64,000 bases of DNA from Pseudomonadales bacterium (lineage in GTDB: Bacteria; Pseudomonadota; Gammaproteobacteria; Pseudomonadales; Azotimanducaceae), in NCBI GenBank assembly GCA_023300545.1, contig JALZVT010000031.1, forward strand, positions 1-64,000, in the 5' to 3' direction. Positions 1 through 64,000 of this stretch are shown in pieces (the first letter of the stretch is position 1; every line of letters starts with the position of its first letter). Both the position numbers and the translations under genes were made by a program. A model generated the notes under the pieces. The model ran no database searches, was not told the origin of the DNA, and saw nothing but the letters and a program-made list of their open reading frames with translations.

Positions 1-195
1 GGGTAAGCGCATGGGTGTGCCATCAGCGTGGTCGCGTTGATCCAGTTCTCGCAGCACCGCCGCCAGCCGATACTGCAGCGCGTGTTCCTGCCCCATGAGT
101 AGGCGAACTTCATCGAGTAAGGCGTGCAGTGTGTAACTGCTGACATCGCCAGGAATCGGATAGTGCGCGGGTTGAGCGAGCGGTATAGCCGTCAT
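1..195 (-). CDS. N-terminal fragment of unidentified protein under LexA-type control (partial)
   Basis: An open frame of 65 codons runs from an ATG at 195 off the left edge of the window. A good ribosome-binding sequence, AAGAAGGA, lies about 9 nt upstream of the ATG. The visible residues start MTAIPLAQPAHYP and continue into a predicted amphipathic helix (about residues 22-52, containing LLDEVRLLMGQ and LAAVLRELDQR). I do not recognise it with confidence. The helix resembles the N-terminal region of DUF222/HNH endonucleases (13E12-type), a family with known SOS-induced members in mycobacteria, but no HNH motif is in view, so this is only a guess. The perfect SOS box just upstream implies induction by DNA damage. 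Confidence 0.6.
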   Translation of the reverse strand, partial: MTAIPLAQPAHYPIPGDVSSYTLHALLDEVRLLMGQEHALQYRLAAVLRELDQRDHADGTPMRLP

Positions 196-239
196 GGGAG
201 TGGGTCCTTCTTGTTTGAGTTTTGGGTGTGAAATCTCAA

Positions 240-259
240 TACTGTATATATATACAGTA
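240..259 (-). promoter_or_regulatory. LexA (SOS) box, perfect consensus
   Basis: TACTGTATATATATACAGTA matches the E. coli LexA consensus at all 20 positions. On the minus strand it overlaps the -10 (TATATA, 247-252) of a candidate promoter whose -35 is TTGGAG (270-275) with a 17-bp spacer. The box ends 44 bp before the ATG at 195. LexA binding here would block transcription of the partial leftward gene. Confidence 0.88.
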
Positions 260-392
260 TACCATTTCCCTCCAAAAACCCAGTAAAAACACTGACGAAT
301 CGACTCTGCTCACCGACGCGGCGTTGCTTTGAATCGAATAGGGCTGTCGGCTCTGGGCCCCTTCAGACCCTTCAAAGCCCCCTCATGCAAGT

Positions 393-425
393 ATGGCTGT
401 GACGCACCCCGCACTTCACAGCCAT
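393..425. repeat. Perfect inverted repeat / hairpin
   Basis: ATGGCTGTGA (393-402) and TCACAGCCAT (416-425) form a 10-bp perfect stem with a 13-nt loop, between the partial leftward gene and the small ORF at 488. Neither side has a T-run, so it is not an obvious intrinsic terminator. It could be an operator or an mRNA structure. The rest of the 196-487 gap shows only the SOS promoter region. Confidence 0.5.
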
Positions 426-487
426 GGACCTAAGTTAATCGCCCTCCCCGCCGAAACATTCCATGCTAACAATGGAAGTCGGAACAA

Positions 488-664
488 ATGGACGAACTTA
501 TTGGATCTCTGGAAGAGGCCGCTTGGCGCGCATTAGAACGCGATGCCGATGCAAAAAATGCGATTCTGGTCATCATCAAACATGTGGCCAATACCAACAC
601 CCTCTCAACCGAACAGAGAAATCGACTCAGGCAACTTGCAGACGAGATCATGGCGCAGCCTTAG
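488..664 (+). CDS. Small hypothetical protein, 58 aa
   Basis: An ATG at 488 opens a 58-codon frame starting MDELIGSLEEAAWRALERD and ending DEIMAQP. The product is predicted to be almost wholly helical and acidic at the start, with one central hydrophobic stretch (NAILVIIKHVANT). No signal peptide, cysteine cluster or known motif is visible. A weak purine-rich stretch (GGAAGTCGGAACA) precedes the ATG. A longer overlapping frame beginning at 463 gives a basic, Cys/Arg-rich product that looks like a shadow. I do not recognise a family. It sits alone between the SOS-controlled gene and tusD and could be non-coding. Confidence 0.4.
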   Translation: MDELIGSLEEAAWRALERDADAKNAILVIIKHVANTNTLSTEQRNRLRQLADEIMAQP

Positions 665-796
665 AGCTAGGCCTCCAGTAGCCCAGAATCGCCTAAACAG
701 GTGTCAGTTGCGACCGGAACACGGCGAAAACCAAAGGCAGAACCGCTCGAAAAGCAGTTAAACTAACCCACACACACGCCAACCCCGTGATCCACA

Positions 797-1213
797 TTGC
801 ATAGCTCACAGCAAAACCCAACTGATGCAACCCGTTTCACTATTACGGTACACGATGGTGGGCAGGCAACCGCACTCGCGCAACGCTTCATTTCTGCCGC
901 CCTCAGCGCTGGTCATCACATTGAGCAGGTGTTTTTCTATCACGACGGTGTGAACGCAGCGAACGCCAACACCGCGCCCGCTCAAGATGACCCCAGCGCG
1001 CCAGAACTCTGGCCTGCGCTCGCCAAACGCGGCAACTTCCCGCTCAATGTCTGTGTCGCTGCAGGTGCACGCCGCGGCGTACTTAGTGCCGATGAAGCAA
1101 GCCGTCTGAATAAGCCGGCTGCCAACCTGCAAAGCGGCTTCGAACTGGTTGGCTTGGGTGTGTTTGTAGAAGGGCTAATCAATGCCGATCGCGTTGTGAC
1201 CTTCGGTAACTAG
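797..1213 (+). CDS. tusD: Sulfurtransferase TusD (DsrE family)
   Basis: This is the TusD subunit of the TusBCD complex, which takes persulfide sulfur from TusA and passes it to TusE for 2-thiolation of tRNA wobble uridine by MnmA. The 138-residue product has the DsrE fold signatures VFFYHDGV and LNVCVAAGARRG; Cys86 in the latter aligns with the catalytic cysteine of E. coli TusD. The C-terminus GLGVFVEGLINADRVVTF also matches. No in-frame ATG precedes the conserved region and a stop lies at 788-790, so the TTG at 797 is the most plausible start. It leads the tusDCBE cluster, with tusC 5 bp downstream. The client gene mnmA lies 17 kb away. Confidence 0.93.
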   Translation: MHSSQQNPTDATRFTITVHDGGQATALAQRFISAALSAGHHIEQVFFYHDGVNAANANTAPAQDDPSAPELWPALAKRGNFPLNVCVAAGARRGVLSADEASRLNKPAANLQSGFELVGLGVFVEGLINADRVVTFGN

Positions 1214-1218
1214 GCCCC

Positions 1219-1575
1219 ATGAATTCAAAAAATATTCTGTACCTTTTACAACAAGCGCCCTACCTGGATAACCGCGTGTTTGAAACCTTCGACGCTGTGC
1301 TGGTCGCTGCGGCGTTCGATCAGCGCGTTAGTCTGCTGTTTCGAGGCGACGGCGTGTTGCAGTTGCTTGCGGACCAAAAACCCGAGGGGCAACGTAACCT
1401 TGCAAAAATGCTGACTTCCCTCGAGACCTATGAGGTTGATCAGATTTTTGCCGACGCGCGCTCTTTTGAAGCCCGTGGACTAAAGGTTGCCGATTGTGCG
1501 ATTGCGCCGGAGTTACTCTCAAAGCGTGAGATTGCGCAGTTAATCGCCCGCCAAGACCTGGTGCTCAACGACTGA
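1219..1575 (+). CDS. tusC: Sulfur relay protein TusC (DsrF-like)
   Basis: TusC is the middle subunit of the cytoplasmic TusBCD sulfur-relay hexamer. The 118-residue length and the features ILYLLQQAPY near the start and a central LVAAAFDQRVSLLFRGDGV fit the DsrE/F fold of TusC. In this family TusC is a structural partner and TusD carries the active cysteine; I see no cysteine in an equivalent active-site position here. It begins 5 bp after tusD and its stop overlaps the tusB start by one base, so the genes are almost certainly cotranscribed. Confidence 0.92.
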   Translation: MNSKNILYLLQQAPYLDNRVFETFDAVLVAAAFDQRVSLLFRGDGVLQLLADQKPEGQRNLAKMLTSLETYEVDQIFADARSFEARGLKVADCAIAPELLSKREIAQLIARQDLVLND

Positions 1576-1835
1576 TGGCTATTCATCTCGTACAGCGTGC
1601 GCAGGCCTACCTGCCTTGCTCTCGAGCACGTGCAGACGGAGACGTTGTGGTGTTGCTTGGGGAAGGCGTTGCTGCAGCCCTTATTGATGCCAACGATTGC
1701 TACGCGAGCGACACCGACGTTGTCGCTCGCGGGCTTGTCGGGGTGTTACCAACGAGCATAAAACGGATTAACGATGCCCAGTTGGTCGCTCTGTGTGTCG
1801 AACACACACCCGTGGTGACCTGGACCAAAGCATGA
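1575..1835 (+). CDS. tusB: Sulfur relay protein TusB (DsrH-like)
   Basis: This is the small third subunit of TusBCD, 86 residues, with the DsrH-type pattern: a hydrophobic core strand (DVVVLLGEGVAAAL) and a middle segment YASDTDVVARGLVG. The ATG overlaps the tusC stop (TGATGG). Its own TGA overlaps the following tusE ATG as ATGA, the usual translational-coupling arrangement. The sequence is short and divergent; identification rests on size, fold pattern and fixed position between tusC and tusE. Confidence 0.88.
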   Translation: MAIHLVQRAQAYLPCSRARADGDVVVLLGEGVAAALIDANDCYASDTDVVARGLVGVLPTSIKRINDAQLVALCVEHTPVVTWTKA

Positions 1836-2146
1836 CAACGCCAGCTAAGGATAAAGAAGGCTATCTCCTTAATCTGGCAGACTGGTCACCCACTGTTGCA
1901 GAACAGATCGCCCAAGAGGTGCAGCTTGAATTACAGGCTGATCATTGGGAATTGATTAATCTGGTCCGAGACTTTCACCAACGCACCGATGTGGTTCCAG
2001 CGATGCGCCCCTTGGTTAAGCTGGTTCGAGATAACCTGGGCTCAGACAAAGGCAACAGCCTGCATTTGAACCTGCTGTTTCCAGACGGCGCTGCCAAACT
2101 ACTGGCAAAAATAGCCGGGCTGCCTAAACCCACCAATTGTTTGTAG
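1832..2146 (+). CDS. tusE: Sulfur acceptor TusE (DsrC/DsvC family)
   Basis: TusE accepts persulfide from TusD and presents it to the MnmA-tRNA complex. The product is 104 residues with the family landmarks YLLNLADWS, WELINLVRDFH, KGNSLHLNLLFPDGAAK and the C-terminal KIAGLPKPTNCL. Cys103, next to last, is the invariant sulfur-carrying cysteine. A longer frame from 1793 exists, but the ATG at 1832 overlaps the tusB stop as ATGA and gives the normal family length, so it is preferred. It converges on serS, with only 15 bp between the two stop codons. Confidence 0.95.
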   Translation: MTTPAKDKEGYLLNLADWSPTVAEQIAQEVQLELQADHWELINLVRDFHQRTDVVPAMRPLVKLVRDNLGSDKGNSLHLNLLFPDGAAKLLAKIAGLPKPTNCL

Positions 2147-2161
2147 GTTGCACTCTCTGCG

Positions 2162-3589
<1,428 letters not shown>

Positions 3590-3594
3590 TTAAG

Positions 3595-3984
3595 CTAGGC
3601 CGCCGACCCCGCCATCGATATCGACAAACCGGCCCAGGCTGCCAGCGCACAAACAAGCACGCTAAGTAACGCATAACCAAGCGCAATCGCTGTGTGCCCC
3701 GCTTGCGCGAGCTGCACGACCTCCAACGAAAAGGCCGAAAAGGTCGTAAACCCCCCAAGCAGTCCAGTCACGAGAAATGCGCGACCAAATTCATTGAACC
3801 ACGCCGTATGCCCAAAACCACCGATCGCTGCGCCTATCGCACAGGCACCCAACGCGTTAACCGCAAAGGTTGCCCATGGGAACACTGAATATTGGATGGT
3901 TTGCGGCCCAAGTAACTGGGCGACGCCAAAGCGTGCACAGGCGCCAAGTGCACCACCAAGTCCTACCCATAGCCACAGGCTCAT
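3595..3984 (-). CDS. crcB: Fluoride exporter CrcB/Fluc
   Basis: A small, dual-topology membrane channel that expels fluoride. The 129-residue product has four predicted membrane segments and the hallmark motifs GGALGACARFG near the N-terminus, FAVNALGACAIGA and GLLGGFTTFSAFS, the Phe-box and Na-site region. The frame could open 15 bp earlier at 3999, but the ATG at 3984 overlaps the rarA stop as ATGA and gives the normal N-terminus, so it is preferred. No fluoride riboswitch is present; the gene is translated from the rarA message, which suggests constitutive low expression. Confidence 0.93.
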   Translation of the reverse strand: MSLWLWVGLGGALGACARFGVAQLLGPQTIQYSVFPWATFAVNALGACAIGAAIGGFGHTAWFNEFGRAFLVTGLLGGFTTFSAFSLEVVQLAQAGHTAIALGYALLSVLVCALAAWAGLSISMAGSAA

Positions 3985-5315
3985 GTCGCTTTTTTCCATA
4001 CGTCGTTATCAAGGGCGCGTAGTTTAGCCAATCTCTGACCAATTTTGCGCTCAAGACCGGCATCTCTGGGTTGATAATAGCTGCGCTCACCCAGTTCATC
4101 CGGGAAATACCGTTCGCCGGCCGCGTAGGCCTCTGGCTCATCGTGGGCGTAACGATAACCTTCGCCATTGCCAATCTCTTTCATCAGGTCGGTCGGCGCA
4201 TTGCGTAAATGGGCAGGAACCGGCAACGATGCGCCCGCTTTGACTTCCGCCATAGCCGCACCAAAGGCGGCATAGGCTGCGTTGCTTTTGGGTACCGATG
4301 CCAAATAAAGCACGGTTTGCGCCAGTGCCAGCTCGCCCTCGGGTGAGCCCAGTCGCGAATAGGAATCCCAGGCGGTCATTGCCAACTGCAAGGCACGCGG
4401 ATCCGCATTGCCGATGTCTTCGGTCGCCATTCGCACCAATCGACGGGCAATGTAGAGCGGGTCGCAGCCGCCATCGAGCATACGACACAGCCAATACAAC
4501 GCCGCATCTGGCGCACTGCCTCGAACGGCTTTGTGGAGCGCTGAGATCTGATCGTAGAAGGCATCGCCACCCTTGTCGAAGCGGCGTTGCCGCTCGCCGC
4601 TGGCGGCAGAGACTGTCGCCACATCAATTTTGCTGTCATGGCCAAGCTGGGCTGCAATTTCAAGCAGGTTAAGCAACCGTCGCCCATCACCATCGGCCAC
4701 GGCCAACAGCGCCTCACGCGCCTCTGCCGCGAGTTCAACCTCAGGCAAATAGCCCGCTAAGGCCCGATCAATAATGCCGCTCAAATCATCAGCAGCCAAT
4801 GATTTCAAGACGTACACCCGGGCCCGGGACAGCAACGCCTGGTTAACCTCAAACGACGGATTTTCCGTCGTCGCACCAATGAACGTCACCGTACCGCGCT
4901 CTACATGGGGTAAAAAGCCATCCTGCTGGGCTTTGTTGAAGCGGTGCACCTCGTCAACAAACAGCACGGTTGAACGCCCGCGACTGGCGTACATCTCAGC
5001 TTCGACAATAGCCGCACGAACATCTTTGATACCCGCCAATACCGCCGACAGCGCTATAAAATGACAGCCAGAAGCTTCTGCTAGCAACTTAGCCAAAGTC
5101 GTCTTACCCACTCCTGGCGGCCCCCACAGCAGCATGGAATGAATACGGCCGGCCCGGGCAAGATCGCCCAATGGCTTACCTTCGGCCAGCAGATGTTGTT
5201 GGCCGGCAAATTCAGCAAGGCTAACCGGCCGCATACGAGCAGCCAGCGGAGCGCTTAAGGTCGCGTCCGCAGGCGCGCCAGATTCGTCAGCGGAGAAAAG
5301 GTCGTTAGAGGGCAT
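3981..5315 (-). CDS. rarA: Replication-associated recombination ATPase RarA (MgsA)
   Basis: A clamp-loader-like AAA+ ATPase that acts at stalled forks and gaps with SSB and RecA. The product is 444 residues. Walker A is GPPGVGKTT (about 65-73) and Walker B is LFVDEVHRF, with DEVH at about 121-124. Sensor 1 is FIGATTENPSF. The C-terminal tetramerisation region includes ALYWLCRMLDGGCDPLYIARRL. The frame extends upstream to 5438, but that would overlap lolA by 95 bp; MPSNDLFSAD at 5315 gives the usual length, lies 28 bp after the lolA stop and has a GAGG upstream. It is cotranscribed with lolA and crcB. Confidence 0.95.
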   Translation of the reverse strand: MPSNDLFSADESGAPADATLSAPLAARMRPVSLAEFAGQQHLLAEGKPLGDLARAGRIHSMLLWGPPGVGKTTLAKLLAEASGCHFIALSAVLAGIKDVRAAIVEAEMYASRGRSTVLFVDEVHRFNKAQQDGFLPHVERGTVTFIGATTENPSFEVNQALLSRARVYVLKSLAADDLSGIIDRALAGYLPEVELAAEAREALLAVADGDGRRLLNLLEIAAQLGHDSKIDVATVSAASGERQRRFDKGGDAFYDQISALHKAVRGSAPDAALYWLCRMLDGGCDPLYIARRLVRMATEDIGNADPRALQLAMTAWDSYSRLGSPEGELALAQTVLYLASVPKSNAAYAAFGAAMAEVKAGASLPVPAHLRNAPTDLMKEIGNGEGYRYAHDEPEAYAAGERYFPDELGERSYYQPRDAGLERKIGQRLAKLRALDNDVWKKAT

Positions 5316-5343
5316 GAGGGGATGATACCTCAGTGCAGGCCGC

Positions 5344-6021
5344 CTAAAGCTCGCCCACAACCTCAGTACCCTCTGGCACCTCAAAGGTAAACTCAGCCGG
5401 AGCAACAAGCTCATTTTGTGCCACGTCGTCAAACGCAACCTGAGTCAGCTGCCCAAGGTGATCTTCGATTTCGAGATGGCTCAACCGGCGCTCACGGTCA
5501 AACCTCAACCGAATTTGCGAAAACAGAGCATCGTCAGCTTTGGGGTAGAGGCTGTAAGCCTGGTTATCGCCATCGTGAAACTCTGAGATCTCAAACATCT
5601 CCGAAAGATCTTTCACGCCACCGGTTAAAATTAGCGCAGGCGTCCCGGCGATGGCCGCCTCGAGCGGCTCGATGGTAAGTTGCTCTAGATCCGGGTCATA
5701 CAGGTAAAGCTTGTCTTCAACGGTAACCAGCGTTTGCGGATACGGATCGTTCACCACCCATTTGAATCGACTTGGCGTGCTGATACGCACCTGCCCAGCA
5801 CTCTGCTGCAACACTTGATTACGCCCACCCATAATGGTCTGGGTAAAGGTGGCCGAATAACTCTTCATTTCTGCCAGCACTGATTGCAGGTCGGCATGAA
5901 CCGCCGCTGAACCCAACAATGAGCCCACCAGGGTGAACAGCGCGATCGTCAGTCGAACGAACCGCCTTAGGTCGAGCAGGCCCGAGAACTTATTCACGAT
6001 GATTTGGAACCAATATTTCAC
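5344..6021 (-). CDS. lolA: Outer-membrane lipoprotein carrier LolA
   Basis: Periplasmic chaperone that shuttles lipoproteins from LolCDE to the outer membrane. The 225-residue product has an N-terminal signal with a hydrophobic core ([20 protein letters not shown], about residues 24-43). It then shows the LolA pattern: YSATFTQTI, a [13 protein letters not shown] strand, and a C-terminal [12 protein letters not shown]. The signal has an unusually long n-region, and the ATG overlaps the ftsK 3' end by 32 bp. No later ATG precedes the hydrophobic core, so the start is kept. Position between ftsK and rarA is the classical one. Confidence 0.93.
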
Positions 6022-8395
6022 GACTACCGTTTGAATTCATTGCACTGATAATGCCCGCGACTTCCATCGCATCAATGAGCCTGGCAGCGCGATTGTAACC
6101 GACCCTAAGCTTACGCTGTACTGACGATGTAGAGGCTCTGCGAGACTCAAGCACAAAGGCTACCGCCTCGTCATACAGCTCGTCTTCCTGTTCTGTATCT
6201 CCATTGGACTCCAGCTGCAGAAAAGGTTCATCGTCGCCACCGGTTAATACCTCTGGCTTATAATCAGGCGCGCCGCGCATCTTCCAATCGCTGACCAGTC
6301 GATGCACCTCGTCGTCAGAAACGAAGGCACCGTGCACTCTGTTTGGTACCGCTGTGCCTGGCGGCAAGAACAGCATGTCGCCGTTACCCAGCAGCTGTTC
6401 AGCACCGCCTTGATCAAGAATGGTCCGGGAATCAATTTTTGAGGACACCTGAAAAGCGATTCGCGTTGGAATATTGGCTTTTATCAAACCCGTGATTACG
6501 TCTACTGACGGTCGTTGGGTAGCCAGCACCAGATGAATACCAGCCGCACGCGCCTTCTGGGCAATTCGCGCGATTAGCGTTTCGACCTTTTTGCCAACAA
6601 TCATCATCATGTCGGCAAATTCGTCGATCACCACCACAATAAACGGCAGCCGTTCGAGGTTCGGGGCAGGCTCAAGGCTCTCCGTAGACCACAACGGATC
6701 AGGAATATCTTCAGTGGTGACCCGCTCGTTGTACCCGGCAAGGTTGCGCACACCAAGTGCTGCCATCAAACGGTAACGCCGCTCCATTTCCGCCACACAC
6801 CAATTCAACGCTTGGGCTGCATCACGCATATCGGTAACAACTGGCGTCAGCAGATGCGGAATGCCTTCATAGATCGACAACTCCAACATTTTCGGGTCAA
6901 CCAGAATCAAGCGAACTTCTTCTGGCCGAGCCTTGTAGAGGATGCTCAACAGCATCGAGTTAACACCAACCGATTTACCCGAACCGGTTGTGCCTGCCAC
7001 GAGCAAATGCGGCATTTTGGTGATATCAGCAACCACTGGGTTGCCGGCGATATCCTTACCCAGCGCAAGCGTTAGCGGTGAGGCTGCGTTTTGATAGTTG
7101 TCGGCAACCAACAGCTCTTTCAGGCGCACCATTTCGCGATGTTCGTTGGGTATCTCAATACCCACAACCGATTTGCCTGGGATCACTTCAACCACGCGCA
7201 CACCAACAACGGCAAGGGAGCGAGCTAAATCTTTTACCAGCGCGGTGATTTTCGAAACTTTCACCCCGGGTGCCGGCTGCAACTCAAAACGGGTGACCAC
7301 TGGTCCCGGTAAAATACCGACCACTTCGCCATCAATATTGAAGTCTTTCAGGCGCATCTCAAGCAGTCGCGCCATGGTTTGTAACGACTCCTCTGAACGT
7401 CCTAACGACGGATCGTTGTCAGACTCATCCAACAACTCAAGCCCAGGCAGCTCGCCTTTTGGCTTGCCAGGAAACAACTTGCCTTGCTTCTCACCACCTA
7501 ATCGCGGCTGCGGAACCTGTGCCGCAGGCGCTGTTTGAACTTTAGGAATTACTTTGGGCGCAACATTGGGAGTAGGCGCTGGCGGTTGCGATACCGGTGC
7601 AGGCTCTCGCCCAACGACTGCAGCCGCAGCCGCGCCCTTTGCCTTGCCGCCTTGAAAACCGCTGCCGCCAGGTACGCTATTGGCAATACGCTCTTGTTCG
7701 CGAATCCGGCCGCGCTCCTCGATGGCCTCCACACGCGCCGCGCGCGAATCTCGCCAGAGGCCATAGCGTTCACGCCCTCGCTCGACCATCGCGATGACCG
7801 CCATACAGACCGCCACCACCGACCGTCCAACCTGCTCGATAACCGCTAGCCAGGAAAACCCAAAGGTGGCTTGGGCGGCAACCATCAGCACGGTAACCAG
7901 CAATAGCGTCAGTCCAACCCAGTGAAACAGTGGCATGCCAACATCGGACAGCGCGGTACCAATAACCCCGCCTACGCCTGCAGGCAAATTGCCTGACGGC
8001 CAGTGCAACGCAAGCAAGGTCGACAAACAACACAGGCCAACCAAGGCGCCCGCGACGCGCAGTACAGCGCGCTCCCAGGCCCAGCCTTCGCCCCGACGGA
8101 GTAGCAGACGAACGCCAAACAGAACAAGAACCAGCGGTATGACGTAAGCAATGCGGCCCAGCAAATAGAGCAAAATATCCGCAGCAAAAGCCCCGCTGCG
8201 ACCCACCATATTCCGCACTTCGGTGTGTGATGAGGTATAGGTCCATGCGGAGTCGAAGGGCGAGTAAGACATCACCGCTAGAAGCACAAACACGGCCATG
8301 CCGGTCAGTACCACAACCCCAACCTCACGCAACGGCACAGCACCTGCCAGTCCGACGGTAGAATTAGGCATGTCGCTTGATGCACCTGCGGTCAT
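5990..8395 (-). CDS. ftsK: DNA translocase FtsK
   Basis: Septal hexameric motor that pumps DNA during division and activates XerCD at dif. At 801 residues it is shorter than E. coli FtsK (1329) because the linker is short. Predicted membrane segments lie at about 25-43, 71-97, 112-131, 158-178 and 188-203. A Pro/Ala/Lys linker spans about 240-320. The motor has Walker A GTTGSGKS (468-475), Walker [16 protein letters not shown], and [12 protein letters not shown]. The gamma winged-helix that reads KOPS is at the C-terminus (about 735-795, [17 protein letters not shown]). First gene of a five-gene leftward run. I found no SOS box in its 188-bp upstream region, unlike E. coli. Confidence 0.97.
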
Positions 8396-8583
8396 CGCGT
8401 TCCTGCTATTAAGTGGTTGTTAAGCCGATAAGTGTACCACTGTAAAACAGAAAACCTAGCAGAAAATTTAACCTTTTCAGTCTCTTAGTGCCCTTACTTA
8501 AACCGCCTTACATTCGCTAACTAGGCGCTGGATTGAAACTTGGCTATGCTCGGTCCCAGTAGTAACCTGCCGGACCACAGCGT

Positions 8584-9345
8584 TTGACCCTGCCCCAACT
8601 ACCGGCACGTTTGCTGGCACAAGATTTTGGCTTCCCTGATCCGCGCGAGACAGCGCTGGACGCTGACGGGCTGCTGGCGGTGGGCGGCGACCTACACCCG
8701 TCACGCTTGCTCGCCGCCTATGCGAACGGCATATTCCCTTGGTTCAACTCCGATGACGACAACATTCTTTGGTGGTGCCCCGACCCACGAGGCGTACTTG
8801 ACCCAAAAACCTTCACGCCGCGCCGCAGCCTGAAAAAGGTCCTGCGCCAAGCGCCCTTCGAAATCCGCTTCGACAGCGCTTTTCCCGCCGTTATTGCGGC
8901 CTGCGCAGCCACGCCTCGCCACGGTCAGGCCGGCACCTGGATCACAGCCAATATGCGCGAGGCCTATACAGAGCTGTTTGACGCCGGTTTTGCCCACAGC
9001 GTTGAGGCCTGGCAAGACAACCAGCTTGTGGGCGGCCTGTACGGCGTCTCTCTGGGCTCTCTGTTTTTTGGCGAGTCGATGTTCGCCCATGCCCGGGACG
9101 CCTCCAAGTGCGCCTTTGCGGCGCTCTGCGAGGCACTGGGAAGCTGGAACTTCGATCTGCTCGATTGCCAAATGATGAACGACCACCTAGCCACATTGGG
9201 TGTGCATGAAATGTCACGCGCGCAGTTTCTGCAGTGCCTGGCTGAAAATGACCTCACAGCGACCCGCCAGGGCTCCTGGAGCGCACCGGCCACAACAGGT
9301 GTGGTTGCAGCTGGCACAAACTGCGAGACTGCTGCTCATGGATAA
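8584..9345 (+). CDS. aat: Leucyl/phenylalanyl-tRNA-protein transferase
   Basis: Adds Leu or Phe from charged tRNA to proteins with N-terminal Lys/Arg, creating N-degrons read by ClpS. The 253-residue product shows the family motifs FPDPRETALDADGLLAVGGDL, YANGIFPWF, WWCPDPR, and SVEAWQDNQLVGGLYGVSLGSLFFGESMF. The only start compatible with the conserved N-terminus is TTG at 8584. It is divergent from ftsK across 188 bp and overlaps bpt by 8 bp. Together with the clpA and clpS genes 1-3 kb away, it brings tagging enzyme, recognin and unfoldase into one neighbourhood. Confidence 0.95.
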   Translation: MTLPQLPARLLAQDFGFPDPRETALDADGLLAVGGDLHPSRLLAAYANGIFPWFNSDDDNILWWCPDPRGVLDPKTFTPRRSLKKVLRQAPFEIRFDSAFPAVIAACAATPRHGQAGTWITANMREAYTELFDAGFAHSVEAWQDNQLVGGLYGVSLGSLFFGESMFAHARDASKCAFAALCEALGSWNFDLLDCQMMNDHLATLGVHEMSRAQFLQCLAENDLTATRQGSWSAPATTGVVAAGTNCETAAHG

Positions 9346-10060
9346 ACCGGGTCGCGACCACCTGCGCAAGCATCAGTTTTTTATTACCCCCGCGCACCCC
9401 TGCAGCTACCTGGATGGCCGCGAGGCCACAACGCTGTTTCTCGACCCCCGGGAATCCGTGTCCGAAATCCTCTACAGCGACCTGACGGACCTCGGCTTTC
9501 GTCGCAGCGGGGCTCACCTATACCGTCCCCACTGTCAGGGTTGTTCCGCCTGTGTCCCCGTTCGCATCCCCGTCGACACCTTTGAGATGCGCCGCCGGCA
9601 TCGCCGCACCCTCATAAAAAACCGCGATTTGAAGGTCGTACTGGAACCTGCCAGCTTTCAGCCTAAATACTTCGACTTGTACGAGCGCTATATCTCCGAA
9701 CGCCATCGCGATGGCGACATGTACCCGGCCAACGCAGACCAGTTTCGAAGCTTCCTGCTCAGCCCCTGGGCCCGCACCGAGTTTCTCTGCAGCTACCTCA
9801 ACGGCAAGCTTGTCGCGGTCGGCGCGCTTGACCATCAAGCCCATGGCTTTTCGGCCATCTATACCTTTTTCGACCCCGATATGGACGATCGCAGCCTTGG
9901 CGTGTTCTCGATATTGCAGGAGATTGAACTGTGCGTAGAAATGGGTCTGGAGTATCTGTATCTGGGCTACTGGATCAAGGATTGCCAGAAGATGAGCTAC
10001 AAGACGGAATATCGTCCATTAGAGCTGCTGGTGAATGAGCGCTGGATAACGCTGCGATAG
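9338..10060 (+). CDS. bpt: Aspartate/glutamate leucyltransferase Bpt (ATE family)
   Basis: Bacterial relative of eukaryotic arginyltransferase that attaches leucine to N-terminal Asp/Glu, feeding the same ClpS-ClpA pathway as Aat. The product is 240 residues. Conserved features are CSYLDGREATTLFLDP, a Cys cluster HCQGCSACVPVRI, RRRHRRTLIKN, and the GNAT-like C-terminal half with GYWIKDCQKMSYK. A longer frame from 9200 exists, but ATG 9338 (MDKPGRDHLRK) gives the normal family N-terminus and overlaps the aat stop by 8 bp. The name follows the gammaproteobacterial family; substrate choice is inferred. Confidence 0.93.
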   Translation: MDKPGRDHLRKHQFFITPAHPCSYLDGREATTLFLDPRESVSEILYSDLTDLGFRRSGAHLYRPHCQGCSACVPVRIPVDTFEMRRRHRRTLIKNRDLKVVLEPASFQPKYFDLYERYISERHRDGDMYPANADQFRSFLLSPWARTEFLCSYLNGKLVAVGALDHQAHGFSAIYTFFDPDMDDRSLGVFSILQEIELCVEMGLEYLYLGYWIKDCQKMSYKTEYRPLELLVNERWITLR

Positions 10061-10138
10061 GTTTTTAGGGCTGCGTTTGCCTCACACGCCGCGTTAGTCC
10101 AGACTCCGCCACCTGCTTTAGTGGAGAGACATCGCTGG

Positions 10139-10354
10139 ATGGCGAAAGAAGAACAGATTGAAATGGAAGGCACCGTGGTCGACACGCTGCCTAACACCAT
10201 GTTTCGTGTTGAGCTGGAAAACGGCCACACTGTCACGGCCCATATCTCGGGCAAAATGCGCAAGAATTACATCAGAATTCTAACTGGCGACAAAGTTAAG
10301 GTGGAACTCACGCCTTACGACCTGTCGAAAGGTCGAATTACTTTTAGAAAGTAG
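10139..10354 (+). CDS. infA: Translation initiation factor IF-1
   Basis: Single S1/OB-fold factor that binds the 30S A site with IF-2 and IF-3. The 71-residue product is nearly identical to E. coli IF-1 over [29 protein letters not shown] and [13 protein letters not shown]. The frame opens upstream at 10121, but the ATG at 10139 gives the canonical MAKEE start and has GGAGA 11 nt before it. It follows bpt by 78 bp and ends against a palindromic hairpin shared with convergent clpA. Confidence 0.98.
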
Positions 10355-10364
10355 ACTTCCGCAC

Positions 10365-10384
10365 GCCAGCCCGGCCGGGCTGGC
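10365..10384. terminator. Palindromic hairpin between convergent infA and clpA
   Basis: A perfect 20-bp palindrome: GCCAGCCC and GGGCTGGC around a GGCC centre. It lies 10 bp after the infA stop and 17 bp before the clpA stop. No T-tract follows on either strand, so a role as bidirectional terminator or 3' mRNA stabiliser is inferred from position. Confidence 0.6.
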
Positions 10385-10401
10385 CATCATGCAATAACCC
10401 C

Positions 10402-12699
10402 TTAGGCTTGATCCTCTGCTTTCTCAGCAGATGGTGCTTTGGCGCCTTCTACCGAAATCGTAAGGCCATCTTTGTCGACACTGACTTTCACGATACCGCC
10501 GCCGTCTGACAACGAGCCAAACAACAGGTCTTCCGCAATACCACGCTTGATCTTTTCCTGAATCAGTCGCTGCATGGGGCGCGCGCCCATCTTCTCGTCG
10601 TAGCCTTCCTCAGCAAGCCAAGCCCGCGCGGCCTGATCAACCTCTATCTGCACCTTCTTGTCGTCTAACTGGGCCTGCAGCTCAGTCAAGAACTTGTCGA
10701 CAACAATTTCGATAACCTGCTCATTAAGTGGGTTGAATTGCACCACGCTGTCGAGTCGGTTGCGGAATTCAGGCGTAAACAACTTCTTTATCGCCTCCAT
10801 ACCGTCGGTACGATTGTCTTGCTCGGTAAAACCAATCGATGCGCGACTCATGTCCTGGGCACCGGCATTAGTGGTCATTATGAGCACGACATTACGGAAG
10901 TCGGCCTTCCGGCCATTGTTGTCTGTGAGCGTGCCATGATCCATTACCTGCAACAGCAGGTTGAACACTTCAGGATGCGCCTTTTCGATTTCATCAAGCA
11001 GTACGATTGAGTGCGGATGCTTAGTCACTGCCTCAGTGAGTAGCCCGCCTTGATCGAAACCAACATAACCCGGAGGGGCGCCGATGAGCCGAGAGACCGT
11101 GTGCCGCTCCATGTACTCAGACATGTCGTAGCGCAGCAATTCCACACCCATGATGGTGGCGAGCTGTTTGCTGACTTCAGTTTTGCCCACACCAGTAGGA
11201 CCGGCAAAGAGGAATGAACCGATAGGCCGTTCCATGTCTTTCAGGCCGGCTCGTGACAGCTTGATCGCAGAACTCAGCGTGTCAATGGCCTCATCCTGAC
11301 CAAACACAACCATCTTCAGCTTGCTATCGAGATCGCGGAGGGCTTCCTTGTCAGAAACCGTGACGCGAGCGGATGGAATGCGGGCGATTTTCGCCACAAC
11401 CTGTTCAATATCTGTGGCGCCAATGCTCTTCTTGCGCTTGCTCTCTGGAATCAATCGCTGCGCAGCGCCCGCCTCGTCAATCACATCGATGGCCTTATCA
11501 GGCATAAAACGGTCGGTAATGTATCGATCAGCAAGCGTTGCCGCCGAGCGCAACGCCTTGTCGGTGTAGCGCAGGCCGTAATGCTCTTCGTAGCGCGACT
11601 TCAGACCTTTGAGAATCAAATAGGTGTCGTCGACATCGGGCTCGGAGACGTCAATTTTCAGGAAACGCCGCGACAGCGCCCGATCTTTCTCGAAGATGCC
11701 TCGATATTCTTGGTAGGTCGTCGATCCCATGCAACGCAACTCACCTGTAGTCAGCAGCGGCTTAAGCAGGTTCGATGCGTCCATCACGCCACCAGAGGCT
11801 GCACCCGCGCCTATAATGGTGTGGATCTCATCGATGAACAGAATCGCGTTGTCTTCTTTCTTTAGCTCACCCAGCAACATCTTGAAGCGTTTTTCAAAAT
11901 CACCGCGGTATTTGGTTCCCGCGAGCAGCGCACCGAGATCCAGCGAATAAACAGTGCTATCCGCCACAACATCGGGCACGTCACCGTCAACAATTCGCTT
12001 CGCCAAACCTTCGGCAATCGCGGTTTTACCCACGCCAGACTCACCCACCAACAGCGGATTGTTCTTGCGGCGCCGGGAAAGAACCTGAACCACACGCTCA
12101 AGTTCTGGACCGCGCCCGATCAGCGGATCGATTCTGCCGGCTTCTGCCTGTTCGTTGAGATTGGAGGCAAATTGCTCCAGAGCGTTCTGCTGCGCCCCTT
12201 CACCTTGGGCCTGCTCATCTTCGCTCTCCACCGATCCGGCATCGGCCGGGTCAGAGTCGCCAAACACCTTGGAAATGCCGTGGGCGATGTAGTTCACCAC
12301 GTCAATCCGCGCAATATTCTGCTGTTTAAGCAAGTGTACTGACTGACTTTCTTGCTCACTGAAGATCGCCACAAGTACATTCGCGCCCGTGACCTCCTTT
12401 CGACCAGAAGATTGCACGTGGAACACTGCGCGTTGCAGCACGCGCTGAAAGCCCAGAGTGGGCTGTGTATCGCGATCCGCGTCACCCGCAGGCAACAGCG
12501 GCGTGGTGCTGTCGATATAGGACATCAGATCCTGACGCAGGCGGTCGAGGTCAGCGCCAACCTTGCGCAGCACATCAACCGCTTCGTCGTTATCTAGCAA
12601 TGCGAGCAGCAAATGCTCCACTGTCATAAATTCGTGACGCTTGGCCCGCGCTTCTTTGAAAGCCAGATTTAGCGTGAGCTCGAGCTCTTTGCTTAGCAT
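10402..12699 (-). CDS. clpA: ATP-dependent Clp protease ATPase subunit ClpA
   Basis: Hsp100 unfoldase that feeds N-degron and other substrates into ClpP. The product is 765 residues, matching E. coli ClpA (758). It has the N-terminal double Clp repeat that docks ClpS ([21 protein letters not shown] onwards). D1 has Walker [10 protein letters not shown] (about residue 218), and D2 has GPTGVGKTE (about 504). The IGL-type ClpP-binding loop appears as [10 protein letters not shown]. It starts 4 bp after the clpS stop, so the two are cotranscribed. The protease partner ClpP is encoded near 62 kb in this window. Confidence 0.97.
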
Positions 12700-12703
12700 A
12701 AAG

Positions 12704-13234
12704 TTAGTCCGTCATCTCCACCGTCGACATTAACGGGTGGTTATTTTCCTGAGCATATTGATTCACCTGCTCAGACTTCGTTTCAGCGATGTCCCGCGGG
12801 AAAATGCCCGCAACACCGCTGCCGGTCGTGTGAATCGACAGCATGATCTGCGTGGCTTTCTCTCGCGACAGCACAAAAAAGCTCTCTAAAATGTGCACCA
12901 CAAATTCCATCGGTGTGAAGTCATCATTCAGAATGAGCACTTTGTACATCGGCGGCTTTTTGAGTTTCGGCTCCGCGGGTGCTGTCAGTACATCACCCTC
13001 GGCGTCTTGCCCATCTGGCTCGTCGGGGGCATCCGGCCCCAATCGCCCCCTTATTCCGGGGGACAAACCAGGCGCCTGCAACCTCTGCAGACGCCTATCG
13101 TCATTTTCTTCATTTTCTATATCTTCATTTTCTATGCGCACGCCATACTTTTGACGGTCGTGAGGATAGCCGTTGGCACTGAGCACCCTATCGGGAGCAA
13201 ACAGCGCGTAGTTTAAGAGTAGTTTATGCCGCAT
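12704..13234 (-). CDS. clpS: ClpS adaptor / N-recognin, start uncertain
   Basis: Binds N-terminal Leu/Phe/Tyr/Trp of substrates and hands them to ClpA. The core, about the last 90 residues, is standard: [27 protein letters not shown], then [12 protein letters not shown] and [11 protein letters not shown]. The frame extends far upstream. The only in-frame ATG before the core is at 13234, giving 176 residues with a 70-85 residue extension containing an acidic low-complexity stretch ([12 protein letters not shown]). A GTG near 13150 or a TTG near 13050 could be the true start; none has a clear ribosome-binding site. The core ends at 12704, 4 bp from clpA. Confidence 0.9.
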
Positions 13235-13237
13235 CAA

Positions 13238-13686
13238 GTAACTGTAAACCGCGTCATTAAAGTCATAAGAAACACGTCAATGATAGCCTGCTCATTGTGA
13301 GAAGTCGTGGCACTCGTGGTGCTTGATACTGCATCGACACCTGCTTAAATCGAGCTAGAACTGCACCGATTTGGTTCACTAAAGGTGAGGCTGAACCGAA
13401 AATCGTTGGAAATTCAAGCACTGGTATGTTAATTAACATTCGTGTTGGACTAAAAGTTACACCAATTAGCCCAACACACGCTCTAAATCGAGCGTTGCAA
13501 CACACCGCTCGCTCTAAGTTGTGGGGACTTTGACGAGACGTTTCAAGGCCTGATGCTCGCATCGACCTCGATTCTGGGAGAGCAGCGACTAGTGAGCAGA
13601 TAGAGAAACACGACTTGGCAGTCCTCGTTGAACGGCGACTCCAAAAACACGTGTTCACAAGCAGTCAACAAGCGGGGGCGCCAAAT
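13238..13686. other. Long clpS-cspD intergenic region with hairpins
   Basis: About 450 bp of AT-richer DNA lies between the divergent clpS and cspD genes. I see no convincing gene; the leftward frame 13263-13658 has no family signature or ribosome-binding site. Structure is present. A 12-bp stem with one mismatch pairs GTGTTGGaCTAA (13442-13453) with TTAGcCCAACAC (13466-13477) around a 12-nt loop. A palindrome, TGTTAATTAACA, sits near 13427, and a short GCTC/GAGC stem at about 13481-13495. It may be a cold-shock-style 5' leader, an operator region or an unrecognised small RNA. Confidence 0.5.
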
Positions 13687-14073
13687 ATGGCAACGGGAAC
13701 GGTAAAGTGGTTCAACAACGCCAAAGGGTATGGCTTTGTACTGGCCCAAGAAACTAACGACGATCTATTTATTCACTATTCATCGATCCAGATGGACGGC
13801 TATAAATCGCTGAAAGCCGGTCAGGAAATCCAATACGATGTGCAGGAAGGACCAAAAGGCCTGCATGCTGTGAATATTCGCTACGCTGAAGGCCAAGGGC
13901 CAGCCGCGGCAGAATCCGAGCCCGAAGACAATCTACACCTCAACCCTATGCACGACGTGCCCATTCCGGCTACCAGCTCAAGCAGCAACGGCACCCTAGC
14001 AGCAGACAACGCTGCGGCGCCCACCAAGCGCCAAATTGAAGCGGAAGTTGAAGCGGAAGTCGAAGTCGGGTAA
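13687..14073 (+). CDS. cspD: Cold-shock domain protein, CspD-like, with C-terminal extension
   Basis: Single-stranded nucleic acid binding protein. Residues 1-67 are a canonical cold-shock domain: MATGTVKWFNNAKGYGFVLAQ holds RNP1 (KGYGFV), DDLFIHYS holds RNP2, then SLKAGQEIQYDVQEGPKGLHAVNI. A further 60 residues of acidic, Ser/Ala/Glu-rich sequence follow, ending in a repeated EAEVEAEVEV tail. E. coli CspD is only 74 residues, so the tail is unusual. The name CspD rests on location opposite clpS-clpA, as in E. coli and Pseudomonas. A longer frame from 13615 adds 24 non-family residues and is rejected. Confidence 0.85.
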   Translation: MATGTVKWFNNAKGYGFVLAQETNDDLFIHYSSIQMDGYKSLKAGQEIQYDVQEGPKGLHAVNIRYAEGQGPAAAESEPEDNLHLNPMHDVPIPATSSSSNGTLAADNAAAPTKRQIEAEVEAEVEVG

Positions 14074-14135
14074 ATCAGTACGGGCTGCTGACAGGGGTGT
14101 GGGCACTCCTGTCGTTAACTGCCTCCTGTACCCTT

Positions 14136-14162
14136 GAGACCTAGGAGACCTAGGAGACCTAT
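14136..14162 (+). repeat. Three tandem 9-bp repeats forming the rluE ribosome-binding site
   Basis: GAGACCTAG, GAGACCTAG and GAGACCTAT are consecutive. Each unit junction makes an AGGAG Shine-Dalgarno core (14143-14147 and 14152-14156). The second core is 9 nt from the GTG start at 14166. Gain or loss of a unit would move or duplicate the ribosome-binding site without touching the coding frame. Confidence 0.75.
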
Positions 14163-14165
14163 CTC

Positions 14166-14753
14166 GTGCTAATCGCGCTTCACAAGCCTTTTGGGGTGTT
14201 GTGCCAGTTTTCTGCGTCCGATGCCGCCCCGGGAGAAACCCTGGCGGACTACGTTACGCAGCCCGACGTCTACCCCGCCGGACGCCTAGATCGGAATTCC
14301 GAAGGCCTGCTATTGCTGACCGATAACGGTGCACTGCAACATCAGATCAGTCATCCAAGCGCCAACACCACCAAGGAATATTGGGTACAACTCGAGAAGC
14401 CAGCCGGCGCTGAGTTTAACGAGCAGGTGAGCAAGCACCTGTGCGAGTCGCTTAGCAGTGGCATTGAACTCGCGGACGGGCACGCAGCGGCCGTATCCGC
14501 CAAAGCCTTGAATACCGCCAGTGAAGCTGCGCGCATAGCGGGCTTTGGCCCCCACCCGGGCAACCTACCAGACCATCGAAATCAGAGTTCGCGCTGGTTT
14601 GCGCTGACACTTACCAGTGGCCGGAATCGAATTGTCCGACGACTATGTGCCAGGCTCGGACATCCGGTGTTGCGCCTCATTCGAACCCGCATCGGCCACG
14701 TTGAACTAGACTCACTAAACGTCGGCGACAGTCGGGAGGTTGAATGGACATGA
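14166..14753 (+). CDS. rluE: 23S rRNA pseudouridine(2457) synthase RluE
   Basis: Isomerises U2457 of 23S rRNA near the peptidyl-transferase centre. The 195-residue product has the RsuA/RluB/RluE-family catalytic motif PAGRLDRNSEGLLLLTDNG, with the catalytic Asp in GRLDRNSEG at about residue 42, then KEYWVQ and the late TSGRNRIVRRLCARLGHPVLRLIRTRIG. It lacks an S4 domain, as RluE does. The GTG at 14166 is supported by AGGAG 9 nt upstream, which is part of a 9-bp tandem repeat. In Pseudomonas the same gene also lies by cspD and the isocitrate dehydrogenases. Confidence 0.93.
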   Translation: MLIALHKPFGVLCQFSASDAAPGETLADYVTQPDVYPAGRLDRNSEGLLLLTDNGALQHQISHPSANTTKEYWVQLEKPAGAEFNEQVSKHLCESLSSGIELADGHAAAVSAKALNTASEAARIAGFGPHPGNLPDHRNQSSRWFALTLTSGRNRIVRRLCARLGHPVLRLIRTRIGHVELDSLNVGDSREVEWT

Positions 14754-14835
14754 TGGCGACTTCACACTCACCGCCCTGCGTTTGAGCGCCATTTGCAGGT
14801 ATACTCTCGCGCCTAAAACCAAGCTATGCACCTAA

Positions 14836-17079
<2,244 letters not shown>

Positions 17080-17088
17080 TCAAAAAAA

Positions 17089-17112
17089 GGGGTCAGAATT
17101 AATTCTGACCCC
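17089..17112. repeat. GGGGTCAGAATT palindrome, copy 1 (terminator-like)
   Basis: A perfect 24-bp palindrome, each arm GGGGTCAGAATT. It lies between the convergent idh and moaE stops. On the minus strand it is followed by seven T residues, a classic intrinsic terminator for the moa operon. Three more copies occur in the window. Confidence 0.85.
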
Positions 17113-17132
17113 CGCCTTCAACACCCCCGCCT

Positions 17133-17678
17133 CTAATCCTCTTCCCACCCTGCACGGCGAGCTTTATCTTCATCCGCCGAGTGCAACCAACGGGCACTCT
17201 CGCCTGACGCAACCACCGCCTGTTTGTCATCGCGCAAATAATCTTCACGCTTCCACAGAACCGCATCGGTTTTCAGGTAGTCCATAATGTACTCGCAGGC
17301 GGCAAATGCCTCTGCTCGATGGCCAGCTGCAACCAGCACCATCACGATCTGATCGCCCGGTACAAAACGTCCAACACGGTGCACAACATGCACGCCCAAT
17401 AGCTCCCACCGCTCAGCAGCCTTGGCAACAATGGCCACCATGCTGGCTTCGGTCATTCCCGGATAGTGCTCAAGCACCAACGCTTTAACCGGCTCATCCA
17501 CCACACTGCCACCGGCATCGGTTGCGGTTGTTGAGCGAACCAGCCCGGAAAAACCGGCCATGGCGCCAACGCCAAGACCCACGGCGCTCTGCAGGTTTGT
17601 CCAGGCAGCACCCAGGTCGTAGTCGGCCTCGCTGACCTCGATGATGGGCTTGACCAGTACTGTCGCCAATGCCGTCAC
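17133..17678 (-). CDS. moaE: Molybdopterin synthase large subunit MoaE
   Basis: Catalytic subunit that uses MoaD thiocarboxylate to convert cyclic pyranopterin monophosphate into molybdopterin. The 181-residue product carries the family signatures GAMAGFSGLVR, LVLEHYPGMTEASM, VVHRVGRFVPGDQIV, GHRAEAFAACEYIMDYLKT and WKRE. The catalytic lysine region is YLKTDAVLWKRE. E. coli MoaE is 150 residues; the extra length is an insertion after GLVR and a C-terminal tail. It starts 2 bp after moaD, in a moaC-moaD-moaE leftward operon. moaA and moaB are not in view. Confidence 0.95.
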   Translation of the reverse strand: MTALATVLVKPIIEVSEADYDLGAAWTNLQSAVGLGVGAMAGFSGLVRSTTATDAGGSVVDEPVKALVLEHYPGMTEASMVAIVAKAAERWELLGVHVVHRVGRFVPGDQIVMVLVAAGHRAEAFAACEYIMDYLKTDAVLWKREDYLRDDKQAVVASGESARWLHSADEDKARRAGWEED

Positions 17679-17680
17679 GT

Positions 17681-17941
17681 CTATCCCCCTGTTACCGGCG
17701 GTAGAAACGCCAGCTCATCGCCATCGACAAGCACTAAGGCGTCAAGCGACAATGCCTCCAGCAATTTCTGATTACGGGCTACTCTCACATTGTCGGCCCA
17801 AAGCACATCACACTGATCACCTTGCTGGTCATGAAGTACTGTGCGCAGCTCGGCGACAGTACCTTCTGTCAACGACACCGCCAGCGACTCGACCCCCATT
17901 GCCTCGCGCAATGAGGCAAAAAATAGCACGCGCACATTCAT
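17681..17941 (-). CDS. moaD: Molybdopterin synthase sulfur-carrier subunit MoaD
   Basis: Ubiquitin-like sulfur carrier. The 86-residue product begins [16 protein letters not shown], has the beta-grasp pattern, and ends [15 protein letters not shown]; the terminal Gly-Gly is the site adenylated by MoeB and thiocarboxylated. The start overlaps the moaC stop as ATGA and the stop is 2 bp before moaE. Confidence 0.96.
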
Positions 17942-18456
17942 GTCTGTGACCCGACCGACTGGGCCACATCAGCAGACACATCGCGCTCCCGCAGAAACGA
18001 GCCGCGCTGCCCGCCGGTTTTTTCGACCAACTGAACGGTCTCAATCACCATCGCGCGATCAATCGCTTTACACATGTCATACACCGTGAGCGCAGCAACA
18101 CTCGCCGCGGTCAACGCTTCCATTTCAACGCCCGTGGTGCCAGACACTCGACACAGCGTAGTGATGTGCAGCCGTTGCGGTGGCTCCAGCACAAAATCCA
18201 CCTGCACCTTAGACAGAGCTAAAGGGTGGCACAGCGGGATGAGAGTTGAGGTCTGCTTGGCAGCCTGAATTCCGGCAATACGCGCAACAGCCAGCACATC
18301 GCCCTTAGCGAGGCTTTGTTGGGTCAACGCGACCAACGTCTCAGGGGCCATATGCAGCCACGCCTCAGCACGGGCAGTACGGTCGGTGACTGGCTTATCA
18401 GCCACATCTACCATGTTGGCCTCACCCTCTTGATTGAGGTGGGTGAACTCGTTCAT
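17938..18456 (-). CDS. moaC: Cyclic pyranopterin monophosphate synthase MoaC
   Basis: Works after MoaA in the first step of molybdenum cofactor synthesis, forming cPMP. The 172-residue product carries [23 protein letters not shown] at the N-terminus, the active-site segment [16 protein letters not shown], and [24 protein letters not shown]. It is the first gene of the moaCDE operon and is divergent from mnmA across 108 bp. The frame opens directly at the conserved N-terminus, so the start is well supported. Confidence 0.96.
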
Positions 18457-18564
18457 CTCGAAGCACCACTGCGGGCGCTGTTAACGCCCGGTAAAATAAC
18501 TTAAGCGGGTATTATCGCCTGAAAACCCCTGCTATTTCTCTACCAGCCCACTAAACTGCACCCC

Positions 18565-19719
18565 ATGACCACACCTGTGATGACAGACACCACCAAAATC
18601 TCCTCAAACAGCCCCCCCGTGGGTCGAGGCGCAAAGGTTGTACTCGGCATGTCCGGCGGCGTCGACTCTTCCGTTGCCGGTGCACGGCTGCTGGACGCCG
18701 GCTACAAGGTCACCGGTTTGTTTATGAAAAACTGGGACGAGGACGACGGCACACAATACTGCACCGCCATCGCTGACTTTGAAGACGCAAAGTCAGTCGC
18801 AGCCAAGCTCGGCATTGAATTGCACAGCGCCAACTTTGCCGCCGAGTACTGGGACCAGGTGTTTGAAGAGTTTCTCGCTGAGTACGCCGCCGGCTTTACG
18901 CCAAATCCTGACGTGCTGTGCAACCGGGAGATTAAGTTCAAACAGTTCGCAGATTACGCTGAACGCCTTGGCGCTGACTACATTGCAACCGGACACTACG
19001 CCCGCGTGCACGACGGCAAGCTATTAAAAGCGGTCGACAACAAAAAAGACCAGTCGTATTTTCTGCAGGACGTGCCCATTGAGCGATTGCGGCGCTGCCT
19101 GTTCCCGCTCGGAGAAATAGAGAAGACCGAAGTGCGGGCCCAAGCGCGTGAACTGGGCCTAGATAACCATGCAAAAAAGGACAGCACTGGAATCTGCTTT
19201 ATTGGCGAACGACGTTTTGCTGATTTTCTATCGAGTTATTTACCAGAGGCCCCCGGCCCTATTGTGGACGAGGCCGGTCGCACGCTTGGCGAACATCGCG
19301 GTACGCCCTACTACACCATTGGTCAGCGTCAGGGACTCGGAATTGGCGGACGCCGAACCGGTAGCGAGGCGGCCTGGTACGTCATGCACAAAAACCGCTC
19401 GGCCAACACGCTCACGGTCACTCAGCGCGCGACCGCTCTCGAGAGCAGTTGGTTGCGCTGCTCAAGCTTTAACTGGCTTGTCGACACGCCCACTCTACCG
19501 TTCACCGCCAACGCTAAAGTACGCTATCGCCAACCCGACCAAGCCGTTACCGTGCATCCCGCGGCTGATGGCGGTTATCGACTCTCGTTTGCCACGGCTC
19601 AACGCGCTGTTGCCCCCGGCCAGTACGCCTGCCTGTACGACGGCGAAGTGTGCCTGGGTGGCGGACGAATCGCCGCTTGCGGCAACAACCAGCACAACGG
19701 ACAAGCCAATGGCGAATAG
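18565..19719 (+). CDS. mnmA: tRNA-specific 2-thiouridylase MnmA
   Basis: Adenylates and thiolates U34 of tRNA-Lys, -Glu and -Gln, taking sulfur from TusE. The product is 384 residues. The PP-loop is [11 protein letters not shown] (about 28-38), the first catalytic Cys sits in [12 protein letters not shown], and the second in [13 protein letters not shown]. The C-terminal beta-barrel ends [17 protein letters not shown]. The N-terminus is about 20 residues longer than in E. coli and a later start cannot be excluded. It heads the mnmA-hflD-purB-acetyltransferase operon. The relay genes tusDCBE are in the same window. Confidence 0.96.
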
Positions 19720-20344
19720 CCTGCAAGACCAATGCTGGGCTTTGGCGGGTATCGCCCAGGCCTGTCGATGTGTTCAAACCGTTGCCAGCGGTAAGGCGCT
19801 AGACGAAGACGCCAGCATAGCGCTCTATAAGGCCCTGCTGGATCAAGACCCTGAGAGCGTAACAGCGCTGATGAGTGCGGGTGATTTCAGTCTTGGTTTA
19901 CGCTGCACAACCGCGATGCTGCATCGTCCAGATGAGCAACAAATTCAAACCCTGCGATACACCCTTGCTGTATTGGACGCCACTAGCCGTTTACGCAAGA
20001 GTGAAGCGGCCACAACCCGACTGGCAAACGGCATTGCGGCACTACAGAGCAGCGACACGACAATACCGGGCTTTAGCAGTTACGACATGCCCTGGGACGA
20101 CCTCGCTGACATTTATGTGGACACACTGGGCTCGCTTAATCGGCGCGTTCAAATCAACGGCAATCCAAATATTCTGCAACGCCGAGATATTGCCAGTAAG
20201 ATTCGCGGCCTGCTGCTAATGGGCGTGCGCTTTGCTTGGCTATGGCACCAACTTGGCGGCCGACGCTGGCATCTGCTCATCAACCGGCGCCGCATGTGGC
20301 AAACCACCCAACTCATCGCCCAACCAGGTAACCCCAGTGACTGA
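19709..20344 (+). CDS. hflD: HflD (high-frequency-lysogenisation protein homolog)
   Basis: Peripheral inner-membrane protein; in E. coli it binds phage lambda CII and is often found between mnmA and purB. The 211-residue product matches over [55 protein letters not shown] and [24 protein letters not shown]. The ATG at 19709 overlaps the mnmA stop by 11 bp. The frame extends upstream to 19169, but that part is a shadow of mnmA. Its normal cellular role is not established. Confidence 0.93.
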
Positions 20345-21728
20345 TACTGATCTCTCCCTTTTAAGCCCACTCACCGCCATCAGCGCTATCGATGGTCGCT
20401 ATCGCAAGCAGGTGTCGGCTCTGGCCGGTGACACCAGCGAATTTGGCCTGCTGAAATACCGAGTACTGGTGGAAATCGAATGGTTTATCGCACTCAGCGA
20501 GAACGAGGCCATTGCCGAACTCCCCAGTCTTGCTGCAGACGATCTGAGTTATCTGCGCGCAACGATCAGTGGTTTTGATCTCGAAGATGCGCAACAAATA
20601 AAGGCCTTTGAAGCCAAGACCAATCACGATGTGAAAGCTGTCGAATACTTTGTGAAGGCAAAACTTGCAGAGCGCCCGGCGTTAAAGACACACCTTGAAT
20701 TTGTGCATTTCTGCTGCACCTCCGAAGACATCAACAACATGGCCTATGCCTTGATGGTGAAGGCCGCGCGCGACAACACACTCGCACATTCCATGCAGGA
20801 AGTGATTGGCGCGATAGCGGCGCTGGCCCACGAATTTGCTGACGTAGCCATGCTCTCGCGCACCCATGGCCAGGCCGCCTCGCCAACCACCATGGGCAAA
20901 GAACTCGCAAACGTAGTAGCAAGGCTCAAACGCCAGAGCGACCACTTCGACAGCGTGACCCCACTGGGCAAGTTCAATGGTGCCGTTGGCAACTACAACG
21001 CCCACCGCGTGGCCTATCCAAACGTCGACTGGCAAGCACTAACCGAGCGCTTCGTGACGAGTCTTGGGTTAACTCACAACCCCTACACAACCCAGATCGA
21101 ACCCCACGACTATCTGGCCGAGTATTTCCACGCGCTAATGCGGTTCAACCAGATATTGCTCGATTTCAATCGCGACATATGGAGCTATATCTCCATCGGC
21201 TACTTCAAACAACGCCAGGTCGAAGGGGAAACCGGTTCGTCGACCATGCCGCATAAGGTCAATCCCATCGATTTCGAAAACTCCGAAGGCAACCTCGGGC
21301 TTGCTAACGCACAGCTCGATCACTTAGCGACAAAACTGCCTGTGTCGCGCTGGCAGCGAGACCTGTCAGATTCCACGGTGTTGCGCTCTGTGGGTAGCGC
21401 GCTCGCCCATAGCCTGCTGGCTTGGCGCTCCTGCCTGCGAGGTATCGGCAAGTTAGAACTCGCTCGAGAGGCGTTGAGCGCTGACCTCAACAACAGCTGG
21501 GAAGTTCTGGGTGAAGCCGTACAGACCGTCATGCGAAAACACGGCATGGCCGAGCCCTACGAAGCGCTCAAAGCGGCAACCCGGGGTCGACAGCTCGACG
21601 AACATACCTACGCCGACATTCTGCTGCAGCTGAATTTACCAGACGTTGCCCACGCAGAATTGGCCGGCTTGACGCCTGCGACCTACCTTGGTGACGCCGT
21701 CCAACTCGCCAAAATCAAACTCGACTAG
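20337..21728 (+). CDS. purB: Adenylosuccinate lyase
   Basis: Catalyses two fumarate-releasing steps of purine synthesis (SAICAR to AICAR and adenylosuccinate to AMP). The product is 463 residues. Fumarase/aspartase superfamily motifs are HFCCTSEDINNMAYAL, LSRTHGQAASPTTMGKE with the catalytic His, and the signature loop GSSTMPHKVNPIDFE. The GTG at 20337 ([22 protein letters not shown]) gives the canonical start and overlaps the hflD stop by 8 bp; the upstream part of the frame is a shadow of hflD. Confidence 0.97.
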   Translation: MTDTDLSLLSPLTAISAIDGRYRKQVSALAGDTSEFGLLKYRVLVEIEWFIALSENEAIAELPSLAADDLSYLRATISGFDLEDAQQIKAFEAKTNHDVKAVEYFVKAKLAERPALKTHLEFVHFCCTSEDINNMAYALMVKAARDNTLAHSMQEVIGAIAALAHEFADVAMLSRTHGQAASPTTMGKELANVVARLKRQSDHFDSVTPLGKFNGAVGNYNAHRVAYPNVDWQALTERFVTSLGLTHNPYTTQIEPHDYLAEYFHALMRFNQILLDFNRDIWSYISIGYFKQRQVEGETGSSTMPHKVNPIDFENSEGNLGLANAQLDHLATKLPVSRWQRDLSDSTVLRSVGSALAHSLLAWRSCLRGIGKLELAREALSADLNNSWEVLGEAVQTVMRKHGMAEPYEALKAATRGRQLDEHTYADILLQLNLPDVAHAELAGLTPATYLGDAVQLAKIKLD

Positions 21729-21732
21729 CTGC

Positions 21733-22737
21733 ATGCTGGATGTTCATGTAATTCCAGTGACCTGGCAAAGCCACGAACGTGAGTTGCGCCGCATTCGCCA
21801 AACCGTTTTTGTCGACGAACAGCGCATTCCTGAGGAACTCGAGTTTGACGCTGACGACATCGCGGCTTATCACGTTCTGGCACTGAACAGCGCAGGTCTT
21901 GCCCTAGGTTGTGGTCGCCTACTCGACGGTGGCCTTATCGGACGAGTAGCTGTTCTGGCCGACGCGCGAGCAACCGGCCTGGGTAAAAAACTGATGACCG
22001 CATTGATCGAGGCGGCGCAAGACAAAGAGCTTTCGAACATTGTGCTGCACGCCCAAGAAGACGCTCAGACGTTTTATCAAAAACTCGACTTCATTCCGAC
22101 CGGGGTCAGTTTCATGGAAGCGGGCATTAAACACATCACCATGCAACGGGTACTGCCCATTCCGTTCAACACAGCCGGTTTGAAGAAATCACGCGTCGTG
22201 CAAAGTGACCAGCGCCCCGAAGTGCTCAGCACAACCGACAACCACGCAGTCGCACGCACGAGTAACCTGCAAGAGTTTGCAGACGATGTATCCGCCGTAG
22301 AGCAGCTGCACCAAATAATTGCAGGCGCCCGCCGTAGCCTGCGTATCTACAGCCCGACACTTGATCACACGCTGTTCGATCAACCTGAGCTCGTTGAGCT
22401 AGTGTCTGATTTTGCTCGCAGCGCACCAGGCTGCCACGTTGATATTCTGCTGCGAGACAGCCGGCTTATTGTTGCTCGCGGGCATACTTTGGTGGAGCTT
22501 GGTCGCCGACTCGACGAAAAGATGCAGATTCGGCGTTTGCCTGATTCGATTAAAGGTGACAAACAAAGTTGGCTGATCGCTGACAACAACGCACTCTGGG
22601 TGCAGTCGGAGCCTGAAGACTACCAAGGCTGGAGCGACAGATGGAATCCGGTACAGGCAGAACGTTTTGCCAAACGCTACACACAGTTCTGGGATCGCTC
22701 TGGGGCGGACCCAGAATTGCGCCTATTGCGCATCTGA
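21733..22737 (+). CDS. GNAT acetyltransferase fused to a C-terminal DUF7931-like domain
   Basis: The 334-residue protein has two parts. Residues 1-150 are an ElaA-like GNAT domain: RIRQTVFVDEQRIPEELEFD, then the acetyl-CoA site IGRVAVLADARATGLGKKLM and a late QTFYQKLDFIPTGVSFMEAGIKHITM. Residues 175-334 (EFADDVSAVEQLHQIIAGARRSLRIYSP through ELRLLRI) resemble a domain of unknown function with a PLD-like outline but no HKD motif. The ATG at 21733 is 4 bp after purB, so the gene belongs to that operon. Substrate unknown. Confidence 0.8.
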   Translation: MLDVHVIPVTWQSHERELRRIRQTVFVDEQRIPEELEFDADDIAAYHVLALNSAGLALGCGRLLDGGLIGRVAVLADARATGLGKKLMTALIEAAQDKELSNIVLHAQEDAQTFYQKLDFIPTGVSFMEAGIKHITMQRVLPIPFNTAGLKKSRVVQSDQRPEVLSTTDNHAVARTSNLQEFADDVSAVEQLHQIIAGARRSLRIYSPTLDHTLFDQPELVELVSDFARSAPGCHVDILLRDSRLIVARGHTLVELGRRLDEKMQIRRLPDSIKGDKQSWLIADNNALWVQSEPEDYQGWSDRWNPVQAERFAKRYTQFWDRSGADPELRLLRI

Positions 22738-22744
22738 CAACCCC

Positions 22745-23242
22745 TCAGCTCGGCAACGTCAATTCGACCGGCGACACGCCAATGCCGTTGGCATCTGCGT
22801 ACAACCACGCATCCGGCGCAAAGGTCAGACCAGCAAAGCGCACCGCAACATCACGCTCACCGGTATCACGCTTCACACTCTTTTGCGGATGCGGCGCGAG
22901 CGCCTGTATGCCGAGCGCCATGTCAGCAATCTCATCAACATCACGCAAGCAACCGTAAATAACAACGCCAGACCAACCATTCTCCACAGCGGCAGCTGCG
23001 AGGTTGTCACCCAGCAGAGCGCAGCGCATTGACCCACCGCCATCCACAACCAGTACGGCGCCTTCACCTGGCTCACGTACTCGCTGCGCTATCAGCGAAT
23101 TGTCTTCGAAACACTTAATGGTACGAATCGGGCCGCAAAATGCTGAGATGCCGCCATAGCCACCAAACAGTGGCTCCGCGGCAACAATGACGCCATCGTT
23201 GGCGTCAAAGAGATCGGGCAGAACGAAGGCTGGAAGGTTCAT
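22745..23242 (-). CDS. rraA: RraA-family protein (RNase E activity regulator)
   Basis: A 165-residue trimeric RraA/HMG-aldolase-fold protein. Landmarks are VLPDLFDANDGVIVAAEP, GGISAFCGPIRTIKCFEDN, VLVVDGGGSMRCALLGDNLA and WSGVVIYGCLRDVDEI. In E. coli RraA inhibits RNase E; many homologs instead act as 4-hydroxy-4-methyl-2-oxoglutarate or oxaloacetate lyases, and the GDN-x-R-like residues here are compatible with both. The length and the RTIKCFEDN segment favour RraA. It follows prpC on the same strand, with a REP-like palindrome between. Confidence 0.9.
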   Translation of the reverse strand: MNLPAFVLPDLFDANDGVIVAAEPLFGGYGGISAFCGPIRTIKCFEDNSLIAQRVREPGEGAVLVVDGGGSMRCALLGDNLAAAAVENGWSGVVIYGCLRDVDEIADMALGIQALAPHPQKSVKRDTGERDVAVRFAGLTFAPDAWLYADANGIGVSPVELTLPS

Positions 23243-23277
23243 GGGCAGGTCTCTGTAAAAATTTTCGGGGCATGCTC

Positions 23278-23300
23278 GGGGTCAGAATTCATTCTGCCCC
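23278..23300. repeat. GGGGTCAGAATT palindrome, copy 2 (one-base deletion)
   Basis: An imperfect copy: the left arm is intact and the right arm reads ATTCTGCCCC, lacking one A. It lies 22 bp beyond the prpC stop in the direction of transcription and 35 bp before the rraA start, so it separates two same-strand genes. Confidence 0.75.
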
Positions 23301-23322
23301 CTGCCTTGCGCGCTAGACGTTA

Positions 23323-24447
23323 TTAACGCTCAGCAATAGCCACAACGGTGCGCGGCTCTGGTCCAATGTAATCCGCACTAGGGCGAATAATACGATTGTT
23401 GCTGCGTTGCTCCATCACGTGTGCTGCCCAGCCAGATACCCGCGAACAGACAAAGATCGGTGTAAACAACTTCGTGGGAATTCCCATAAAGTGATACGCA
23501 GAGGCATGGAAAAAGTCTGCATTAGCAAACATCTTTTTCTCATCCCACAACACTTTCTCTACCGCGCAAGACACCGGATACAGCACGGTGTCGCCCGTCT
23601 CTTTGGCAAGCTTCTCGCTCCACACTTTGATGATTGCGTTGCGCGGATCAGATTCAGCGTAAATCGCATGACCAAAACCCATGATCTTTTCTTTCTTGGC
23701 AAGCATCTCTAGTACGCCTTTGGTGGCGTCTTCGGCACTGGTGAACTTTTCGATAAGTTCCATCGCCGCCTCGTTAGCACCGCCATGCAGTGGACCGCGC
23801 AGGGAACCAATAGCACCGGTTACGCAGGAATGCATGTCTGAAAGGGTGGACGCACAGACTCGAGCGGTAAAGGTTGACGCATTGAACTCGTGCTCAGCGT
23901 AGAGAATTAGGGACACATCCATCACACGCTGATGCAGTTCGCTAGGCGTTTTACCCAGCAGCATTTCGAGAAAGTGGCCGCCTAAAGAATCCGATTGCGT
24001 GTTTGTATCTGCGCGAACGCCGTCGTGCGAAAACCGATACCAGTAGGTGATAATCGACGGTAACGCTGCCATCAGTCGGTCAGCAACATCCAGCTGGTTC
24101 GAAAAATCGCCCTCAGCTTCAAGGTTGCCCAGCATTGAACAACCCGTGCGCATAACGTCCATCGGGTGTGCATCGGCAGGAATGCGCTCTAGCACTTCTT
24201 TCAGCGTATCGGGCAGATCCCGCATCGCGCGCAGACGCGCTTTATACGCCGCAAGTTCAGCTGTGTTTGGCAGCTCACCCTTGAGAATCAGATAGGCCAC
24301 TTCTTCAAAGGTAGTGTTGTCAGCGAGATCAGAAATATCGTAACCGCGATAGGTCAGTCCGGTACCCGTTTGGCCCACAGTACAGAGCGCGGTATCGCCT
24401 GCGCTCTGCCCACGCAGTCCTGCGCCTGATAAAACTTTAGTAGCCAT
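23323..24447 (-). CDS. prpC: 2-methylcitrate synthase PrpC
   Basis: Condenses propionyl-CoA with oxaloacetate in the methylcitrate cycle for propionate use. The 374-residue product is a type II citrate synthase-fold protein with GLTYRGYDISDLA, active-site His in SLRGPLHGGANEAAM and GFGHAIYAESDPRN, and the late Asp region. The GFGHAIY variant is typical of PrpC, whereas citrate synthases usually read GFGHRVY. Its start shares a base with the prpB stop, indicating coupling. A palindromic terminator-like element follows. prpD or acnD-prpF do not follow it. Confidence 0.93.
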   Translation of the reverse strand: MATKVLSGAGLRGQSAGDTALCTVGQTGTGLTYRGYDISDLADNTTFEEVAYLILKGELPNTAELAAYKARLRAMRDLPDTLKEVLERIPADAHPMDVMRTGCSMLGNLEAEGDFSNQLDVADRLMAALPSIITYWYRFSHDGVRADTNTQSDSLGGHFLEMLLGKTPSELHQRVMDVSLILYAEHEFNASTFTARVCASTLSDMHSCVTGAIGSLRGPLHGGANEAAMELIEKFTSAEDATKGVLEMLAKKEKIMGFGHAIYAESDPRNAIIKVWSEKLAKETGDTVLYPVSCAVEKVLWDEKKMFANADFFHASAYHFMGIPTKLFTPIFVCSRVSGWAAHVMEQRSNNRIIRPSADYIGPEPRTVVAIAER

Positions 24448-25334
24448 TATTTTGTCTCCTGGGATTCGGTGAACAGTTTGTCGAGTTTTTCTTCATAGCT
24501 GTGGTAGTCAAGCACGTCATAGAGGTCCATGCGGGTTTGCATTTTATCCACTACGTTTTGTTGTGTGCCTTCTTTGCGTAACGTGGTGTAAACGTCGAGC
24601 GCCGCCTTGCTCATAGCGCGGAACGCAGACAATGGATACAACACCATCGAGATACCAACCTCACTCATTTCGTCCATTGTGTACAAGGGCGTCTGGCCAA
24701 ATTCGGTCAGGTTCGCAAGCACAGGCACCTTAGCCACCTCGATTATTTTACGGTATAGCTCTTTATCCGTCATTGCTTCTGCAAAGATCGCATCCGCGCC
24801 GGCTTCTACGAAGGATTGCACGCGATCGAGAACCGCATCGTAACCATCAACAGCCAGCGCATCAGTACGCGCCATGACAACAAAATCTGAATCGGTCTTG
24901 GCGTCTACTGCAGCCTTAATGCGGTCAGACATTTCAACCGTCGATACGATGGCCTTGTTTGGTCTGTGGCCACAGCGCTTTTGCGCTACCTGATCTTCAA
25001 TGTGCACGCCAGCCGCTCCCGCAACCGTCATCTCGCGAATCGTGCGAGCAATGTTAAATGCACCGCCCCAGCCGGTATCAATATCGACAAGCAGCGGCAA
25101 AGCCGACGCGCCCGTGATCCGTCGGACATCTTCTGCCACGTCATTCATGGAGGTCATGCCAAGATCGGGCAAGCCGTAAGAGGAGTTGGCAACGCCTGCT
25201 CCAGATAGATAAATCGCCCTAAAGCCAGCCTGTTCAGCAAGCAGTGCGCTGAATGCAGTTGCCGTGCCTACGATCTGCAGGGGTTGTTCTTCGGTTATAG
25301 CCTGGCGCAGTTTTGCGCCTGCGGATGGGTTCAT
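24447..25334 (-). CDS. prpB: 2-methylisocitrate lyase PrpB
   Basis: Cleaves 2-methylisocitrate to pyruvate and succinate, the last step of the methylcitrate cycle. The product is 295 residues of the isocitrate-lyase superfamily, with the catalytic segment [17 protein letters not shown], metal-binding [13 protein letters not shown], and [19 protein letters not shown]. The ATG at 25334 has AAGGA about 8 nt upstream; the longer frame to 25400 overlaps the regulator gene. It starts 28 bp after the gntR stop and runs into prpC. Confidence 0.95.
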
Positions 25335-25362
25335 TGCAGGTTCCTTTTTTGAATTATTTGAA

Positions 25363-26025
25363 TTAGTTGTCGTTGAGTAAATATCGAGCGGCGGCCACAT
25401 GACGGCGCATCAGCAATTCGGCAAGTTCGGCATCCCCCGCCCCGAGCGCATCAACAATATGGCGATGTTCCGCCAATGCCTGACGACCACGACCGTGATC
25501 GCCGGGAGTGCGGCGGCGGTACATGCGCACAAGGTGGTATAAATCGTCACACAGCATCGACGCGAGAATCTCATTGCGGCTGGCTCGCGCAATACGATAG
25601 TGAAAATCGAAGTCGCCTTCTTCTTGCAGGTAACGGGCTTCAGCGGCTCCGCCCAATGCCTGTTCGTGTTGGTCAAGCAAAGCATGCAAAGCCGCAACCT
25701 CGCTTGCCTCAATGCGCTGTGCCGCTAACCGGCAAGCCATGCCCTCCAGCGCCTCGCGAGTTTCATACACAGCGAGCAATTGTTCATGAGTCAGGCAAAC
25801 CACGGTAGCGCCGGCGTTAGGAACAACTTCGACCAGACGGCGCGCCTCCAGGCGGCGGATGGCTTCCCTAAGCGGCCCCCGGCTAATGCCGTGCTCGCTC
25901 GCGAGCTCACCTTCGCTCAATTTGGTACCCGGCGCGAGTTCTCCGGAGACGATGCGGGCCTGAATCGCCTGCAACGCTTGATCAGCCAGCGTTATCGCCG
26001 CTGGGGCATCAAGCGTCAGTGACAT
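25363..26025 (-). CDS. GntR-family (FCD) regulator of the prp operon
   Basis: A 220-residue transcription factor. The N-terminal winged helix has [31 protein letters not shown] (about residues 35-65) and the C-terminal FCD ligand domain has [31 protein letters not shown] and [11 protein letters not shown]. The first gene of the gntR-prpB-prpC operon, it very likely represses its own operon and releases it on a methylcitrate-pathway intermediate. ATG 26025 (MSLTLDAP) is preferred over the GTG seven codons upstream. Two identical-type palindromes flank the promoter in front of it. Confidence 0.88.
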
Positions 26026-26056
26026 TGCGGGTTGCCAACCAAACACAGAACTCTAA

Positions 26057-26068
26057 ATTGTAGACAAT
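26057..26068 (-). promoter_or_regulatory. GntR-type operator O1 (ATTGTAGACAAT)
   Basis: An ATTGT-N2-ACAAT palindrome 31 bp before the regulator ATG, in the predicted 5' UTR. The motif matches the form ATTGTNNACAAT, which I recall for PrpR-type GntR regulators of gammaproteobacteria. It pairs with a second copy at 26130. Confidence 0.75.
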
Positions 26069-26087
26069 ATTTTGACGACATCGGCCA

Positions 26088-26116
26088 ATAATACGCCCCG
26101 TCGAGAAGGCAGACAA
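26088..26116 (-). promoter_or_regulatory. Sigma-70 promoter of gntR-prpBC
   Basis: On the minus strand, -35 TTGTCT (26111-26116) and -10 TATTAT (26088-26093) are separated by 17 bp. Transcription would begin near 26081. It lies between the two operators, consistent with repression by the operon's own regulator. Confidence 0.7.
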
Positions 26117-26129
26117 CCTACAAGCCCCC

Positions 26130-26141
26130 ATTGTTGACAAT
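26130..26141 (-). promoter_or_regulatory. GntR-type operator O2 (ATTGTTGACAAT)
   Basis: The second ATTGT-N2-ACAAT palindrome, 13 bp upstream of the -35 element and just before the thrH stop. Its centre is 73 bp from that of O1, close to seven helical turns. Confidence 0.75.
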
Positions 26142-26161
26142 ATACGGGCCCAGTCACTCAG

Positions 26162-26770
26162 CTACGGGCGAACGCATCCCTGCTCGCCCAACCAATCCTG
26201 CAGCTGCCCATAGGTTTCGGTCCGCTCATACTGCGGAAACTGCGCAGCAATCTTATCTGGCGCACAAAAGAAAGCGCCGTAGTCGGCCTGGTCGAGCATG
26301 CTCACATCATTGAACGAATCGCCAGCGGCACATACCTCGTAGCCCAGCGACTGAAAGGCTTTTACAGAGTGACGCTTGGGGTCATCCTGACGAATTTTAT
26401 AACCCCTAATAAAGCCGTCCTGCACGTCCAGCTTGTGGCACAACAACAGCGGGTGCCCTAGCTTTGCCATCATGGGCTGACCGAACTCGTAAAAGGTGTC
26501 AGAAATAATCGCAACCTGAAAGTGCGCCCGCGCCCACTCGAGGAACTCGACCGCACCGGGCAAAGGTTCCACTTCGGCCAAAACATCAGTGATGGTCTCG
26601 TAGGTTACGCCGGCCGCTTCGAGCGCCCTTAACCTAAGCTGCATCAGATCGTCGTAAACCGGAATGTCGCGGGTCGTCTTGCCCAAGTCGGCAACACCGG
26701 TACGGGCCGCAACGGCCTGCCAAATTTCAGGGATCAGCACCCCTTCAAGGTCAAGACAAAGTATTCGCAT
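26162..26770 (-). CDS. thrH: ThrH: phosphoserine phosphatase / homoserine phosphotransferase
   Basis: HAD-superfamily enzyme; in Pseudomonas ThrH dephosphorylates phosphoserine and can transfer the phosphate to homoserine, linking serine and threonine synthesis. The 202-residue product matches ThrH closely: CLDLEGVLIPEIWQA (motif I), DIPVYDDLMQLRL, VAIISDTFYEFGQPMM (motif II), CHKLDVQDGFIRGYKIRQDDPKR and AAGDSFNDVSML (motif IV). It is leftward, downstream of cysB across 51 bp. Confidence 0.94.
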   Translation of the reverse strand: MRILCLDLEGVLIPEIWQAVAARTGVADLGKTTRDIPVYDDLMQLRLRALEAAGVTYETITDVLAEVEPLPGAVEFLEWARAHFQVAIISDTFYEFGQPMMAKLGHPLLLCHKLDVQDGFIRGYKIRQDDPKRHSVKAFQSLGYEVCAAGDSFNDVSMLDQADYGAFFCAPDKIAAQFPQYERTETYGQLQDWLGEQGCVRP

Positions 26771-26821
26771 AGAGACACATCAGATCAGTAAAAAAATAGG
26801 CTTACGAAATTATTATCGCAG

Positions 26822-27862
<1,041 letters not shown>

Positions 27863-27917
27863 CTAGCATAGAATTTCGCTATATGAGATTCGTTTGCGAT
27901 GACAACAATCGCCTACC

Positions 27918-28826
27918 TTAGGTCTCGTTCGCTACGCCGCTTGGCACATGCCCAGCCGCCACATGCTCACGGGCCGCTGCGATATGGCCGGGTTGGTCAT
28001 CGAAGAAAATATCAGCCCCAAATGCCTGCAGAAACATGCCTTTGTTCATGCCCCCCAGAAACAGACTTTCATCCAACCGAATGTCCCAGGCACGCAACGT
28101 GCGTATCACTCGTTCATGAGCCGGCGCACTACGGGCAGTGACCAGCGCCGTTCGCAGCGCAGCGCCACCGTCGGGCAGTTCGCTTTGCAAACGCTGCAGG
28201 GCGGCAAGAAAACTTTTGAATGGACCACCCGCCAGGGGTTGCCGGGCGGCAGCTCGCTCCTCCGCACCAAAGGCTTCAAGACCACGCTCCTGGTAAATTC
28301 GCTCCGCCTCATCCGAAAACAACACCGCGTCACCATCAAAGGCAATGCGCAGTTCGGGTGAAACCGGTGAATCCGCGCCTTTACGGCCCAGCAGGGTAGC
28401 TGCGGCCACGCCTTCATCGAGCGCATGCCGCACATCATCACCGTGCATCGACAGAAACAGGTCGCAACCAAAGGCTTGCACGTACCGGTAAGGGCTTTCA
28501 CCGCCACTGAAGGCAGCCCGCTTGATATCAAGACCATGGGCTTCGATTGAGTTGAAGATGCGTAACCCAGTGTCAGCGGAATTACGCGACAACAAGATAA
28601 CGTCTACACAAGGTTTCCCAAGTAACACATTGAAATTTAAAAGCTTCTTTACTAGCGGAAAGGCTTCGCCTGGCTCCAGAAGCTTCTCTTCATGGGCAAT
28701 CTGATAGGCTCGATAGGCAGCCAGACCCTCGCGCTCATAGACCGCGTTGCTGTCCGACAGGTCAAACAACGCTCTTGAAGAAATGGCGACTGTCAGTCGC
28801 GCGTCTGCGGCTTCGTTAGTGCTCAT
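27918..28826 (-). CDS. Cytosolic 5'-nucleotidase (NT5C1-like family)
   Basis: A 302-residue protein of the PF06189-type 5'-nucleotidase family, related to vertebrate cN-I, which dephosphorylates nucleoside monophosphates. Recognisable segments are LTVAISSRALFDLSDSNAVYE, PCVDVILLSRNSADTGLRIFNSIEAHGLDI, RAAFSGGESPYRYVQAFGCDLFLS, ELRIAFDGDAVLFSDEAERIYQ and the C-terminal DESLFLGGMNKGMFLQAFGADIFFDDQPGHI. Its preferred nucleotide is unknown. It is leftward and separated from cysB by 103 bp. Confidence 0.85.
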   Translation of the reverse strand: MSTNEAADARLTVAISSRALFDLSDSNAVYEREGLAAYRAYQIAHEEKLLEPGEAFPLVKKLLNFNVLLGKPCVDVILLSRNSADTGLRIFNSIEAHGLDIKRAAFSGGESPYRYVQAFGCDLFLSMHGDDVRHALDEGVAAATLLGRKGADSPVSPELRIAFDGDAVLFSDEAERIYQERGLEAFGAEERAAARQPLAGGPFKSFLAALQRLQSELPDGGAALRTALVTARSAPAHERVIRTLRAWDIRLDESLFLGGMNKGMFLQAFGADIFFDDQPGHIAAAREHVAAGHVPSGVANET

Positions 28827-28866
28827 GCCGTGGCATCATACCCGCAGACTTTAATGGATCAACTGA

Positions 28867-29421
28867 ATGCTCTGGCTATTCATCGGCCTACTGGGCGGTT
28901 TCGCCTTCGTGTATCTCACACGCCTGTTTTGGGCCGACGCACTGAACTCTCGTAACCCAAGCTCCGCAGCACCTGTTCGCCGCGGCCCGCTCGTCACAGC
29001 CGCCATTGTCGTGCTAGTGCTCGCCCTGATCATGCTGGTCACAACCGGCCGGGTGCACTGGCTCAGCGCGGCAGTAACGGGCGTGGTGCCCTTTCTTCGC
29101 CGGGCCAGCAGCCTGCTGAGATTTTCCCCAACACTGCAAAACACGCTGTGGAACGGCCTAAAAAAAGCCCGCGATAACGTAGCAGGAAACGCCTATTCTG
29201 ACGCGAATTCCAGCCACAACCGCGCAGCCACCCCGCCAGACCTGACCCGGAATCAGGCCTGCCTGATTCTCGATGTTGCACCTAATGCCTCTGTAGCTGA
29301 GATCGTCGCGGCACATCGACGTCTGATTGCCCGCAATCACCCAGACAAAGGCGGGTCAACCTACATCGCTGCCCAACTCAACACAGCCAAAGATCTCCTC
29401 CTAAACGCTCAACAAACCTGA
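28867..29421 (+). CDS. Membrane-anchored J-domain protein
   Basis: The 184-residue product has one hydrophobic segment at 1-18 and another at about 42-60, then a basic linker. A compact C-terminal J-domain begins about 118 (PDLTRNQACLILDVAPNASVAEIVAAHRRLIARN) and ends at the C-terminus. The catalytic HPD triad is at 158-160 in NHPDKGGS. The layout, membrane anchor then C-terminal J-domain, recalls Pam18/Tim14-like proteins. It would recruit DnaK to the inner membrane; client unknown. It begins 40 bp from the divergent nucleotidase. Confidence 0.82.
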   Translation: MLWLFIGLLGGFAFVYLTRLFWADALNSRNPSSAAPVRRGPLVTAAIVVLVLALIMLVTTGRVHWLSAAVTGVVPFLRRASSLLRFSPTLQNTLWNGLKKARDNVAGNAYSDANSSHNRAATPPDLTRNQACLILDVAPNASVAEIVAAHRRLIARNHPDKGGSTYIAAQLNTAKDLLLNAQQT

Positions 29422-29543
29422 CCACTGCGGGAAAAAAACCTCACAGGTCGCAAAAAGCAAACTTGGTCACGGCAAAATTACCGTCAGCCTGATAATTTCT
29501 GGCACTTGGTGGAGAACATTTTAAAGGCACCAGAGGGAGCAAC

Positions 29544-29969
29544 GTGAGCAGTAGTGCACAGCGGGTAAACGACTTTGATACACGACGCCGATTCGATCGT
29601 GTGTTTTGTGCAGACCAAAACGTCAAGCTAACCATCCGCTTGCGTGGCGATATGCGGAGCCATCGCGCCGAACTTCTGGATATCAGCGAGTTTGGTGCCG
29701 CCGTCGCCCTCACCCGGCCTCTTAGTGCAGAACGCACCGCTTTCTTAAGTTTAAGTTGGGGAGAGCACCGCATCAAAGATGTGGTCTGCAGCGTCAGCAA
29801 TTGCCTGCAAACCAGCAAAACCAACGCGCTGCTTACCGGCTACCGTTGTGGCCTGAGCTTTCGCCCAACATCACCATTGCAACTAGACCGCCAGGACACC
29901 GTGAGAAGCATCAATGCCCTCACGAGCGCTTTGGATTTAGCCGTAGCCCAAATACTGAGCGCGCGCTAG
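29544..29969 (+). CDS. PilZ-domain protein
   Basis: A 141-residue single-domain PilZ protein. Both c-di-GMP contact motifs are present: the RxxxR motif in TRRRFDRVF (R15/R19) and the D-x-S-x-x-G motif as DISEFG (46-51). The remainder has the beta-barrel pattern. It is likely a c-di-GMP receptor acting on motility or envelope processes, but no partner is identifiable. The GTG at 29544 has GAGGGAG just upstream. Its TAG shares the palindrome CTAG with the stop of the convergent TerB-like gene. Confidence 0.82.
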   Translation: MSSSAQRVNDFDTRRRFDRVFCADQNVKLTIRLRGDMRSHRAELLDISEFGAAVALTRPLSAERTAFLSLSWGEHRIKDVVCSVSNCLQTSKTNALLTGYRCGLSFRPTSPLQLDRQDTVRSINALTSALDLAVAQILSAR

Positions 29970-30358
29970 GACATAAGGCTCTGAGCCTCTTCCTCCAGAC
30001 CCACTAGCCGCCTGACCCAGTTGTCGAGCAGCAAAAACTCCTCGTCAGCCACCTCAAACGCGGCGCTAATCTCTTTCAGCAGGCATTCTTCTTCAATCTC
30101 AAATGCACCATCTGAGTAGCTCAGTCGGAGCAGATTTAACAGCGCCACAACCCGTGAGCCGCGGCTGTCAAAAATTTGCTCTATGCCGTCCAATTCAAGG
30201 TATTCCACCTCTTCAGACTGACTCAAACTCATCTCGCGACGAAATTCGCCAAGCATGGTTTCTTCGTTGGGATCGAGCAGCCCGTCAGACACCACTACAT
30301 TGTGGGCCAACCCCATCAGCGCTGTGCGCTGAGACTCGCTCAATGTCGACAGCCACAT
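29966..30358 (-). CDS. TerB-like helical protein
   Basis: A 130-residue acidic, all-helical protein. The pattern of TALMGLAHNVVVSDGLLDPNEETMLGEFRREM and LLNLLRLSYSDGAFEIEEECLLKEISAAFEV resembles the two metal-binding half-repeats of TerB/DUF533-type domains, each with an acidic D-G-x-x-x-x-E-E centre. Function unknown in this setting; it need not imply tellurite resistance. The stop overlaps that of the convergent PilZ gene. A 42-codon ORF follows it on the same strand to the left... that is, the small ORF at 30377-30505 lies 18 bp upstream of its start and may share its transcript. Confidence 0.6.
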   Translation of the reverse strand: MWLSTLSESQRTALMGLAHNVVVSDGLLDPNEETMLGEFRREMSLSQSEEVEYLELDGIEQIFDSRGSRVVALLNLLRLSYSDGAFEIEEECLLKEISAAFEVADEEFLLLDNWVRRLVGLEEEAQSLMS

Positions 30359-30376
30359 CGCGTTAGCGCTCCGAGC

Positions 30377-30505
30377 CTAACCAAGCATATCGTTGGCGGT
30401 GTAGACAAAGCTGGTGCCCATAATGATCACAGCCAGCCAACCCAGCCCCACAAAGGCCTTCATCACCAGGTTTTTCTCAAAAAAATCTTCAATCAAGTGC
30501 CACAC
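30377..30505 (-). CDS. Small single-pass membrane protein, 42 aa
   Basis: A GTG at 30505 with GGAG 9 nt upstream opens a 42-codon frame, read by eye because it is below common length cut-offs. The product starts MWHLIEDFFEKN and contains one hydrophobic helix (AFVGLGWLAVIIMGTSFVY, about 17-35) followed by TANDMLG. The frame stays open back to a TAA 11 codons upstream (STDLTGLLEYLH), so an earlier non-ATG start is possible. The acidic cytoplasmic N-terminus with one transmembrane helix is typical of small regulatory membrane peptides. It ends 18 bp before the TerB-like gene start on the same strand. Confidence 0.55.
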   Translation of the reverse strand: MWHLIEDFFEKNLVMKAFVGLGWLAVIIMGTSFVYTANDMLG

Positions 30506-30651
30506 GTGCAGATACTCCAGCAGGCCAGTTAAATCGGTCGATTAGACGACTATTCTAAAGCAAAGTAGGTCCGAGTCGACTGCTAGACTCCAAATTTGGG
30601 CCCGCTCGACAAAATCGAGGCAACCCAACCCCAATCCGCCCTCATACCAGC

Positions 30652-32112
30652 CTAGTTGATGGCAAGCGGTTGCCCTAACGCCGTCGCGTAGAGGTCATGA
30701 GAGTCACTGTCATCGATCGTCACCCAGGCAAAATCGCCTACCTGCAGATGTCCCGCATCACGAACATGAACCACCCCGTCAATCTCCGGGGCATCCGCGT
30801 AGGTTCGCGCGATGGCGATTGGTGCCCCCTCAACGATTTCAATCTCGTCGACCAAAACCTGTGTTTCTTGGCCCTGCCAGGTCGTGAGCTTCACACGGCT
30901 GATCTCCTCCTGCACCGCCATAAAGCGAGCCAGCCGCTCCTGCTTTACCGCCTCATCGACATGGTTCGATAAGCCTTGGGCCGATGCCCCAGCGACGTCT
31001 GAGTAGGTGAACGCCCCCACCCGATCAAGTTGCGCCTCGCGCAGAAAGTCGAGCAACGTTTCAAACTGTGTTTCTGTCTCACCGGGAAACCCGACAATAA
31101 AGGTGCTTCTCAGCTTCAGATCAGGCGCAACGTTGCGCCAGGCATGAATACGATCCAAGGTTTTCTCAGCCGCCGCTGGCCGCTTCATCGCCTTGAGAAT
31201 ATCGGGGTCGCCGTGCTGCAGAGGCACGTCCAGATACGGCAATAGCTTGCCGTCGCTCATCAGTTCGATCAAGCCGTCAACGTTTGGGTACGGATAAACA
31301 TAGTGCAGCCGCACCCAGTCAAACATGTCGCCAAGCTCACGACTGAGAGTGCGCAGATCGCTGGGCAAACTGCGGCCATCCCAGGATTCTTCCCGGTAAC
31401 GCAGATCAACCCCGTAGGCGCTGGTGTCCTGAGAAATAACCAGCAGCTCGCGCACGCCGGCTCGTGCAAGCTTCTCTGCTTCACGCAGATTGTCAGCAAT
31501 TCCCCGGGAATTCAGCTTGCCACGCATACTCGGAATAATGCAGAAGCTGCATTTGTGATTGCAGCCTTCGGAAATCTTTAGGTAGGCGTAGTGGCGCGGT
31601 GTAAGCAAGGCGCGCTCGCCATGCAATTGTTGATAGAGCAATTCGTTGGTAGGGCTCTGAGCAGCTCGCCCACCCTCCAGTGGTTGCCAACTACGCACCG
31701 CGTTTGCAACCTCAGCAATAGCCTGCGGGCCCGACACGTGCAGCAGCTCAGGAAAGCGCTCGCCAAGCATTTCTTTTTGGGCGCCAAGACAGCCAGTGAC
31801 AATAACTCGCCCGTTTTCGTCCAGCGCCTGTTCGATGGTGGATAACGACTCAGCGATAGCATCATCAATAAAACCGCAGGTGTTGACGATCACTACATCA
31901 GCCTCTGCATAGTCATTTACTGTCACATAACCGTCGTGCAAGAGCTCGCCGACAATGGCTTCTGTATCAACCAAGGCCTTTGGGCAACCCAGACTCACAA
32001 AGCCGACCTTCCCGACCGCAGCGGGCTGGGCCGGCACAAGCACATCATCGCTGCCCCGCTCACTGATGGCGGGTGTGGGCTGCGTACGCGGAGACGGATC
32101 CGATGGGGTCAT
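30652..32112 (-). CDS. rimO: Ribosomal protein S12 methylthiotransferase RimO
   Basis: Radical-SAM enzyme that adds a methylthio group to Asp88/89 of ribosomal protein S12. The product is 486 residues from ATG 32112. The N-terminal UPF0004 domain has VGFVSLGCPKALVDTE and VNTCGFIDDA with cluster cysteines. The radical-SAM motif is CNHKCSFCIIP, followed by ISQDTSAYGVD and the C-terminal TRAM domain (about the last 70 residues). The frame extends 19 codons further, but MTPSDPSPRTQPTP is the most plausible start. It is divergent from the addB-like gene by 124 bp. Confidence 0.95.
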   Translation of the reverse strand: MTPSDPSPRTQPTPAISERGSDDVLVPAQPAAVGKVGFVSLGCPKALVDTEAIVGELLHDGYVTVNDYAEADVVIVNTCGFIDDAIAESLSTIEQALDENGRVIVTGCLGAQKEMLGERFPELLHVSGPQAIAEVANAVRSWQPLEGGRAAQSPTNELLYQQLHGERALLTPRHYAYLKISEGCNHKCSFCIIPSMRGKLNSRGIADNLREAEKLARAGVRELLVISQDTSAYGVDLRYREESWDGRSLPSDLRTLSRELGDMFDWVRLHYVYPYPNVDGLIELMSDGKLLPYLDVPLQHGDPDILKAMKRPAAAEKTLDRIHAWRNVAPDLKLRSTFIVGFPGETETQFETLLDFLREAQLDRVGAFTYSDVAGASAQGLSNHVDEAVKQERLARFMAVQEEISRVKLTTWQGQETQVLVDEIEIVEGAPIAIARTYADAPEIDGVVHVRDAGHLQVGDFAWVTIDDSDSHDLYATALGQPLAIN

Positions 32113-32236
32113 GCTTGGGGCTGCTTGCGGTGGTGGCCGCACCCTAGCGATTGCCGGCCACGCACGCAATATTTACTCGCGGTTACCGGCAAAAAGACTC
32201 TATTCACGAGCCAGAGCGGTACCGTAGACTGGTGGC

Positions 32237-34921
32237 GTGAGTATTGACGCCTACCTTCCACTCGTTACCTTGTCCGCGCAGGCTATCAGTGCCGCCGAAT
32301 CAGGAATTCTAATTGCAGCCAGCGATCGGTTGCGGCGGGAATGCCGATACGCGTATGACTATAGGCGCATGACGGCCGGAGAAACGGCCTGGCGAGCTCC
32401 CTCGATAAGCGGCTTAGACACCTTGCTACGACGTGACTATGAGCGCGCGGCGAGTATCGACCCAGAATGCGAGACATTGCTGTCACCGATAGAACAGCAC
32501 GCTCTGTTTCGCAGTTGCGCGCCAGATGGGCTCGTACACCTCACCCCGCTCTTTGAAGACGCTTGGCAGCACTTGCACGGCTGGCAATTGGATCTTGCAT
32601 CGAACGCCTTTGCCGACAGCGAAAACACCCGGGTTTTTGCCCAGTGGGCCGCCGCGGTAGAAACCCAGCTCACCAACCGCAATGCGCTAACCACGGCCCA
32701 GCTGGCAGCACGCCGTTTCCCACACCTGCCGGAATCCGGCCCCGTGCACTTGCTTGGATTTGACGTACTAACAAGTGCACAGCAGAACTGGATCGAATAC
32801 GCTCAAACAGCCGGCACCACGATCACAATTGACAACAACCAACCCAACCCTGCAGAACCATCCGCGACGGTTGCTGACTCTGTGATCCGGCAAACCCGGT
32901 CTGGTCAAGCCAGCCAATTCAGCTCTTCAATTGCCGAGCAAACGGCCGCCATTTGCTGGGCTCGTGCGCGTCTTGAGGCGGCGCCTGGAGGCCAGCCGCT
33001 ACCGCGCATCGCTATTGTTGTGCCGGACCTGTTGCAGCAGCACGCCACCGTCAGCCGGTTGCTGCACTCACAACTTGAAGCCACCGGTGCGCGAGACCAG
33101 GTGTTGTACAACCTGGGGGGTGGACTCCCGCTTGCCCAACACCCTCTGATCGCCAGTGCAATGGCTCTGCTGAATAGTATCAACCACCTCTCCCACTACA
33201 CCGAACTCGAACGCCTATTGGTTGATCCGGCATTGCCAGCCATCAACACCGATCGTCGGTTGCCAAAATCATGCACGGAATTCATGCGTCTGCAGAACAT
33301 TCCGCCTGATATCTGCCCAGAACCCTTACGCGTGATTCTGCGCACGGTGCAGGGCTGGCCAGACGACGACACAGCCGACTCGCAGCGCTCAACACGAGAC
33401 TGGTGGCAGTCAGCCGCCTCCGTGTTGCGCAACGCCCGTTGGCACACCGCGCGCAACGACTCAGAAGGCTATCAGGCAACCAACGCTTTGCTGGAATTGC
33501 TCATGAGCCAGGCGCCCGAAAGCGACACGCTCGTTTCCTGGAGCGAGGCATTTGCATTGCTGGCAAGTGTTACCGGGCAAACGTTGTTTGCGCCCGCAGG
33601 CCAACCAGCGCCACTGCAAGTTCTCGGTTATCTGGAAGCCCTGGAACTCGAATTTGACCATCTGTGGATCACCGGCATGAGCGACACGGCCTGGCCAACG
33701 CCCGTTGTCAGCAACCCCCTATTGCCTGTGGCCGAGCTCACTGCGGCAGGCGCGCCGCGCACCACCTACACCGCAGAACTCGCCTTTGCCCAAAGTTGGC
33801 TCGGCCGTGTGACCCGCACACCCAAAGAACGTCACGCCAGTTTTGTGAATGAAGAACCGCCTGAAGAAGACTCGCTACCAAACGTTGCGGGCATCAGCGC
33901 ACTACTGGCGCATTGGACACCGGCAACTACAGACCTCCCGGCAACTGCTCAACATTGGCATCCAACACTGGCACACTGGCAACACAGCACCGACACCACA
34001 CCTGTTGATCTCACGCCGACAGAAGCCACACCAGAAACCTTATACGGCGTACCACCCAGCCCGCCACGACTGCATAGAGCAAACCGCCGCTTACAAGACC
34101 AGGCTGCCTGCCCAATGCGCGGCTGGGCCAGTCATCAACTGGGAATTGAAGACGCGATTGCGCCCCACACCCTGCCTAACCCGATGGAACGCGGCGACGT
34201 GCTGCACGACGCGCTCGATCGCCTATTTGGTGAAATACCCTCGTCAGCCGCACTGGCCGAGCTGAGTGAGGCGGACGAAACGCAATTGTGTAAGCAGGTT
34301 GCGCAGCAAAGCATTGACGAAAAGATGCTGCGCTACGCCAAGTCGGTGCGTGCGCTGGAAACGGAGCGCCTAGTCACTCAGTTGGGTCATTTCCTCGGCA
34401 TTGAGCGCAAAAGAGACGAGTTTTTTGTCAACGCACGCGAGCTACCCGCCAAGGCGATCATTGGTCCCTTCGAACTCAGATTGCAGCTTGACCGTGTCGA
34501 TGACACTGCCCACGGCCAGTTTGTAATCGACTACAAAAGCAGCGCGCCCAGCAACACGACGCTCCTTGACGAACGCCTCAGCGCGCCACAGTTACCGCTT
34601 TACGTATTACTGCTGATGGCAGACGGCAACCCGATTGGCGAGCTGACGTTTACCGACCCGATAGTGACAGCAGCTGCGTTTGCACAGATTAAGCCTGAAG
34701 GAAGCAAGTATGTCGGGCTGCGTTCGCCAGACACTGACCTTGGCCTAAAAAGCGTTGATGGTAAAAACGATTGGACGCCGTTGTTAACCCGCTGGCGTGA
34801 CCAGTTAACGCTGCTTGCGAACGAAATTGCAGAGGGTCACGCAACCGCTACCCCAACAAAATCTGCCTGTAACACGTGCAAGCTACACTCGCTGTGCCGT
34901 TACCATTTACGCTACGACTGA
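32237..34921 (+). CDS. AddB-type exonuclease subunit (PD-(D/E)XK, Fe-S)
   Basis: An 894-residue protein predicted to form the second subunit of an AddAB-like double-strand-break resection nuclease. The N-terminal two thirds look like an inactivated helicase fold. The C-terminal nuclease has QLDRVD followed by FVIDYKSS, the D...D-x-K motif. A four-cysteine Fe-S staple is formed by Cys in QAACPMRGW upstream of the nuclease and CNTCKLHSLC at the C-terminus. The GTG at 32237 is the likely start. Its TGA is 10 bp before the addA-like ATG, so the two are cotranscribed. Confidence 0.85.
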   Translation: MSIDAYLPLVTLSAQAISAAESGILIAASDRLRRECRYAYDYRRMTAGETAWRAPSISGLDTLLRRDYERAASIDPECETLLSPIEQHALFRSCAPDGLVHLTPLFEDAWQHLHGWQLDLASNAFADSENTRVFAQWAAAVETQLTNRNALTTAQLAARRFPHLPESGPVHLLGFDVLTSAQQNWIEYAQTAGTTITIDNNQPNPAEPSATVADSVIRQTRSGQASQFSSSIAEQTAAICWARARLEAAPGGQPLPRIAIVVPDLLQQHATVSRLLHSQLEATGARDQVLYNLGGGLPLAQHPLIASAMALLNSINHLSHYTELERLLVDPALPAINTDRRLPKSCTEFMRLQNIPPDICPEPLRVILRTVQGWPDDDTADSQRSTRDWWQSAASVLRNARWHTARNDSEGYQATNALLELLMSQAPESDTLVSWSEAFALLASVTGQTLFAPAGQPAPLQVLGYLEALELEFDHLWITGMSDTAWPTPVVSNPLLPVAELTAAGAPRTTYTAELAFAQSWLGRVTRTPKERHASFVNEEPPEEDSLPNVAGISALLAHWTPATTDLPATAQHWHPTLAHWQHSTDTTPVDLTPTEATPETLYGVPPSPPRLHRANRRLQDQAACPMRGWASHQLGIEDAIAPHTLPNPMERGDVLHDALDRLFGEIPSSAALAELSEADETQLCKQVAQQSIDEKMLRYAKSVRALETERLVTQLGHFLGIERKRDEFFVNARELPAKAIIGPFELRLQLDRVDDTAHGQFVIDYKSSAPSNTTLLDERLSAPQLPLYVLLLMADGNPIGELTFTDPIVTAAAFAQIKPEGSKYVGLRSPDTDLGLKSVDGKNDWTPLLTRWRDQLTLLANEIAEGHATATPTKSACNTCKLHSLCRYHLRYD

Positions 34922-34931
34922 TGACCAACTT

Positions 34932-37900
34932 ATGACCAAAGGGGCCCCAGCAGACCAACGGCCAGCGCTTGCAGATGATCCCGAGCGAGTACGCGCCATC
35001 GACCCCGTAAGGTCGTGCATTGTTCAGGCACCAGCCGGATCGGGCAAAACAACGCTGCTCGCAGAACGCTTTGTTGCCTTGCTTGCAGGCGTAGAACAAC
35101 CCGAACAAATCCTGGCTATTACCTTCACAAAAAAGGCCGCCGCGGAAATGCGCCAGCGCGTGCGCGAAGAGCTCGCAGATACAAACAGCACGCTGGGTGT
35201 AGCTGCGATGGCTCGCTCGTTGGAAAAAAGTTGGGGCCTCGAGCTGTATCCAAGCCGACTGCGCATCCAAACCATCGATTCATTTGCAATGAGCCTCGTC
35301 AAGCAGTTACCCATAACCAGTCAACTACAGCAGCGCGACATCTGCGATCACCCTGATGAGTATTACCAACGCTCTGTGGCCCGAGTGCTGCAACGCATTG
35401 CCGAACCGGGGGCTGAAGACAACACCACCAGTCTGCTGCGAGAGTTCGGCGGCAACACCCAACAGGTACAGAACCTTTTAGTGACGATGTTGAGGCGTCG
35501 CGAGCAATGGTTGTTTTCACTCGCCGATCAACTGTCTAACTTCGATCCAGAACGCCTTGTCGATGCCATTTCCGAAGGCGTTACCGCATTACAAAACGAA
35601 GCTCTCGCCAGCCTACTAAACAATATGTCTTTGCCTACTCGGCGGCGACTGGAAGTTTTTGCCCGTTACGCGAGCGATTGCCTGGGCGAGAAAACCGCCT
35701 TTTCTGACCTCACCGAGTTTGAACAATGGCGCTTTATCGCACAAAATCTGGTGCTGCTAGCTGCTGCTACGCTTGAGAAGCCGCAAGTAAAGTCACGGCT
35801 CACAAAAAACAATGGTTTCCCGCCCACTAAAGAAAACACTCACAAACAAGACTTGACCGAACTTCTCAAGGAGTTTGCCAGCGATACAGCGCACGCAGAT
35901 ATACTGCAAGCACTAACGGCTATTCGCGACATACCACAGATGGACGCTGCGACTCGTGATCGCGATCGTTTAGCGATGATTGGTACCACGCTGTTCAACT
36001 GCGTATATGAGCTAAATAAACTGTTCGATGAACGTGGTGAGGTGGATTACAACCAGATCACCATCGCCGCTATTACTGCACTCGGCTCCAATGATGCACC
36101 CACTGAACTCGCTCTAAGCCTCGACTACCGCATCAGCCATCTGCTGATTGATGAGTTTCAGGATACCTCCCGATCGCAACACATGCTGTTCGAGCGGTTA
36201 ATTACCGAATGGACGCCCGATGACAACAATACGTTTTTTGCCGTCGGCGACCCAATGCAATCGATCTACCGATTTCGCAATGCTGAGGTAAGTCTGTTTC
36301 TCGAAGTCTGCAACACAGGCATTGCCAACCTACAACTCGAGCATCTGCAGCTCACCACCAACTTTCGCTCCAACGATACGATGATTGGCTGGTTCAATCA
36401 GGTTTTTAATCGTGTGCTTGGCGACCTGGACGACACCAACCTTGGCCGCATCAGCTACGCCCCGGCCACCTCACCGCGTGGTGACCTCGCCACGCTCCCC
36501 AAGACAACGCTATTTGCCCCCATGCAGCTCAGCGAATCAGTTGCAGAGCAACACAGCCAACTGATTGCGCACATTCAGGAACTGGCGGCTGAGCAAGACA
36601 CCGCACTAACCGACATCGCAATATTGGTTCGCAATCGCACGCCGGTGGGCCCTTTAGTGCGCGCGCTCGAAGCGGCGGGTATTGAGTGGCAAGGCACTGA
36701 TCTGCACGCACTCGCCCAAACCGCGATCGTCAGCGATCTGGTTGCGCTGGCCAATACACTGTTTGCGCCGACTGACCGTATCAGCGCTTTGGCGGTGTTA
36801 CGCAGCCCGCTGGTCGGGTTAAATCTCAATGATCTGTATGCCGTGGCGCAGTACATGGGCGACCAGGCAGCACCCCAAAGCACTAGCCTGATCAACTTGC
36901 TACAGGGCGACCCTGAACAGGAACTCACCGCACCACTGCCCGGTATGACGGAACAAGGTTATGCCAGTTTGACTCGATTGATTCAGGCGGCACAGCCGCC
37001 CATCAGCAAGCGCTTACAACTCGCGCCCAGAGAGCTGATTGAAACCATCTGGTTGCAACTGGGCGGTCCTGCCGCCTATCCACCCTCACAGTTGAAGCAC
37101 GCTGAGCGTTTGCTCGACACGATTGAGTTGGCGCATCCCGTGCATTTCTCTCCACCCCGGCTGCTGCAAGACATTCAAAAACTCTACGCAGAAGACGATG
37201 GCACCGGCGTGCAAATTTTGACCGTGCACAAGTCAAAAGGGCTGCAATACAAGCACGTGTTATTACCGCATCTCGAGGCGGGTACCCGCTCTGACGAGGC
37301 GGCGCTCATGCTACAACGCGCGAGCACTGCGGGGACCCTGTTGGCGTGCAAAGCACCCGATCGCATCAAGGACTTCGATAAAAACAACAAAACCGTCTAC
37401 CACTGGCTGAAACTGGAAGACAGCCAACGAGCTCGAAATGAAACCCGGCGCGTGCTGTATGTGGCCGCGACCCGGGCGGAACAAACGCTGAAACTATTTG
37501 CCACCGTTCCGGCTGACAAGAAGTCCGCGACATCAGGCAGCCTGCTGTCGTGCCTGTCTGACGTCTACGGCGAACTATGGCAAGAACGGGATATTGAAGC
37601 GGCGGCAAGCGTAACGACCGCAGCCCGAACCGAGACCGAGGATGACTCGGAAAATGCAGAACAATCGATCGTAACGATTCAGGCACTACCAGCCACGCTG
37701 CCCTTACCTGACCTGCCCGCACCGGCAGTTACTCTCCCCGAGCGCTCGCGGAACATCGCGGGCCGCCGTGAAACCGACGAACCTGATTTACTCTTTGCGC
37801 TCGAGCGACGCGCGGCAATTTTGCGCGGCAATCTCACTCACCAAGCGTTATGTACGCTCTCACAAAACCTGTCTGACACAACCAGCCCAACAGACCAAGG

Positions 37901-38531
37901 GGGTAGCGAGGGCGCAGTGAACCAGTTAATCGCTAACGAACGCCACCTTTGGGAACAGCAGGCGTTGCTGCTTGGGCTCTCGCCTGAAGACACACAACAA
38001 CTCGCAGACAGTGTGGTAAAGCAGCTACAGCAGACCGCCAGTTCGGGATTGGGTCGCTGGTGCGCACTCGAACCCCAGACAGACGCTCAAGCCGAGATTG
38101 GGCTGACGCTCTGGGAAAACGCCGGTCCCTTGGCACTTGTTATCGATCGAATGTTTGTGTTCCAGCGGCCGGGGCATCAGGCCGAGAGATGGATCATCGA
38201 TTACAAAACCGCGACACCAGAGGTCGCGCTTGAGGCAAGCGCTAAGCTCAACTCAAGCGCTTGGCTACAGCAGGAGATCAGCCGTTACGCCACACAACTC
38301 GCACGCTACGCACGAGCCGTGCGGGCCATGCATCCAGATGTGCCCATTCGTACTGCGCTGTATTTCACCGCTACCAACCAGCTCTGGGAAACCGGGTTGA
38401 CGGCACCAACCGATAGTCCATTGCAAACCGCCGCTCAGGCGACCCCTGAGGACTCGATACAACTTGAAAACGACACCATTGCCCAATGCCTCACACTCAC
38501 CGACCTGACCTCGTTAGACGCAGAGGCTTGA
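34932..38531 (+). CDS. AddA-type helicase-nuclease (UvrD superfamily)
   Basis: A 1199-residue SF1A helicase with a C-terminal nuclease. Walker A is QAPAGSGKTT (32-41), Walker B LLIDEFQDTS, motif V TVHKSKGLQYKHVLLP and motif VI RRVLYVAATRAEQTL. The nuclease has VIDRM, WIIDYKTATP and the QxxxY-type QQEISRYATQLARYARAV. The AddB- and AddA-type pair is expected to do end resection for RecA, as RecBCD does; no recBCD is in view. The frame is open back to 34815, but ATG 34932 follows the addB-like stop and precedes the conserved region. Confidence 0.87.
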   Translation: MTKGAPADQRPALADDPERVRAIDPVRSCIVQAPAGSGKTTLLAERFVALLAGVEQPEQILAITFTKKAAAEMRQRVREELADTNSTLGVAAMARSLEKSWGLELYPSRLRIQTIDSFAMSLVKQLPITSQLQQRDICDHPDEYYQRSVARVLQRIAEPGAEDNTTSLLREFGGNTQQVQNLLVTMLRRREQWLFSLADQLSNFDPERLVDAISEGVTALQNEALASLLNNMSLPTRRRLEVFARYASDCLGEKTAFSDLTEFEQWRFIAQNLVLLAAATLEKPQVKSRLTKNNGFPPTKENTHKQDLTELLKEFASDTAHADILQALTAIRDIPQMDAATRDRDRLAMIGTTLFNCVYELNKLFDERGEVDYNQITIAAITALGSNDAPTELALSLDYRISHLLIDEFQDTSRSQHMLFERLITEWTPDDNNTFFAVGDPMQSIYRFRNAEVSLFLEVCNTGIANLQLEHLQLTTNFRSNDTMIGWFNQVFNRVLGDLDDTNLGRISYAPATSPRGDLATLPKTTLFAPMQLSESVAEQHSQLIAHIQELAAEQDTALTDIAILVRNRTPVGPLVRALEAAGIEWQGTDLHALAQTAIVSDLVALANTLFAPTDRISALAVLRSPLVGLNLNDLYAVAQYMGDQAAPQSTSLINLLQGDPEQELTAPLPGMTEQGYASLTRLIQAAQPPISKRLQLAPRELIETIWLQLGGPAAYPPSQLKHAERLLDTIELAHPVHFSPPRLLQDIQKLYAEDDGTGVQILTVHKSKGLQYKHVLLPHLEAGTRSDEAALMLQRASTAGTLLACKAPDRIKDFDKNNKTVYHWLKLEDSQRARNETRRVLYVAATRAEQTLKLFATVPADKKSATSGSLLSCLSDVYGELWQERDIEAAASVTTAARTETEDDSENAEQSIVTIQALPATLPLPDLPAPAVTLPERSRNIAGRRETDEPDLLFALERRAAILRGNLTHQALCTLSQNLSDTTSPTDQGGSEGAVNQLIANERHLWEQQALLLGLSPEDTQQLADSVVKQLQQTASSGLGRWCALEPQTDAQAEIGLTLWENAGPLALVIDRMFVFQRPGHQAERWIIDYKTATPEVALEASAKLNSSAWLQQEISRYATQLARYARAVRAMHPDVPIRTALYFTATNQLWETGLTAPTDSPLQTAAQATPEDSIQLENDTIAQCLTLTDLTSLDAEA

Positions 38532-38562
38532 CGAGCGTTGTCACACTGCTAGTATCGACCCC

Positions 38563-38682
38563 ATGAACGCGCATAGCTTTATTCAATCAGCCGCAAACAG
38601 CACGCCCTGCTCTCCACAGAAAGTAGCGCCCACCTCTGTTGGCAATTGGTTTAGCGGTTACTGGTTCGGCTTTACGAACTAG
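38563..38682 (+). CDS. Aromatic leader peptide, 39 aa (Trp/Phe/Tyr-rich)
   Basis: A 39-codon ORF starting MNAHSFIQSAAN and ending in NWFSGYWFGFTN: two Trp, three Phe and one Tyr within its last twelve codons. It is followed by mutually exclusive hairpins and a Rho-independent terminator, then a DAHP synthase gene. This is the signature of ribosome-mediated attenuation sensing charged aromatic tRNAs. There is no ribosome-binding site before the ATG. A candidate promoter (TTGACG 38528-38533, TAGTAT 38550-38555) would start transcription at about the ATG, so translation may be leaderless. Confidence 0.82.
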   Translation: MNAHSFIQSAANSTPCSPQKVAPTSVGNWFSGYWFGFTN

Positions 38683-38699
38683 GCCGCCTGCACACGCGT

Positions 38700-38758
38700 G
38701 GAGGCACCCTGTTGCCTCCGACCCGAACCCCGGTTGGCAACGTCAAACGGGGTTTTTT
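38700..38758 (+). terminator. Attenuator: competing hairpins and intrinsic terminator
   Basis: GGAGGCA (38700-38706) pairs with TGCCTCC (38713-38719). GTTGCC (38711-38716) can instead pair with GGCAAC (38736-38741), with CCG/CGG extending that stem. AACCCCG (38726-38732) pairs with CGGGGTT (38748-38754), ending in six Ts (38753-38758): the terminator. The middle pairing excludes both others, giving a trp-type protector/antiterminator/terminator switch. The exact ribosome register is not resolved. Confidence 0.78.
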
Positions 38759-38821
38759 GTTATCTGGGCTCGACTGATTTAACGCAACCACTTAACACAG
38801 ACCGTGCAGGATCCTCAGATC

Positions 38822-39937
38822 ATGAGTACCGAACAACCCCAAACCAACTCGACCGAGAACCTCAATATCGAGGCACAGCGCGTCTTGGCATCGCCAGCCA
38901 CGCTGAAAGAAATGTTGCCGGCAACCGATGCCGTCAAACGGACCGTGCATGAGCATCGCAAAGCGGTTCGCGACATCCTCGAAGGCCGCGACCACCGTTT
39001 GCTGGTTGTTGTTGGTCCCTGCTCGATTCACAACGTCGACGAGGCTATGGAGTACGCGGCTAAGCTACGAGTGCTCGCTGATGAGGTGAACGACAACCTG
39101 CTGGTTGTCATGCGCGCCTACTTTGAAAAACCCCGAACCACCGTCGGCTGGAAGGGACTCATCAATGATCCATTCTTAGACGACAGCTTTCGGATCGAAG
39201 CTGGCCTGCAAATGGCGCGCAAACTGCTGCTTGATATCTCGTCTTTGGGCCTTGGGCTCGCCACCGAGGCGTTGGACCCCATCACACCGCAATATCTGCA
39301 CGATCTCATCAGTTGGACCGCCATTGGCGCCCGAACCACCGAGTCGCAAACTCATCGCGAGCTGGCATCTGGGCTGTCTGCTCCCGTCGGCTTTAAAAAT
39401 GGCACCGACGGCGGACTGGAAGTTGCCCTCAATGCGCTGCAGTCAGTGGCGCATCCCCACCGCTTTCTCGGTCTGAATGAAGCTGGCCAGGTTGCAATCA
39501 CCACCACCCGAGGCAACTCAGGCGCGCACATTGTGCTCCGCGGCGGCAGTAAGGGCTCGAATTACCACGCCGAAGCTATTGCTGATTGTGAGACGGCACT
39601 CGCTAGCAACAATCTACCCAACAACATTATGGTCGATTGCTCTCACGCCAACTCGAACAAGGATCATCGCTTGCAATTGAACGTTGGCGAAAGTGTTAGC
39701 GAGCAAATCCTTGCTGGCAATCAGTCGATTACGGGCTTGATGTATGAAAGCAATATGGTGGAAGGGCGACAAAACCACACCGCCGGCGTACCGCCAACCG
39801 CTGGTCTATCGATCACAGACGCGTGCATTTCGTTTGCAGACACCCAAATCGCACTGCGCAAACTGAATAACGAACTGGGTGATGCGCTACAGGCCAGAAA
39901 GCCCGCGAGAGCAAACGCAGTGACTAGGGCTGCCTAA
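38822..39937 (+). CDS. 3-deoxy-7-phosphoheptulonate (DAHP) synthase, class I
   Basis: Joins phosphoenolpyruvate and erythrose 4-phosphate in the first step of the shikimate pathway. The 371-residue product is of the AroF/G/H class: LLVVVGPCSIHN, RAYFEKPRTTVGWKGLINDP, ATEALDPITPQYL, SAPVGFKNGTDG, and VDCSHANSNKDH. I cannot tell which of the three feedback types it is. The ATG at 38822 has AGGA about 10 nt upstream. The Trp/Phe/Tyr-rich leader peptide and attenuator directly upstream imply control by the general supply of aromatic amino acids. Confidence 0.95.
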   Translation: MSTEQPQTNSTENLNIEAQRVLASPATLKEMLPATDAVKRTVHEHRKAVRDILEGRDHRLLVVVGPCSIHNVDEAMEYAAKLRVLADEVNDNLLVVMRAYFEKPRTTVGWKGLINDPFLDDSFRIEAGLQMARKLLLDISSLGLGLATEALDPITPQYLHDLISWTAIGARTTESQTHRELASGLSAPVGFKNGTDGGLEVALNALQSVAHPHRFLGLNEAGQVAITTTRGNSGAHIVLRGGSKGSNYHAEAIADCETALASNNLPNNIMVDCSHANSNKDHRLQLNVGESVSEQILAGNQSITGLMYESNMVEGRQNHTAGVPPTAGLSITDACISFADTQIALRKLNNELGDALQARKPARANAVTRAA

Positions 39938-39956
39938 GCTCTAGAATGAATAGTCG

Positions 39957-40541
39957 CTAGGAGTAGTAAGCGTTATCCGTCACGGTATGGTCAGTAGAAT
40001 CTTTAATCGACCGAAGCTCGGGCACCTGCTCCAGCAATGCCTTCTCAACACCCTGCTTAAGGGTGATGTCTACGGCCGAGCAACCCTGGCAGCCACCGCC
40101 AAATTCGAGCACCGCGGTGGTGCCCTCATCGACGATTTCGATCAATGACACTATACCGCCATGAGCGGCAAGACCTGGGTTGATCTCGTTGTAGAGGACG
40201 TAATTGATCCGGTCTTCCAGCGGCGAGTCTTCGCCCACGCTGGGCACCCGGGAATTGGGTGCTTTGATGGTGAGCTGGCCACCCATTTTGTCTTCGGCGT
40301 AGTCGACTTTGGCGTCAATCAGATAAGGCTGGCTGCGCTCTTCGAACCAGGCGGTAAAGCCTTCGAATTGAACAGAAACATCCCCGTCCTGCTCCTCACC
40401 AGGTCGACAATACGCAATACAGGTCTCCGCGTTTGGCGTTCCTGGCTGGGCCACAAACACGCGAATAGCAACGCCTTCGTCATCCTGCTTTGACAGCAGA
40501 CCGGCTAGGTAACTCTGGGCAGATTCGGAGATATCAATCAT
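39957..40541 (-). CDS. nfuA: Fe-S biogenesis protein NfuA
   Basis: Scaffold/carrier that delivers 4Fe-4S clusters to client proteins, possibly including RimO and IspG-type enzymes. The 194-residue product has an N-terminal degenerate A-type domain ([16 protein letters not shown]) and a C-terminal Nfu domain with the cluster-binding CxxC in [16 protein letters not shown]. The frame opens eight codons earlier, but MIDISESA at 40541 matches the family N-terminus. It is convergent with the DAHP synthase gene and divergent from metH across a 275-bp region in which I see no gene or recognisable riboswitch. Confidence 0.95.
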
Positions 40542-40816
40542 TCGGGTTACGCGCTCGCGGTGCAAGATTACTAAAGACGGAGATTATACCAGCTCGCGGC
40601 ATGAATCCGGCTCATCATCGCATAGAGGAACCTGTGTTGAGCTTAGAACCGTCTGCTTGGACAATGGTGACGCTGTTTGGTCATGCTGGACCGGCTCTGC
40701 AAAGAGGCTCACCCGGCAATTTTCCTCACACTTGCGCCCAACACCTGCGCTTAACACTTGCTTTAAATCCCAGTGGGGTACGCCCCAGAACTCAGATCAG
40801 CACCGGACTTTGCCCA

Positions 40817-43800
40817 ATGACACTCAAAGATCACCTCGAACAACGCATTTTGGTCCTCGACGGCGCAATGGGCACCATGATTCAGAACCTCGGGCTCAAA
40901 GAGGCAGATTATCGTGACGCTGAGCTTGAAGACCACCCAAGCTCACTGTTTGGCAATAGCGACCTTTTGAATCTCACCCGCCCCGAGGCGATTCAGAGCA
41001 TTCACGAGGCCTTTCTGGCAGCCGGAGCCGACATCGTCTCGACCAACACCTTTACCGCCACAGAAATTGCCCAGGCCGACTATTCCCTTGAGCACAAAGT
41101 GCGCGACATCAATCTGCGCGGAGCTCAGCTCGCCCGCGCCGCGGCTGACAAGTACAGCAGCCCAGAAAAGCCCCGTTTTGTTGCCGGCAGCATTGGGCCC
41201 ACCAACCGCACCGCCAGCCTGTCGCCGCAGGTAAACGATCCTGGCTTTCGCAACGTGTATTTTGACGAGCTCGTAGACAACTACACCGTCGCCGCGTCGT
41301 CGCTGCTCGAAGGTGGCGCTGACCTGTTACTGATCGAAACCGTCTTTGACACACTGAACGCCAAGGCGGCAGTGGTGGGCTGCAAGCGGGCTCAAGAACA
41401 AATGGGCAAAGAAGTTCCTCTCATGATCTCTGGCACCATCACCGACGCCAGTGGCCGCACCCTCTCCGGGCAAACCGTTGATGCGTTCTTCCAGTCAATC
41501 AGCCACGCCGAGCCGTTGCTGGTGGGATTGAACTGTGCGTTAGGTGCCGCCCAGCTACGCCCCTATGTTGCAGCCCTGTCCGGTTTGGCCAACACCTATG
41601 TCAGCGTTCATCCCAATGCGGGTCTGCCTAACGAATTTGGCGGCTACGACGAAACGCCTGAAACCATGGCCGAAGTACTCGACGAGTTTGCGAGTGCCGG
41701 TTTTCTGAACCTGGTTGGTGGTTGCTGTGGCACACAACCCCCACATATCGCAGCGATCGCTGAGGTTGCCGGTAAGCACAAGCCCCGCGTCATACCGCAG
41801 CCCAAGCAACGTCTCAGCCTGTCTGGACTAGAACCCCTCTACGTTGATAGCGACTCGCTGTTTGTGAACATCGGCGAGCGTACCAACGTCACCGGCTCTG
41901 CCAAATTTGCTCGGCTGATTCGCGAGGAGCAGTTTGCCGAAGCGCTTGAAGTCGCAAATCAGCAAGTGGCCAACGGCGCTCAGATCATCGACATCAACAT
42001 GGACGAAGGCATGCTCGACAGCGAGGCCGCCATGGAGAAGTTTCTGCATTTGATCGCCTCAGAGCCCGACATTGCACGTGTGCCGATTATGATCGACTCG
42101 AGCAAATGGGAAATCATCGAGGCTGGCCTCAAGTGTGTGCAAGGCAAAGCCGTGGTCAACAGCATCAGTCTGAAAGAAGGCGAGGCCGAGTTTATCGAGC
42201 GCGCTACGCTATGCCGTGAGTATGGTGCCGCGGTTATTGTCATGGCGTTCGATGAAGACGGCCAGGCTGACACCTACCAACGCAAAATCGACATCTGTGA
42301 ACGCTCTTATCGAGTATTGGTAGACGTTGTCGGCTTCAATCCGCACGACATTATTTTTGACCCCAACATCTTTGCCATCGCAACCGGCATCGAAGAGCAC
42401 AACAACTACGCAGTCGACTTTATCGAAGCGACTCGGTGGATTCGCGCAAATCTTCCAGGCGCTGGTATTTCCGGCGGCGTTAGTAATGTGTCGTTCTCGT
42501 TTCGAGGCAACAACGGCGTTCGCGAAGCGATTCACGCGGTCTTTCTTTATCACGCCATTCAAGCTGGGCTTACGATGGGTATCGTAAACGCGGGACAGCT
42601 CGCCATTTACGAAGATATCCCTAAAGAGCTACGCGATGTGGTTGAAGACGTTGTATTGAATCGCAGCGATGACGCCACCGAACGCTTGCTCGACCTCGCA
42701 GACAAATACTCCGCTAGCGGCGCTAAGGCTGTTGCACAGGATGATAGCTGGCGTGAACTGCCCGTTACCGAACGCCTATCGTTTGCGCTGGTAAAAGGCA
42801 TCAATAAATTCATTGTTGAGGACACCGAAGAAGCTCGCCTGCAGGCGGACCGACCAATATCCGTAATTGAAGGCCCGCTAATGGACGGCATGAACGTTGT
42901 GGGTGATCTGTTTGGCGCGGGCAAGATGTTTCTGCCCCAGGTAGTAAAGAGTGCCCGCGTTATGAAACAGGCGGTTGCCCATCTCGTACCCTTTATCGAA
43001 GACGAAAAAGGCGAAGGCGCCAAGGCCAAAGGTAAGATCGTCATGGCAACGGTCAAGGGCGACGTGCACGACATCGGTAAAAACATCGTGGGCGTTGTTT
43101 TGCAATGCAACAACTACGACATTGTTGACCTGGGCGTTATGGTGCCCGCCGAGAAAATTCTTGAAACGGCAATCGCTGAAAATGCGGACATGATTGGTTT
43201 GTCTGGCCTGATCACCCCCTCGCTCGACGAGATGGTTCACGTAGCAAGCGAAATGGAGCGCACCGGCCTCAACCTGCCGTTGCTAATTGGCGGCGCAACA
43301 ACGTCCAAAGCGCACACGGCGCTCAAAATTGAACCCGCGTTTCCTTCCGGTTCGGTCACCTATGTTACTGACGCATCGCGTGGTGTGAGCACAGCGTCGA
43401 GCCTGCTTTCAGACGAGCTGAAAGACAACTACATGGCCGAAACTCGCGCTGACTACGCCGCCGTACGCGAACGCATCTCCAACCGAAAGTCGGTACAGCT
43501 GCTGCCGTACAAAGACGCAAAGAAAGAAGCGGCAAGCATTAGCGACTGGGCGGCGCCTGTGCCTAATTCGCTGGGTGTCACCGCGTTCGACAACATTGAC
43601 CTGAAAGAACTGGTGCCTTACATCGACTGGACGCCGTTTTTCATGACGTGGGAACTGGCGGGAAAATATCCGCGCATTCTGACCGACGAAGTGGTCGGTG
43701 AAGCGGCAACATCGCTGTTTGCAGATGCCACTGAAATGCTCGACAAGATTGTCAGCGAAGGCTGGCTACGTGCTTCAGCTCGCGTGGGTCTATGGCCTGC

Positions 43801-44458
43801 TAACCGATCGGGCACCGATGACATCGTGCTGTACACAGATGAGAGTCGCGAGACCGAGCTGTGTCAGCTGCAGCATCTGCGCCAACAAGCCAAGAAAGGC
43901 GCAGCCGGACCACACTACTGTCTGGCTGACTTTGTCGCTCCCCCAACAAACGCTGACTACATTGGCGGCTTTGCAGTGACGGCAGGCCTCGGGATCGATG
44001 AAGCACTAAAACAATTCGAAAATGACGACTATCAGGAGATTTTGCTGAAGTCGCTGGCTGATCGTCTGGCCGAAGCGGCTGCAGAATATCTGCACCACAA
44101 GGTGCGAGTGGATACCTGGGGGTACGCCCATGACGAGGCGCTCGATAACGAATCAATGATCCGTGAACGCTATCAAGGCATCCGGCCGGCACCGGGTTAC
44201 CCCGCCTGTCCTGACCATACGGAAAAAACCAAACTGTTCGAACTGCTCGATGCGCCAGCAACCGGCATGGAGCTCACTGAATCATTTGCGATGTTGCCCG
44301 CTGCAGCCGTTTCAGGCTGGTATTTTGCTCACCCAGACTCACGTTACTTCGGAGTGGGCAAAGTCGGCAAAGATCAGGTCGCGGATTACGCGGAGAGAAA
44401 AGGTTGGACGCTGGATGTTGCAGAGCGCTGGCTGCGGCCGAACCTAGCTGAGGTGTAA
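40817..44458 (+). CDS. metH: Cobalamin-dependent methionine synthase
   Basis: Transfers methyl from 5-methyl-THF through cobalamin to homocysteine. The 1213-residue product has all four modules. The homocysteine domain (about 1-330) has zinc Cys in LVGLNCALG and [10 protein letters not shown]. The pterin domain spans about 345-620 ([11 protein letters not shown]). The B12 domain (about 640-880) has the cobalt-ligand motif DVHDIGKN. The AdoMet reactivation domain fills the rest ([12 protein letters not shown]). ATG 40817 gives the canonical start; the upstream open frame to 40490 is non-conserved. It ends 7 bp before a palindromic repeat. Confidence 0.97.
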
Positions 44459-44465
44459 CGGGTTT

Positions 44466-44489
44466 GGGGTCAGAATTCATTCTGACCCC
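44466..44489. repeat. GGGGTCAGAATT palindrome, copy 3 (terminator-like)
   Basis: The two arms GGGGTCAGAATT and CATTCTGACCCC differ from perfect symmetry only at the centre. It starts 7 bp after the metH stop, between convergent metH and the small membrane ORF. Confidence 0.85.
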
Positions 44490-44521
44490 CGCCTAGCAAG
44501 AGCCTCTTAAAGTCTCTTGGA

Positions 44522-44683
44522 CTAAACCTGGGGTGACCAGCCAGAGATAGTAACGACAGCAATAAGAACCGCCGTTACGAACACCAATAGCGTCACCTTT
44601 AGATCTGCCGCAGAATCATCGCGCTGCTCAGCGGTCAGTTCGTCGCGGGGGGCATCGTTTGAAGTTGTATGGCCGTCGCTCAT
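44522..44683 (-). CDS. Small single-pass membrane protein, 53 aa
   Basis: An ATG at 44683 opens a 53-codon frame read by eye. The product has a hydrophilic, acidic N-terminal half (MSDGHTTSNDAPRDELTAEQ through DDSAADLK) and one C-terminal hydrophobic helix (VTLLVFVTAVLIAVVTISGW, about 30-49), ending SPQV. This is the plan of a C-tail-anchored small protein. No family is recognised. It is leftward, convergent with metH, and downstream of the acuI-like gene's opposite end; it has AGG about 12 nt upstream of the ATG. Confidence 0.6.
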   Translation of the reverse strand: MSDGHTTSNDAPRDELTAEQRDDSAADLKVTLLVFVTAVLIAVVTISGWSPQV

Positions 44684-44810
44684 CGTCCGGAGTACCTAAT
44701 TGAATTCGCGCGGCAGTCTACCCAATTCCAGCGCCCGCTAAAACCGCCACTTTCACAGATTTGGCAACGCCGATTTCTGACCCCAAATTTTACCGCCGAG
44801 GTAAAGGCCC

Positions 44811-45809
44811 TCAATCCTTTATTACAACCAATCCACGTCCAACCATCTGGCCAGCCAGTATCTTGTCGAGATGCTCCGACAGGGTGTCCAGCGTGATTGG
44901 CGTCGCCAGTGCTTCCAGCTCCGGCAACACCCAGGCACCTGCAAGCTTCTCCCAGATCAGTCGTTTATCATCCAACGGTAATTGGACCGAATCCACCCCA
45001 AGTAGGTTGACGTTGCGCAAAATGAACGGCAGAACACTTGCGCCGGGCAGCAGCGGCGAAGCTACCAGTCCGCAAGCCGCCAGTGAACAGCCATAGCGCA
45101 GGCTCTTCAGCCCATTGAATAGAATGTCACCACCCACCGTATCAACCACCCCACCCCAACGCTCTTTGAGCATCGGCCTGTCTGTGCCCTGGGTTGCCTC
45201 TTCTCGCGTCAGAAATTCTGTCGCACCAATACGCCGCAACAGGTCTTGCGCTTCGGGCTTGCCGGTAACGGCCGCTACCTCATAACCCAGTTTCGCCAGC
45301 AGCATGACGGCAACCGAACCCACACCGCCACTCGCGCCGGTCACAAGCACGGGGCCACTAGCCGGAGTCATACCGGCCTGTTCCAGCTTGTGGACGCACA
45401 GGGCTGCTGTGAAGCCCGCAGTGCCCAGAATCATAGCGTCGCGCAGTGATAAACCTGTCGGTCGCCTCACTACCCAGCCAGCGGGGACTCGTATTTGCTG
45501 ACCATAACCGCCTGAGGTGCCCATACCCAGATCAAAACCAATCGCGATCACCTCGTCGCCAACGGCAAAACCGTCGTCGTCAGAGGCGAGCACAACGCCC
45601 GCCGCATCAATGCCTGGTGTATGCGGGAAATTGCGTGTCACGCCGGGGCTGCCGGTCGCTGACAGGGCGTCCTTGTAGTTCAACGAGGAATAGTGAACCT
45701 CGATGGTTACCTCGCCCTCCGGCAAATCGGAACTGTCGAGTTCAACAACCGAACGCGAGTAGGTTTTGTCTTCATTACGCTCAACGCGAAAGGCTGTATA
45801 ACTTGTCAT
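44811..45809 (-). CDS. acuI: Acrylyl-CoA reductase AcuI / YhdH-type quinone oxidoreductase
   Basis: A 332-residue medium-chain dehydrogenase/reductase of the YhdH/YhfP group, several members of which reduce acrylyl-CoA to propionyl-CoA with NADPH. Landmarks are VHYSSLNYKDALSATG, PGIDAAGVV, ILGTAGFTAALCVHKLE, and the Rossmann GASGGVGSVAVMLLAKLGYEV. There are no structural-zinc cysteines. Propionyl-CoA made here could enter the prpBC methylcitrate cycle encoded at 23-25 kb, but substrate is inferred. ATG 45809 (MTSYTAFRV) is preferred over the start eight codons upstream. It lies downstream of sohB on the same strand. Confidence 0.85.
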   Translation of the reverse strand: MTSYTAFRVERNEDKTYSRSVVELDSSDLPEGEVTIEVHYSSLNYKDALSATGSPGVTRNFPHTPGIDAAGVVLASDDDGFAVGDEVIAIGFDLGMGTSGGYGQQIRVPAGWVVRRPTGLSLRDAMILGTAGFTAALCVHKLEQAGMTPASGPVLVTGASGGVGSVAVMLLAKLGYEVAAVTGKPEAQDLLRRIGATEFLTREEATQGTDRPMLKERWGGVVDTVGGDILFNGLKSLRYGCSLAACGLVASPLLPGASVLPFILRNVNLLGVDSVQLPLDDKRLIWEKLAGAWVLPELEALATPITLDTLSEHLDKILAGQMVGRGLVVIKD

Positions 45810-45878
45810 GGTGTTCTCTCTCGTGGGTATCAATTTGTCTCAGTGAGAGACAGTGAGCGTCTAACAGAACGTGCCGAA

Positions 45879-46982
45879 TCAGATCTGGGAGCTGCGCTGC
45901 GCCCAATTCAATACGCCCTGCAAGCCACCGCGCCATGCGCTCGAAAACCCACTCATCAGACGTTCAAGCGGCTTCTTCTGCACTTCCCAGCTCAGCTGAT
46001 AAACCTCACAGTCTGCCGTGCGCTCAATCAGATAGCTGTCAGAGGTGATCAGTCGATCGACCAGGTTGACGTCAATGGCGCGCTGGCCGTACCAGCTTTC
46101 ACCCGTGGCCACCTGCTTGATGTCCAAATTTTGACGATGAGCGACAACATGCTCCTGGAACAGCTGGTGTATCTCTTCTAACTGTTCGGTGAATTTCTCG
46201 CGCGCTTCATCGGTGTTCTCGCCAAGCGTGGTCAACGTCCGCTTGTGCTCGCCGGCCGTAATCAGCTCCACGTCAACATCATGTTTTTTCAACAACCGAT
46301 GCACGTTGGGCACCTGGGCAACCACACCAATAGACCCAACCACTGCAAACGGCGCCGCCAAAATTTTGTCGGCCACAGCCGCCATCATGTAGCCGCCGCT
46401 TGCCGCAACCTTGTCGATCGTTGCCGTCAATGGAATGCCCTTCTCGCGAATTCGCTGCAATTGCGATGCAGCCAGACCATAGCTATGCACCATGCCGCCG
46501 CCAGACTCTAGCTTCACCACAACCTCGTCGGTTGGCTTTGCTACCGTCAATACACTCGTGACTTCCTGACGCAGCTGATCAACAGCAGAAGCCGCCACAT
46601 CCCCATAAAAATTCAACACGTAGACGCGACCTGGGGCGTCGTCCTCACCGGTCTCCTCAACTTCAGTTGATTTACTGCCCGCCTTCTTACCGGCCTTTTT
46701 GGCCGCGGCTTTCGCCGCACGGGCATTGCTCTTGCGCTCTTTCTTTTCTGCTGCAGCCCGCTGTTTGGCCATCACCTCCTGCTCTTCGGGCGACACCACA
46801 GCGTCTTCGAGCGCGCTTTTGATATCGTCGAGTTCGCGATTCAAATGTTTCACAACCAACGTGCCCTCGGCCTGGGCTGGTGCCGCTCTGCGGGAAAACA
46901 CAAAACCCAGCACCAGCATTAAGGCAATCACGATCGTAACCGCTCGGGCTAAAAAACCCAGATACTCAAACAGAAATTCCAT
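45879..46982 (-). CDS. sohB: Inner-membrane serine protease SohB (S49)
   Basis: Signal-peptide-peptidase-A-related protease of the S49 family. The 367-residue product has an N-terminal membrane segment (about residues 5-28, LGFLARAVTIVIALMLVLGFVF). A long charged Lys/Ala-rich linker follows (AAAKKAGKKAGSKS). The protease core has GGGMVHSYGLAASQL, the serine in DKVAASGGYMMA and VVGSIGVVAQVPN. MEFLFEYLG at 46982 is the normal SohB start, seven codons inside the open frame. It is divergent from the SCP2-like gene by 117 bp and followed at 69 bp by the acuI-like gene. Confidence 0.92.
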   Translation of the reverse strand: MEFLFEYLGFLARAVTIVIALMLVLGFVFSRRAAPAQAEGTLVVKHLNRELDDIKSALEDAVVSPEEQEVMAKQRAAAEKKERKSNARAAKAAAKKAGKKAGSKSTEVEETGEDDAPGRVYVLNFYGDVAASAVDQLRQEVTSVLTVAKPTDEVVVKLESGGGMVHSYGLAASQLQRIREKGIPLTATIDKVAASGGYMMAAVADKILAAPFAVVGSIGVVAQVPNVHRLLKKHDVDVELITAGEHKRTLTTLGENTDEAREKFTEQLEEIHQLFQEHVVAHRQNLDIKQVATGESWYGQRAIDVNLVDRLITSDSYLIERTADCEVYQLSWEVQKKPLERLMSGFSSAWRGGLQGVLNWAQRSSQI

Positions 46983-47099
46983 ACGGCTCCCAACCAAACC
47001 CAATAAAGGACAACAACGCGCTACTCTAGGTCACCACCGATCAACTATCTACTTTAGCGCTCACTTGAGCGAGCCTGCGCTCGCCAGTACAGTGCCTGT

Positions 47100-47567
47100 A
47101 TGAGCAATTCACTAACGAACAGCGCCCACCGCCCCCTTAATAGCAACGGTGGTCTGACCAACGCCCTGTCGCTGTCCCCAGCGGACGTCCCTGAGCCTCT
47201 CAAAGGTCTGGGCGATGAGTTGCGTCGTCGGTTTGTGCCTGCCGCGGCAGACCCTATGGACCTGCGGATCGATCTTGATATGGGCATCGACGTACTGATG
47301 CGCCTGCGCGTTCGCAATGCCCAGCTCGCGCTGTCATTTCTGCAACGCGACGCGATCGACAACACGGATGAGGCACAAATGCCAAAAGCGGACGTCCGGT
47401 TTTATTTTCCTAACCCGGAAACGGGACGATCCCTGTTGCTTGGCGAAGACAACGCGATCGATGCCTTCATGCGCGGTGAATTTCGCTCCGATGGCTACCT
47501 GATGCTGGCGTTTCAGCTGATGGCGCTTTTCAACTCCACCAGCCTGCCGCCAACACCTAACGACTAA
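47100..47567 (+). CDS. SCP2-like domain protein, function unknown
   Basis: A 155-residue soluble protein. After about 35 disordered residues it shows a compact alpha/beta domain (LKGLGDELRRRFVP through LMALFNSTSLPP). The segments DVRFYFPNPETGRSLLLGEDNAIDAFMRGEFRSDG and YLMLAFQLMALF are reminiscent of the sterol-carrier-protein-2 fold, in which a hydrophobic C-terminal helix lines a lipid tunnel. A gene of this sort sits by sohB in related genomes as I recall. Ligand unknown. It converges on nudC with 19 bp between stops. Confidence 0.6.
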   Translation: MSNSLTNSAHRPLNSNGGLTNALSLSPADVPEPLKGLGDELRRRFVPAAADPMDLRIDLDMGIDVLMRLRVRNAQLALSFLQRDAIDNTDEAQMPKADVRFYFPNPETGRSLLLGEDNAIDAFMRGEFRSDGYLMLAFQLMALFNSTSLPPTPND

Positions 47568-47586
47568 CTCACCTGGCCCCTTAGGC

Positions 47587-48414
47587 TTACAGGGTGTCGA
47601 GGAACTCGTCGATCAACCAGCGCGAAATGGCCGTCTTCGGCGGCATCTTTGGTAAGTCATCCTTGCCAAAGAAATTCGCTTCGGCGATCTCGCCTTCCTG
47701 ACAGACAATATCGCCGCCGGCGTAATCGCAGTGAAAACCGAGCATCAGCGAATTGGGGAATGGCCAACTTTGCGAGCCCCTGTACTGCAAGTTTGTGACG
47801 TCGAGCCCCACTTCTTCTTTTATTTCCCGGTGCACGGTCTGTTCGATCGACTCGCCAGGCTCAACAAAGCCCGCCAGGGTGCTGAACATGCCGTTTGGCC
47901 ACATCGCGTTGCGCGCCAATAGCATTTTGTCATCACGCTTGATCAGCACGATGATGCTGGGCGATATGCGCGGATAACTGATGAGTCCGCAACTGCCGCA
48001 GTGCTTCGCTCGATCTGCCTCATGGTCAACCATCGCCGTACCGCAACGACCACAGAATTGATGCTCAAAGTGCCAGGCGATGTGCTGCTGTGCGCGCCCG
48101 GCCAGATAAAACAAGGACGGTGACGTTTTACCCAACCAGCCTCGCAGGTCGGTGGTGAAGAACCCCTCACCCGGCGAACCTTCGGCAAAAGCCGCGTAAG
48201 CCGGACCACCTTCGTGCTGGCCAAGATAAAGCTGACACTTGATATCCATTTCCAGCCAGCGAAACTCCCCGTCATTCAATGGCCGCGGTGCGCCCGCGTC
48301 CATTACACCCATAATTTCTCGCCCTACAAAGACAAAGTACTTGGCACGATCGGGATCCGTGCTCTCCGGGGGCATTACTAGTGACTCAAAACCATCAGGA
48401 TCGTGCGGCCACAT
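47587..48414 (-). CDS. nudC: NAD(+) diphosphatase / mRNA-decapping NudC
   Basis: Hydrolyses NAD(H) to NMN and AMP and removes NAD caps from RNA. The 275-residue product has an N-terminal domain, a four-cysteine zinc ribbon (FCGRCGTAMV and HCGSCGLISYPR), then the Nudix box GFVEPGESIEQTVHREIKEEVG. A SQSWPFPNSLM motif follows, the SQPWPFPxS signature that separates NudC from other Nudix enzymes. The start is taken at ATG 48414 with GGAGAG upstream, not the TTG six codons earlier. Confidence 0.95.
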   Translation of the reverse strand: MWPHDPDGFESLVMPPESTDPDRAKYFVFVGREIMGVMDAGAPRPLNDGEFRWLEMDIKCQLYLGQHEGGPAYAAFAEGSPGEGFFTTDLRGWLGKTSPSLFYLAGRAQQHIAWHFEHQFCGRCGTAMVDHEADRAKHCGSCGLISYPRISPSIIVLIKRDDKMLLARNAMWPNGMFSTLAGFVEPGESIEQTVHREIKEEVGLDVTNLQYRGSQSWPFPNSLMLGFHCDYAGGDIVCQEGEIAEANFFGKDDLPKMPPKTAISRWLIDEFLDTL

Positions 48415-48529
48415 ACTCTCTCTCCTCTCCAAAAACGTGGAAAGTATACTAAGATCAATGAAGCACGAATAATAACTACAAGAATTTTCCCGGCCCTACG
48501 GTCCGGACAGCCCAAGGAAGTAAGAGCTC

Positions 48530-50044
48530 ATGCCCAATACCCCCTATCAAAGTACGCTTGGCGCCTACTGGGATAACTTTCTCGGTCAGGCACCAGACTG
48601 GTATAAATCCACCATATTGTTCTTCCTGTTTGCCAATCCGGTGCTATTGGCTATCGCTGGCCCGTTTGTGACCGGCTGGTGTGTTGTCCTTGAGTTCATT
48701 TTCACGCTCGCCATGGCCTTGCGTTGTTATCCGCTGCAACCTGGCGGTCTCATTGCGCTCGAAGCCATTGTTATCGGCCTATCGAGCACCGCAACGGTAG
48801 AACACGAAATCTTCGATAAATTCTCAGTGATCTTGCTGCTGATGTTTATGGTCGCAGGCATCTACTTCATGCGCGATCTATTGTTGTTTACGTTCACCAA
48901 AATTTTGCTGGGTGTGCGCTCCAAAGTCCTCATTTCTTTGCTGTTCTGCGGCGTCTCAGCCTTGCTGTCCGCGTTTTTGGACGCGCTAACGGTTACCGCC
49001 GTCATCATTTCTGTAGCCGTCGGCTTCTACTCGGTTTATCACAAGGTCGCCTCCGGTAAGCACTATCAGGAAGAGCACGACCATGCGACCGACGAACAAA
49101 TTGACGACATACGGCGCGATGACCTCGAGCACTTCCGTGGCTTCCTGCGCAACCTGCTAATGCACGGCGCTGTTGGTACCGCCCTCGGTGGCGTGTGCAC
49201 CACCGTTGGAGAGCCCCAAAACCTGTTGATCGCTGGCAAAATGGGCTGGGATTTTGTCGAATTCTTCACCCGCATGGCACCGGTAACCATGCCGGTTCTC
49301 GCCGTAGGCCTACTGACCTGCATGGGACTCGAAGTACTCAAGAAATTCGGCTATGGCGAACAATTGCCTGAAAACGTCCGAGAGATACTCGAAGAATACG
49401 ACGCTGAAGAAAGCAGCACCCGCACTAAACGCGAAACCGCAAAGATCGTTATTCAGGCTATTGCCGCCATCGTACTCGTGGTTGCACTCGCCAATCACTG
49501 GGCCGAGGTTGGTCTCATTGGCTTGATGGTCATCGTGATTCAGACCGCCTTTAACGGCGTGGTTGAGGAAAACCAGATTGGTCACGCCTTCGAAGAGGCA
49601 CTGCCCTTCACCGCCTTGCTGGTGGTGTTCTTTGCCGTGGTTGCCGTCATCCATGACCAGCATTTATTCTCACCGGTTATCGACTACGTACTTTCTCTGC
49701 CGCCTGAATCGCAACCGGGCATGTTCTACGCCGCCAACGGCATTCTGTCTGCGATCAGCGACAACGTCTTTGTCGCAACGGTCTACATCAATGAAGTGGC
49801 AGCAGCGTTCGACAACGGCACAATTACTCGCGATCAGTTCGACAAGTTAGGGATTGCTATCAACACCGGCACCAACATCCCGAGTGTCGCCACCCCCAAT
49901 GGCCAGGCTGCGTTCCTGTTCCTGCTGACCTCATCTGTCGCGCCTTTGGTACGCCTGTCTTACGGCCGCATGGTGTGGATGGCCTTGCCTTACACCATCA
50001 TGATGGGTCTAACTGGGTTCTTGGCGGTTCAGTACATTCTGTAA
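48530..50044 (+). CDS. nhaB: Na+/H+ antiporter NhaB
   Basis: Electrogenic sodium/proton exchanger of the inner membrane. The 504-residue product compares with 513 in E. coli and has about a dozen hydrophobic segments. Conserved stretches are [79 protein letters not shown] and [20 protein letters not shown]. Its presence fits a sodium-exposed habitat, though NhaB is widespread. AAGGAAG precedes the ATG. It converges on dnaQ with 14 bp between stops. Confidence 0.95.
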
Positions 50045-50058
50045 CCCGCCGGCGCCAC

Positions 50059-50784
50059 TTAGCCCGAGTTCAACTTCCGCCACAACGACTGGCCATCGCC
50101 TGCCGCCTTGTCCAAACCATCAAGCAGCGCCTCGTGCGCTGCGACTTCGTCAACACTTGCCATCAATACCGGTAACTCAGGGCGTTGCACCTGCCGACGG
50201 TCTCGAGCGGCATCAGCCAGCGCATCCGCGTCCTCATCGTCCTGTGCAAACAACGCCGTCTGCCCGCCCGTCATCAGCAGATACACATCTGCAAGAATCT
50301 CGGCGTCGAGCAACGCACCGTGCAAAGTCCGCGTTGAGTTATCAACGCCGTAACGGCGACAGAGCGCATCTAGAGAGTTGCTTTGCCCGGGATGTTTGTG
50401 GCGGGCAACCGCCAGCGAGTCGGTTACGCCACAGACGTGCTCAAGCTGCTTAAGCCGAGACTTATTCAGACGCAGCTCGTTATTCAAAAAGCCCATATCA
50501 AATGCAGAGTTATGAATCACCAACTCAGATCCGCTGACAAACTCTAGAAACTCATCAACCACCGAGCCAAACAGTGGCTTGTCATTGAGAAACTCGTTGG
50601 TGATGCCGTGGACTTCCTGAGCACCCGCATCAATGCGTCGCTCAGGGTTGATGTACTGATGGTAGTGCTTGCCGGTTAGACGCCGGTCAATAATTTCCAC
50701 TGCACCAATTTCAATAATGCGATGACCCGCTTTAGGCTCCAGGCCTGTGGTTTCGGTATCAAGAACAACCAGTCTTGTGCTCAT
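50059..50784 (-). CDS. dnaQ: DNA polymerase III epsilon subunit (proofreading exonuclease)
   Basis: 3'-5' exonuclease of the replicative core. The 241-residue product has Exo[12 protein letters not shown], Exo[14 protein letters not shown], and ExoIII with the His/Asp in [18 protein letters not shown] (DEDDh class). The C-terminal tail includes a linker ending LWRKLNSG for binding the alpha subunit. Its ATG overlaps the rnhA stop as ATGA. Confidence 0.96.
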
Positions 50785-51248
50785 AGCTTGGCCATCATCC
50801 TGTCGATGGCAACGTTTGCGCCTTGATCCACCGCCTCGTTATCGGGGTGACCACTGTGCCCCTTCACCCAAAACCAACTGACATCGCGAGTGCTGACGGC
50901 TGCATCGAGTCGCTGCCACAGATCCTGATTCTTCACCGGTTTCCTGGCGGCCGTTTTCCAGCCGTTACGCTTCCAGCCTTTGATCCAGCTGGTGATTCCC
51001 TGACGAACGTATTGTGAATCGGTGGTGAGGTGAATCGTGCTGCCTTCCACTTGCGCCTCAACGCCTTCAATAGCGGCCATCAGCTCCATGCGGTTGTTGG
51101 TGGATTCTGGCTCGGCACCGCTCAGCATCGTCTCGCCCTCGGTGGTTCTAACCAATGCGGCCCAACCACCCGGTCCAGGGTTACCCCGGCAGGCGCCGTC
51201 GGTGAAAACAATAATTACAGAAGCGTCAGTGTGTGCAGAATCTGTCAA
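50781..51248 (-). CDS. rnhA: Ribonuclease HI
   Basis: Degrades RNA in RNA-DNA hybrids. The 155-residue product has catalytic carboxylates in [42 protein letters not shown] and NEAVDQGAN, plus the basic handle [12 protein letters not shown]. The stop overlaps dnaQ (ATGA), and the methyltransferase gene lies 54 bp upstream on the same strand. The frame starts about ten residues before the conserved strand. Confidence 0.96.
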
Positions 51249-51302
51249 AGGTTCTGGCTCCTATTTAGGCGAAAGAATGGGCTGTAAATTTCAGAGTGCA
51301 GG

Positions 51303-52148
51303 TTAAGGAACCCGACGCGGACTATCCACCAGTTTGGGGAAACTCCTACCGGCAAGTGCGACGCTCCGACGAGGAACGGCTCGCCAATCGGGTCTGATTG
51401 ACAGGCTTTTTTTCCGCATATGCATCAGCAAAATATTGCCAAGCGGCACGGGAGAGCGATGCACCAGTTCGCGCAGCCGGTCCCAGCGTGGCGCCTCAAA
51501 CGCGTCAGCAAAGAACGGTGGCCGATACAGCGCAAACTGCGGGGCAACAACGGTTTCGAAACCCAGCACATCCAACCAATCTTGCAACTGCATCGGACTG
51601 ATAAAGCGGCGCGGCCCATTGCGGCCCCAGCGGCAGATCGAAAATGCCCCGTAGCGATTAAACGCACAGACGACCAATTGGCCGCCAGGTTGCAGAACTC
51701 GTGTGGCTTCGCGCAGAGCCGCACGCGGGTCCCGGGAAAGTTCCAGCGTATGGTGGATCACCATGGCATCAATGCAGCCATTGCGCAGCGGAATCTCTTC
51801 CAGCGTGCTGCTAAAACACGACATGTCATCGAGGCGCATACCCGTAGGGCTGGGTTCAAACGCCGCGGCATTTACGCCGCCAGGTGCTACCTGGGAATTA
51901 TTAAATATTCGATGCCTCACCATGCAGCGCTTAGACAGGTCGGCCGTGCTGGCACTGACACCAGACCACAGCAAGGTATCACCATGCATCCGTCGGACCG
52001 CTTTCTCGAGCAGGCCGTTTTCTTCGGTGAGAATGGTTTGTCCGAGCGTTGAATTTAGCCACGCCGATGCTTGGCCCACGGATCCGGCACGGCCATTTGC
52101 CCCAGAATCAGGAGGAGGACGTTTGCCTGAATTGTCGATTGAATGCAT
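51303..52148 (-). CDS. Class I SAM-dependent methyltransferase, substrate unknown
   Basis: A 281-residue methyltransferase that commonly sits between rnhA and gloB/mltD in gammaproteobacteria. The fold is visible in the post-I acidic segment and LEEIPLRNGCIDAMVIHHTLELSRDPRAALREATRVLQPGGQLVVCAFN. The motif I glycine loop is degenerate (LLWSGVSASTADLSKRC), where a canonical G-x-G-x-G is absent. The first 35 residues look disordered. A strong AGGAGG lies 7 nt before the ATG at 52148. The gloB gene often found next to it is missing here; mltD is directly divergent. Confidence 0.8.
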   Translation of the reverse strand: MHSIDNSGKRPPPDSGANGRAGSVGQASAWLNSTLGQTILTEENGLLEKAVRRMHGDTLLWSGVSASTADLSKRCMVRHRIFNNSQVAPGGVNAAAFEPSPTGMRLDDMSCFSSTLEEIPLRNGCIDAMVIHHTLELSRDPRAALREATRVLQPGGQLVVCAFNRYGAFSICRWGRNGPRRFISPMQLQDWLDVLGFETVVAPQFALYRPPFFADAFEAPRWDRLRELVHRSPVPLGNILLMHMRKKSLSIRPDWRAVPRRSVALAGRSFPKLVDSPRRVP

Positions 52149-52281
52149 TGTTCACCCTCCTAACAGTTAAACGCTGCGCAGCCGCTATATCGCGCGTGAG
52201 CGGCACCCAACGGAAAACTGCGTTCTGCGTCATTACATTCTAACCCAGGGCAGAGCGACTGCGACGCTCCCGGCTCTCATC

Positions 52282-53769
52282 ATGGCGCTAATGCTAGCAG
52301 CTAGCTTGCCTTCAAGCGCCTACGAACCCCCGGTCAAGGAGCTGAACACCAGCCCGTTTGAGAGCGAAGCTGCGCCCCCCATCTACCCACAGCTGGTTGT
52401 TCGACAAGAGCCGTGGAAGGCCTCTGCAGAGCCCCTGTGGCCGCTGGTTCAGCAGCGCATGCAACTCGATCATCAACTGGATCGAAAACGGGTTAAGCAG
52501 GAGATCGCGTGGCTGCGCAAACACCCCGATTTTCTGCAACGGCTGACCCCGCGCTTCGAGCTTTATGCCCCCTTCATTTTTCGCGAAATAGAGCGGCGCA
52601 ACTTGCCAGCAGAGATTCTGTTTGTCGCTGTCATCGAAAGCGCACTGGATCCCTTTGCCTTCTCCCCCGGCGGCGCTGCCGGGCTGTGGCAGTTTATGCC
52701 CGCCACCGCCAATCGATTTGATCTAAAAACAGACTGGTGGGCTGATGAACGCCGGGATCCCGCTTTGGCCACCATCGCGGCCCTCGACTACCTCGAATTG
52801 CTCTACCGACGGTTCGACGATTGGTATCTGGCAATTGCTGCCTACAACGCCGGCGAAGGCCGGATCAGCAAAGCAGTGCGTCGCGCCGGCCACAGAGATT
52901 TCTTCACGCTGCGCATACCCAAAGAAACGGCTGGCTACATCCCGCGCCTGCTCGCCTTTGCTGCCGTCTTCAAAGAGCCGGAAAAGTACAATCTGAGTTT
53001 GCCCTTTGTCTCGGCCGACGTGAGTCTGCAATTGGTCGAGACCGGCAGCCAACTCGACCTTACCCGCGCGGCCACAGCGCTCAACGTTACCGTCGACAAA
53101 CTTTACGAGTGGAACCCTGGGCTCAATCAATGGGCAACACACCCCAAAGGGCCGCATCGCTTGCTGGTCTCACAACTGCAGCGCGATGCACAGGCACTAC
53201 TGGATGGCATACCCCCGAGCGAACGGTTGCGCTGGCAGCGCCACAACGTTCGCGCTGGGGATACGCTGGGGCAGTTGGCCCAGCGTCACAACACCGATAT
53301 TGGCATGCTGATGCGCGCCAATAATCTACCCACCCATGTGATTCAGGTGGGCGACTCTCTGTTGATTCCAACCGGCAACCGCGGCGCTGATCACGACGAC
53401 ACCGAGCGTGTCCTGCCCGCTAGACGCCGGGGCATTGGTAAAAAAAGCTACCGGGTGGTGCGCGGCGATACCCTGTCCGAAATCGCGGAACGCTTTGGCG
53501 TATCACTGCGTACGCTGCTACGGCTGAACCAGACGGCCCCGAAACAAACTCTTCGGGTGGGGCAACGGCTGGTCATCCCCGCACCCACAGCCGGCATCGT
53601 CAAAGAGATCAACTACAAGGTCAGACAAGGCGACTCACTGTCGCGCATTGCCCAACGGTTTAACGTAACAACCCAACAAATACGCGGCTGGAATGAGCTC
53701 GATCTGGCAAAATACCTGCAACCTGGACAACGGTTGCGTCTTTATGTCGACCTCACTGCTACCCACTAA
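52282..53769 (+). CDS. mltD: Membrane-bound lytic transglycosylase D with three LysM repeats
   Basis: Cleaves peptidoglycan glycan strands. The product is 495 residues from ATG 52282. The SLT domain (about 95-245) has the catalytic Glu in FVAVIESALDPFAFSPGGAAGLWQFMPATA and the late YLAIAAYNAGEGRISKA. Three LysM modules lie near 316-360, 388-433 and 440-488. The start is odd: at 52282 it lacks a basic n-region and a ribosome-binding site. The frame stays open upstream, and a CTG at 52225 with GGAA 9 nt before it would give a full signal peptide. It overlaps the following lipoprotein gene by 26 bp. Confidence 0.92.
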   Translation: MALMLAASLPSSAYEPPVKELNTSPFESEAAPPIYPQLVVRQEPWKASAEPLWPLVQQRMQLDHQLDRKRVKQEIAWLRKHPDFLQRLTPRFELYAPFIFREIERRNLPAEILFVAVIESALDPFAFSPGGAAGLWQFMPATANRFDLKTDWWADERRDPALATIAALDYLELLYRRFDDWYLAIAAYNAGEGRISKAVRRAGHRDFFTLRIPKETAGYIPRLLAFAAVFKEPEKYNLSLPFVSADVSLQLVETGSQLDLTRAATALNVTVDKLYEWNPGLNQWATHPKGPHRLLVSQLQRDAQALLDGIPPSERLRWQRHNVRAGDTLGQLAQRHNTDIGMLMRANNLPTHVIQVGDSLLIPTGNRGADHDDTERVLPARRRGIGKKSYRVVRGDTLSEIAERFGVSLRTLLRLNQTAPKQTLRVGQRLVIPAPTAGIVKEINYKVRQGDSLSRIAQRFNVTTQQIRGWNELDLAKYLQPGQRLRLYVDLTATH

Positions 53770-55030
53770 CAAGCGCAAGGCGCTTGGCATCTATTTTTAT
53801 ACGACAGCGCTCCTTGTCAGCACAGGCTTTCTGACCGCCTGCGGCGCAAACGGGATAGCCACAACGAGCGAGCGTGAACGCGCAACAATAGCTAGCCACT
53901 CAAGCGCTCAGCCAACGCCTGAAAACGCCTACCGGCGGCGCTATTTGCAGGGTAATAGCCGGCACGGCTGGGAACCCGGCCAACTCGGCAAGCCCGAAGA
54001 ATTCTGGAACCGCCGAGCCGATCGACTACCGGTGAATCCCGAATCAGCCGCGGTGACACGTTATCTCTCAGAGGTGTCTCGTAAGGACCCGAAAGACCCC
54101 GGCAGCGAGTTCTTCGGCCAGTTCGATCTGGGTAAAAAAGCCAAGGGCGAGAATTATTCGTTTCATATCCTCGAGTCTGACTCGAGCACACCGCGTTACG
54201 ACTTTACTCTCCGCCTCACTAAAAACGGCTACCCGGCAGATGAGTTTTACGCGCCACATTGCGACCGTATCGCGATGCCCGTCCCCCCCAACGGTCGAAT
54301 TCAGGGTGAGGCCGACTATCGCTGCACGGGCGATGGCGACTGCCATCTCTATGTGGTCGATGCGCAGAGCGGTCGCCTGTACGAACAATGGCGCGCTGAT
54401 AACCCCGGCTCGAACAAACGTGAGTATGCGGGGGGCTGCACTAACGTGTGGGACCTCAGCGTGCCGCAGGCAGACGATCTACGCGGGCTGTCTTGCACCT
54501 CGGCCAATGCCGCGGGCCTGCCCTATATTCCGCTGCTGGTGACCCCAGGTGAGATCAAGGCTGGGGTCATTCGTCATGCGCTTGCCTTCACACTGCCCAA
54601 CGGTTGGGTTGAGCGCGATACTTACGCCCGCCCGGCCACCCACAACCCCTTGTCGAACCGAAATTGGGGACCAGCCGCCGAAGCCGCCGGACAGCCTATG
54701 CGCTATGGCTCGCACTTCCGCCTCGACCAGGGCTTTCGTATCTCTCCCCAGTGGCCCGCGTCATTGCGCGTGATACTGCAGGCGCTGAAAGACTACGGCA
54801 TGTACCACATCGACGGCGGGCCTAGAATGATCATCACCAGCAACGATGCCTTTTCTGAGCACAGCTGGAACGATGCAGACATCGCTCTGAACCCGTACGA
54901 CATGACAAGTATCGCCAAGCTGTCCTGGGAAAACTTCGAACTGGTGTCTGCTGAAGGCGCGGTTGGTTCGATGACTAGAAAGGTGTGTCAACGCAAGACT
55001 CAGGTCGAAAAAGCGCAGGATGTTAGATAA
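53744..55030 (+). CDS. Secreted lipoprotein of an uncharacterised conserved family
   Basis: A 428-residue protein whose lipobox LTAC (Cys at about 33, after a hydrophobic core GIYFYTTALLVSTGF) predicts lipidation. The mature domain carries CHLYVVDAQSGRLYEQW, CTSANAAGLPYIPLLVTPGEIKAGVIRHALAFTL and MRYGSHFRLDQGF, then LRVILQALKDYGMYHIDGG. I recall this set of motifs in an unnamed family of secreted proteins from actinomycetes, acidobacteria and others, of unknown function. It may act on or bind the cell wall, given the overlap with mltD. ATG 53744 is preferred over the upstream start at 53693. It has no nearby homolog in the window. Confidence 0.7.
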   Translation: MSTSLLPTNKRKALGIYFYTTALLVSTGFLTACGANGIATTSERERATIASHSSAQPTPENAYRRRYLQGNSRHGWEPGQLGKPEEFWNRRADRLPVNPESAAVTRYLSEVSRKDPKDPGSEFFGQFDLGKKAKGENYSFHILESDSSTPRYDFTLRLTKNGYPADEFYAPHCDRIAMPVPPNGRIQGEADYRCTGDGDCHLYVVDAQSGRLYEQWRADNPGSNKREYAGGCTNVWDLSVPQADDLRGLSCTSANAAGLPYIPLLVTPGEIKAGVIRHALAFTLPNGWVERDTYARPATHNPLSNRNWGPAAEAAGQPMRYGSHFRLDQGFRISPQWPASLRVILQALKDYGMYHIDGGPRMIITSNDAFSEHSWNDADIALNPYDMTSIAKLSWENFELVSAEGAVGSMTRKVCQRKTQVEKAQDVR

Positions 55031-55035
55031 CCGCT

Positions 55036-55059
55036 GGGGTCAGAATTAATTCTGACCCC
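55036..55059. repeat. GGGGTCAGAATT palindrome, copy 4 (terminator-like)
   Basis: A perfect 24-bp palindrome identical to copy 1, starting 5 bp after the lipoprotein stop and 41 bp before the ppiD stop, again between convergent genes. Confidence 0.85.
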
Positions 55060-55100
55060 TCAAATAAAATCGCGCTAAGCCCCAATCCTCTCCCAATCCT

Positions 55101-57005
55101 CTAGAGCAAGCGCCGAATAGACGCTGTTTCACGCAGTGTCTGTTGAAAGCCAGAAAATTCAAGATCAGAACTCAGCCGGGTGATCTGATTCTTGACGGCT
55201 GCCAGTTCACTGTCGGTGAGCGTACCCTTTGAGCCATCTCTGACCGCGCTCACAACAACCAACGCCCGATCGCCATTAGCAAGAGTAGCCAGCCCTGCCG
55301 AACGGCCGCCTTCTGCTGGCCGATTGACCTCAAAAGCCTTCTGTACAATTTCTCGAGGGGCACCGGGCTGCTGGCGCCGCGAGCGCTCAATGCGAGCCCA
55401 CTTCAGTCCAGCCTCATCAGCAATGGCGGTTGTTGCAGCACCTTCAAGCAAGCGCGCATACAGTGTTGCCGCCTGGCTCTCGATGGCGAGTTCTGCAGCA
55501 TCCGATTTGAGCTTGGCAACAATGACCGGACGTACTTCGCTGAGCGGCTTTCTAGCGGGCTGTTGTTGCTCCGTCACGCGCATCACAACCACCGAGTCGT
55601 CTGCGAGACGAATAGCTGGCGAATTGTAGCGGTCGTCAAGCACTTCAGTTTCAAACGCAGTGTTGCGTAGCGTCGCATCAGAAAAAATGCCGGCGCCATT
55701 GCTGCGACTAATGCCTGTTGCGGTTTGCAACTCAAGTCCAAATTCGCTGACCAGTTCGGCAAGGGAACCGCTCTCGCTATCACGGGAGGCCTCGTCCATT
55801 TTGGTCTGCAACTCGCTCAAACTGAGCAGGGCTGCTGAGCGGATTGCCTGGTTTTTAAGCAGTTCTTGTTGACTGGAAAAATCGGGATAACTGGTTTGTT
55901 CGCTATCAACCAGACTGATCAGATGCACGCCAAACTCGGTCACCACCGGGTCGGAGACGTCACCGACAGACAGGCCAAACAGGGCTTCCTCGAACGGTCC
56001 CACATAAACGCCCTTACCAGCAAAGCCCAGATCGCCCCCGTTGTCTTTTGACCCTAGATCCGTAGACAACTCGGCCGCCAATTGAGCGAACGACTCGCCC
56101 GCAGCAAGTCGCGCCTTTGCGCCGTTAACCACAGCAATCGCTGCTGCCTCGTCAACCTCTGAATCGACCTCAATCAAAATGTGCGAAGCGCGACGTCGCT
56201 CTTCCGGCTCAAATTCTGCTTTTGCGGCATCGTACTCAGCCTGCAGCATGTCTTGTGTCGGCGCGAACTGGTCATCACTGAGCAGCGTCGCGAGCGACTG
56301 ACGAATGTACTCAACAGCCACCGTCTCTTCGGTCATGTAGTCAGGAATATTGGCTTCGTAATCAGCATCAATCTCGTCATCGGAGATTTCCGCGGCCGCC
56401 TCCGCCACACTTTTTGCGACGGTCAGATAGGCGATATCTCTAGTTTGCCCAAACAATGCGGCGGCCTGCTCGAGCTCCCAGTCAAACAGCACGGGTGTCG
56501 CACCAAAGCCCTCGCTCAGTTGACGCTGCACCAGCGAACCGGCTGTAAGCTCTTTGAAACGCACCGGTGTTAAACCGTTCTGCGAGAGCAACATGCGGTA
56601 AGTGTCGGGGTCGAACTCGCCATCAATTTGAAAATTTGGATCTGTTGTAAGGCTTTTGTCGACCTGATAGTCCGAGACAGCAAGGCCGATCTCGTCGGTC
56701 GCCTGCTCGAGCAATTTCTGCTCTACCAGCATGTCGAGCGAGGAGCCCTGTAGCAGCGCTGGATCAATCAGGTCGGGGTCTGCGTTGTCGCCAAACTGGG
56801 CGAGCATCTGGCGTCGACGACGCTCAACAAAGGCGTCGAGTTCCGTGCGGTATATCTCTGCGCCATTCACTTTCGCCGCTGATGGATTCGAATTATCAAA
56901 AAAGTTGAACGCCCCAAAACCGAACGCGCAAAGCACAAAGATCAGTGAGCCAACGATAATTTTGAAAAACAGCGAATCACTTCGATCGCGCATTTCCATC
57001 AACAT
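55101..57005 (-). CDS. ppiD: Periplasmic folding chaperone / PPIase-like PpiD
   Basis: Inner-membrane-anchored chaperone near the SecYEG exit. The 634-residue product has an N-terminal anchor (FFKIIVGSLIFVLCAFGFGAF, about 13-33), a SurA-type N-terminal chaperone region, and one parvulin domain (about 275-365: RASHILIEVDS, LAAELSTDLGSKDNGGDLGFAGKG, and FGVHLISLVD). A C-terminal region follows. The MLMEM start at 57005 could also be two codons later. It lies downstream of hupB, in the usual lon-hupB-ppiD order. Confidence 0.93.
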   Translation of the reverse strand: MLMEMRDRSDSLFFKIIVGSLIFVLCAFGFGAFNFFDNSNPSAAKVNGAEIYRTELDAFVERRRRQMLAQFGDNADPDLIDPALLQGSSLDMLVEQKLLEQATDEIGLAVSDYQVDKSLTTDPNFQIDGEFDPDTYRMLLSQNGLTPVRFKELTAGSLVQRQLSEGFGATPVLFDWELEQAAALFGQTRDIAYLTVAKSVAEAAAEISDDEIDADYEANIPDYMTEETVAVEYIRQSLATLLSDDQFAPTQDMLQAEYDAAKAEFEPEERRRASHILIEVDSEVDEAAAIAVVNGAKARLAAGESFAQLAAELSTDLGSKDNGGDLGFAGKGVYVGPFEEALFGLSVGDVSDPVVTEFGVHLISLVDSEQTSYPDFSSQQELLKNQAIRSAALLSLSELQTKMDEASRDSESGSLAELVSEFGLELQTATGISRSNGAGIFSDATLRNTAFETEVLDDRYNSPAIRLADDSVVVMRVTEQQQPARKPLSEVRPVIVAKLKSDAAELAIESQAATLYARLLEGAATTAIADEAGLKWARIERSRRQQPGAPREIVQKAFEVNRPAEGGRSAGLATLANGDRALVVVSAVRDGSKGTLTDSELAAVKNQITRLSSDLEFSGFQQTLRETASIRRLL

Positions 57006-57178
57006 GCAGAACTACCCCAGAATCAAGTTGGGCGCCCTAAAGCGCCCAGCAAAAAAATAAATCGTATTGTGTTTTTGGTGCCGACTTAGAGCGGCCCTAT
57101 CTCGCAACGAAGCTTGGCGTAGTTCGCAGGGGGCACCGTAGAACGTGCCTCGAGCGACTAGCGCCAGCTCCGAGGATC

Positions 57179-57206
57179 ACGGCAAGGCTTCGAAAAGCCT
57201 CGCCGT
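57179..57206 (-). terminator. Hairpin after hupB
   Basis: ACGGC-a-AGGCTT and AAGCCT-c-GCCGT form an 11-bp stem with one mismatch around a CGAA tetraloop, 16 bp beyond the hupB stop. There is no U-run after it, so it could be an attenuating or stabilising structure rather than a full terminator. The remaining part of the 57006-57222 gap shows no gene. Confidence 0.55.
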
Positions 57207-57222
57207 TAGTCTCTGTTTGGCG

Positions 57223-57498
57223 TTAGCCGTTCAGAGCGTCTTTCAGCGCTTTGCCCGGCTTGAAGGCCGGCACTTTGGCGGCCGCAATTTCCAGCGGCTC
57301 GCCGGTGCGTGGATTGCGGCCCGTGCGTGCGGCCCGTTCGCGAACCATGAATGTACCAAAGCCTACCAATACAACAGGGTCTGCCTTTTGCAGAGACTTG
57401 GAAATGCCGTCAAGAGTCGCGTCGAGAGCGCGCGTCGCCGCAGCCTTAGAAATGTCTGCCGCTTCTGCGATCTCATCAACCAGTTCGTTTTTGTTCAC
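57223..57498 (-). CDS. hupB: DNA-binding protein HU-beta
   Basis: Nucleoid protein that bends DNA as a dimer. The 91-residue product begins [27 protein letters not shown] and contains the DBP signature [27 protein letters not shown], in which RNPRTG is the tip of the DNA-binding arm. It ends [12 protein letters not shown]. It lies 115 bp after lon and is probably transcribed from its own promoter too. IHF can be excluded by overall similarity and position after lon. Confidence 0.97.
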
Positions 57499-57613
57499 TA
57501 TTGAACCTCAAGTGGAAAAGTAAAAATGGCCTCGCGAGCCAACGGCCGCGAGCTACCTCGAAAATCTACTGCGGCGTTATACCAATCGCCGTTGCCGCAA
57601 GCAATACCAAGCG

Positions 57614-60052
57614 TTAGTGCGGACTAACCGGCTGGTCCTTGCCGGCTGGCCCATTTTTCTTCTTCGAGACCGTCGCAACCGCCTCTGAATCGGTGCTGGT
57701 AGCGTCCTGTAAGCGGGCTACCGGCATGCGTTCAAGGGCAATTTCGAGCACTTGATCCATCCATTTCACAGGACAAATTGTTAGATTTTCCTTGACGTTA
57801 TCGGGTATTTCTTTCAAATCACGTTCATTCTCGAACGGTATGATGACGGTTCGAATTCCACCGCGATGGGCTGCCAGCAATTTCTCTTTCAAACCGCCAA
57901 TTGGCAGCACTTGGCCACGCAAAGTTATTTCTCCGGTCATCGCCACATCTGCTCGCACGGGAATACCTGCCAGCACCGAAACCATCGCGGTACACATGCC
58001 AATTCCGGCGCTAGGACCGTCTTTCGGCGTTGCGCCTTCAGGCACGTGAATGTGAATATCGCGAACTTCGTGGAAATCCGCGTCGATGCCCAGAACTTCA
58101 GCCCGGCTGCGCACGAACGTCAGAGCCGCCTGAATAGACTCCTGCATGACGTCACCCAATGACCCTGTTTTGGTCTGCCTGCCCTTCCCAGGCACGCTCA
58201 CAGCCTCGATGCTAAGGAGTTCGCCACCCACCGATGTCCAAGCAAGCCCTGTCACAATGCCGACCTGATTGGTCTCTTCTGCTAGCCCGTAGCTGTATCT
58301 ACGCACGCCGTTGTAGTGCTCGATCAGATCCGCATCGATCACCGAATTGGCCGTATCTTTGTCGAGCGCTTGTTCAGTCACAATCTTGCGGCAGAGTTTT
58401 GCAACCTCACGCTCCAGACCGCGCACACCCGCTTCTCGGGTGTAATAGCGCACCAGTTGTAGCAGCGCAGCGTCGTCGATGGCGAGCTCGGCAGATTTCA
58501 AGCCATTTTGCTTTTTCTGCTTGGGCACCAGATAGCGTGACGCAATATTCAACTTCTCGTCTTCGGTGTAACCCGGCAAGCGGATCACTTCCATCCGATC
58601 AAGCAGCGCTGGCGGGATATTCATCGAGTTGGATGTGCAGACAAAAAACACGTCCGACAGATCGTAGTCTACTTCGAGATAATGATCGTTAAATGCATGA
58701 TTTTGCTCAGGATCTAAAACCTCGAGAAGGGCTGAAGCAGGATCGCCTCGCATGTCCATACCCATCTTGTCGATCTCATCAAGCAAGAACAGCGGATTGC
58801 GCACGCCCACTTTTGACAGCTTCTGCACCACCTTGCCCGGCATGGAACCAATGTAGGTACGTCGGTGCCCACGAATTTCAGCCTCGTCTCTAACGCCACC
58901 CAGCGCCATACGCACAAACTGGCGATTGGTGGCCCGAGCAATGGATTCGCCCAGGGACGTCTTACCGACGCCCGGCGGGCCCACCAGACAGAGCACAGAG
59001 CCCTTCACGCGCTTTACGCGGGACTGCACGGCAAGGTACTCAATGATGCGCTCTTTCACGTCCTCGAGGCCGTAATGGTCAGCATCGAGGATATCTTGAG
59101 CTTGCCGCAGATCCCGGCGAATCTTGCTCTTCTTTTTCCAAGGCACGCTGACCAGCCAGTCGAGATAGCTGCGCACAACCGTCGCCTCGGCCGACATCGG
59201 CGACATCGCCTTGAGTTTGCTCAGCTCACCCTTCGCCTTTTCTTTGGCTTCCTTTGGCAGGCCGTTCTCTTCAATCTGCCGGGCGAGTTCGTCTATCTCG
59301 CTGGGCGCATCGTCCAGATCACCCAATTCTTTTTGAATCGCCTTCATCTGCTCGTTCAGATAGTACTCGCGCTGAGACTTTTCCATCTGCTTCTTAACAC
59401 GGCCACGAATCTTCTTTTCCATTCGGAACAGATCAATTTCGCTTTCCATGAGCCCCAGCAGCAAGTCCATCCGCGGCTCAAACTCAGATGCCTCAAGCAC
59501 TTTCTGACGATCTTCAAGGCCAAGTGAAAGCTGCGCCGCAATCGTATCAATCAGGCGCCCCGGGTCATCGATACTCGCAAGCGATGACATCACCTCTTGC
59601 GGAATCTTTTTTGACACTTTGACGTACTTTTCGAGTTGACTGGTGAGTGAACGCACCATGCCTTCCCGATCCCGATCTTCAACCGTCGGCTCGGGAATCA
59701 AGGCCACCTGAGCCGTGAGGTAGTTCGCCTCATCAGCCAGCGCGACAACCTGGGCTCGGGAACCACCTTCTACCAAAACCTTCACGGTGCCATCAGGCAG
59801 TTTCAACAACTGCAACAGCGTGGCGACCGTGCCCACATCAAATAGATCTTGCTGCTCAGGCTTCTCACTATCAGGGTCACGCTTGGCGACCAGCAACACC
59901 TGCTTGTCTTTTGCCATAGCGGCTTCCAGCGCCGCAATCGAGCTCTCGGTACCGACAAACAGTGGGTGCACGCCATGCGGATATACCACCATGTCACGCA
60001 GGGGCAATACCGGTACCCAATCTGCAACGGCCTGCTCTTGTGAATCACTCAT
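57614..60052 (-). CDS. lon: ATP-dependent protease Lon
   Basis: Cytoplasmic AAA+ serine protease for misfolded and regulatory proteins. The 812-residue product has the LAN substrate domain ([12 protein letters not shown] near the start), a coiled-coil region, Walker [10 protein letters not shown] (about 360), and a C-terminal protease with the Ser-Lys dyad: Ser in [10 protein letters not shown] and Lys in [15 protein letters not shown] sigma-32-type promoter lies about 145 bp upstream. The order clpP-clpX-lon-hupB-ppiD is the classical one. Confidence 0.97.
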
Positions 60053-60197
60053 CAGTTAAAACTCCCAGCGGCTCGGCGCACGTGTTGAGGCACCAAACTA
60101 GAAAAACAAACGCCAATCGGTTGCTGCAAGAAGTATAGGTCACACAGCAACGCACAACCTGCTGTTACGGGACAGTTGGTTTGACGGGTAGGAATGG

Positions 60198-60225
60198 ATA
60201 TGGGGGCATCTTGTCGATTAACAAG
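60198..60225 (-). promoter_or_regulatory. Heat-shock (sigma-32) promoter of lon
   Basis: On the minus strand CTTGTTA (60219-60225) and CCCCATAT (60198-60205) are separated by 13 bp. The -10 is a perfect match to the RpoH form CCCCATNT and the -35 keeps the CTTG core. It lies in the 234-bp clpX-lon gap, about 145 bp before the lon ATG. The rest of the gap holds no gene. Confidence 0.75.
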
Positions 60226-60286
60226 CCCGCGGATGGGTATTCTTAACAGCCGCCCGTACAGAGCGGGCGACTGCCGCGCGGCTAGC

Positions 60287-61570
60287 CTACTCTTCGGGGG
60301 CCGCTTTTGCCTGATCGACATTTTCGTAGATCAACATGGGCTCACTTTCGCCCTTGATCACGCTCTCATCAATCACAACCTTGCTGACACCGTCCGTTGA
60401 GGGCAGGTCGTACATGGTTTGGAGCAGAACCGCTTCTAAAATGGAGCGAAGTCCGCGAGCACCGGTCTTGCGTTCCATAGCCTTGTGGGCCACCGCACGG
60501 AGCGCATCTTCACGGAAGTCGACGTCTACGCCTTCCATTTCGAACAGCTTGGTGAACTGCTTGGTGAGCGAGTTCTTTGGCTCGGTCAAGATCTGGATCA
60601 GCGCGCCTGTATCGAGCTCTTCGAGCGTTGCCACAACGGGCAGCCGACCGACAAACTCAGGGATCAAGCCGTATTTGATCAGATCTTCTGGCTCTACTCG
60701 ACGTAAGGTCTCGCCGATGTTGGTTTTGTCCTCTTCGCTCTTCACCTCGGCACCGAAGCCGATGCCGCTTTTGTCGGACCGATCGTTGATGACTTTGTCG
60801 AGGCCCGCAAAGGCGCCACCACAGATAAAGAGGATATTCGCCGTGTCGACCTGCAGGAATTCCTGCTGAGGATGCTTTCGGCCACCCTGGGGTGGTACCG
60901 AGGCGATAGTGCCTTCGATCAACTTCAACAGTGCCTGCTGCACACCCTCGCCCGAGACGTCACGGGTAATAGAGGGATTGTCAGATTTGCGTGAAATCTT
61001 GTCGATCTCATCAATATAGACAATACCGACCTGAGCACGATCAACATCGTAGTCGCACTTTTGCAGCAACTTTTGAATGATGTTCTCAACGTCTTCGCCG
61101 ACATAACCCGCCTCGGTCAGCGTGGTGGCGTCAGCGATCGTGAACGGCACATCGAGCAACCGTGCGAGGGTTTCTGCGAGCAGTGTCTTGCCGCAACCCG
61201 TTGGACCAATCAGCAATATGTTCGACTTGGACAGTTCCACGTCGTCTTTTTTGCCGTTGTAGTTAAGGCGCTTGTAGTGGTTATAAACCGCTACCGCGAG
61301 CACGCGCTTGGCGTGGGCCTGACCGATGACGTAATCATTCAGCGTGCCGTTAATTTCATGCGGCACAGGCAGCCGGGTTTCGCCGGTTGACTCGGTACTT
61401 TCCGCAACTTCTTCACGAATAATGTCATTGCAAAGTTCGACGCACTCATCGCATACAAAAACAGATGGACCTGCAATTAATTTGCGTACTTCGTGCTGAC
61501 TTTTTCCACAGAAAGAGCAATACAGCAATTTGCTGGAATCATCACCTTTTCCGCCTTGATCGTCCGCCAT
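60287..61570 (-). CDS. clpX: ClpX unfoldase subunit of ClpXP
   Basis: AAA+ unfoldase partner of ClpP. The 427-residue product has the N-terminal zinc-binding domain with Cys18, Cys21, Cys40 and Cys43 ([11 protein letters not shown] and [11 protein letters not shown]). Walker A is GPTGCGKT (122-129), Walker [11 protein letters not shown], and the ClpP-docking loop is SGIGFGAEV. It follows clpP by 177 bp. A sigma-32-like CTTGAAA lies upstream. Confidence 0.97.
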
Positions 61571-61600
61571 AAAACCCTCAGATTACGTTTGCCTGCTTAC

Positions 61601-61628
61601 AGTGCTGGCATTGAGTCTATTTTTCAAG
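61601..61628 (-). promoter_or_regulatory. Possible heat-shock promoter before clpX
   Basis: A perfect RpoH-type -35, CTTGAAA (61622-61628 on the minus strand), lies 52 bp upstream of clpX. At 13-bp spacing the -10 position reads CCAGCACT, only a partial match to CCCCATNT, so the call is weak. Confidence 0.35.
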
Positions 61629-61747
61629 CCCCCACCCATCGCGTCGAGACACGCGGCTCCTTTGGAGTGTGCGGGCGGTTCAGCTAACCGTATCGACTGC
61701 CCCTTTGCCCACGCGGCTTAAGCGCGTGAACAGAGCACCTTGCGCAG

Positions 61748-62395
61748 CTAACTTGGCTTTTTAGCGAGCTTGGGTCGCGGATGCTGAACTTTGTCGATGA
61801 GGCCATATTTGGCGCTTTCTTCCGCAGTCATCCAGTAATCGCGATCGGTGTCTTTGGCAATCTGCTCTGCCGTGTGATTGGTGTGATCAGCCAGAATGTT
61901 GTTGAGCTGCTCACGCATCGCCAATATTTCTTTGGCGTGGATTGCAATCTCCGCTGCGGTTCCTCGCGCACCGCCAATGGCAGGCTGGTGAATCATCATG
62001 CGGGAATTAGGCAGCGCGAACCGCTTACCCTCTGCGCCTGCCGCCAGCAGAAACGCACCCATTGAGGCGGCCTGGCCAACACACATGGTGCTCACGTCAC
62101 AACGCAAAAACTGCATGGTGTCGTAGATAGACAAACCAGCGGTAACTGAACCACCCGGAGAGTTAATGTAAAGGTGAATGTCTTTGTCAGGGTTTTCTGA
62201 TTCCAGGAACAACAGTTGCGCCACAACGAGATTGGCAACATGGTCTTCAACCGGTCCGACCAAGAAGACAATGCGATCTTTCAGCAGCCTGGAATAGATG
62301 TCATAGGATCGCTCGCCTCTCGACGACTGTTCGACAACCATAGGCACCATGCCCAAAGCAGAGTTGTCAGACGGGATAGAGAAGTCACTACTCAT
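61748..62395 (-). CDS. clpP: ClpP protease subunit
   Basis: Tetradecameric serine protease served by ClpX and ClpA, both encoded in this window. The 215-residue product has the catalytic Ser111 in [16 protein letters not shown], His136 in [10 protein letters not shown] and an Asp in KDTDRDYWM, with an N-terminal propeptide (about 14 residues). Its ATG overlaps the tig stop as ATGA, so tig and clpP are translationally coupled. Confidence 0.97.
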
Positions 62396-63756
62396 TTATC
62401 GTTGTCCTGTTCGTTAGCGGCGCTATCATCTTCATCTGCATCCAGAGAAGGGATAGCGGTTCCGGCAACCACACTCTCATAGGTGGCTTCAATAGTCTCG
62501 ATTTTGGCTGATTCGAGAATATGATCAATGACCTGATCCTCAATCACCGCCATCTGTATCTGCTGCAGTTGCTCTTCGTTCGAATAATAGTAGTTCACAA
62601 CCTGTTCTGGTTGCGCGTAGGGCTCGGCAATTGTCTCGATCCGAGCACGAACTTTCTCAGCATCTGCCTCGATTTCAGCAATATTAGTGATTTCGTTCAA
62701 AACCAGCCCTACCGTGACGCGCTTCTGGGCTTCATCCCGGAACAGCTCGTCATCAAAGCCAGGCAACGCTTGATCATTTCCGTACATCTGTAGCTGCTGC
62801 ATCATGCGCTGCTTGAGCGCCTCAATCTCTTTGGCAACCAGGGTGTCAGGCAACTGCACTTCGTGCAGCTTAGTCAGCTCATCAAGCACCTGACCTTTAA
62901 CGGCGTTTGTGACGGCCGTCTGCATTTCACGCCCCATGTTGGCGCGAACCTCGGTACGGAAGGCCTCCAGCGTGCCCTCCTCAACGCCAAACTCCTTGAT
63001 AAACGCTTCATCAAGCTCCGGCACATTGCGAGCGCTGACTTCCTGCATCGTTAATTCGAAGGTCACGGTCTGACCTTGCAGATCTTCAGCCTGATAATTG
63101 TCCGGGAAGGTGGCATCAAAGGTCTTGTTTTCGCCGGCAGCAAGACCACGGGCATTGGTGTCAAAATCTTCGATCATCTGACCGGCACCGATCTCGAATT
63201 CAATGCCTTCACCCTGGCCACCAGGAAATTCAACACCGTCCCGGGTGCCCCGAAAATCAACCTTAACCTGGTCACCTTCGGCAGCCGCGCGCTCAACGGG
63301 CTCCCAAGCGGCGCGTTGATCGCGCAGCTTGATGGCCATCGCATCAACATCGGCCTCGGTAATAGCGGCTTCGGGTCGCTTGACCTCAATCTTCGACAGG
63401 TCGCCAACCGCAATATTGGGGAAAACTTCGAAGGTTGCGGTGAATTCGAAATCTATGCCCGGATCCATCTTCACCACTTCCAGGCTCGGTGGCCCGGCTG
63501 GTGAGAACGATTCAGCGGTAATCGCTTCCATGAAGGTCGACTGCATCAACTCGCCAGCGACCTCAGCGCGCACCGACGGCCCAAACCGACGACGCACTTC
63601 TTTCATCGGCACACGGCCATTGCGAAAGCCGGGTAAGCGAACTTGCTTGGCCGCATTGCCGAGACGATCAGTGATCTGCCCCTCAAACGTCTCGGAGGGC
63701 ACCGAGATCGTTAAACGCCGCTCAAGGTTGGTTGTAGTCTCAATCGAAATATTCAT
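62392..63756 (-). CDS. tig: Trigger factor
   Basis: Ribosome-bound chaperone that meets nascent chains. The 454-residue product has the ribosome-binding N-domain with the signature [21 protein letters not shown] (about 42-62), an FKBP-type PPIase domain (about 160-245: [22 protein letters not shown]) and the long helical C-domain. [15 protein letters not shown] at 63756 is the family start; the frame is open for eight more codons. It is the first gene of the tig-clpP-clpX-lon block, just downstream of tRNA-His. Confidence 0.97.
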
Positions 63757-63842
63757 TAACGCTGAAATCCGCAGGGCCAATGCCCGTTACAAGTATAGAA
63801 AGTGGGGGTTATGACCAAAATCGTTGATCAGCAAGTGAAATA

Positions 63843-63919
63843 TGGGGTGGACGATGGGGTTCGAACCCACGACCGCCGGCATCACAAGCCGGAGCTCTAC
63901 CAACTGAGCTACGCCCACC
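63843..63919 (-). tRNA. tRNA-His (GTG)
   Basis: A 77-nt cloverleaf. The anticodon GTG is at 63883-63885 within TTGTGAT, flanked by the CCGGC/GCCGG stem. The D arm reads AGCTCAGTTGGTAGAGC and the T arm GTGGGTTCGAACCCCA. The acceptor is GTGGGCG/CGTCCAC, with the diagnostic extra G at -1 opposite C73. The CCA end is encoded (63843-63845). It is upstream of tig, as in Pseudomonas. Confidence 0.97.
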
Positions 63920-63978
63920 ATAAATCGGTGTCTTTCCTACCCATCCCGGCCAAACTCTCCCCCAGAAGACGCGAGGGG

Positions 63979-64000
63979 TGGTACGCCCGGCAGGACTTGA
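63979..64000 (-). tRNA. 3' end of a second tRNA (partial)
   Basis: The minus strand shows an encoded CCA (63979-63981), A73, acceptor 3' strand CGGGCGT (63983-63989), and the T-stem CCTGC with part of a TTCAAGT loop running off the edge. The anticodon is outside the window. Order and acceptor sequence suggest tRNA-Arg, but this is a guess. Confidence 0.75.

Follow-up and report, generated by a model that had tools for sequence, protein, structure and literature searches.

A probable transcription attenuator with a mixed Trp/Tyr/Phe leader peptide preceding DAHP synthase in a family of uncultured Pseudomonadales

The region 5′ to a class I DAHP synthase gene in a Pseudomonadales bacterium very probably acts as a ribosome-mediated transcription attenuator, in which the level of DAHP synthase is set by the speed of decoding over a leader peptide with mixed Trp, Tyr and Phe codons. 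The same anatomy lies 5′ to about 95 DAHP synthase genes in an uncultured family of the Pseudomonadales. From this anatomy, its conservation, the covariation and mutual exclusivity of its helices and the placement of its codons we infer where the ribosome would stand, that tRNA charging would provide the signal and what the regulatory outcome would be. The shikimate pathway begins with DAHP synthase, whose control is generally treated as a matter of TyrR, TrpR and allostery. In this large uncultured family a single leader on the gene would read all three aromatic tRNAs through a switch that is supported by covariation, and the same RNA extends to threonyl-tRNA synthetase.

Anatomy of the leader

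We use the term window for the whole stretch of 64 000 nucleotides that was analysed. Segment A comprises the 12 nt past the leader stop codon, B and C are the arms of the next hairpin, and D is the strand located in the terminator loop. The features of the window are:

38528..38555, + strand: predicted sigma-70-type promoter, TTGACG-16-TAGTAT (promoter scan)
38563..38682, + strand: leader peptide ORF of 39 codons, MNAHSFIQSAANSTPCSPQKVAPTSVGNWFSGYWFGFTN followed by the stop codon (ORF translation; aromatic block kept in 73 non-redundant relatives)
38654..38687, + strand: helix Z:A, the codons SGYWF with those of TN, the stop codon and the first 5 nt beyond it; pause or protector hairpin in the window leader (MFE folding; 4.6 expected pairs in the ribosome-free state)
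38686..38705, + strand: helix A:B, 38686-38693 with 38698-38705, directly after the stop codon (folding, swap test, covariation)
38699..38720, + strand: helix B:C, GGAGGCA/TGCCTCC (38699-38706 with 38713-38720), anti-antiterminator (folding, swap test, covariation)
38710..38742, + strand: helix C:D, TGTTGCC with GGCAACG (core GTTGCC/GGCAAC, about 38711-38716 with 38736-38741), antiterminator (folding, swap test, covariation)
38725..38758, + strand: intrinsic terminator, AACCCCG/CGGGGTT (38725-38732 with 38748-38755), then six T (38753-38758) (folding, covariation)
38822..39937, + strand: class I DAHP synthase (3-deoxy-7-phosphoheptulonate synthase, AroFGH type), the regulated gene of the model (TIGR00034 476 bits, NF009395 510 bits)

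A preliminary description of this DNA, made from the sequence, had reported a 39-codon ORF ending NWFSGYWFGFTN, the pairings GGAGGCA/TGCCTCC, GTTGCC/GGCAAC and AACCCCG/CGGGGTT with six Ts, and the ATG of a class I DAHP synthase (38822) 64 bp 3′ of the T run ending at 38758. All of these were recovered where it had placed them, and the identity of the gene was confirmed by the TIGR00034 match. The C-terminal end of the leader peptide, also written as VGNWFSGYWFGFTN, carries the regulatory codons W, F, Y, W, F and F at positions -11, -10, -7, -6, -5 and -3. Two elements were missing from that description: helix A:B, located past the stop codon and ahead of the first hairpin, and a promoter that puts the leader ATG at or next to +1.

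The GGAGGCA/TGCCTCC and GTTGCC/GGCAAC pairings have one strand in common, while C:D and the terminator are mutually exclusive because D sits inside the terminator loop. Three general features of the attenuator class are present: the leader is separated from the structural gene by an intrinsic terminator, an antiterminator is exclusive with that terminator and, across 73 non-redundant leaders, there is a short ORF rich in codons for the end products of the pathway. The terminator was not picked up by a consensus scan of the window, since its loop is too long. Folding of the single sequence is modestly stronger than that of shuffled sequences (z -2.5 for the leader, z -1.8 for the part past the stop codon), so that the case rests on comparison.

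In the window the -10 box ends 7 nt 5′ of the leader ATG, and the promoter scan found one promoter where 0.1 were expected. In the relatives an in-frame ATG follows the -10 hexamer at a spacing of 6-10 nt that peaks sharply at 7. A Shine-Dalgarno-like sequence precedes just 6 of 138 in-frame ATGs. This spacing and the scarcity of Shine-Dalgarno-like sequence indicate that the leader mRNAs are probably leaderless.

Inspection by eye of translations places the end of an exonuclease/helicase (AddA-like) gene at 38531, just 5′ of the leader promoter. On the 3′ side of DAHP synthase there is a convergent NfuA-like gene (39957-40565, - strand), and past this a divergent MetH-like methionine synthase (40490-44458, + strand).

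The genome containing the window (4.78 Mb) encodes two class I DAHP synthases, of which only the copy in the window carries the leader; the region upstream of the paralogue was examined and lacks it. A simple scan of trpE and pheA of the same genome found no comparable leader. The suggestion that the gene is governed by tRNA charging rather than by TrpR or TyrR was tested in part. TrpR is absent from the genome under a search that was positive on the E. coli control. The HTH domain used as a marker of TyrR gave only sub-threshold matches in this genome, and the presence of TyrR is unlikely.

Conservation of the leader and its codons

How widely is this leader distributed? The pattern is present upstream of DAHP synthase in most genomes of the family; the last dozen codons of the ORF are crowded with W, F and Y, and its stop codon lies 65-84 nt 5′ of the T-tract. 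Of the 207 family genomes, 156 contain a match at E up to 0.01 to an RNA model built on the region past the stop codon. These E-values are partly circular, since the model was trained on the same set and aromatic or Thr content had a part in the choice of the leader frame. The window itself belongs to the training set, and its own E-value, being circular, was excluded as evidence. The tests of helices A:B and C:D described below are free of the circularity of homologue collection. When 132 matches were fetched and classified, 97 lay before DAHP synthase and 23 before threonyl-tRNA synthetase with Thr-rich leaders, leaving 12 unclassified; in six of the last group the downstream protein reads as ThrS. 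At least three aromatic codons are found in 95 of the 97 leaders that precede DAHP synthase. Some genomes of the family lack the element, and so does the majority of orthologous DAHP synthases from the rest of the order. The named Pseudomonas, Halomonas and Cellvibrio-type loci of the orthologous gene are also without it, and served as natural negatives.

Among 73 non-redundant leaders the last 16 codons contain a mean of 5.53 aromatic codons, an approximately 6-fold enrichment over the stretch before them, where there are 0.96 per 16. W, F and Y are all present in 60 of the 73, and, with positions up to -2 counted, the last aromatic codon occupies -3 or -4 in 61. There is an order within the block, with W around -10, Y around -7 to -5 and F around -5 to -3.

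Within the block the three residues exchange freely at each position; at -4, for example, the 73 leaders have 42 F, 18 Y and 5 W. This free exchange of aromatic identity points to the reading of codons and not to a fixed arrest peptide. A nascent-peptide arrest of the TnaC kind, in which a free amino acid or a drug would cause the aromatic C-terminus itself to stall the ribosome, would agree with a short C-terminal motif close to the stop codon. Yet composition alone is conserved, with W, F and Y interchanging at every position, and the same RNA scaffold serves runs of Thr before thrS; we regard such an arrest as highly improbable.

Two further observations were made among the model matches. 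One genome has two DAHP synthase loci (G165:C15:8342-8412 and G165:C22:90723-90793) whose leaders and match scores look identical, reflecting either a recent duplication or an assembly artefact. A strong match of 53 bits (L222, G145:C29:98835-98915) precedes a small gene and has no clear aromatic or threonine leader; it may mark a further regulated target or be a terminator matched by chance.

Alternative helices and their covariation

The pairing of each leader's own strands was compared with that of strands taken from other leaders, in a swap test that requires no alignment. All four helices stand out (B:C z -13.8, C:D z -9.9, A:B z -9.5, terminator z -7.0), against control pairings that are null (A:C -1.9, A:D +1.1, B:D +0.3). 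Helix A:B has 6.63 expected pairs compared with 3.51 in controls where A was shuffled (n = 70, Wilcoxon p 1e-12). For covariation the alignment was fitted to B:C and the terminator only, leaving A:B and C:D unfitted. For A:B and C:D together, double changes are seen in 99 cells, where shuffles gave 48.7 and slid registers no more than 39; the covariation controls ignore phylogeny, so these are counts and not probabilities, although sliding and swapping do preserve relatedness. Double changes occur at 8 of the 10 A:B pairs. B:C and the terminator covary too, the latter being paired in 97.9% of cells over 53 sequences.

The protector helix Z:A is of a different standing. The hairpin itself is present in the window, but as a feature of the family it is not supported, there being no excess over codon-shuffled controls (6.44 vs 6.26 pairs, p 0.14; swap test z -2.0).

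These data also bear on whether the element is conditional at all. The related Pseudomonas element discussed below is filed in Rfam as a small RNA, P15, and a short terminated transcript would be expected here, as it would from a small-RNA gene or a constitutive terminator. Three alternative pairings that covary, a cognate leader peptide and a constant position before DAHP synthase or thrS argue strongly against that interpretation, to which we give very little credence. Searches for a riboswitch, a T-box or a known Rfam leader returned nothing at threshold, and chance-level matches only at E up to 10.

Folding of the family was followed as a function of what a ribosome would cover. In truncated transcripts that end just 5′ of the 3′ arm of the terminator nearly all leaders fold into A:B plus C:D, and hiding the first 10 nt shifts them to B:C plus the terminator. 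A scan of the hidden length places the switch from C:D to B:C, on the family average, at about 6 nt past the stop codon. With A hidden, equilibrium folding still favours C:D in 25 of 65 leaders, so that the attenuator model requires B:C to form first during transcription. Ribosome-free RNA is predicted to be antiterminated in 48 of the 65.

Three-state folding of the window gives A:B 6.3, C:D 6.2 and B:C 1.2 pairs in the stalled state, and B:C 7.0 and C:D 3.2 pairs with the ribosome at the stop codon. In the ribosome-free state there are 4.6 pairs of Z:A, 6.5 of B:C and 2.0 of C:D, from which untranslated window RNA should terminate.

Proposed mechanism

In the mechanism that we propose, RNA polymerase would start at or beside the leader ATG, and a 70S ribosome would translate the leaderless mRNA. 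Poor charging of any one of the three aromatic tRNAs would make the ribosome stall on the W/Y/F block. The front edge of a stalled ribosome lies at about +12 to +14, counted from the A-site codon. It would stop short of A, allowing A:B and then C:D to form, whereupon the terminator would be blocked and transcription would read through into the gene. A ribosome that reaches the stop codon would hide about 10 nt of A, so that B:C would form, D would be left free, the terminator would fold and the transcript would end near 38758. If the window leader were not translated, the extra hairpin Z:A should also lead to termination. The switch at about 6 nt past the stop codon fits the position of the last aromatic codon at -3 or -4, which is approximately the closest stall that leaves A uncovered. 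Attenuation by charged tRNA-Trp, tRNA-Phe and tRNA-Tyr, as originally put forward, is the reading best supported by the mixed codons, the terminator and the covarying alternative helices over about 95 genomes.

The preliminary description further held that the pairings exclude one another in the trp pattern. The exclusivity of B:C, C:D and the terminator stands, but the first conserved switching helix lies past the stop codon and has no overlap with the aromatic codons. In a plain four-segment attenuator of the trp type, B:C, C:D and the terminator would correspond to 1:2, 2:3 and 3:4, with a ribosome stalled at W, F or Y masking B, and these three helices do exist and are mutually exclusive. 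B, however, starts about 16 nt past the stop codon and at least 25 nt past the last aromatic codon, beyond the reach of the stalled ribosome. Without A:B a stall would keep B:C and lead to termination, which is the wrong sign, and A:B is strongly conserved. Regulatory codons are not contained in a segment 1 that pairs with segment 2. The trp arrangement is thus improbable. What is found is a ladder of A:B, B:C, C:D and the terminator in which an extra helix alternates with those on both sides, so that the switch resembles a his-like ladder and not the plain trp four-segment design.

A broader generalization can be put forward tentatively, and we would judge it somewhat more likely to be wrong than right. 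The element may be a modular scaffold on leaderless peptides, gated at the stop codon, whose sensor is changed through the codons alone (W/Y/F for DAHP synthase, Thr for thrS) and whose default state in much of the family is ON. That part of the family would have no protector hairpin overlapping the codons, and untranslated leaders would then read through. Only a ribosome arriving at the stop codon would turn expression off, a default opposite to that of E. coli trp, and the DAHP synthase leader would act as an OR gate responding to shortage of any of the three aminoacyl-tRNAs.

Related leaders before thrS and in other Pseudomonadales

The same attenuator scaffold with a Thr-rich leader is found before thrS (TIGR00418) at one locus of the window genome (L153, G000:C63:44806-44883) and in about 29 relatives. 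The peptides end, for example, TTRTTTSTC or TATATTTTTRGGAA before the stop codon, and these leaders have the same arrangement of -10 box and ATG. A literature search, to which subscription papers were mostly inaccessible, found no report of a leader-peptide attenuator for thrS. A third model match in the window genome, C120:1347, was rejected as a leader since it is a bidirectional terminator.

Mixed-aromatic leaders also precede class I DAHP synthases outside the family, in other Pseudomonadales (YFFYGYWFSQRRA and GYSVGYWYWFRNGHA, each followed by the stop codon, and YWYFGYGYFSQEP...). At nine loci from other families of the order (L297-L299, L301, L302 and L305-L308) the aromatic codons are further from the stop codon, and there is a similar core of B:C, C:D and terminator.

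At three loci of one such family there are matches to the Rfam family P15 (RF00627) of 96-105 bits (L315 1449-1569, L316 1449-1568 and L318 1449-1569). Since P15 is assigned to Pseudomonas in Rfam, we presume this family (f21) to be that genus. The matched stretch is in each case precisely the end of a mixed-aromatic leader (YFFYGYWFSQRRA and its stop codon) together with the terminator before a DAHP synthase paralogue. P15 thus probably serves as the leader of a DAHP synthase attenuator rather than as a small RNA in its own right; an sRNA of obscure role would thereby acquire a probable function. A search of the literature, again mostly outside subscription papers, found none linking P15, PA1750 or PA2843 to a leader peptide. 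The window does not belong to P15, scoring 12.2 bits against a gathering threshold of 70, and the two differ in helix arrangement and stop-codon geometry.

Comparison with known systems

None of the Rfam attenuator families (Trp_leader and its relatives) matched the window, even at E 10. The E. coli trp and pheA attenuators each sense a single amino acid, and their segment 1 overlaps the codons. The window element is like them in its leader peptide of cognate codons and in the opposition of antiterminator and terminator.

The his attenuator of E. coli and Salmonella is a ladder of alternating helices. Our element resembles it as a multi-helix alternating ladder, with an extra hairpin between leader and terminator; the extra his hairpin and its part in low basal read-through have been discussed (PMC1183508). 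The two differ in amino acid and gene, in the D strand located inside the terminator loop of the window, and in that the first helix conserved in our family lies wholly past the stop codon.

The preliminary description considered a mixed-aromatic leader on DAHP synthase to be much less familiar than trpL or pheL, but it is not unprecedented. In C. glutamicum aroF is preceded by the aroR leader attenuator (Neshat et al. 2014), with Phe-Tyr-Phe, at which transcription responded to Phe and not to Tyr (PMC11802643, PMC4046766). Codon content thus need not match the response in vivo. The likeness is that of an aromatic leader peptide attenuating DAHP synthase; aroR is actinobacterial, and its Phe-Tyr-Phe lacks Trp, unlike the window leader. 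For ilvB of C. glutamicum, the title of Morbach et al. 2000, as cited in PMC4046766, refers to leader peptide formation without a ribosome binding site. In Acholeplasma the uORFC-13-1 motif upstream of aroF, known from 24 examples, places a uORF of Phe codons next to a terminator (PMC8632094). It shares the uORF and terminator before DAHP synthase, but belongs to another phylum, has Phe only and is a different RNA. Structured leaders have also been predicted for aroF and aroH of Shewanella (PMC2659441).

The general kind of element is known. What is new is the combination of three aromatic amino acids on one leader, a ladder gated at the stop codon, a leaderless start and the reuse of the scaffold before thrS.
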